Shown here one piece after another: positions 1 to 37,527 of a DNA stretch of 37,527 bases. Source of the stretch: Gemmatimonadota bacterium (GTDB taxonomy: Bacteria > Gemmatimonadota > Gemmatimonadetes > Palauibacterales > Palauibacteraceae); assembly GCA_022360695.1 (NCBI GenBank), contig JAKSCH010000050.1, positions 1-37,527 on the forward strand, in the 5' to 3' direction. The notes beneath the pieces are model-generated. The model was not told the DNA's origin and did no database searches. It saw nothing but the letters and a program-made list of their open reading frames with translations. Both the position numbers and the translations under genes were made by a program. The first letter of the stretch is position 1; each line of letters opens with the position of its first letter.

Positions 1-1
1 C

Positions 2-853
2 GAGCTCGGAGCGGGTCAGACCCCCGCCGCCCCCCTCGCGCCGGCCGCGGCGACCTCCGAGCTCGTGGAGGCCACCTCCGCGCTCGGGGAAGGGCCCTCG
101 GCGCTTCGATCGTGGACCGAATTGGCTCGTATGGTGCGCACCTACCGATACGGCGTGATGGAGGCCCACCTGTATCCGTTTCCATGGGGGGCCGCGAACG
201 CCGTCTATCACGTCGGTACCCTCGGGCTGGCCATCATCGGCTGGCTGATATGGCTCAGAACCAAGTGGCGTAGCTTCGCGTTGCTGTTCACCGGGGCGTA
301 CGCTTCGATGCTGCTGGTCGCCCCCGTTTGGGCCGGTCGCTACGTCTGGCTCGTCCACCCGGTGCTGGCCATGGGGTTGGTGTCGGGTCTGTCGTGGGCC
401 GTCGGGTTCTTGCGACCGGGCGTGTCGCCGGGTCGGCGCGCGTTCGTCGGCGGTCTCTTGATCTCGGGACTCGTGGCGGGGGCGACCTGGAGCGCGGCCG
501 CACGGAGCCTCGCGGCCCGTCCACCCGACGCGGATGCATGGCGATCGATCGGCTCCGCGTTGCAGAGCGAAGACCCGCGGGCGCGCGTCGCGTCGAACCG
601 GCCGCGCAAGCTGACGTGGTACTCCGGCGTGCCGGCGATGGGGGTCGTTCCGAGACGACCGGGGGTCTGGCTCGCCGAGATGGAGCGACTCGGCGTGTCC
701 CACGTGGTGATCGACACGTCGGTCGCGGATCGCTGGCTACCGGGCATTCGCGACAGCCTGGCGACCTATCCGGAGTACTTCCCTCGGCTGCGCAGCATCG
801 ACGTGCTCGTGGTGCACGGGGTCAGACAGCCCGAGGGGTCGCCTACGCCGTGA
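2..853 (+). CDS. C-terminal part of a multi-TM membrane protein, possibly a GT-C/dolichyl-phosphate-mannose type glycosyltransferase (5' truncated by window edge)
   Basis: Frame is open to the window start (track ORF begins at an internal GTG at 65); several hydrophobic TM segments followed by a soluble C-terminal domain; TGA at 851-853. Confidence 0.6.
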   Translation, partial: ELGAGQTPAAPLAPAAATSELVEATSALGEGPSALRSWTELARMVRTYRYGVMEAHLYPFPWGAANAVYHVGTLGLAIIGWLIWLRTKWRSFALLFTGAYASMLLVAPVWAGRYVWLVHPVLAMGLVSGLSWAVGFLRPGVSPGRRAFVGGLLISGLVAGATWSAAARSLAARPPDADAWRSIGSALQSEDPRARVASNRPRKLTWYSGVPAMGVVPRRPGVWLAEMERLGVSHVVIDTSVADRWLPGIRDSLATYPEYFPRLRSIDVLVVHGVRQPEGSPTP

Positions 854-957
854 ATCGCGCCGGGCACCGCGCTCGCGTCGATCGCGACGAAACACGTTGA
901 TCCCCGCTTGATCGCCTCCGGTACGCTGGACCGTCGGTTCAGCGAGGGAGGTGGGCG

Positions 958-1614
958 TTGTGGGACCTGAACCAAGCGGAGCGAAAGGCGCTTCGGAGCG
1001 CGGTGTGTCTGATCGGCCTCGGGCTGATCGGTCGCACCGCGCTCGTACCCTCCCCCGGCGTCGTCGGGTCGGATCGGCCGGGCGGTGCCCGGGCGACGCT
1101 GGTCGAGACGTCCGCCGCGGTTCAAGAGGCGCTCGAGCTCGAGCAGCGAGCGCAAACGCCGCTCGAGGATGGCGAGCTTCTCGACCCCAACTCGGCAACC
1201 GAGGCGGACCTACGGCGGCTGCCCGGCGTCGGGCCGGGGCTCGCGGCCGCGATCGTGCGCGAGCGCGCCCGGGCGTTATTCGTCGACCCGAAGGACCTGG
1301 AGCGTGTGCCCGGGATCGGTCGAGTCACGGCCGAGCGCCTCACCCCCCACCTGGCGTTTCGAGCTCGGCGGGCGTCGTCGTCGATCGCGGTGGGGGGCTG
1401 CGGCTCGGGCCACGAGCGAGTGGACATCAACGCCGCTCCGCGCTCCGAGCTGGAGCAGCTCCCCGGCATCGGACCGGTCCTCGCGGATCGCGTCATCGAG
1501 CACCGGGGGCGGGTCGGACCCTTCAGGACCCCGAGCGAGTTGTTGGCCGTGCGCGGGATCGGTCCTTCCGTGCTCGAGCGGTTGGCCGGTCACGTATGTG
1601 CGGAAAACCCATGA
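958..1614 (+). CDS. ComEA-like protein with two helix-hairpin-helix domains
   Basis: Two HhH modules: LDPNSATEADLRRLPGVGPGLAAAIVRERA and VDINAAPRSELEQLPGIGPVLADRVIEHRG; TTG start; N-terminal hydrophobic segment. Confidence 0.8.
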   Translation: MWDLNQAERKALRSAVCLIGLGLIGRTALVPSPGVVGSDRPGGARATLVETSAAVQEALELEQRAQTPLEDGELLDPNSATEADLRRLPGVGPGLAAAIVRERARALFVDPKDLERVPGIGRVTAERLTPHLAFRARRASSSIAVGGCGSGHERVDINAAPRSELEQLPGIGPVLADRVIEHRGRVGPFRTPSELLAVRGIGPSVLERLAGHVCAENP

Positions 1615-1720
1615 GTTACGGGGCCTGCGAGAGGCATGCTTCTTGACTCCCCCGGCGTCGGCGTGGGGCCGGTGTCGCGGCCCCAGGGCAGAACCGCGAC
1701 CTGTGCCCAGGTGGGCTCAC

Positions 1721-3481
1721 ATGACCGTCGACCCACAGATGCTCGAGCAAGCCGAGATCGCGTTCGACGCGGCGGGGTTGACCGTCGGAGAGCGCAAGAT
1801 CATCCAGCGCTTGCTCTCCGACGGGCTGATCACGACGGCCGATCTCGACAAGGCGCGAGGCGAACAGCGCAATTCGGGGATGCGTATCGGCTATTGCCTC
1901 GTGTCGCTGGGCATCGTCCCCGAGAACGACTATACGCGCGTGGCCGGTCATGCGTACGGCGTCCCCGCTATCGACCTGTCACAAGTGACGTTGGAGGAAA
2001 AGGTCCTTTCGCTGATCCCGGCGGATTTTGCAAGCAAGCACCTCGTTTTGCCGCTTCGCCGTATGGGCCGGACGCTCACCGTCGCCATGGCGGAACCGAC
2101 CGACCTCAACGTCGTCGATGATCTGAAGTTCATCACCCGGTTCGACATCGAGCCGGTCGTGGCCGGCGAATACACGCTTCGTCAGTCGATCGACAAGAAC
2201 TACGAGGTCGCGCACGGGAAGCTCGGCGAGCTGCTGAGCGAGCTCGAGGAACAGGACGTCGAGCTCGTCGAGGAGGCCGATACCGACGCGGCGGAGGAAG
2301 TCGCGCTGCGAGAGGTCGAGGACGAGCCCGTCGTGAAGCTCATCAACGGGATCCTCGGCGACGCGGTGCGGCGAGGCGCCTCCGACATCCACGTCGAGCC
2401 CTACGAGCGCGAGCTGCGCGTGCGGTACCGGATCGACGGCGCGCTCCAGGAGATCATGCAGCCGCCGCCCCGCATGCGGGCCGCGCTCACTTCGCGGCTG
2501 AAGATCCTAGCCGATTTGAACATCGCGGAACGGCGCGTCCCGCAGGACGGCCGGATCAAGATGAAGATCGGGAAGAAAGTCATCGACTTCCGCGTCTCCA
2601 CGCTTCCGACGCTGTTCGGGGAGAAGATCGTGCTTCGGATCCTCGACAAGGGGAACCTGGCGTTCGATCTCGAGACCTTCGGGATGGAGCCTAGCGCGGA
2701 GCAGTCGTTTCTCGACGCGATCGCCAATCCGTACGGGATGGTGCTCGTCACGGGACCGACCGGGTCGGGGAAAACGACGACCCTCTACAGCGCACTCAGC
2801 CGGATCAACACGGACGAGGTCAACATCATGACCGCCGAGGATCCGGTCGAGTACAACCTGCGCGGGATCAACCAGGTCCAGGTGCGGAACGAGATCGGCT
2901 TGACGTTCGCGTCGGCGCTGAAGGCGTTCCTGCGGCAGGATCCGAACGTCGTGATGGTCGGTGAGATTCGCGACCTTGAAACCGGCGGTATCGCGGTCAA
3001 GGCCGCGCTTACCGGTCATTTGGTGCTTTCGACGCTCCACACGAACGACGCCGCGTCGACGATCACTCGCATGGTCGACATGGGGATCGAGCCGTTCAAC
3101 GTGTCGGCCGCCGTCAACCTCATCACGGCGCAGCGACTCGTCAGGAGGATCTGCACCAACTGCAAGGTGGAAACGAGCTATCTGCCCGAGGTCCTGCGAT
3201 CGGCCGGGATCAAAGGGTCCGAGGTCGACGACTACGTCTTCTATCGGGGCGAGGGTTGTGACTCGTGCGGAGGCTCGGGCTACGCCGGTCGACAGGGGCT
3301 CTACGAGGTGCTGGCCATGTCGCCCGCGATCCGGCGCATGGTGCTCACGGGCGAGTCCACGGCCGACATCAAGGCCCAGGCCGTCGAGGAAGGTCTGATC
3401 ACGCTCCGCGCCGACGGCCTGCTCAAGGTGAAGCGTGGCATCACGACGCTCGACGAAGTGATCAAGGAGACGGCGGCCTAA
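1721..3481 (+). CDS. pilB: Type IV pilus assembly ATPase PilB (GspE/PilB family, MshEN-like N-terminal domain)
   Basis: Walker A GPTGSGKTTTLYSAL, Asp/His boxes, tetra-cysteine CTNC...CDSCGG; ATG at 1721 (MTVDPQMLEQ) in the frame of the longer track ORF 1085-3481. Confidence 0.93.
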   Translation: MTVDPQMLEQAEIAFDAAGLTVGERKIIQRLLSDGLITTADLDKARGEQRNSGMRIGYCLVSLGIVPENDYTRVAGHAYGVPAIDLSQVTLEEKVLSLIPADFASKHLVLPLRRMGRTLTVAMAEPTDLNVVDDLKFITRFDIEPVVAGEYTLRQSIDKNYEVAHGKLGELLSELEEQDVELVEEADTDAAEEVALREVEDEPVVKLINGILGDAVRRGASDIHVEPYERELRVRYRIDGALQEIMQPPPRMRAALTSRLKILADLNIAERRVPQDGRIKMKIGKKVIDFRVSTLPTLFGEKIVLRILDKGNLAFDLETFGMEPSAEQSFLDAIANPYGMVLVTGPTGSGKTTTLYSALSRINTDEVNIMTAEDPVEYNLRGINQVQVRNEIGLTFASALKAFLRQDPNVVMVGEIRDLETGGIAVKAALTGHLVLSTLHTNDAASTITRMVDMGIEPFNVSAAVNLITAQRLVRRICTNCKVETSYLPEVLRSAGIKGSEVDDYVFYRGEGCDSCGGSGYAGRQGLYEVLAMSPAIRRMVLTGESTADIKAQAVEEGLITLRADGLLKVKRGITTLDEVIKETAA

Positions 3482-3535
3482 GCCGTCCACGAGAAAAGCG
3501 TCGGCCGATCGCGCCACGCCCCACAGAGAGGATCG

Positions 3536-4636
3536 ATGGAGACACCCAACACGACCACGGTCAGCCTTCGAGCGCTTCTCGACGAGATGATCAAGCGAGG
3601 CGCGTCGGATCTCCATCTGACTGTGGGCGAGCGACCGAAATTCCGCGTCGACGGTCAGCTGACCGACGCTTCGGTCGATGCGATTCTGCGGCCCAAGGAT
3701 ACCATGGCGCTCGGCTACTCCGTGCTGACAGAACAGCAAAAGAAGCGCTTCGAGCAGGAAGACGAGCTCGACTTCAGCTTCTCGATCGAAAACGTATCTC
3801 GATTCCGTGCGAACCTGTTCAAGCAACGGGGCAGCATCGGCTGCGCGATCCGTCAGATTCCGTTCGAGATCAAGAGCTTCCATGAGCTCGGCGTGCCGCC
3901 GATCATCGCAAAGCTCGCCGAGAAGCCCCGAGGCCTCGTCCTCGTGACCGGACCGACCGGCTCCGGTAAGTCGACGACCCTTGCCGCAATGGTCGACAAG
4001 ATCAACACCGAGCGGCAAGGGCACATCATGACGATCGAAGATCCGATCGAGTTCGTGCACTTCCACAAGGGCTGCGTGGTGAACCAGCGCGAGGTCGGGT
4101 CCGACACGAGGAGCTTCCCGACCGCGCTCAAGTACGTGCTTCGACAAGATCCGGATGTGATCCTCATCGGTGAGATGCGTGACCTGGAAACGATTCAGGC
4201 TGCCCTGACGATCGCGGAAACCGGTCACTTGGCGTTCGCGACGCTGCACACGAACTCCGCGGCCGAGTCGATCAACCGTGTGATCGACGTGTTTCCAGCT
4301 CATCAACAAGAGCAGGTGCGGGCGCAACTGGCGTTCGTGCTCGAGGGCGTGGTCACGCAAACGCTCCTTCCAAAAGCGAGCGGCAAGGGTCGCGTGGTGG
4401 CGACGGAGATTCTGGTCGCAACGCCCGCGATCCGCGCGCTGATCCGCGAGGAGAAGGTTCACCAGATCTACTCCGCGATGCAGGCCGGCAAGAAGTTCGG
4501 TATGCAGACGCTGAACGACTCGCTCTATCAGCTCTACGTGCAGCGTCAGGTCGCGCTCGAGGAGTGCCTGCGCGTGTCCTCGGATCCGACCGAGTTCAAA
4601 CGGATGGTCGGGGCGCCGGTGCAGGCGGCCGGCTGA
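3536..4636 (+). CDS. pilT: Type IV pilus retraction ATPase PilT
   Basis: Walker A GPTGSGKSTTLAAM, PilT AIRNLIRE-like motif AIRALIREEKVHQIYSAMQ, immediately downstream of pilB. Confidence 0.95.
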   Translation: METPNTTTVSLRALLDEMIKRGASDLHLTVGERPKFRVDGQLTDASVDAILRPKDTMALGYSVLTEQQKKRFEQEDELDFSFSIENVSRFRANLFKQRGSIGCAIRQIPFEIKSFHELGVPPIIAKLAEKPRGLVLVTGPTGSGKSTTLAAMVDKINTERQGHIMTIEDPIEFVHFHKGCVVNQREVGSDTRSFPTALKYVLRQDPDVILIGEMRDLETIQAALTIAETGHLAFATLHTNSAAESINRVIDVFPAHQQEQVRAQLAFVLEGVVTQTLLPKASGKGRVVATEILVATPAIRALIREEKVHQIYSAMQAGKKFGMQTLNDSLYQLYVQRQVALEECLRVSSDPTEFKRMVGAPVQAAG

Positions 4637-4876
4637 ACCGACCGGGGGAGAGCGCGGCATCCGGGGCGTCCGGTCGAGTCACCGGACACGGCCGATCGCG
4701 GACGACATCGCGTTTCGCGACCGAGGGACCGGCTTCGCACAAGCGGAGTGCCGCGGCGCGAGAGCCCGGCAAACGCATGCTCGACCGTCGTTTGCGGCGC
4801 GGCGCGTCGATAGGGGAGCCTGGGCACCGGGCTTGCAAGCGAGGTGCGTGACTTCGCGGTAGCGGAGACGAGTGCT

Positions 4877-4935
4877 AAGACCGGCCGCCGGCGGTCGACT
4901 GGGTGGATGACGTGTGGGGGCTGGCGGCCGGTCTT
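4877..4935 (+). other. Long perfect inverted repeat in the pilC leader (13-bp arms, 33-nt loop)
   Basis: AAGACCGGCCGCC (4877-4889) and GGCGGCCGGTCTT (4923-4935), followed by TTCTCATC, about 35 nt before the pilC start. Confidence 0.7.
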
Positions 4936-4970
4936 TCTCATCCTGATCAGGAAGAACGGGGAGAACTTCG

Positions 4971-6170
4971 ATGCCCGTCTGGACGTACAGCGCTCGAAGC
5001 GTTGCCGGCGATATTCGCCGGGCCGAGGTCGACCTACCCTCGAAGGACCACGTAATCGCGTATCTGCGTAAGCAGAAGCTGATCCCGGTCTCGGTACGCG
5101 AAAAACCCAAAGAGATCTCGTTCGGACAGCGCAAAAAGGTCAAGTCACGCGACATCGTGATCTTTACGCGCCAGTTCTCGACGATGATCAACGCCGGTCT
5201 ACCGCTCGTACAGGCGTTGGACATCTTGGCGAGGCAGACCGACAACGAAGTTCTGAAGAAGGCGATTCAGGAGACGCTGTACGATGTCGAGGCGGGGAAT
5301 ACACTCGCCGACGCGCTGCGGCAGCACCCGAAGATCTTTTCGAATCTCTACGTGAATATGGTGGCGGCCGGTGAATCCGGCGGTCTCCTCGACACGATTC
5401 TGCTTCGCCTGGCGACCTTCCTCGAGAAGAGCGAACAGCTCCAACGGAAGGTGAAAGGGGCGATGATCTACCCCGGCGTCGTGCTCAGCGTCGCCGTGAT
5501 GGCCATCGCGATCTTGCTGCTGTTCGTCATCCCGACCTTCGAGTCGGTGTTCTCTAGCTTCGGTCAGGTTCTGCCGCTGCCCACGCGGATGGTGATCGCG
5601 CTGTCGAACATCCTCCAGTCGTACTGGTGGGTGATCCTCGGATCGATGGGCATCGGGTTCTTCATCTTCCGTCGTTGGGTCGCGACCGAGACGGGGCGGT
5701 TGCAATTCGACCGATTGCTGCTGCGCATCCCCGTGCTCGGCTCCTTGGTGCGGAAAGCGGCTGTTTCGCGCTTTACGCGGACGTTGGGCACCATGCTCTC
5801 CTCGGGCGTCACGATCCTGGACGGACTCGAGATCACGGCTCGGACGTCGGGCAACCGGGTGATCCACGACGCGGTGATGGAGAGCCGTTCCGCGATCGCC
5901 GGCGGTAAGTCGATCGCCGAGCCGCTCAAGGAGAGTGAAGTGTTCCCGCCGATGGTCACGCAGATGATCCACGTCGGTGAGGAGACCGGTGACCTCGATG
6001 GGATGCTGGCGAAGATCGCCGACTTCTACGACGACGAGGTCGACGTGGCCGTCGAGAACCTGCTCAAGGTGCTCGAGCCGGCGTTGATCGTGATCCTGGG
6101 AACCGTCGTCGGTGGGATGATCGTAGCCATGTATCTTCCGATCTTCAGCCTCGTCAACGCGATCCAGTAG
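4971..6170 (+). CDS. pilC: Type IV pilus inner-membrane platform protein PilC (GspF family)
   Basis: FTRQFSTMINAGLPLVQALDILARQTDN and the duplicated GspF domain, three TM segments, follows pilB-pilT. Confidence 0.95.
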   Translation: MPVWTYSARSVAGDIRRAEVDLPSKDHVIAYLRKQKLIPVSVREKPKEISFGQRKKVKSRDIVIFTRQFSTMINAGLPLVQALDILARQTDNEVLKKAIQETLYDVEAGNTLADALRQHPKIFSNLYVNMVAAGESGGLLDTILLRLATFLEKSEQLQRKVKGAMIYPGVVLSVAVMAIAILLLFVIPTFESVFSSFGQVLPLPTRMVIALSNILQSYWWVILGSMGIGFFIFRRWVATETGRLQFDRLLLRIPVLGSLVRKAAVSRFTRTLGTMLSSGVTILDGLEITARTSGNRVIHDAVMESRSAIAGGKSIAEPLKESEVFPPMVTQMIHVGEETGDLDGMLAKIADFYDDEVDVAVENLLKVLEPALIVILGTVVGGMIVAMYLPIFSLVNAIQ

Positions 6171-6218
6171 CGTTCGCCGTCTCGGGCGAGCGACCACGCA
6201 CGAGGGCGGTTCGTGGAG

Positions 6219-6405
6219 CGGGTCGCGCCGTCCCGGTCGTCTCGATCGACCGGCCCGGCCTGGCGAGGTGGCCGGCGCAAGGGGGGCGTGCGGTCGATCC
6301 GTCGTCTCTCCTCCTCGAAGTAGGGCTGCCACTCCTTCGTCGTCGCTCCTAGGCCGAACCGCACGAGACCCTGCGCGCGATCCGCCGGGGTTCTTCCGCA
6401 GCCTG
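6219..6405. repeat. Degenerate copy of a palindromic intergenic repeat (related to 26838-27136)
   Basis: Segment from 6296 (GATCCGTCGTC.CTCCTCCTCG..GTAG.GCTGC..) aligns by eye with the right half of the 26838-27136 element from 27026; internal IR CGTGCGGT (6287-6294)/ACCGCACG (6358-6365). Confidence 0.55.
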
Positions 6406-6687
6406 CTGCGGTCTGCAACGTGTGCAAGAGCCTGAAGCGCTTTGCACCGAGCGGGAAGCGGACGGACCTCGCGCGTCCCGGTCTCCGGAGTCGTAAGAGG
6501 TTGGCTCAGATCGCATTGAGCACGGCGCGCCGGAGCGATCGACGGGGGCTCGATAGTTGCGAATTCGACATCGTTCGATCGGCCGAATCACCAGACCCGA
6601 TCGACCGATTCGAAAGATGGCGGGGACGATCCCGGAGGATCGGGAGATCCGAGCACGGAGGCGCCGGCGCGCGTGAGGGATTCCGAG

Positions 6688-7323
6688 ATGAGACGAACGG
6701 ACGGACGGACGTTACACGTCCGCTCCACGATGGGAGAGCGACGCGAGGCGGGCTTCACGCTCGTCGAGATGCTCATCGTGATGACGTTGGTGGGCACTGC
6801 GGTCGGCTTCAGCATCGAAGGCTTTCGGAACTTCCGCGAGCAGCAGCGCGCCAAGTCCAGCACCGTCGAGCTCGTGACCGTGCTGAACATGGCCAAGTCG
6901 AGGGCCGTCTCGATGAACGAGATGATCATCGTCGACTTCGCGCCGGGCGCGCTCAGTCCGACCGTCGACGCGTTCTATGAGGTCTATCTCGACATCAACG
7001 ACAACTTCACGCGCGACAGCGGCGAAGTCATCGCGGCGAATCTCGCGAACGCGACGTCAAACGGCAGCATCGTCGGCTACCAATTGGGTGCCGAGATGCT
7101 CTTCGGACAGCCGAGCGGAACCTCGAGCGGACCGCTCGGCATCCCGACGACCGTCGACGGCGTCACCTTCACGAACAACGAGATCGCTTTCTTCCCCGAC
7201 GGCACTGCGTTCGAGGCCGGACTTCTGACCTTCATGGATCCCGAAGAGCGCACGTACGGCGTAACCGTCACCGCCGGTGGGGCCATCCGAATGTACCGAT
7301 GGACCGGCTCCGTATGGCAATGA
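6688..7323 (+). CDS. FimT/GspH-like minor pilin
   Basis: Prepilin motif REAGFTLVEMLIVMTLVGTAVGF; ATG at 6688 in the track ORF starting 6673. Confidence 0.85.
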   Translation: MRRTDGRTLHVRSTMGERREAGFTLVEMLIVMTLVGTAVGFSIEGFRNFREQQRAKSSTVELVTVLNMAKSRAVSMNEMIIVDFAPGALSPTVDAFYEVYLDINDNFTRDSGEVIAANLANATSNGSIVGYQLGAEMLFGQPSGTSSGPLGIPTTVDGVTFTNNEIAFFPDGTAFEAGLLTFMDPEERTYGVTVTAGGAIRMYRWTGSVWQ

Positions 7324-7736
7324 ACACGAGTCCAACTATGGAACGGAACGCGAAGCGCGGAAGCGAAGGCTTCACGCTCATCGAGGTCGGTGTGGCGGTC
7401 GCCCTGTTTTCGATCGTGCTCGTAGCTGCGGGGGGTATGCTCTCGGCGATTTCGACCGGGAACGCCCACACGCAAGTCAAGACGACCGGCACGTTCCACA
7501 TGCAGCGCCAAGTGGAGCAGCTGTACGAGACGGACTACGACTCGCTTCCCATGGGGAGCGCGCAGGCGGACACCACATTGCCCAACAGCGTGGTCTTACG
7601 CGCGTCATGGGTCGTTTCCGAACCGGTGGTCGACAAGCTCAAGCAAGTGGATCTCACGGTTCGCAGCCTGCCGAAGTTCCCCGGTGGCTACGAACGGGCG
7701 GTACGCCTGTTCATCGTCAACCGGGACCCTCCTTGA
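7320..7736 (+). CDS. PilV-like minor pilin
   Basis: Prepilin motif GSEGFTLIEVGVAVALFSIVLVAAGGML; ATGA overlap with the previous CDS at 7320-7323. Confidence 0.8.
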   Translation: MNTSPTMERNAKRGSEGFTLIEVGVAVALFSIVLVAAGGMLSAISTGNAHTQVKTTGTFHMQRQVEQLYETDYDSLPMGSAQADTTLPNSVVLRASWVVSEPVVDKLKQVDLTVRSLPKFPGGYERAVRLFIVNRDPP

Positions 7737-7779
7737 TTTGGAAAGCGAAGCGGTACTGCGCATAGAGGCGGACAAGCGA

Positions 7780-8661
7780 ATGAACCACGCACGAGCGAAA
7801 CGAGCGCGGGGGTTCACCCTCGTCGAGATGTTGATCGCACTCGTGATGTTCTCCGTGATCGGGCTCGCGGCCACGAACTTCATGATGAAGCAGAGTCAGT
7901 TCATGGGGCGAACCTCGGAGGTCGCTTCGGCCCAGCAGGGTGTTCGAGCGGCGGCGGATCGGATCGCCACGGACGTACGGGTCGTTGGTCAGGGGCTGAA
8001 CTTCTACCAGATCCAGCTCCCGGACATGATCGTTCCGAACGACGGCACGGTGGGGGTCAACGTGCACCAGTCGAACGCGATCAGTCTGATCGGGATTCCC
8101 GACCCGACCGACCCGTCGAACCAGCTCGCCATGGCGTCCGGCGTCGTCGGAAACGGCGATGTGGGTGACACGCAGATCACGGTCGACAGCACCGCGAACC
8201 TCACCGGTCTCGCGATTGGCGAGCGCCTGATCCTCTACGACCCGAACAGCGGCAACAGCCAGGTCGTGGCGCTGACGGGGATCGTCGGGTTCGATCTCCA
8301 GTTCACGGGCGACACGCTGATCTATCAGTTCCCGGCGGGCGGAACGACGCCGGCGCGCGCGATCAAGCTCAACGAGGTGCGGTACCGGCAGCGAACGGTG
8401 GGCGGTACGCCGTTCCTGGAGCGAAAGGTCAACCGGGACGCTTGGCAACGGTTCATCGATGGCATCGTCACGCTCGACTTCAAGTATTACGACCCGACCG
8501 GGACCGAGATGACCAGCATCACGACCAAGACGCAGCGTCGAAACATCCACGAGGTTCGTGTCGAGGTCGAAGGCATCCAGCTACGGCTGGGCTCGGGCGG
8601 TGAGAACCGGGCGCATGTGAAGTACAGATCGAGTGCCGTACCCAGGAACATGATTCCGTAG
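7780..8661 (+). CDS. PilW-like minor pilin
   Basis: ARGFTLVEMLIALVMFSVIGLAATNFMMKQSQFM followed by the R-A-A-A-D-R-I-A-x-D-V-R pattern typical of PilW; ATG at 7780. Confidence 0.83.
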   Translation: MNHARAKRARGFTLVEMLIALVMFSVIGLAATNFMMKQSQFMGRTSEVASAQQGVRAAADRIATDVRVVGQGLNFYQIQLPDMIVPNDGTVGVNVHQSNAISLIGIPDPTDPSNQLAMASGVVGNGDVGDTQITVDSTANLTGLAIGERLILYDPNSGNSQVVALTGIVGFDLQFTGDTLIYQFPAGGTTPARAIKLNEVRYRQRTVGGTPFLERKVNRDAWQRFIDGIVTLDFKYYDPTGTEMTSITTKTQRRNIHEVRVEVEGIQLRLGSGGENRAHVKYRSSAVPRNMIP

Positions 8662-8721
8662 GCGCACGGACCGAAACGTGGGGAACGGTCGCTGTCGACC
8701 GAGGCCAGGAAGCTTGAGACT

Positions 8722-10485
8722 ATGAACAGGACAAATTTGGTAATACGTGCGCTCGACGAGCTACGGAAGCCGCTCAGGGACGAGCGGGGCGGTGCGATCA
8801 TCATGGCGATTCTCGTCTCGATGGTCGTACTCGGAGCGGGCGCCCTCGCCCTGACCGTGTCGCGAAACGACATGAGGATCACGGCGAATCACAACCGTGG
8901 CGTGCTCGCCAAGTACCATGCGGAATCACAACTCCAGCGCTCGATCGGTCTCCAGAACGATCTGACGCAATCGCCGCGCTGGCTTCGCGATGGCGCGAAC
9001 TACGCGTACCGGGCTACAGGCGTCGGAGACACGTCCCGAACGGTTCCACAAACCGCCAACGCACCGTTCGCGGGTGGAACCGCATCCGATGGGACGGTCG
9101 AGATCCGTGTGATCGACAAGGATCCGGTCACCGAGACGGCGCCGTACACGATCCAGGCGCGGTCACAGCTCGCGGACGGTAGCTCGGCCACGTATCAAGC
9201 CGTGGTGGACGTCCTGAGTCTCTTGGATTTCGCCGTGTTCTCGGATAGCGACATCAACGTCGGTGGAAATATCACCATCTCGGGTCGCATGTACGCCGGC
9301 GATGACATCACGCTATGGGGGACGAACGCGAACTTCCTCCAGCGCGTCGAATACGTGGACCAGCTCAATAATCCGTGGAACGGGACCTTCTTCCAGGGGA
9401 GCGAGCAGGTCGAGCCACTGCCGTCGATCTCCGCGTTGACGAACCTCGACTTCTTCGAGAACGCCTCGAAGAACGCCGGGGTATGTACGTCCGGCATCGG
9501 GATCTACATCGGCGACGACAACCCGGTCGCCGCGGCGCAGACGGCCGCGCTTTTCACCGCCTACGAGGGGAGCAGCCCGGCGAACAGCGCGAGCTGGGGC
9601 GCGAACCAGGCCGCTTGCCGCACCGGCACGCCGTGCTACGCGCTCGACATGACGTTGTTCGACTTCTCGGCCACGCCGATCACGTATGGTGGCAACGTCG
9701 TCGTCGACTTCAGCGGCAACCCGATCACCAACTTCAACGGGGTGATCTGGGCGGATGACGAGATCCACGTCTGGGGGCACCTCGGTGGACGCTCGATCGA
9801 GGAGAACACCGTCACCGACACCGAGGGCTATATCAACCCGCCGTTCGCTTGGCCGAACGTCTACAGCAACAATCGCCTCGACCCGGGTGAGGATGGAAAC
9901 AACGGCGGCATCGTCAACGGGATATTGGACCCGGGCAATCGCGGTGCGAACCTCGGAATCTACACCGATTCTATGATGGTGATCGACCACAACATCTGGG
10001 CGGGGACCGACGTGAACGGCGAGCCCGTCCGAATGGCGTTGGTTGCCCGCCAAAACGTCCGTATCGACGCGTACTCCCCGCTGATCATGGTGGTCGAGGC
10101 CGCGACGCTGTCGGTGACCGCTCGTTGGGATCCGCAAGGATCGCACAGCGACCACCAGCCGAACCACTGGACGAACGTCAACGGCGATCAGCCGCCCAAC
10201 ACGTACCAGTGGGACCTCGACTACGACGGCGTCATCGAGACGAACAACGGGTACGGTTGGGCCGACCGCGACGAGACCGATGTGTACTGGGCTGCGGGTC
10301 TGCTCAACCTGGGGAACCTCGTCTCGGCCACGAACCCCGTCTCCGGGCACTGGGCGAGCATGGGTCACCCGCGATTCTACACGTACGACACGCAGCTCCA
10401 GACGGCCGAGATCCCGTGCTACCCGACGTTGCCCAACTACGGGATCGTACCGGGGTCCTTCACCGAAGTGCTGAACGCCCCGTGA
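8722..10485 (+). CDS. Large PilX-like pilus protein (587 aa) with extended C-terminal domain
   Basis: N-terminus RDERGGAIIMAILVSMVVLGAGALALTVSRNDMRITANHNRGVLAKYHAES resembles PilX_N; follows FimT/PilV/PilW-like genes; long Gly/Asn/Asp-rich C-terminal region. Confidence 0.75.
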   Translation: MNRTNLVIRALDELRKPLRDERGGAIIMAILVSMVVLGAGALALTVSRNDMRITANHNRGVLAKYHAESQLQRSIGLQNDLTQSPRWLRDGANYAYRATGVGDTSRTVPQTANAPFAGGTASDGTVEIRVIDKDPVTETAPYTIQARSQLADGSSATYQAVVDVLSLLDFAVFSDSDINVGGNITISGRMYAGDDITLWGTNANFLQRVEYVDQLNNPWNGTFFQGSEQVEPLPSISALTNLDFFENASKNAGVCTSGIGIYIGDDNPVAAAQTAALFTAYEGSSPANSASWGANQAACRTGTPCYALDMTLFDFSATPITYGGNVVVDFSGNPITNFNGVIWADDEIHVWGHLGGRSIEENTVTDTEGYINPPFAWPNVYSNNRLDPGEDGNNGGIVNGILDPGNRGANLGIYTDSMMVIDHNIWAGTDVNGEPVRMALVARQNVRIDAYSPLIMVVEAATLSVTARWDPQGSHSDHQPNHWTNVNGDQPPNTYQWDLDYDGVIETNNGYGWADRDETDVYWAAGLLNLGNLVSATNPVSGHWASMGHPRFYTYDTQLQTAEIPCYPTLPNYGIVPGSFTEVLNAP

Positions 10486-10835
10486 TGGACGCGGACGACG
10501 TCCAGCTCGATCCCGTCGCCGAGACGCCGGTTCGCGATGAGTCGCCCCTTCTGAAAGGGGCGATCATCGCGTCTCTGTTGGCCTTCGTGGCGATCATCTG
10601 GTTCGCGCCCCGCGGAGGCGACGCGAGCCCGCCGCCGGGCTCGCTCGCTGATCCGCACGGAGCACCCGCCGACCCGGCGTCGGATACGGCGTACTCGGGA
10701 TACAGAGGGCCCGGCCCTCGCTTCGCCGAGCCACGGACGCCGCCTCTGAGCCCATACGAGGAAGCCCAGCGGTGGGCGGAAGGTGAGGAGGATGAGACGC
10801 CTCCGACGGACGCCGAGGCGCCGCCGACCCTCTGA
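10485..10835 (+). CDS. Small single-pass membrane protein, Pro/Glu-rich, unknown function
   Basis: TGATG overlap with the upstream CDS; one TM segment (LLKGAIIASLLAFVAIIWFAP). Confidence 0.6.
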   Translation: MDADDVQLDPVAETPVRDESPLLKGAIIASLLAFVAIIWFAPRGGDASPPPGSLADPHGAPADPASDTAYSGYRGPGPRFAEPRTPPLSPYEEAQRWAEGEEDETPPTDAEAPPTL

Positions 10836-10887
10836 TCTCCATACGCCACGCCCTCGTCGTTTGCCTGGCGTCGGCGGGGCGGTGTAT

Positions 10888-11054
10888 CTAGTGGGGTGCA
10901 TCAAACGTCCCTTGCCATTCGAGCGGCGATGCATCCCGCTCGCCGGCGTTGCTCGATCTCGACGTAGCTATGGCTACGCCTTCGTTCTCGCGCCTTGGCG
11001 AGCGGGCGCCTCTCCACTCTCGGTGGTCAAGGGACGTTTGATGTACCACACTAG
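10888..11054. repeat. Palindromic repeat element with 27-bp terminal inverted repeats
   Basis: CTAGTGgGGTgCATCAAACGTCCCTTG (10888-10914) against CAAGGGACGTTTGATGtACCaCACTAG (11028-11054), 25/27 complementary; inner IR CCCGCTCGCC/GGCGAGCGGG (10935-10944/10997-11006); apical hairpin CGTAGC-TATG-GCTACG (10963-10978). Confidence 0.9.
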
Positions 11055-11060
11055 GTGGGC

Positions 11061-11495
11061 ATGACCGGGCCCATCCCCGACCTTTCGGGCACCCTGCAGG
11101 AGCGCCTGCCCGTCCTCGAGACGCGGCTCGGTCGACCGGTAGCCGATCGGACGTCGGGCGCGGATCGGTGGATCCTGTACGAGGGGGACGGTTGGTCGCT
11201 GCGGCTACGCGCCCGCGCTTCGCGAGAAGGGGAAGACGCACGCGTCCGCTCGTGGACCGTGACCTTTGACGAGGGGTTCGAAACGCTCTCTCAGGCGTGT
11301 ACCGCGCTCGGTCTTCCCGCCGTCGTGGCGGAAGAGGTGGCCCGAGGGGATCACGCGTCGCTGCGGGCGCCGCTCTCGAGCGACGCCCGTGGGGCCGTCT
11401 GCTCGTTGACCGCCCTACGACGGGACGGACGGGTTCGATCGGTGACGGTCTTCGACGAGGCACCCGACTGGGGGCCCGAGGACACGAGCTCATGA
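11061..11495 (+). CDS. Hypothetical protein upstream of and overlapping pilS
   Basis: ATG at 11061 directly after the palindromic repeat; ATGA overlap with the next CDS at 11492-11495. Confidence 0.6.
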   Translation: MTGPIPDLSGTLQERLPVLETRLGRPVADRTSGADRWILYEGDGWSLRLRARASREGEDARVRSWTVTFDEGFETLSQACTALGLPAVVAEEVARGDHASLRAPLSSDARGAVCSLTALRRDGRVRSVTVFDEAPDWGPEDTSS

Positions 11496-13297
11496 CGTCG
11501 GAAGACCTTCGCGACGGGGGCGCCCGCACAGAGCCGCAGCGGGTTCTCTATTGGATCTACGCGAGCCGACTCACCGTCGCGGCGTCGATCTACGGCGTGG
11601 CGCTGTTCGTCGGCGAGGAGCCGCTGTTGCCAGGCGTGCTTTCGGCCTTCGACGTGCGCCCGCTCGCGCTCACGATGCTCCTCATCATCGTCCTGCTCAC
11701 CGCCCTCTCGTATTGGTGGAGCCATCGCCAACGGGTTCGGGCGTCGCCGCGGTTCTTCTACGCCCAGGCCACGCTCGACGTGTTGCTGGTGAGCGGAATC
11801 ATCGTATTGACGGGTGGAAGCGAGAGCGTCCTCCCACCGCTCCTGTACATCGCGCTCGTCTCGGGCTATGCGCTGATCCTGACCGTGTCGGCGGGGGTGC
11901 TGATCGCCGTGCTCACCGGCGCGTGCTACCTCGGTGTCGTCGCCCTCGCGTACCCGGATCAGTTCGGGCTCGGCGTCCTCCTCCAGACCGGGATCTTCAC
12001 GGTCGTGGCCCTCGTCAGCGGGTTCGTCGGCGGCCGCCTTCGTCAGGTCGACGATCGGTTGAGCAGTCTGGAAGGCGAGCTCCACCGCCTCCGGTTCGGT
12101 ACGTCCGACATCCTGCGGACGATCGAAGCCGCGGTCATCACGGTCGACGAGGAGCAGCGCGTGGTCTATCTGAACCCCGCCGCGGGGAGCCTGTTCGATC
12201 TCAACGCGGACGAGTGGATCGGCAAACCGGTCGACGACGCCTTCGGAGAGCGCGCTCCCGGGATCCTCGACTCGTTGCGAGATACGCTGGAGCTGCGAGA
12301 GCCGGTGCGAGCGCGCGACATCGAAGTCGATTCGCCGGAGCACGGAACGATTCCGTTCTCGGTGTCTTCCGCGCTGCTTCAGCGCGAGGGAGCCCCGACG
12401 CTGGCGACCATCGTGCTCCAGGACCTTCGCATGGCGCGGCAGCTCGAGGAGCTCCATCTCCGAGCCACACGGCTCGGCGTGGTCGCCGAGTTGTCCGCCT
12501 CGCTGGCGCACGAGATCAAGAACCCGCTGGCGTCCATCCGTAGCGCGATCGAGCAGATCGCGGATCCGTCCGCCGATGCCGGAGATCGGCGCACCCTATC
12601 GCAGCTCGTGGTGCGCGAGACCGATCGCTTGTCGCGACTGCTCGGGGAGTTCAACGACTTCGCGCGGGTCGACGTAGCCGAACGCAAACCGATCGATCTC
12701 GACCAGTTGATCCGCGACGCGGTGGCGATGGTGGCACAAAGCCCGGAAGCACGCGACCGCGCGACGTTCGATATCGAGGTGGCTTCCGGGCTTGACGATC
12801 TCTGGGGAGATCCGGACCTTGTCCACAGGACGCTGGCGAACCTGTTGCTCAACGCGGTTCAGGTCAGCGATCCGAACGGAACCGTCACCGTCCGCGTGAT
12901 CGCGGATGCGCTGCGCTCGGGGTACACGCCGGCAGGCATGAGCTCGGGCGTGCCGGTGCGGGTTCGGGTCATCGACGACGGGCCGGGGATCGACCCCGAG
13001 GACGTCGCGCGTGTGTTCGACCCGTTCTATACGCGACGGCAAGGGGGGAGTGGGATGGGGTTGGCGATTGCGCATCGCGCCGTTCAGGCACACGGCGGAG
13101 CTCTGCTGGTGAGCTCGACGCCGGGTCAGGGTGCCACCTTCGCGATGATCCTACCCCGCCGCGAGCCTTCTGCTCGGCAGGCGTTCGACGAGCTGGCCGG
13201 GGACGAGCCTCTATCCGATCGGCTCGGCCTCACGGATTCGGAACGAACTTCGGAGGCATCCGCCACCCTCGACGGGTTCGCGGATCGACTGGGATGA
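11492..13297 (+). CDS. pilS: Sensor histidine kinase PilS-like (multi-TM, PAS, HisKA, HATPase)
   Basis: N-terminal TM array, PAS region, H-box ELSASLAHEIKNPLASIRSAIEQI, N/G boxes (NLLLNAVQVS, DDGPGID, GGSGMGLAIAHRAVQAHGG); next to pilR. Confidence 0.88.
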   Translation: MTSEDLRDGGARTEPQRVLYWIYASRLTVAASIYGVALFVGEEPLLPGVLSAFDVRPLALTMLLIIVLLTALSYWWSHRQRVRASPRFFYAQATLDVLLVSGIIVLTGGSESVLPPLLYIALVSGYALILTVSAGVLIAVLTGACYLGVVALAYPDQFGLGVLLQTGIFTVVALVSGFVGGRLRQVDDRLSSLEGELHRLRFGTSDILRTIEAAVITVDEEQRVVYLNPAAGSLFDLNADEWIGKPVDDAFGERAPGILDSLRDTLELREPVRARDIEVDSPEHGTIPFSVSSALLQREGAPTLATIVLQDLRMARQLEELHLRATRLGVVAELSASLAHEIKNPLASIRSAIEQIADPSADAGDRRTLSQLVVRETDRLSRLLGEFNDFARVDVAERKPIDLDQLIRDAVAMVAQSPEARDRATFDIEVASGLDDLWGDPDLVHRTLANLLLNAVQVSDPNGTVTVRVIADALRSGYTPAGMSSGVPVRVRVIDDGPGIDPEDVARVFDPFYTRRQGGSGMGLAIAHRAVQAHGGALLVSSTPGQGATFAMILPRREPSARQAFDELAGDEPLSDRLGLTDSERTSEASATLDGFADRLG

Positions 13298-13351
13298 CGA
13301 CAGCCGCGCGCGTCGGCGGACGCGCTGCGCGCTAGGGGGAGGAGTGGATTC

Positions 13352-14719
13352 ATGAGCGACCGGCCCAAAGTCCTGCTCATCGACGACGAGCAGAGCATCA
13401 TCGAAACATTGAGCATTCTCCTCAAGAAAGAGGGATTCGAAGTGCTGTCGGCTCTTTCAGGCACCGAGGGGCTCGAGCGCTTCGGAGAGACGCAGCCCGA
13501 CCTGGTGCTCACCGACGTTCGCATGCCCAAGGTCAGCGGTGTCGATGTGCTGGAAGCGATCCGTGAGCGAGACCCGACGACACCGGTCGTCTTGATGACG
13601 GCGCAGGCCTCGCTGCAATCGGCGATCCAAGCCGTGAACCTCGGCGCGACACACTACGTCCAGAAGCCGTTCTCGAACGACGAGCTCGTCACGATCCTTC
13701 GCCGCTCCCTCGACATCGGGCGGGTCGAGCGAGAGAACGTGAAGCTCAAGAAGGAAATTCGAAAAACACGCTCGCGAGAGATGGTCAGCCCGATCGGCGC
13801 GAGCCCCGAGTTCCGAAAAGCGCTCGAGCTGGCGGAGTCGGTCGCGAGCAGCGACTCGACGATTCTGATCCGCGGCGCGAGCGGATCCGGCAAGGAAGTC
13901 TTCGCTCGCTACATTCACGAGCTTTCCGAGCGTTCCGATCAACACTTCCTCTCGCTCAACTGCGCGGCGCTTCCCGAGGGGCTCCTCGAGTCCGAGCTGT
14001 TCGGTCACGTGAAGGGGTCGTTCACGGGTGCCGTTCGCGACAAGGAAGGCCTGTTCGTCGCGGCGTCGGGCGGCAGCTTCTTCCTGGACGAAGTGGGCGA
14101 GATGGTGCCGTCGACACAGGTGAAGCTTCTGCGCGTCCTCCAGCAGCGCGAGGTGATCCCGGTCGGCTCGACGAAGCCCGTGCAGGTCGACGTGCGACTG
14201 ATCGCCGCGACGAACCGCGACCTCGAGCGCGATATCGAACAAGGACGATTCCGGAGCGACCTCTACTACCGCTTGAACGTGATCTCGGTCGAGCTCCCTC
14301 CGCTTCGCGCACGGCTCGATGATATCCCGTTGCTAGCCGAGCACTTCTTGAAGCGGGAAGCGGAGCGAGTGGGGGAGAAGCCGCGCAAGCTCTCGGACGA
14401 GGTCATCAAGATTCTCCAGGAGTACCAGTGGCCGGGAAACGTCCGCGAGCTCGAGAACGTGATCGAGCGAGCGCTCGTCCTGGGTAACGGACCGACGATT
14501 CGCGAGGACGCGTTGCCGCCTCGGCTGAGGGAACAGCCGGTACAGCCTCTGATCCAGGATGCACCCCCGGCGAACCCGACGTTGGAGGTCATCGAACGCG
14601 CGTATATCGAGCACGTCTTGCGAGCCGAGAACAGCAACAAGAGTCGAGCGGCCGAGGTGCTCGGAATCGATCCGAGCACGCTATATCGCAAGATCAAGAG
14701 GTATCAACTGGACATCTGA
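13352..14719 (+). CDS. pilR: Sigma-54-dependent response regulator PilR-like (REC-AAA+-HTH)
   Basis: Receiver LLIDDEQS..LVLTDVRMPK..QKPFS; AAA+ ESELFGHVKGSFTGAVRDKEG; Fis-type HTH NKSRAAEVLGIDPSTLYRKIKRYQL. Confidence 0.92.
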   Translation: MSDRPKVLLIDDEQSIIETLSILLKKEGFEVLSALSGTEGLERFGETQPDLVLTDVRMPKVSGVDVLEAIRERDPTTPVVLMTAQASLQSAIQAVNLGATHYVQKPFSNDELVTILRRSLDIGRVERENVKLKKEIRKTRSREMVSPIGASPEFRKALELAESVASSDSTILIRGASGSGKEVFARYIHELSERSDQHFLSLNCAALPEGLLESELFGHVKGSFTGAVRDKEGLFVAASGGSFFLDEVGEMVPSTQVKLLRVLQQREVIPVGSTKPVQVDVRLIAATNRDLERDIEQGRFRSDLYYRLNVISVELPPLRARLDDIPLLAEHFLKREAERVGEKPRKLSDEVIKILQEYQWPGNVRELENVIERALVLGNGPTIREDALPPRLREQPVQPLIQDAPPANPTLEVIERAYIEHVLRAENSNKSRAAEVLGIDPSTLYRKIKRYQLDI

Positions 14720-14883
14720 AAGGGCCAGAAGGCCCCGTAACACGGGGCGATTCGGGCCTTGGCAGACGCGAAGTCGGGTCGTGCATCCTGCAAGGTGAGC
14801 GAAAGGCCACCGGGGGCCGGAAGGGCTCCCATCTCCACCCCAATCTCCCGCTTTCAAAGCACTTAACCCTGGACGGTCGGTAA

Positions 14884-14899
14884 GGGCACAGGGCCTGCC
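14884..14899 (+). promoter_or_regulatory. Candidate sigma-54 (-24/-12) promoter of pilA
   Basis: GGGCACAGGGCCTGCC against TGGCACGN4TTGCW: invariant GG and GC kept at correct spacing; about 100 nt before the pilA ATG, adjacent to pilSR. Confidence 0.5.
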
Positions 14900-14997
14900 C
14901 AACCAGCCCCGTGCGTGAGGCGGAGTCCACCAAATCGGCGGCTCCGATGCTCGGAAAGATCGCCCCGGGTATCAACCAATTGTAAAGCGAGGGACAG

Positions 14998-15408
14998 ATG
15001 CGCAACGAGAAAGGTTTCACGCTGATCGAGCTGCTGATTGTCGTCGTGATCATCGGCATTCTTGCCGCGATCGCGATTCCGCAGTTCGCGAGCACGAAGG
15101 AGAAGGCGTTCGACGCCGGCGCGAAGAGCGATCTTCGTAATCTGATGACGGCCGAAGAGGCCTACTTCTCCGATTTCCAGGCCTACACCGCCAGCTCGGT
15201 TTCGGGCGGTGGCACGGCGGACTTGGATGGTGACGGTAACGCGGACTTCCAGGCTAGCCAGAGCATCTCGCTCACGGCGACCGCCTACACGGACGGTTAC
15301 CAGATTACGGCGCAGCACGCGAGCTCCAACAAGATGTGGTGCGTCAACTCGTCGGCTTCCGAGGCGTCGGGTGCCGTCGGTCAAATCGTCCAGGCAACGA
15401 GCTGCTGA
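14998..15408 (+). CDS. pilA: Major type IVa pilin PilA
   Basis: MRNEKGFTLIELLIVVVIIGILAAIAIPQFASTKEKAFDAGAKSDLRNLMTAEEAYFSDF; C-terminal Cys pair (MWCV...TSC); own terminator. Confidence 0.95.
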   Translation: MRNEKGFTLIELLIVVVIIGILAAIAIPQFASTKEKAFDAGAKSDLRNLMTAEEAYFSDFQAYTASSVSGGGTADLDGDGNADFQASQSISLTATAYTDGYQITAQHASSNKMWCVNSSASEASGAVGQIVQATSC

Positions 15409-15445
15409 GGACACTCGACCGAATAGAACAGCCTGCGAGGGCTGT

Positions 15446-15479
15446 AAAGGGCGCGGCGGAACCGCCGCGCCCTTTTTTT
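15446..15479 (+). terminator. Intrinsic terminator of pilA
   Basis: Perfect 14-bp stem AAAGGGCGCGGCGG-AA-CCGCCGCGCCCTTT followed by a T run. Confidence 0.95.
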
Positions 15480-15604
15480 GTCTCACCGACAGTCGTTTGG
15501 CCGCATAGCCGGGGAACGGTATCGTGCCCGCGAGGAGATCGAGGCGGTAGGCGCGACGGGCGGTAGGCGCGACGGATCGTCTCGCTCGGAAGGGGGTTCG
15601 GGAG

Positions 15605-17155
15605 GTGGAGAGGAGCAGGGTCGTCCAGCTCGTCCCGGTCGCGATCCTGATCGCGGTCGGTGCGGGGTATCTTTGGGAGATCGCGTCGCTCACGGGCGTC
15701 CCCATCGCCCGCGACGTGCAGATGTTCTTCGTCCCGCAGAAGCGGCTCCTGTGGGAGGCACTTCAGGCGCGGGAGATCCCCCTGTGGACGCCGTTCATCG
15801 GGACGGGCGCGCCGTTCCTGGCGAACATCCAGTCCGGCTTCTTCTATCCACCTCATTGGTTGTACGCCGTCCTCCCGTTCTACGTCGCCTTCGATCTACT
15901 GATCGTCTTCCACGTCGTGCTCGGCGGTCTGTTTGCGTTCGCCCTGTGCCGACGTCTCGGACGCGGGTTGGCCGGCAGCTACGTGGGCGCAGCCACCTGG
16001 ATGTTGGGAGGGTACTTCGCTTCCCTGCTCAATCTGCTCAACGCCCTGCAAGCAGGTGCGTGGGCCCCCGGGGTCGCGTGGGCGGCGCTCGGGACGATGC
16101 AGTCCGTCGCTACATCGGTCGATACATCGAAGGTGGGCGGACTCGGTTCTCCCCGCGGCTCGATCGCTGTCCTCGCAGGGGTCGTCGCCTGCGCCGCGCT
16201 CGCGGGTGAGCCTCAATCCGTGCTGCTCGCGATGGTCTGCGCGGCGATCACCGTCGTCACCTGGTCGATCCGCGAGCACCCGTCGCGAGGAACGCTTCTG
16301 CGGAGCATGGGAGCATACGGCGTCGCGGCGCTCGTCGTGCTCGGTCTCGTCATGGCGCAGGTTCTCCCGACGCTGGAGTTCCTCTCCGACTCCGGCCGAG
16401 GGAGCGGGCTCTCGCTCGAACGAGCCGCGGCCTTCGATATCAAGCCGGTTCGGCTCCTCTACATGTTCGTCCCGACCGATTTCCGGGACCCCGAGTACGA
16501 GTTCGGGCTGCGGTCGATCATCGGCAGCGGAGACCCCTGGCTGTTTTCCATCTACCTCGGGGCGTTGTTCCCGCTTCTCGCGGCCCTCGCGCTGCGTAGC
16601 GACCGAAAGCGCGAGGCTCGGGTTTGGCTCGCCGCCGCCGCCCTCGCGATCCTCGTCGGGCTCGGTGACTCCACGCCGGTCTTCCCTTGGTTGTTCGAGC
16701 ACGTGCCGGGGCTGTCCGCGTTCCGCTTCCCCGAGAAGTACTTCATGATCGCGGCGTTCGCCGCGATGCTCATCGCCGCGTTCGGGGCCGAAGAGGCGAC
16801 ATCCGCCCGCAGGCATCGTGGGGATCGATGGTGGGCGCTCGCGTACGTCGCCGTCCCGTTGGCCGTCCTGGGTTTCATCAACCTCCGCTACGACGCGGTC
16901 CGAGACTGGGCCCTGGCGTTCGGCAACACCAGGATGGCGGAGGACTACGCGTACGCGTTCGGCCTTTGGAGCCAGAACCTGGCGAAGCTGGCGGGCTTCG
17001 CCGCGCTCGCCGTGGGATTGGTTTGGATCTACCGAAAGGGGAGGATCCAGCGTCACTGGTTCGCCATCCTGCTCGGGGCGCTGGTGTCCGGGGATCTGGC
17101 GATCGCGGGCCGGCATCTCAACCCGGTGGTCGATGTCGAGTTCTACGAGACCTAG
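15605..17155 (+). CDS. YfhO-like multi-TM membrane protein, N-terminal part (ends at in-frame TAG 17153-17155)
   Basis: Many TM helices; ...RDVQMFFVPQKRLLWEALQAREIPLWTPFIGTGAPFLANIQSGFFYPPHWLY and AFRFPEKYFMIAAF are typical of YfhO/GT-C-like proteins; the same frame continues after the stop. Confidence 0.7.
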   Translation: MERSRVVQLVPVAILIAVGAGYLWEIASLTGVPIARDVQMFFVPQKRLLWEALQAREIPLWTPFIGTGAPFLANIQSGFFYPPHWLYAVLPFYVAFDLLIVFHVVLGGLFAFALCRRLGRGLAGSYVGAATWMLGGYFASLLNLLNALQAGAWAPGVAWAALGTMQSVATSVDTSKVGGLGSPRGSIAVLAGVVACAALAGEPQSVLLAMVCAAITVVTWSIREHPSRGTLLRSMGAYGVAALVVLGLVMAQVLPTLEFLSDSGRGSGLSLERAAAFDIKPVRLLYMFVPTDFRDPEYEFGLRSIIGSGDPWLFSIYLGALFPLLAALALRSDRKREARVWLAAAALAILVGLGDSTPVFPWLFEHVPGLSAFRFPEKYFMIAAFAAMLIAAFGAEEATSARRHRGDRWWALAYVAVPLAVLGFINLRYDAVRDWALAFGNTRMAEDYAYAFGLWSQNLAKLAGFAALAVGLVWIYRKGRIQRHWFAILLGALVSGDLAIAGRHLNPVVDVEFYET

Positions 17156-17173
17156 CCCGCCGTCTTTCGGCAC

Positions 17174-18136
17174 GTGCCCATCGACGACGTCCGCCGAGAC
17201 TATCGGTACCGGGCCAGTCGCTTCGATACGCTCTCGGGGACGTTGCCCGTGCTGGCCCGCGTTCCGTTGGAGCCTCAGAAATGGTATTGGCAGCAGATCG
17301 TCGGTCCCAACGTGGGCCAGCCCTGGCGCGTCCTACAGCAGGACGCGTGGGATGCGATCAAGCTCCGCCGGACGGAGGACGAACGCGATCTCCTGCGAGT
17401 GCTGGATCTCGAACGCCGTTGGAAGCTCCTTCGGCTACAAAGCGTTCGATACGTGCACAGCGTCTTCCCGGTCGAGTTCGAGCCCTTCGCGCGGGAGATC
17501 GAGCTCGATTCGTTGGCCGGTCACCTGTACGAGCTGCACGAGCCGTTGCCTCGGGCCTACGTGGTATCGCAGCACACGACCGCTTCGGACGAGGTCGAGT
17601 CGATCAACCGCGTTCTCGAGCCGGAGTTCGATCTCCATCGATCCGTGGTGATCACCGCGGCGTCGGATGCCGCGCCGTTCGCGTCTCCTCTCGTGGAGGG
17701 CGAGCGCGCGTCGGCCCCGGGGGCGAGCCTCGCCGGGGGCGCGGACCGGGATGGGCAGCCGGCGTCCGGCGGTGAGAGCCGGGTCGGCCCCGCAGAGCCG
17801 ACGTTCCCCGGGGCGACGATCGTCGAGTCTTCCGGCACCCGCGTGCGGGTGCGGCTCGACGCGTCGGTCGAGGGGTTCCTCGTACTCACGGACTCCCATT
17901 ATCCCGGCTGGACCGCGCACGTCGATGGCGCCCGCCGCGACATCGAGCTCGCGAACTACTTCTTCCGAGCGGTCCCCGTCGCGCCGGGCGACCGCGAGGT
18001 CGTGTTCACGTATCGCTCTTCCGCGTTCACCCTCGGCGCACGTCTCAGCGGCGCCTCGCTGATCGGAGCGGTCGTCCTCTGGGTGTCCCTCGCGCTTCGC
18101 GACCGGCGACGACGAGGTGCCGGTTTACCCGTTTGA
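17174..18136 (+). CDS. YfhO-like protein, C-terminal part (same frame as 15605-17155)
   Basis: Same reading frame as the upstream ORF; contains the YfhO-like C-terminal signature FLVLTDSHYPGWTAHVDGARRDIELANYFFRAVPVAPGDREVVFTYR and a final TM. Confidence 0.7.
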   Translation: MPIDDVRRDYRYRASRFDTLSGTLPVLARVPLEPQKWYWQQIVGPNVGQPWRVLQQDAWDAIKLRRTEDERDLLRVLDLERRWKLLRLQSVRYVHSVFPVEFEPFAREIELDSLAGHLYELHEPLPRAYVVSQHTTASDEVESINRVLEPEFDLHRSVVITAASDAAPFASPLVEGERASAPGASLAGGADRDGQPASGGESRVGPAEPTFPGATIVESSGTRVRVRLDASVEGFLVLTDSHYPGWTAHVDGARRDIELANYFFRAVPVAPGDREVVFTYRSSAFTLGARLSGASLIGAVVLWVSLALRDRRRRGAGLPV

Positions 18137-18207
18137 GAGTCCGTTGATGCTCCACGGGAGGATCTGACCGCTTCGGGGGCGCGACGTCGCGAACGGCGTC
18201 GCCAAAC

Positions 18208-18684
18208 GTGGGGGTCGGCATCGTCGACGCATCGAGTCGAGGGATCGAGGGGAGGCGACGACCGTCGAGGGGCTTCGGGTCGATCGAGCTCCTGATCGCG
18301 ATCGCGCTCATCGGGCTGCTGCTCGCGACGACGGTTTCGTGGGAGCCGATCGATCGTTGGAGCCTCGCGAGGGCGACGCGCCTCGCCGAGACCGAGCTAC
18401 GGCGCGCGCGGTCGGTCGCGCTCTCGGAGCACCGTCGGATCGACGTGAGAGCGGACGACGGTTGGCTCGAGCTGTCGGCCCCGGGTTCCGGACCGATCGG
18501 TCGCATCCAGCTGGCCGGTCCGGGTGGACTGGCGGACTCGATCCGCCTGAGACCGAGGGTCCTGCGGTTCAACGGGCGGGGACAGGGCTCGGCGGGGAGT
18601 CTTTTCATATACCGCGGAAGTCGCGGAATGCGGGTAATCAGCAACTTCCTGGGCAGGGTGCGAACAATTCGGTTTCGCCTTTGA
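18208..18684 (+). CDS. Second FimT/GspH-like minor pilin
   Basis: Prepilin-like SRGFGSIELLIAIALIGLLLATTVSW, then SLARATRLAETELRRARSVALSEHRRIDV. Confidence 0.75.
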   Translation: MGVGIVDASSRGIEGRRRPSRGFGSIELLIAIALIGLLLATTVSWEPIDRWSLARATRLAETELRRARSVALSEHRRIDVRADDGWLELSAPGSGPIGRIQLAGPGGLADSIRLRPRVLRFNGRGQGSAGSLFIYRGSRGMRVISNFLGRVRTIRFRL

Positions 18685-18841
18685 TCCAGGCGTCCGATAC
18701 ACGATCGCGCCTCCGGACGCTCGGGAATTCGGCGGACATCGCGCCGGGGTGGCGCGTTGCTACGCGGTATCTCCGCTCCAGGCCCCTGAATAGACGGCCG
18801 GGAAGCCTCTGCGCACGGCTGAAAAGTTTTTCGTGTCGAGG

Positions 18842-18913
18842 GGCCGGCAAACCCGGCGAAAGCCAAGGGCGGCAAGGGCTTAGGATCGGGCTCCGATCTT
18901 GCCCAAAGGCCGG
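18842..18913 (+). ncRNA. Candidate structured leader RNA upstream of the second PilV-like gene (GEMM/c-di-GMP-riboswitch-like core, unproven)
   Basis: GGCAAACCCGGCGAAAGCCAAGGGCGGCAAGGGCTTAGGATCGGGCTCCGATCTTGCCC; GAAA-capped stem, GATCGG-GCT-CCGATC hairpin nested in GGGC/GCCC. Confidence 0.3.
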
Positions 18914-18943
18914 AGGCTGCGGGCGGTTTCTCGAGAGGTCACG

Positions 18944-19348
18944 ATGGCTCGAAACGCGATCACGACGTCGACAGGTCGACTCGGACAGACCGGTGTGGGT
19001 CTGGTCGAGGCGCTGATCGCCATCGCGCTGACGACGACGGGCGTACTCGCGCTCGCCGGGGGCGCGTCGGTCATCATGGGCGAGACCGATCGCGGTCGAG
19101 TCGACACCGACCGAGCCCTCGTCGCGCGCGCGTCGCTCGAGACCGCGCTCCGAGGCCCGTTCGCGTCGGTCGACGACGGTCGGACCGACGTCCGACTCTC
19201 CGCTCGGTCCTACAGGGCGACGCGAACCGTCACGCCGATCACGCCTCGCCTCGCGGACATCCTCGTCGAGGTGACGTCCGCTTCCGGTGCGACGGCGACC
19301 TATCGGACCCGGATCCACGATCCGCGTCCGCTCCCGGTGGCTCCATGA
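18944..19348 (+). CDS. Second PilV-like minor pilin
   Basis: LGQTGVGLVEALIAIALTTTGVLALAGGASVIM; ATG at 18944 in track ORF 18899-19348. Confidence 0.72.
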   Translation: MARNAITTSTGRLGQTGVGLVEALIAIALTTTGVLALAGGASVIMGETDRGRVDTDRALVARASLETALRGPFASVDDGRTDVRLSARSYRATRTVTPITPRLADILVEVTSASGATATYRTRIHDPRPLPVAP

Positions 19349-20169
19349 CGACCTTCGAGCGGGACGGGTTCACCGTGGTGGAGGTCCTCATCGCCGTCGC
19401 GATCGCGAGCGTCCTGAGCGGTGTGCTCATGGCCACGATCTCGGGGCAGAACCGTCTGCAAGCGGAGCAGGACGCCCTCGCTCTGATCGAGGAGACGACG
19501 CGCGCTCTCGCGGACGGGCTGGTCCCGGAGGTTCGGGCGGCGGGCCCCGGTGACATCGTACGAGCCGAGTCGGACCGAATCGTCGTTCGGTCCGATCTCT
19601 CTCGCGCCATCGTTTGCGAGGCGCTCCCATCCGGTGAGATCGATCTCTACATCTACGACGCCGTCGAGGCGGCGAACCTGCCACGAGGCTTCCGGGGCAC
19701 CGCCATCTCGGAGCCGTATGAAGCGTCGTTCATCTACGCCGACGGTTTCACCCCCACGATGAGCCCATCGCGGGAGGCCGCGGCGAATTGTCGCGGGAAC
19801 GGCGCCGACGCCCCGATGATCGCCCCCAACTCCGCGTTTCAGCGCACGAGCGGGTGGTCGACGGGCTTCGCGACGCCCCCGGGTCGCGGTTCCGTCGTGC
19901 GGATGTATGGAACGCTGACGTACGAGCTCCGCGACGCAGCGGACGGTTCGGGGAATCTCACGGTTCGTCGCAACACGCAGGAGTTTGCCACGTTCTTGGC
20001 GCCGGACGCACGGTTCGAGTACGTCATGGCGAACGGTACGACGGCGACCGACGTGCGGCCGCCCAACCTTCGAGACGTACGCGACGTACGCTTGACGGCG
20101 ACCGCCCTGGGTCGTGTTTCAGGGGTCCCGGGACGATCTGTGGTACACGAAGTGCCCCTCCGGAACTAG
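19345..20169 (+). CDS. Second PilW-like minor pilin
   Basis: ERDGFTVVEVLIAVAIASVLSGVLMATISGQNRLQAEQDA; ATGA overlap with upstream CDS. Confidence 0.78.
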   Translation: MTTFERDGFTVVEVLIAVAIASVLSGVLMATISGQNRLQAEQDALALIEETTRALADGLVPEVRAAGPGDIVRAESDRIVVRSDLSRAIVCEALPSGEIDLYIYDAVEAANLPRGFRGTAISEPYEASFIYADGFTPTMSPSREAAANCRGNGADAPMIAPNSAFQRTSGWSTGFATPPGRGSVVRMYGTLTYELRDAADGSGNLTVRRNTQEFATFLAPDARFEYVMANGTTATDVRPPNLRDVRDVRLTATALGRVSGVPGRSVVHEVPLRN

Positions 20170-20260
20170 CGGATCGGTGATGAGGATGAAGGGGTCGTAC
20201 GGGGGCGGGGTGATCCGCGGGAAAGCGCGCCAGGTAGCGAAAAACCGGCCAAGTGTGGGT

Positions 20261-20289
20261 TTGACACCACGATGCCGCGTTCCTACCTT
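20261..20289 (+). promoter_or_regulatory. Candidate sigma-70 promoter for pilMNOPQ
   Basis: TTGACA (20261-20266), 17-nt spacer, TACCTT (20284-20289), about 50 nt upstream of the pilM ATG. Confidence 0.6.
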
Positions 20290-20340
20290 CAGCCGTCCCG
20301 CCATATCTCGTCCGTGGCAACCAATTAACGGACGAAACTG

Positions 20341-21387
20341 ATGCTGCGATTTGGGTTTGGGCGGAGGAAGACGACGGTTGGGCTGGATGTCGGCAGCGGC
20401 TTCATCAAAGCGGCCGTCATCGATCACAGCAAAGACATTCCGCAACTGGCCAAGGTCGCCGTAAGCCCCCTCGAGGGGGACGCGATCGTGGACGGCGATA
20501 TCGTCGATCCCGGTCTCGTCGCCGATGCCATCTCGTCCATGTTCGAGCGCGAGAAGATCGACCAGCGCGACGTCGTGATCGGTGTCGGCGGGCGCGATGT
20601 GATCATCAAGCTCATCAAGATGGATCGCATGGACGAGGAGGAAGCCCGCGAGGTGATCCCGTGGGAGGCCGAGCAGCACGTGCCGTTCGACATGGACAAC
20701 GTCCAGCTCGACTTCGAGATCACCGACCCGGACGGCGATGGCCTCCAGATGACCGTCTTACTCGTCGCCGCGAAACGGGAGCTCATCGAGACGCGCATCT
20801 CGCTCCTCCAGCAGGCGGGTCTCAATCCGACCGCGGTGGACGTCGAAGCCTTCGCGCTTCACAACGCCCTCGAGGTGAACTACCCGAGTGCCATGGAGGG
20901 CGTCACGGCACTGGTCAGCATCGGGAACGACACCACCACGGTGAACGTGCTCGACGACGGGGTCCCGGTGCTCACTCGCGACCTCAGCTTCGGGACACGG
21001 GGGCTCATCCTCGATCTGCAGCGCGAGCGCTCGCTGACGGCGGAGCAGGCACAAGCCGCGCTCCGCGGCGAAAGCGGCGACGCCAGCCTTCGAGAGTTCC
21101 TCGCGGAGCGTGCGCAGGAAGTGGCGCGTGGCGTGGAGCGAGCGGCCGCGTTTCTCGAGACCGATGAGATCGGGCTCGGCGTCGCGCGTTTGTACCTGTG
21201 TGGAGGTGGCGTCGGGATTGCGGGGCTGTCGGAGATCCTCGCCGAGCGTCTCGGTGTCGAGACGCACATCGCGAGCGCATTCGAGCGAGTCCAGGTGAAG
21301 GCGGACGCGATCGACTTCCTGGAGCTGCAGGAGATGGCGCCGATGCTGATGCTCTCGGTCGGGTTGGGGCTCCGGAAGGCTGCCTAG
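20341..21387 (+). CDS. pilM: Type IV pilus assembly protein PilM (actin-like)
   Basis: TTVGLDVGSGFIKAAVIDHS, IPWEAEQHVPFDMDNVQLDF; first gene of the MNOPQ set. Confidence 0.95.
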   Translation: MLRFGFGRRKTTVGLDVGSGFIKAAVIDHSKDIPQLAKVAVSPLEGDAIVDGDIVDPGLVADAISSMFEREKIDQRDVVIGVGGRDVIIKLIKMDRMDEEEAREVIPWEAEQHVPFDMDNVQLDFEITDPDGDGLQMTVLLVAAKRELIETRISLLQQAGLNPTAVDVEAFALHNALEVNYPSAMEGVTALVSIGNDTTTVNVLDDGVPVLTRDLSFGTRGLILDLQRERSLTAEQAQAALRGESGDASLREFLAERAQEVARGVERAAAFLETDEIGLGVARLYLCGGGVGIAGLSEILAERLGVETHIASAFERVQVKADAIDFLELQEMAPMLMLSVGLGLRKAA

Positions 21388-21435
21388 GTCGGTCACCGTA
21401 AACGGGCGGACGAGGATCGGGGGACGAGTAAGCGG

Positions 21436-22122
21436 ATGATCGAAGTCAATCTACTACCGGATTCACAAGGGTCCCGTGGTGGTGGGAAACGCGCCAAGAA
21501 GAAGGGTGCCGGACCATCGCTCGGCGGGGGCCTCGGCCTGGCGGGGAAGGGTGGGAACCCGTGGAGCACGGCGTTGCTCCTCGCGGGACTCGTCGTTCCG
21601 CTCGCCGCGGGCTTTCTCTGGTGGTCGCAGCGCTCGAGTGCCGCGAGCCTCCAGACGCGACTCGATTCGGCGACCGCGGATTCGGCCCGGCTCGCCGAGC
21701 TTCGGCAGGTCAGCGATAGCCTCACGGCCCGTCGCACCGAGATCCGAGACCGCGTGGCCCTCGTCGAGCAGCTGGATCGCAACCGGTTCGTCTGGCCGCA
21801 CATGATGGACGAGATCAGTCGCGCGGTGCCGCGAATGGCGTGGCTCAGCTCGCTCCGTCAGACGGCGCCGCTGCCCGACGTCGGCGTGCAGATCCAGGGC
21901 ATCGCCGCGAATCCGTTGGCGATTACGGAGTTCGTACGGAACCTCGAAGCGTCCGACTACATCACGGACGTTCGCATCCTGGGCTCGCAGCGTCAGGGGC
22001 TCGAAGCGGACGGCGACAATACGATCGCGGCGCAGAGCTTCACGCTGACGGCGCGGTTCGCCGAGCCCGAAGGAGGTGCAATGCGGACCGAGCCGATCAT
22101 CGCGAACACGGGAGGCGGATGA
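21436..22122 (+). CDS. pilN: Type IV pilus assembly protein PilN
   Basis: MIEVNLLPDSQGSR N-terminal motif, single TM, PilN fold region (WLSSLRQ..VQIQGIAANPLAITEFVRNLEAS). Confidence 0.93.
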   Translation: MIEVNLLPDSQGSRGGGKRAKKKGAGPSLGGGLGLAGKGGNPWSTALLLAGLVVPLAAGFLWWSQRSSAASLQTRLDSATADSARLAELRQVSDSLTARRTEIRDRVALVEQLDRNRFVWPHMMDEISRAVPRMAWLSSLRQTAPLPDVGVQIQGIAANPLAITEFVRNLEASDYITDVRILGSQRQGLEADGDNTIAAQSFTLTARFAEPEGGAMRTEPIIANTGGG

Positions 22123-22715
22123 TGGCGCTGTTGCCGCAGGATCCGAGCGACCAATACAAGATGCTCGGCGTCATTCTCCTCTTGGCGCTGGGCGCGGTCT
22201 TCTACCTGTACGCGTGGAGCCCGAAGAGCGAGGAGCTCGCGGAGCTCGAGCAACGGATCGAGCAGATCGAGCAGGCCAACACGCTCGCCGAGGCTCGCAC
22301 GCAGAACCTCGATACGGTGCGCGAAGAGCTCGAGCTCGGGGAGCGGCAGTTCGCCATGCTCCAGAGACTCGTACCCGCCGAGGGCGAGGTCCCCGCGATC
22401 TACGAGGCGATCGCCTCCGAGACACAATCGCTGGGCCTCGATCTCATCAACGTCGCACCGAGCGAGCCCATGCCGGATTCGGCCGCGTATTTCCTACGAC
22501 AGAACTGGGACATGCAGCTCGAGGGCGAGTACCACGACGTAGGCCAGTTCCTGACGCGCGTCGCGAGCTTCACCCGGATCGTTCGCCCCGACGTGTCGGA
22601 GATTCGACCCGCGGGAATCACGAACTCCGGGCGACAGATGGTGCTGGCCCGCTTCAGACTCGAGACGTTCGTTCTCCCGCCCGACGGGGGCGCGACGCCT
22701 ACGGAGGGCGGATGA
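22119..22715 (+). CDS. pilO: Type IV pilus assembly protein PilO
   Basis: MMALLPQDPSDQYKML, TM then coiled coil, GEYHDVGQFLTRVASFTRIVRP; overlaps pilN stop. Confidence 0.92.
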   Translation: MMALLPQDPSDQYKMLGVILLLALGAVFYLYAWSPKSEELAELEQRIEQIEQANTLAEARTQNLDTVREELELGERQFAMLQRLVPAEGEVPAIYEAIASETQSLGLDLINVAPSEPMPDSAAYFLRQNWDMQLEGEYHDVGQFLTRVASFTRIVRPDVSEIRPAGITNSGRQMVLARFRLETFVLPPDGGATPTEGG

Positions 22716-23155
22716 TGAAGAGGACGTGTGGAAGGGGCCAGCGAGGCCTGCCGCTGGCCGCGTGCGGGCTCGCCGTAGCGGCCGCGTTCGTCACGACGGC
22801 GGCACGAGCCGAGGCGCAGACCCCGGTGTCGACGGTGTACGAGCGGGAGGTGTTCACGTACCCGTCGTTCGGCCGCCGCGACCCGTTCCGCCCGCTCAAC
22901 GCAGGCGAACAGCTCGGGCCTCGCTTCGAGGACCTGACGCTGACCGGCGTGTTGTACAACCCGACGATCGGCAGCGTCGCGACGCTGATCGACGACAAGA
23001 CGGGACGCCGGTATCGCTCACGAGAGGGCGACGCGCTCGGAGAGATCCGAGTCGCGGCGATCCGATCGGACGAGGTGGACTTCGTGATCACGAGCTTCGG
23101 CATCAGCCGACGTGAGACTTTGACGGTCAAGAAAAACAAGGAGATTGAGGGATGA
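22712..23155 (+). CDS. pilP: Type IV pilus lipoprotein/inner-membrane protein PilP-like
   Basis: RRDPFRPLNAGEQ..DLTLTGVLYNPTIGSVATLIDDKTGRRYRSREGDALGEIRVAAI; overlaps pilO and pilQ. Confidence 0.85.
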   Translation: MMKRTCGRGQRGLPLAACGLAVAAAFVTTAARAEAQTPVSTVYEREVFTYPSFGRRDPFRPLNAGEQLGPRFEDLTLTGVLYNPTIGSVATLIDDKTGRRYRSREGDALGEIRVAAIRSDEVDFVITSFGISRRETLTVKKNKEIEG

Positions 23156-24960
23156 TCGCTCGATCCATCCTCGCCTTTGCGCTGGCGGCGTGGTTCGGAG
23201 GAGCGCCCTCCGACCTCAGGGAAGTTCAGATCGCGCCGGCTGGTGCAGAGACCGAGATCACCGTCGTGGTCGGTGGTGACATCACCCCGCACCACTTCAT
23301 GCTCGCGGACCCGCCCCGCCTGATCCTCGACGTCGAGGGCGCGACCCACGATCTGGAGCGACATAGCTACGAAGCGATCGGGCGCGGCGGCGTGATCCGG
23401 ATGCGCACGAGCCAGTTCCGACCCGATGTCGTGCGGCTGGTCTTCGATCTGACGCGGGAGCTCGAGTACGCCGTCGAGAAAGCCCAGGGCAAGGTCCGGG
23501 TCACGTTCGAGAACCCGGGCGAGTCGTTCTCGCGCTGGTCGACGCAGCCCGGAGCGGCCGCGGCCATCGACCTGACGGGAGCGAGCCCGACGGGTCGCGA
23601 CATGCCGGCCGCGAACCCGGCGCCGGACGCTGCCGCGGCTCTGGCCGCCGTGCAGCAGGCCCAGCCTCGCATCTCCGTCGCCTACGACAGCGCGAGCATG
23701 CTCGACGTGCTGGCCGGATTCTCCGAGTTCGCGGGCGTGTCGATCGTCCCGAACGGCGACGCCGCGTCGGTCATGGTCCGAGGCATCGACATCAAGAACC
23801 AGCCTTGGGACGTGGCGCTGAGCGCGATCCTGTCGGCGCAGAACCTCGGCTGGCAGACTTCGGAGAGCGGGATCATCGTCGTGGATCTTCTGGAGAACCT
23901 GAAGACGCGCGACGAGCTCCTCACCGAGACCCGCGTCATGCGGATCAACTACGCCAGCGCCGACTCGGTGGCGCTGGCGCTCGAAAAGCTCGTCACGCCG
24001 GAGCGCGGCCAGGTAGTCGCCTACTCCGGGACGAACTCGATCATCGTCACCGACGCGCCCTCGGTGGTGGCGCGGATGGACACGCTCGTCACTTCGCTCG
24101 ACAAGCGGATGCCGCAGGTAGCGATCGAGGCCAAGATCGTCTTCGTGGACCGCACCGACGTCCAGGAGATGGGCATCGTCTACGACCTCAAGGAACGCGA
24201 GGGCGGGTTCGTCGAGCAGGGGATCAACCCCGAGATCTCGGTACCCGACCCCAACGAGCCGCCGCAGCTCGTCGACACGGACGGCGACGGCGTGCCCGAC
24301 CAGGCGTTCTTCAAGCGCACGAACGAGACGCTCGTGAACCTGGGCGGTGACGCGATCGCGGCGCTCGCGAACGCGAACGATCGAGTCACGTCGCCGGCGC
24401 TGTCGATATTGACCGCCGTGACGTTCGGTGAGTTCTCGCTGTTCTCGTTCATCGAGGCGCTCGAGTCGCACCAGCTGTCCGACGTCCAGGCGGCCCCGTC
24501 GATCCAGGTGGTCGACAACGCGAAGGCCCGTATCCAGGTCGGTGAGCGGACGCCGATCCGCGTGCTGGAGCGCGGGGCGCAGAGCGAGGAGGCGACGATC
24601 AACGTGCAGTTCGAGGATACCGGTATCATCCTCGAGGTTCAGCCGCACGTCACGAACAACAACCAGATCCTCCTCGCGCTCTCGGCGGAGCGGTCGGGTC
24701 TCCAGGTCGGTCTCTCGGACGTCGGGTTCGTGTTCGAGAAGCAGATCGGCGAGACGACGCTGCTGCTCGACGACGGAGAGACGGCGGTGATCGGCGGGCT
24801 GACCTTGAGCGAGGTGAGCCGTAGCGAGAGTGGGGTGCCCGGTCTCATGAACATCCCGCTGCTCGGAAACCTGTTCCGGACCACGAAGGAGAACGAGGTC
24901 AAGCAGGATCTGATCATCCTCGTTACGCCGCACGTGATCATGCCGCGCGAGCTGCCGTAG
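23152..24960 (+). CDS. pilQ: Type IV pilus secretin PilQ (AMIN-STN-secretin)
   Basis: AMIN-like N-terminus, LDVLAGFSEFAGVSIVP, secretin core (GLTLSEVSRSESGVPGLMNIPLLGNLFR...DLIILVTPHVI). Confidence 0.95.
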   Translation: MIARSILAFALAAWFGGAPSDLREVQIAPAGAETEITVVVGGDITPHHFMLADPPRLILDVEGATHDLERHSYEAIGRGGVIRMRTSQFRPDVVRLVFDLTRELEYAVEKAQGKVRVTFENPGESFSRWSTQPGAAAAIDLTGASPTGRDMPAANPAPDAAAALAAVQQAQPRISVAYDSASMLDVLAGFSEFAGVSIVPNGDAASVMVRGIDIKNQPWDVALSAILSAQNLGWQTSESGIIVVDLLENLKTRDELLTETRVMRINYASADSVALALEKLVTPERGQVVAYSGTNSIIVTDAPSVVARMDTLVTSLDKRMPQVAIEAKIVFVDRTDVQEMGIVYDLKEREGGFVEQGINPEISVPDPNEPPQLVDTDGDGVPDQAFFKRTNETLVNLGGDAIAALANANDRVTSPALSILTAVTFGEFSLFSFIEALESHQLSDVQAAPSIQVVDNAKARIQVGERTPIRVLERGAQSEEATINVQFEDTGIILEVQPHVTNNNQILLALSAERSGLQVGLSDVGFVFEKQIGETTLLLDDGETAVIGGLTLSEVSRSESGVPGLMNIPLLGNLFRTTKENEVKQDLIILVTPHVIMPRELP

Positions 24961-24968
24961 CGGACGCG

Positions 24969-24997
24969 GAGCGCCGGGTCGACCGGACCCGGCGCTC
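24969..24997 (+). other. GC-rich hairpin after pilQ (12-bp stem, no U tract)
   Basis: GAGCGCCGGGTC (24969-24980) / GACCCGGCGCTC (24986-24997). Confidence 0.7.
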
Positions 24998-25031
24998 GGC
25001 TTGTTCCGTAGGGCGAGCGCCCTCAGTTTCG

Positions 25032-25061
25032 AGGCCCGGCCGAGCGCCGGGCCTTTTTTTT
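25032..25061 (+). terminator. Intrinsic terminator after pilMNOPQ
   Basis: AGGCCCGGC-CGAGC-GCCGGGCCT followed by TTTTTTT. Confidence 0.93.
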
Positions 25062-25122
25062 GTCCGGACGCGACGTCCGAGCCGCGACCGCCGAATCGAG
25101 TCACGAGATCGGATACCAATCC

Positions 25123-26331
25123 TTGAGGCGTATACAGCTGACAACCGCGGGCGAGTCGCACGGACCCGCGATCGTGTCGATCCTCGCCGGGATGCCGGCC
25201 GGTCTCCCCCTCGGCCCGGATGACGTGGCTCGCGAGCTCGTCCGACGGCAGGGCGGGCACGGCCGGGGTGGCCGGATGATGATCGAGGACGACGTGGGCG
25301 AGATCTTCGCCGGGGTCCGTCTCGGCCAGACGATCGGCGGTCCCATCGCGATCCGCATCCCGAACCGCGATTTCCGGAATTGGACCGAGGCGATGGCGGT
25401 CGAGGCGCCCCGGACGGAGGACGAGGAGCTGCTCCGCCGCGTCCACCTGCCGAGACCGGGGCACGCGGACCTGGTCGGGATGATCAAGTACGGGCGCGAC
25501 GACGCGCGCGACATCCTCGAGCGCGCGAGCGCGCGTGAGACCGCCGCACGGGTCGCCGCGGGGGCGATCGCGAAACGTCTCCTGGAGGAGTTCGGCGTCC
25601 GCGTGGAGAGTCACGTCGTGCGGATCGGGCCCGTCGCGGCGGATCCACCGCGCCGGCTCCCTGACGACATCGAGTCGACGGCCGATGCCTCTCCGGTTCG
25701 GTGTCTCGACGAAAGCGCGGCCGACCGAATGGTCGAGGCCATCGACGAGGCTCGGCGCGCGGGCGACTCGCTCGGGGGGGTGTTCGAGGTCGTAGCGCGT
25801 GGCCTTCCGGTCGGGCTGGGCAGCCACGTGAGCGGTGACTCGCGACTGGGAGGGCGGATCGCCGGGGCGCTCATGTCCATCCATGCGATGAAGGGCGTCG
25901 AGATCGGCATGGGATTCGAGGCGGCAGCTACGCTGGGCTCGGGTGTGCACGATGAGATCGAGCGCGATCCGAGCCGCGCGCGGACCGGCGGCTACCGACG
26001 TCGTCGCAACAACGCGGGTGGCCTGGAGGGCGGCATCACGACGGGGGAGCCGGTCGTGGCGCGCGTGGCCATGAAGCCGCTGAGCTCGCTCCGTCGGCCG
26101 CTCGACAGCGTCGACACGCGGACGGGGGAGCCGGCGAAGGCGATCCGCGAGCGGAGCGACGTCTGCGCGGTCCCGGCGGCGGCGATCGTGGGCGAGGCGA
26201 TGCTCGCGCTCGTGTTGGCGGATGCCTGGATCGAGAAGTTCGGCGGGGATTCCCTCGAAGAGATGCGCGCGAACTTCGACGCCTACCTCGCTCGTCTCGC
26301 GCCCCCGGAGACGGAGTCGCCCGAGGGGTGA
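25123..26331 (+). CDS. aroC: Chorismate synthase
   Basis: LRRIQLTTAGESHGPAIVSILAGMPAGLPL, RRRNNAGGLEGGITTGEPVVARVAMKP; probable TTG start at 25123 in the 25060 ORF. Confidence 0.94.
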   Translation: MRRIQLTTAGESHGPAIVSILAGMPAGLPLGPDDVARELVRRQGGHGRGGRMMIEDDVGEIFAGVRLGQTIGGPIAIRIPNRDFRNWTEAMAVEAPRTEDEELLRRVHLPRPGHADLVGMIKYGRDDARDILERASARETAARVAAGAIAKRLLEEFGVRVESHVVRIGPVAADPPRRLPDDIESTADASPVRCLDESAADRMVEAIDEARRAGDSLGGVFEVVARGLPVGLGSHVSGDSRLGGRIAGALMSIHAMKGVEIGMGFEAAATLGSGVHDEIERDPSRARTGGYRRRRNNAGGLEGGITTGEPVVARVAMKPLSSLRRPLDSVDTRTGEPAKAIRERSDVCAVPAAAIVGEAMLALVLADAWIEKFGGDSLEEMRANFDAYLARLAPPETESPEG

Positions 26332-26849
26332 TCGAGGCCGTTCGTAGCGTGTGGCTGGTCGGCTTGTCGGGCTCCGGGAAGTCGACGACCGGTCCGCTGG
26401 TGGCCGATCGGATCGGGTTCGACTTCGTCGACCTCGATGCCCAGATCCAGCGGAAGACCGGCGAAACGATCCCTCAGATCTTCCGTACGGGCGGAGAGCC
26501 GCGGTTCCGCCGGCTGGAGGCCGCGGCGACGAGCGAGATCGCCACCCTGGCCGGCGTGGTCGTGGCGACGGGCGGAGGCTGGATGGCCCGGTCGGACGTG
26601 GAACGTGTCGGGGAGGGCCGCGTACGAGTTTGGTTGCGCGTCAGCCCGGAGGTCGCGATCCATCGGCTGGGCGACGGCGTCGGGAGCGGCCGACCGCTCC
26701 TCGACGCTCCGGACCCCGAGGCGGCGCTTACGGCGCTCTACCGGGCCCGAAAGCCGGCGTACGCCGAGGCGGAGCTGTCGGTCGAGACGGACGGTCGGTC
26801 GCCGGTTGAGGTTGCGGAGGAAGTCGTCCGGAGGTTAGAAGGGTGTTGA
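26328..26849 (+). CDS. aroK: Shikimate kinase
   Basis: Walker A GLSGSGKSTTG, FVDLDAQIQRKTG, FRRLEAAA, VVATGGGWM; overlaps aroC stop. Confidence 0.92.
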   Translation: MIEAVRSVWLVGLSGSGKSTTGPLVADRIGFDFVDLDAQIQRKTGETIPQIFRTGGEPRFRRLEAAATSEIATLAGVVVATGGGWMARSDVERVGEGRVRVWLRVSPEVAIHRLGDGVGSGRPLLDAPDPEAALTALYRARKPAYAEAELSVETDGRSPVEVAEEVVRRLEGC

Positions 26850-27136
26850 AGAAGTACGGCGGGTCGCGTTCCGAGCGCCACGGCCCCGGATCCGAGGCAG
26901 AACGGCGCAGGCATAGCCAAAGCTACGTCGAGCCGGTCGAACGACGGAGACGGGGCCGTGCCGCCGGAACCGGGCGGCACGGATGCCCGGGCAACGAGGT
27001 GAACGGCGCATGGGTGTCGCGGATTGATCCGTCGTCGTTCCTCCTCGCCGTAGCGCTGCTACGACTCGTCGTCTCTCCTTGCCTGAACCACGCGAGACCC
27101 ATGCGCGCGACCCGCCGTACTTCTTCAACACCCTTC
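26838..27136. repeat. 299-bp palindromic repeat element with perfect 31-bp terminal inverted repeats and internal hairpins
   Basis: GAAGGGTGTTGAAGAAGTACGGCGGGTCGCG (26838-26868) / CGCGACCCGCCGTACTTCTTCAACACCCTTC (27106-27136); internal CACGGCCCCG/CGGGGCCGTG, CCGTGCCGCC/GGCGGCACGG, CGTAGC-GCT-GCTACG (27049-27063). Confidence 0.93.
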
Positions 27137-27190
27137 GGGGAAGGCGCGGGCAAGACCATCACTCCTGAGCGGGAGATCGAGAAGAGCTAG

Positions 27191-29860
27191 ATGGATTTGG
27201 TGATCGTCGAGTCGCCGGCGAAGGCGCGGACATTGGAGGGGTATCTGGGATCCGGCTACCGAGTCGAGGCATCGGTGGGTCACGTCCGCGATCTGCCCAA
27301 GAGCGGATTGGGCGTGGACGTGGAGAGCGGGTTCGAGCCCGAGTACGTGACCATCGACGGCAAGGGGCCCGTGCTCAAGAAGCTGCGCACCGCCGCCAAG
27401 GAAGCGGAATCCGTGCTGCTCGCCACCGACCCCGATCGAGAAGGGGAGGCGATCGCCTACCACATCGCCGAAGTCTTGGGTGCGTCCAAGAAGGGCGCCG
27501 CGGAACGATTTCGGCGGATCACGTTCAACGAGATCACCAAGACCGCGGTTCTCGCCGCGCTCGAGACGCCCGGAGAGCTCGACCGGAATCGCATCGAGGC
27601 GCAGCAAGCGCGTCGTATCCTGGATCGTCTCGTAGGCTACAAGCTCTCGCCGCTTCTCTGGAAGAAGATCAGCCCCGGCTTGTCCGCCGGACGCGTGCAA
27701 TCGGTAGCGGTGCGGCTCCTCGTCGAGCGAGAACGGGAGCGTCGCGCGTTCCACAGCGCCTCGTTCTGGGATCTGCGGGCCCAGCTCGTCGCGGAAGGCC
27801 GAGAGTTCAGGGCGGATCTCACGGCGCTCGACGACGTCCCGGTGGCGACCGGTCGCGATTTCGACGAGCGGACCGGCGAGCTCAAGAAGGGGCGGCAGGT
27901 CGCGCTGCTCGACGAGGACGCCGCCAACGAGCTCCGCGATGCGCTCGTCGACGAGACGTTCCGCGTCCGTTCGCTCGAGGAGAAGAAGTCGAAACGGAGC
28001 CCGTACGCCCCGTTCACGACCGCCACGCTCCAGCAAGAGGCCAACCGCAAGCTGAACCTCGGAGCCCGCGAGACCATGCGGATCGCGCAGGGGCTGTACG
28101 AGGATGGACTCATCACCTATATGCGCACGGACTCGGTGCAGCTTTCGGAGGACGCGATCTCCGCGATCCGGACGCGCGTGGATGCCCGATACGGGGCCGA
28201 ATACCTGAGCCCGGAGCCCCGCCGGTTCCAGACCAAGTCGAAGAGCGCACAGGAGGCCCACGAGGCGATCCGACCGGCCGGGACCGAGATGCCCACCGCG
28301 AAGGAGCTCGGGCTCTCCAGCAAGCGTGCCGCGCTGTACGACCTCATCTGGAAACGTACGATCGCGACCCAGATGGCCGATGTCCGTCAACGGCACCTGA
28401 CGGCCCTGATCGAGGCCGGCGCAGCGCTGTTCCGCGCCACGGGGAAGGTGATCGAGTTCGCCGGCTTCTTCCGGGCCTACGTCGAGGGGTCCGACGACCC
28501 GACCGCGGCGCTCGAGGATCAAGAGGTCGTCCTCCCTGCGCTCGAGGAAGGTCAGGAGCTCGACTGCAAGGAGCTCGAGGCGCTTCACCACGAGACCAAG
28601 CCACCGGCGCGCTTCACGGATGCGACGCTGGTCAAGGAGCTGGAGGCGGATGGCATCGGTCGCCCGTCGACCTACGCCTCGATCATCTCGACGATCCTCG
28701 ACCGCGAGTACGCCGAACGGAAGAACAAGCAGCTCATTCCCACGTTCGTCGCCTTCGCCGTCACGGCCCTTCTCGAGCAGCACTTCCCGGATCTGGTCGA
28801 TACCGGCTTCACGGCGGACATGGAGGGATCGCTCGACGAGATCGCGCGCGGTCGCCAGGACTGGCGCACCTATCTGGGCGACTTCTACAGCGGTGACGAC
28901 GGGTTTGAGGCACGCGTCCTGGACCGCGAGGGCGCGATCGACCCGCGCGAGGCGTCGACGGTCACGCTTCGTGACCTGAGCCCGAGGATTCGGATCGGAC
29001 GCTACGGCCCGTTCCTGGAGCTGATCCGCGATGAGAACCGGATGACGGCGCCGCTCCCCGAGGGCGTCCCCCCGGCGGACTTGGCCGAGGCTGCGGCGAT
29101 CGAGATCCTGGAGCGCCGCGCCGAGGGGCCCGATCAGCTGGGGGTCGACCCCGAGACCGGTGAGCCGATCTATTTGATGACGGGTCGCTTCGGCCCCTAC
29201 GTACAGCGGGGCGAGATGGTCGAGGGCGGTGACAAGCCCAAGCGGGCCTCGATCCCCGAGAAGGTGCCGTACGACGACATGACGCTGGAGATCGCGCTCA
29301 AGCTGCTCGCGATGCCGGCGGAGCTCGGGACGCACCCGGCGGACGGCAAACCGGTCAAGGTCGGCATCGGACGCTACGGACCCTACGTCGTCCACGAAGG
29401 GGACTACCGCTCGCTCACCGAGACGGACGATCCCCTCACCGTGACCATCGACCGAGCGCTCGAGCTGCTCGCGATGCCGAAGCGCCGCGGTCGACGAGCG
29501 GCCGCGAAGCCCGTACGAGAGGTGGGGAAGCACCCGGACGACGATCAGCCGATCGGGCTCTACAACGGCCGCTACGGACCCTACGTCAAACACGGGAAAG
29601 TGAACGCGTCGCTCCCGAAGGGGATCGAGCCCGAAGACGTCACGGTTCCGATCGCGCTCGAGCTTTTGCAGAAGCGAATCGAGCGGGACGCCGCGAAGAA
29701 GGGCAAGAAGAGGACGACGACGAAAAAGAAGACGGCCAAGAAGACCACCGCCAAGAAGACCCCGAAGAAAGCCGCGTCCAAGACTACGCGCGCGACGTCG
29801 ACCGCCGAGAAACCCAGCGCGAAGAAGTCGAGCGGGGCCGAGAAGACGTCGAAGAAATGA
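27191..29860 (+). CDS. topA: DNA topoisomerase I with Lys-rich C-terminal tail
   Basis: MDLVIVESPAKARTLEGYLG, TDPDREGEAIAYHIAE, active-site region GLITYMRTDS, four GRYGPYV-type repeats, terminal KKTAKKTTAKKTPKKAASK. Confidence 0.96.
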   Translation: MDLVIVESPAKARTLEGYLGSGYRVEASVGHVRDLPKSGLGVDVESGFEPEYVTIDGKGPVLKKLRTAAKEAESVLLATDPDREGEAIAYHIAEVLGASKKGAAERFRRITFNEITKTAVLAALETPGELDRNRIEAQQARRILDRLVGYKLSPLLWKKISPGLSAGRVQSVAVRLLVERERERRAFHSASFWDLRAQLVAEGREFRADLTALDDVPVATGRDFDERTGELKKGRQVALLDEDAANELRDALVDETFRVRSLEEKKSKRSPYAPFTTATLQQEANRKLNLGARETMRIAQGLYEDGLITYMRTDSVQLSEDAISAIRTRVDARYGAEYLSPEPRRFQTKSKSAQEAHEAIRPAGTEMPTAKELGLSSKRAALYDLIWKRTIATQMADVRQRHLTALIEAGAALFRATGKVIEFAGFFRAYVEGSDDPTAALEDQEVVLPALEEGQELDCKELEALHHETKPPARFTDATLVKELEADGIGRPSTYASIISTILDREYAERKNKQLIPTFVAFAVTALLEQHFPDLVDTGFTADMEGSLDEIARGRQDWRTYLGDFYSGDDGFEARVLDREGAIDPREASTVTLRDLSPRIRIGRYGPFLELIRDENRMTAPLPEGVPPADLAEAAAIEILERRAEGPDQLGVDPETGEPIYLMTGRFGPYVQRGEMVEGGDKPKRASIPEKVPYDDMTLEIALKLLAMPAELGTHPADGKPVKVGIGRYGPYVVHEGDYRSLTETDDPLTVTIDRALELLAMPKRRGRRAAAKPVREVGKHPDDDQPIGLYNGRYGPYVKHGKVNASLPKGIEPEDVTVPIALELLQKRIERDAAKKGKKRTTTKKKTAKKTTAKKTPKKAASKTTRATSTAEKPSAKKSSGAEKTSKK

Positions 29861-30810
29861 CGCGACACGTCGCACCCGCGGGCTCGCGGGGGCGAGCCGA
29901 AGTCGAGTGGCTGGAGGACTTCCTTCGGTACGCAGAGCGCGAGCGCCGTCTCTCCCCCAACACCGTCGCGGCGTACCGCCGCGACCTCGAGCAGCTCGCC
30001 GCGTTTCTCGCCAGCACCGAAGCGGTTGACGGGGGTCGGGACCCGATCTGGGCGCGCGTCGATCGGCTCGCGATCCGCGGGTTTCTCGGACAGCTCGAGA
30101 GCCGCGGTCTCGGGCGCGCGACAATCCAACGGAAGCTCGCGGCCGTCCGCGCGTTGTACGCGTTTCTCCATAGAACGGACCGCCTGACCTCGAACCCGGC
30201 GCGGCTCGTCCGCTCGCCGAAGCGGGAGCGATCGCTCCCGGGCTTCCTGGGGGAGGAAAAGGCACGCGAGCTGTTCGACCGGATCGGAGACGAGGCGGCG
30301 GCCTCCGAGGATCCGCTCGTCCTCCGTCGTTGGGCGCTGCTCGAGCTCCTGTACTCGTGCGGCCTTCGGTTGGGCGAGATCCACGGGCTCGACGTGGCGG
30401 ATGCCGATCTACACGACCGACAGGTGCGGGTGGTCGGCAAGGGCGCGAAGGAGCGGATCGTACCGCTCGGTGGCCGCGCGGCCGGCGCGATCGAGACATA
30501 TCTCGAGGCTCGCCCGTCCGTCGAGACGCGGGCCTTGTTCGTCTCCATGCGTGGAACTCGTCTATCGCGACGGCAGATCCAGCGCGACGTGACCGCCGCG
30601 CTCGCCGGCGTCGCCGACGGTGAACGGCTGACGGTCCACTCGCTGAGGCATACGTTCGCGACCCATCTGCTCGATCGGGGGGCGGACCTCGTGTCGGTCA
30701 AGGAGATGCTCGGGCATGCGAGCTTGAGCACGACCCGGATCTACACGCACACGTCCGTCGAACGGCTCAAGCGGGTGCACTCCCAGGCTCACCCGCGAGG
30801 AGGGGGATGA
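29857..30810 (+). CDS. xerC: Tyrosine recombinase XerC
   Basis: [53 protein letters not shown]; between topA and hslV. Confidence 0.92.
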
Positions 30811-31349
30811 TGGAACGGATCCGCGCCACGACGATCCTTTGCGTACGGAAGGGTGAGGACGTGGCCATGGCGGGTGATGGACAGGTGACGATGGGCGACA
30901 CCGTGGTCAAGGCGCGGGCGAGCAAGCTTCGCACGATGCGCGATGGGAAGATCCTGGCGGGGTTCGCGGGTGGCGTCGCCGACGCGCTCACGCTGTTCGA
31001 GAAATTCGAATCGCAGCTCGAACGACACCCCAAGAACCTGACACGCGCGGCCGTCGAGCTCGCCAAGGAATGGCGAAGCGATCGCTATCTTCGAAGGCTC
31101 GAGGCGCTGCTCGCGGTGGCGGACCGAGAGGCGAGCCTGCTGATCGCCGGCACGGGCGAAGTGATCGAGCCGGACGACGGGATCCTCGCGCTCGGCTCGG
31201 GCGGATCGTACGCGCTGGCGGCGGCCCGCGCCCTGTCACGACACACGGAGCTCACCGCGGCCGAGGTGGCCCGGCGGGGTCTGGAGATCGCGGCGGAGAT
31301 CTGCGTATACACGAATTCCGAGCTCACGCTGCTCGAACTGACGGAGTAG
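30807..31349 (+). CDS. hslV: ATP-dependent protease subunit HslV
   Basis: [39 protein letters not shown]; overlaps xerC stop. Confidence 0.96.
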
Positions 31350-31356
31350 GGACGTC

Positions 31357-32835
<1,479 letters not shown>

Positions 32836-32890
32836 CTTCGACCGACCGTCGATGAGCTCGACCTCGAACCTCCCACCACCAGGAGTAGGC

Positions 32891-33802
32891 ATGGATGCAG
32901 CGGGACACTTCCTCTCGATCGCCGACTGGTCGACGGAGCGACTCACGCAGGCGCTCGATCTGGCCGATCGCCTCAAGGCGGATCCGGCGAGCGCCGGGCG
33001 GCCGCTGGCCGGGAAGACGTTGGCGATGCTCTTCACGAAGAGCTCGACGCGAACCCGCGTCTCGTTCGAGGTCGGTGCGCACCAATTGGGCGGGCAGGCG
33101 CTGTTTTTATCGGCTCGCGACATCCAGCTCGGTCGGGGGGAGCCCATCGCCGATACCGCTCGAGTGCTGTCGCGCTACGTACACGGGATCATGATCCGCA
33201 CGTTCGACCAGGAAGACGTCGTCGCGCTGGCCGAGCACGGGACGATCCCGGTCATCAACGGTCTGACGGATCTCTTGCACCCCTGTCAGATCATGGCCGA
33301 CGTGCAGACGATTCGGGAGGAGTTCGGCCCCGATCTGTCGGGAGTCACCGTGGCCTGGATCGGCGACGGGAACAACATGGCGAACTCCTGGCTCAACGCG
33401 GCCGCGCGTCTCGGGTTTTCGCTACGTCTCGCGTGCCCGGAGGGCTACGAGCCGGATGCGGCGACGCTCGAGGCGGCGCGGGACGCGACGTCCGTCGAGC
33501 TCGTGCGCGATCCGGCGGAGGCCGCGGTCGGGGCCCGGGTCGTCACGACCGACGTGTGGGCCTCGATGGGGCAGGAGGAAGAGGCGGCCGAGCGGGCGCG
33601 GGCGTTCGACGGCTACCACGTCGACGCGGAGATCATGTCGAACGCGACCGAAGATGCGATCTTCCTCCATTGCCTCCCGGCGCACCGCGGCGAGGAGGTC
33701 GCCGCGGAGGTCATCGATGGCCCGGCGTCTCGCGTGTGGGATGAAGCCGAGAATCGACTCCACGCGCAAAAGGCGATCCTCGCCATGCTGATGGGCGGCT
33801 AG
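32891..33802 (+). CDS. argF: Ornithine carbamoyltransferase
   Basis: KSSTRTRVSFEVGAHQLGG, LTDLLHPCQIMADVQTI, HCLPAHRGEEV; AGGAG before the ATG at 32891 (alternative upstream ATG at 32852). Confidence 0.94.
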   Translation: MDAAGHFLSIADWSTERLTQALDLADRLKADPASAGRPLAGKTLAMLFTKSSTRTRVSFEVGAHQLGGQALFLSARDIQLGRGEPIADTARVLSRYVHGIMIRTFDQEDVVALAEHGTIPVINGLTDLLHPCQIMADVQTIREEFGPDLSGVTVAWIGDGNNMANSWLNAAARLGFSLRLACPEGYEPDAATLEAARDATSVELVRDPAEAAVGARVVTTDVWASMGQEEEAAERARAFDGYHVDAEIMSNATEDAIFLHCLPAHRGEEVAAEVIDGPASRVWDEAENRLHAQKAILAMLMGG

Positions 33803-33826
33803 GTCCGGAGACCGAAAGGGATCGAG

Positions 33827-34930
33827 GTGAGCGCAGAGGAACTGAAGAAGACGGCGTTGTTCGACGAGCACGTCCGTCTCAACGGGAAGCTCGTGCCCTT
33901 CGCCGGCTACGCGATGCCGGTTCAATACCCGAGCGGCATCCGCGCCGAGCACCAGGCGGTCCGCGAGACCGCAGGGTTGTTCGACGTGTCGCACATGGGG
34001 GAGTTCCGGATCCGGGGAGCCGATGCGTTGTCCTTCGTCTCCTACGCGACCACGAACGATCCGGGACAGCTCGCGGTCGGCGACGCGCAGTACAGCGCCA
34101 TGTGTCACGAATCGGGTGGGGTGGTCGACGATCTCCTGGTGTATCGCCTGGGCGAAGCGGATATCCGGCTCGTCGTCAACGCGGCGAACATGGAGAAGGA
34201 CTGGGATCACTTGTCGGGCATCGCGTCCTCGTTCGATGTGACCATGGAGGACGAGAGCGACGCGATCGGGCTCATCGCCCTTCAAGGCCCCTCCGCGGAG
34301 CGTCTCCTGGCCCCGCTGACCGAAGGCACCGACCTGGCGAGCATCGGCTACTACACGTTTGTAGAAGGTCGGATCGGCGACGGAGAGGGGGTGATCAGCC
34401 GCACGGGATACACCGGCGAGGATGGGTTCGAGCTCTATCTGCCCGCCTCCGAAGCGACCGCGGCGTGGCGTGCGTTGGAGGATGCCGGCGCCGTCCCCGC
34501 GGGTCTCGGGGCGCGGGACTCGCTCCGTCTCGAGATGGGATACGCGCTCTACGGGAACGACATCGATGACGAGACGACGGCGCTCGAGGCGGGTCTCGGC
34601 TGGTTGGTCAAGCTCGACAAGGGCGAGTTCGTCGGTCGCGAGGCGCTCGCCGCTCAGAAGGCCGACGGGCTGACCAAGCGGTTGCGAGGCATCCGTCTGC
34701 TGGAGCGCGGGTTCCCTCGACCCGGATACGATGTTCGGTGGGAAGGCGAGGTCGTCGGCCGAGTCCGGAGCGGCACGGTCAGCCCGACGCTCGGGCACGG
34801 GATCGCCACGGCATATCTCCCGGCCTCCTCGACGTTCGGCGATTCGGTGGAGATCCTCATCCGGGACGACGCGATCCCGGGCGAGGTGGTGCGCCCTCCC
34901 TTCTACGACGGCGGCTCGCTCAAGCGATGA
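33827..34930 (+). CDS. gcvT: Aminomethyltransferase (glycine cleavage T protein)
   Basis: [67 protein letters not shown] start. Confidence 0.95.
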
Positions 34931-35439
34931 CGCGATCCCCCCGGGTGGCCGTCCTCACCGTGTCCGATGGCGTCGCCGCGGGCGCGCGCGAAGATCTCTC
35001 CGGAGCTGCCATCCGCGAGTGGTTGGGGGAGCAGGACTACGAGCTCGCGTCCGCGGCCGTCGTACCGGATGAAACGCTCGCGATCGGCTCGCACCTCGCG
35101 GCATGGGCCGATTCGGACGACGTCGATTGCGTGCTGACGACCGGTGGAACCGGGCTGGGACCGCGTGACGTGACCCCGGAGGCGACACGAGCCGTGATCG
35201 AGCGAGAAGCGCCCGGGATCGCGGAGGCGATCCGCACGGCCGGTGCCGCGAGCACGGTCTTCGCGCCGCTCGCTCGCGGACTGGCGGGGGTTCGAGGGAG
35301 CACGCTCATCGTGAATCTGCCCGGTAGTCCGGGCGGCGTAGCCGACGGACTCGAAGTCCTGGCGCCGTTGCTCGACCACGCGGTGGATCTGTTGCGCGGA
35401 AGCACCGAGCACGCGGCCTCCGGACCGGAGACGTCCTGA
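34927..35439 (+). CDS. Molybdopterin adenylyltransferase/MoaB family protein
   Basis: [52 protein letters not shown] at 34927 overlaps gcvT stop. Confidence 0.9.
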
Positions 35440-37127
35440 TGGCGCGGGTGTTCGTCGACGGTCGGAACCTCGAGACGGCGATCGGAGTGCGCGAGGCGGT
35501 CCAGGCCGACGGACACGAAGTCGAGCTCGTCGAGTCCGCGCGCGACATCGAGGGTCGGCTCGGCCGAGCCGAGGAGACGGCGCTCGTGTTGACCGGCTCG
35601 CCGGACGAACCGGTCGCGACCGCCATGCGCGGCTTGTTCGAGACCGAGATCCCGCGCCCTCCGATCCTGGGCGTGGCGGCGGACGACGATGTCGAGGGAC
35701 GCCGGAGGTTGGCCGACGCGTTCGACCTCGATGACGTGCTCGCGCTGCCGCTCGACGCCGACGAGGTTCGGGTGGTGCTCGAGGCGCAGCTCGACCGTTT
35801 CCAGCTTCAGCGCGAGACCGGCATCGTCGGTCGAACCGATCCGGTTCGCGAGATCCTCGAGCGCGTCAACATGATCGCGCCGGTCGCCAGCACGGTCCTC
35901 CTCACGGGCGAAAGCGGGACCGGCAAGGAGCTCATCGCGCGGGCCATCCACCGGCTTTCGCCGCGGCGCGGGAAGCCCTTCATCCCCGTCAACTGCGCCG
36001 CGCTTCCCGAATCTCTCCTCGAGTCGGAGCTGTTCGGCCACGAGAAAGGGGCCTTCACGGGGGCCACCTCGCTCCGACGCGGGATGTTCGAGCTCGCGGA
36101 CGGCGGGACGCTGTTGCTCGACGAGATCGCCGAGATGCCGCTCCCCACGCAGACGCGTCTCCTCCGGATCCTCGAGAGCCGGAGGTTCATGCGCGTCGGC
36201 GGCGATCGAGAGATCGAGGTCAACGTTCGCGTCGTGGCCGCGACGAATCGAGACCTTCGTCAGGCGGTCGAGGTGGGGGACTTTCGGCGGGATCTCTACT
36301 ATCGGCTCAACGTCCTGAACATCGAGCTCCCGCCGCTGCGTGCGCGCCGGGACGACATCCCGGTGCTCGTCCGAAGATTCGTAGCCGAGTTCAGCAGGGC
36401 GCACGACCGCGAGTTCCGCGGTCTGGCGCCCGAGGCGTTGGAGATCCTTCTCGGGTACGACTGGCCCGGAAACGTGCGAGAGCTCCGGAACCTCGTCGAG
36501 TCGATGGTCGTGCTCGCGCCCGGTTCCGTGATCCGCCCGGAGGACATCCCGAGCGAGATTCGCTCGAGTCGTGGGACGAGCATCGTGTCGTCTACCGAGC
36601 TCGCCTCGGTCGGACCGCGGGCGCTCGAAACGGCGACCGGCGGACTGACCGATCTGGCCGGCGCGCCGCAGCTCGAGTTCGTGTTCCGGACGCTGATCGC
36701 GCTGAAGGTCGACGTCGAGGATCTCAAGCGCGAGTTCGAGGCGTACAAGACCCGAGCTCGCCAGCTATCGCCGGCCGCGGAGCCGTTCGACGACGACTGG
36801 CCCGGGACCACGATCGAAGTGGAAGATGGAAGCGCGACGGTGATCGAGCCGGCCGGCGACCGGCCGTCCTGGCCCACGCCCGGCGATGGGCTCGGGTCTG
36901 CCGCCCCGGACGACGGCTCCAGCGCGGACGGAGCGCCCGATCCCGGCGACGACGGCGGGCCGACGATCCGCTTCCGGCCCGGGATGACGATGGCCGAGCT
37001 CGAGCGCGAAGCCATCGTCGCCACGCTGCGCGACGTGGGCGGCAACCGACGGAAGGCGGCCGAGCAGCTCCAGATCGGCGAGCGCACGCTCTATCGGAAG
37101 ATCAAGCAGTACGAGATCGACCTCTAG
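35439..37127 (+). CDS. Sigma-54-dependent transcriptional activator with degenerate N-terminal receiver-like domain
   Basis: LLTGESGTGKELIARAIHRLS, ESELFGHEKGAFTGATSL, Fis-type HTH GNRRKAAEQLQIGERTLYRKIKQYEI; N-terminus REC-like in length but lacks a clear phospho-acceptor Asp. Confidence 0.9.
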   Translation: MARVFVDGRNLETAIGVREAVQADGHEVELVESARDIEGRLGRAEETALVLTGSPDEPVATAMRGLFETEIPRPPILGVAADDDVEGRRRLADAFDLDDVLALPLDADEVRVVLEAQLDRFQLQRETGIVGRTDPVREILERVNMIAPVASTVLLTGESGTGKELIARAIHRLSPRRGKPFIPVNCAALPESLLESELFGHEKGAFTGATSLRRGMFELADGGTLLLDEIAEMPLPTQTRLLRILESRRFMRVGGDREIEVNVRVVAATNRDLRQAVEVGDFRRDLYYRLNVLNIELPPLRARRDDIPVLVRRFVAEFSRAHDREFRGLAPEALEILLGYDWPGNVRELRNLVESMVVLAPGSVIRPEDIPSEIRSSRGTSIVSSTELASVGPRALETATGGLTDLAGAPQLEFVFRTLIALKVDVEDLKREFEAYKTRARQLSPAAEPFDDDWPGTTIEVEDGSATVIEPAGDRPSWPTPGDGLGSAAPDDGSSADGAPDPGDDGGPTIRFRPGMTMAELEREAIVATLRDVGGNRRKAAEQLQIGERTLYRKIKQYEIDL

Positions 37128-37419
37128 TCTCCTGGCGACGCCCTCCAGGCGGCTGATCGAGCCGGAACGCGCGGGGGCCCTGCGCGTCCCGCCCGTCGAC
37201 AGGCCGGGGCGTCTCCGATCTCCGACGTGACTCCGCCCGTTGGCCACCCGGGGAGCTGCGGGCACATCGCGTATGGGCCGCTCGCCCGGGGAGGGGGAGG
37301 GGAAGTCGGAATCCGGTCGATGCGACCGCTCGAAGGAGATCGAGGCGTCCCTCGCTCGCGCCAGCCTCGCGCAGCGCCGCCGTGGGGACCGATCGACCGG
37401 GTCTCCATGGTCGCGGCGT

Positions 37420-37527
37420 CTATTCAGCCCGGCCGCATCCGGCGCGGAGCGCCAGCCAGCGATCGAGGGACGTCTCGATCTCCGCCCCCGACCCGTACGC
37501 AGCACTCGAATCCTGCGGAACGAGGAG
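37420..37527 (-). CDS. Possible C-terminal fragment of a convergent gene (truncated by window edge)
   Basis: Complement reads LLVPQDSSAAYGSGAEIETSLDRWLALRAGCGRAE-stop, open to the window edge; no homology recognised. Confidence 0.3.
   Translation of the reverse strand, partial: LLVPQDSSAAYGSGAEIETSLDRWLALRAGCGRAE

Follow-up and report, generated by a model that had tools for sequence, protein, structure and literature searches.

The 167-bp palindrome that precedes pilS at positions 10888 to 11054 of the window (the whole 37,527-nucleotide stretch of DNA that was analyzed) is probably a non-autonomous DNA transposon (MITE), one of a group that has a fold-back module in common and whose arms would be kept matched by template switching, by a need for symmetrical ends, or by both. 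This reading is based on precise, dispersed 167-bp copies with CTAG ends, on an IS630-family element with related ends, on a patchy distribution, and on a sister insert that is missing from relatives. Judging from the sequences compared, the interior module is reused in many phyla within elements that have unrelated transposon ends. The usual view of MITEs is that they are decayed insertion sequences and that their ends define them, whereas here the interior is conserved and the ends are exchangeable.

The 167-bp element and its copies

The element is an imperfect palindrome from end to end, with CTAG at each end and a core that is read on the minus strand. Its terminal arms, or inverted repeats, span 36 nt each (10888 to 10923 and 11019 to 11054) and are 83% complementary; the right one was delimited by arm pairing and copy alignment, and the left one has an IS630-type end, C-TA-G-TG(T)GGTG, when compared with the IS630 ends at locus L121. 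Further inside, a middle helix is formed by positions 10935 to 10944 (CCCGCTCGCC) and 10997 to 11006 (GGCGAGCGGG), which are 100% complementary, and the conserved 46-nt tip module occupies positions 10948 to 10993 on the minus strand. All 167 nt fold into one long hairpin centered on the GTAGC hairpin, with a free energy of -59.7 kcal/mol as DNA (z = -10.9) and -103.3 kcal/mol as RNA (z = -12.6), values that were equaled by no shuffled sequence. The terminal arms described in an earlier, sequence-only reading of this site are thus real, and they belong to a fold that runs the full length of the element.

That reading had also predicted a repeat family, and further copies were indeed found, both in other genomes and in the genome of origin, a member of the Gemmatimonadota, where there are about 57 unique ones, mostly 93 to 97% identical and with the same limits. 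R1, a covariance model built from the 46-nt core, matched 61 places in this genome, a 546-contig draft in which contigs often start or stop inside copies, so that double counts or misses are possible. The element is a likely main cause of the assembly breaks, with contigs such as C254, C332, C517 and C425 starting or stopping in copies. The family is patchy between relatives: none of the 15 genomes of the same genus that the survey sample lists had an R1 match, and 38 of 399 Gemmatimonadota genomes did.

Alignment of 20 copies with their flanks set the boundaries at CTAG (10888) and CTAG (11054), and the same precise limits, each bordering a 36-nt arm, recurred from copy to copy. CTAG was present at both borders of all two-ended copies, except for one end of one copy, which reads TTAG. 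A TA duplication and a 4-bp CTAG duplication would explain these borders equally well. IS630 has a preference for TA in CTAG, according to Tenzen and Ohtsubo (1991) as cited in PMC2170065, and we infer that the TA inside CTAG is the duplicated target. Since the first base of the element is G, a TAG stop is restored when it inserts into C-TA-G, and this would make harmless residence at gene ends possible. At 43 of the 82 distinct ends with a flank, the terminal TAG closes an open reading frame of at least 100 codons, compared to 34 and 22 of 82 when the other two frames are examined for a minimum of 100 open codons; there is hence an excess, yet over a background that is high in this GC-rich genome.

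The genome of origin also encodes an IS630-family transposase (NCBIfam IS630, 269 bits), within an element that has the ends CTAGTGTTCTGTCCCAGA and CTAGTGTCTTGTCCCAGA. A divergent copy of the palindrome, C217, harbors CTAGTGTCCTGTCTC at both ends, close to the ends of this IS630-family element, while the main type has no more than CTAGTGT in common with it. A search for an autonomous element bearing exactly CTAGTGTGGTGCATCAAA as its ends found none; the exact partner of the main type is missing from the draft, or lost. From these likenesses between ends, an IS630-type transposase acting in trans would be the enzyme that moves the 167-bp element.

At L121:380-2550 (G000:C426), a complete IS630-family element directly adjoins an IS5-family transposase gene, with a CTAG at the junction. 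The border of the IS5-family transposase beside IS630, TAGCAGGCTGCTGAAAAACT, resembles TAGAAGGCTGTTGAAGAAGT in 16 of 20 letters, compared by eye, the latter being the end used by Gemmatimonadota elements of the type found between aroK and topA. The name IS5-type for such ends is based on duplication length and on this resemblance, with no matched enzyme. Gene calls relied on a home-made score or on plain open frames.

A sister element between aroK and topA

The second element of the superfamily in the window is 299 bp long, has the ends GAAGGGTGTTGAAGAAGTACGGC and lies between aroK and topA (26838 to 27136, plus strand). It is an insertion: it is absent in five same-genus genomes, in which 76 to 100 bp separate residue 170 of aroK from topA, versus 353 bp in the window. 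The aroK stop codon is now supplied by the element. The aroK frame ends within the terminal repeat of the insert (26838 to 26849), and the last AroK residues are element encoded. This is the only case in which an insert was seen to be absent from relatives, and its ends differ from those of the 167-bp element; for the window copy of the latter, the flanks in same-genus genomes are too divergent for an empty-site comparison.

The two elements have the same tip (26897 to 26942, plus strand, in the aroK-topA element) inside different transposon-like ends. Both halves of the earlier observation, namely, a core that aligns with the region around 26900 to 26945 and arms that differ from those at 26838 to 27136, are in agreement with our results. 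BLAST aligned a 27-nt stretch of the two cores at 89% identity, and R1 scored 49.4 bits in the 167-bp element and 56.4 bits in the aroK-topA element, both being among the sequences used to build the model; the likeness is beyond chance.

Sequence comparison additionally identified a relic at 6264 to 6404 (plus strand), corresponding to the right half of an aroK-topA-type element with 77% identity, on the downstream side of a type II secretion F-like (pilC) gene. At 27044 to 27071 and in the 3' halves of the Gemmatimonadota elements of about 300 bp, there is another, smaller GTAGC hairpin (GCCGTAGC-GCTGCTACGACTC); it recurs in the longer elements as if two tips were carried.

The tip module within and beyond Gemmatimonadota

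The conserved tip consists of GGC(A/G)TAGC-loop-GCTACGTCGAG together with flanking internal-loop bases. Within the genome of origin, variation in the tip is six times lower than elsewhere in the element (0.005 versus 0.030), and 2 of 20 sites are variable in the tip, compared to 61 of 147 in the rest; between divergent copies of this genome, the 46-nt tip is about 90% identical. In a wider sampling, TAGC/GCTA, the C10-G pair and a GGC/GTC stem with a G-T (G-U) wobble (62 of 68 distinct sequences) were kept, and the loop was free, with 3 to 6 nt. The conserved center proposed from the sequence alone therefore holds for the stem and the internal-loop bases but not for the loop, CAWA, which is replaced by 3 to 6 variable nucleotides. 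This variation in loop length favors a folded strand over a duplex binding site with fixed spacing. A small coding region in the core was also discarded, given that no single frame is open across the aligned rows and that the loop varies in length. Outside the tip, an AAGGC block precedes the core in 15 of 28 genomes (shuffle mean, 2.1) and an AACG block follows it in 17 of 28 (shuffle mean, 3.8). The interior module is thus laid out as AAGGC ... GGC(A/G)TAGC-loop-GCTACGTCGAG ... AACG, with variable helices between the blocks.

The family proved wider than the sequence-only reading had recognized, its core crossing phyla. The tip is present in at least 10 phylum-level groups, and the pattern GGCRTAGCYAWAGCTACGTCGAG was found in at least 82 stretches of species genomes. 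Among the matches listed are Desulfarculaceae and other former deltaproteobacteria, Phycisphaerales and other Planctomycetota, Verrucomicrobia, Bacteroidota (Saprospiraceae), Gemmatimonadota, Acidobacteria/Thermoanaerobaculaceae, Lysobacterales, Campylobacterales, Fermentibacteria, Muiribacterium and Uhrbacteria. All records listed for this pattern are metagenome-assembled genomes; nevertheless, binning errors are unlikely to account for the distribution, given that the arms and the base composition vary from host to host and that a single-contig genome in the Gemmatimonadota sample (G069) also has a copy. Since the first cross-phylum search required the exact core, invariance inside the pattern is partly there by construction, a constraint that the model searches relax; in Planctomycetota, the model matched in 18 of 393 genomes (E ≤ 1e-4, the E-values being rough). 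A phage or plasmid origin was rejected, as the exact core did not occur in 2.9 million viral contigs, and phage and plasmid records gave no meaningful match.

Across phyla, the elements are MITE-like palindromes with the core near the center and the same long hairpin fold. Their length is about 150 to 185 bp in most groups, and those of Gemmatimonadota reach about 400 bp. The ends vary from genome to genome and in some cases within a genome: a Phycisphaerales genome has the ends GAGCCTATCC with TNA duplications, and other types include GGGAACCTCTAAAAA, TAGGCTCTGTTTACAAAA, TAGAAGCGGTTTCAAAAC and GTATCTTTAAAAAAG. No autonomous partner for the Phycisphaerales ends was found in that genome. Reasoning from ends to enzyme, other DDE transposases would move the module-bearing elements outside the genome of origin. 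Three sites in the Phycisphaerales genome (G400; L296, L303 and L305) hold only a 22- to 23-bp GAGCCTATCCTRATAATCGGCTC flanked by TTA/TAA. These footprints are consistent with loss of the palindrome between two GGCTC repeats, which would point to hairpin formation during DNA replication.

The Desulfarculaceae copies have no clear terminal repeat. At several of their loci (L128, L138, L139, L189 and others), the module has conserved flanks, ATGAAAAAA..GTTTGTACCC and ..TGAAATATSCGGGCTAR, and in some copies module and flanks form an open reading frame of about 66 codons. Small GC-rich palindromes such as GGGCACCCGCC..GGCGGGTC are located in the element loops of some copies only (L341, L342, L343, L236, L399 and L409), resembling a nested, insertion-like repeat.

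Paired arms, alternative explanations and known systems

The sequence-only reading had held that pairing, and not arm sequence, is maintained. This is supported by compensatory changes both within the genome of origin and across phyla, but the reading overlooked that the arms act as transposon ends, flanked by probable target duplications. C217 resembles the window copy most in the tip (91%), less in the interior (83%) and least in the arms (58%), and its own arms are nonetheless complementary at 26 of 28 positions (24 of 28 in another copy, C83). In 20 copies of the recent family, pair 12-156 is CG in 14, TA in 4 and AT in 2 and hence always paired, and pair 13-155 is AT in 17, GC in 2 and an unpaired AA in 1. 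Similarly, genome G116 has two copies that are near identical inside and have ends unrelated between the copies, each pair being symmetrical. For the inner helix across phyla, we counted 104 double-change cells, compared to 55.8 in shuffles (0 of 500 shuffles reached 104), and 75% of the cells were paired, versus at most 37% upon sliding.

Template switching between arms during replication produces compensation and maintains hairpins (PMC8794818), so compensatory change can arise without any selection for a folded RNA. By itself, arm covariation is compatible with three causes, namely, template switching, a transposase that requires symmetrical ends and selection on the folded strand, and does not tell them apart. 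It follows as a warning that covariation in such hairpins alone is no evidence of a functional RNA. We propose that the element, when single stranded (for instance, on the lagging strand), would fold end to end, and that template switching in replication, together with the need of the transposase for two alike ends, would copy a change in one arm to the other. The arms could then drift or be replaced in step, adapting to new transposases, while a structure-specific requirement, namely, a putative reader of the folded strand, would keep the tip constant. More tentatively, and with the odds rather against it, the elements may form a superfamily defined by the conserved tip and not by ends or transposase, in which the tip would be read as single-stranded DNA or RNA by widespread cellular machinery and the module would be carried across phyla by IS630-, IS5- and other transposases, both ends being rewritten at once by template switching. 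That the interior is conserved and the ends are exchangeable leads to a question open to experiment, namely, what reads the tip, and the elements are a natural system in which to ask whether template switching keeps the two arms of a transposon matched.

The tip could instead be a structured RNA that rides on MITEs, either a small RNA or an mRNA 3'-end element binding a protein or RNase, with arms that covary through selection on the RNA fold. We consider this improbable, though it is the best placed of the alternatives. The conserved internal-loop bases and the G-U wobble lie inside covarying helices, the RNA fold is very stable, and the elements are frequently located at gene 3' ends. However, relative to the gene reading into the element, orientation is unbiased (18 sense and 17 antisense), which argues against a simple cis-acting role in host mRNAs, and in other phyla the counts were 20 for +/+ versus 12 for -/-. 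Neither the element nor its core had an Rfam 15 family at or above the gathering score, a match to MIR3454 being far below the cutoff and a hairpin artifact. No sigma-70-like promoter was found in the window copy, for which the sequence-only reading had allowed a possible effect on pilSR expression; the sole terminator-like site there, a consensus match, is the tip itself. Arm covariation, finally, is also produced by template switching.

Far less probable still is an identity as REP/REPIN-type palindromes, mobilized by a RAYT-like tyrosine transposase with the tip as its recognition site. GTAG and CGTC strings do occur in the core, and the genome of origin has one weak Y1_Tnp-like open reading frame (28.2 bits), but no copy of the element was found on the contig that holds it (C310), and GTAG is paired in the central stem of 150- to 400-bp elements with terminal repeats and DDE-typical duplications. 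We rejected a REP/RAYT identity on size (167 bp), tag position and gene association, no RAYT gene flanked by the repeat having been found. The least credible alternative is that of unrelated, ordinary MITEs in which a short palindromic core arose by convergence or chance: strict conservation covers no more than about 25 nt, and it is partly ascertained because the cross-genome pattern search required it, but reversed-pattern controls gave 7 and 4 matches versus 60 in the genome of origin, model E-values reached 1e-13 per genome, bases outside the pattern (the A before GGC, C10 and the AAGGC and AACG blocks) are conserved as well, and the elements are alike in size, central core position and fold.

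A literal sequence search of the searchable literature found no paper with the tip module. Several known systems are similar in part. With IS630/Tc1-mariner insertion sequences, the present element has in common the CTAGTGT end and a probable TA target within CTAG, but it encodes no transposase and its interior is unrelated to the insertion sequence. The MITEs with large hairpins described in Thiomargarita (PMC4853749) also form hairpins across the genome, with no common core reported, the comparison being by description. REPs tagged with GTAG or CGTC and associated with RAYTs are likewise palindromic repeats present in several phyla with such strings; unlike the present elements, they are 20 to 40 bp long, bear their tag unpaired at one end (PMC3733652), depend on a Y1 transposase and lack terminal repeats and DDE-type duplications. 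Similar in build are RUP, Correia/NEMIS and ERIC, non-autonomous palindromes of 100 to 200 bp with terminal repeats, TA duplications, a mostly intergenic location and long-hairpin transcripts (PMC2229807), of which RUP in Streptococcus pneumoniae has been proposed to move by IS630-Spn1. Like the present elements, these are small non-autonomous palindromes with terminal repeats. However, going by their descriptions, each is confined to a genus or a few relatives and keeps its own ends, whereas the module described here is found in many phyla with interchangeable ends.
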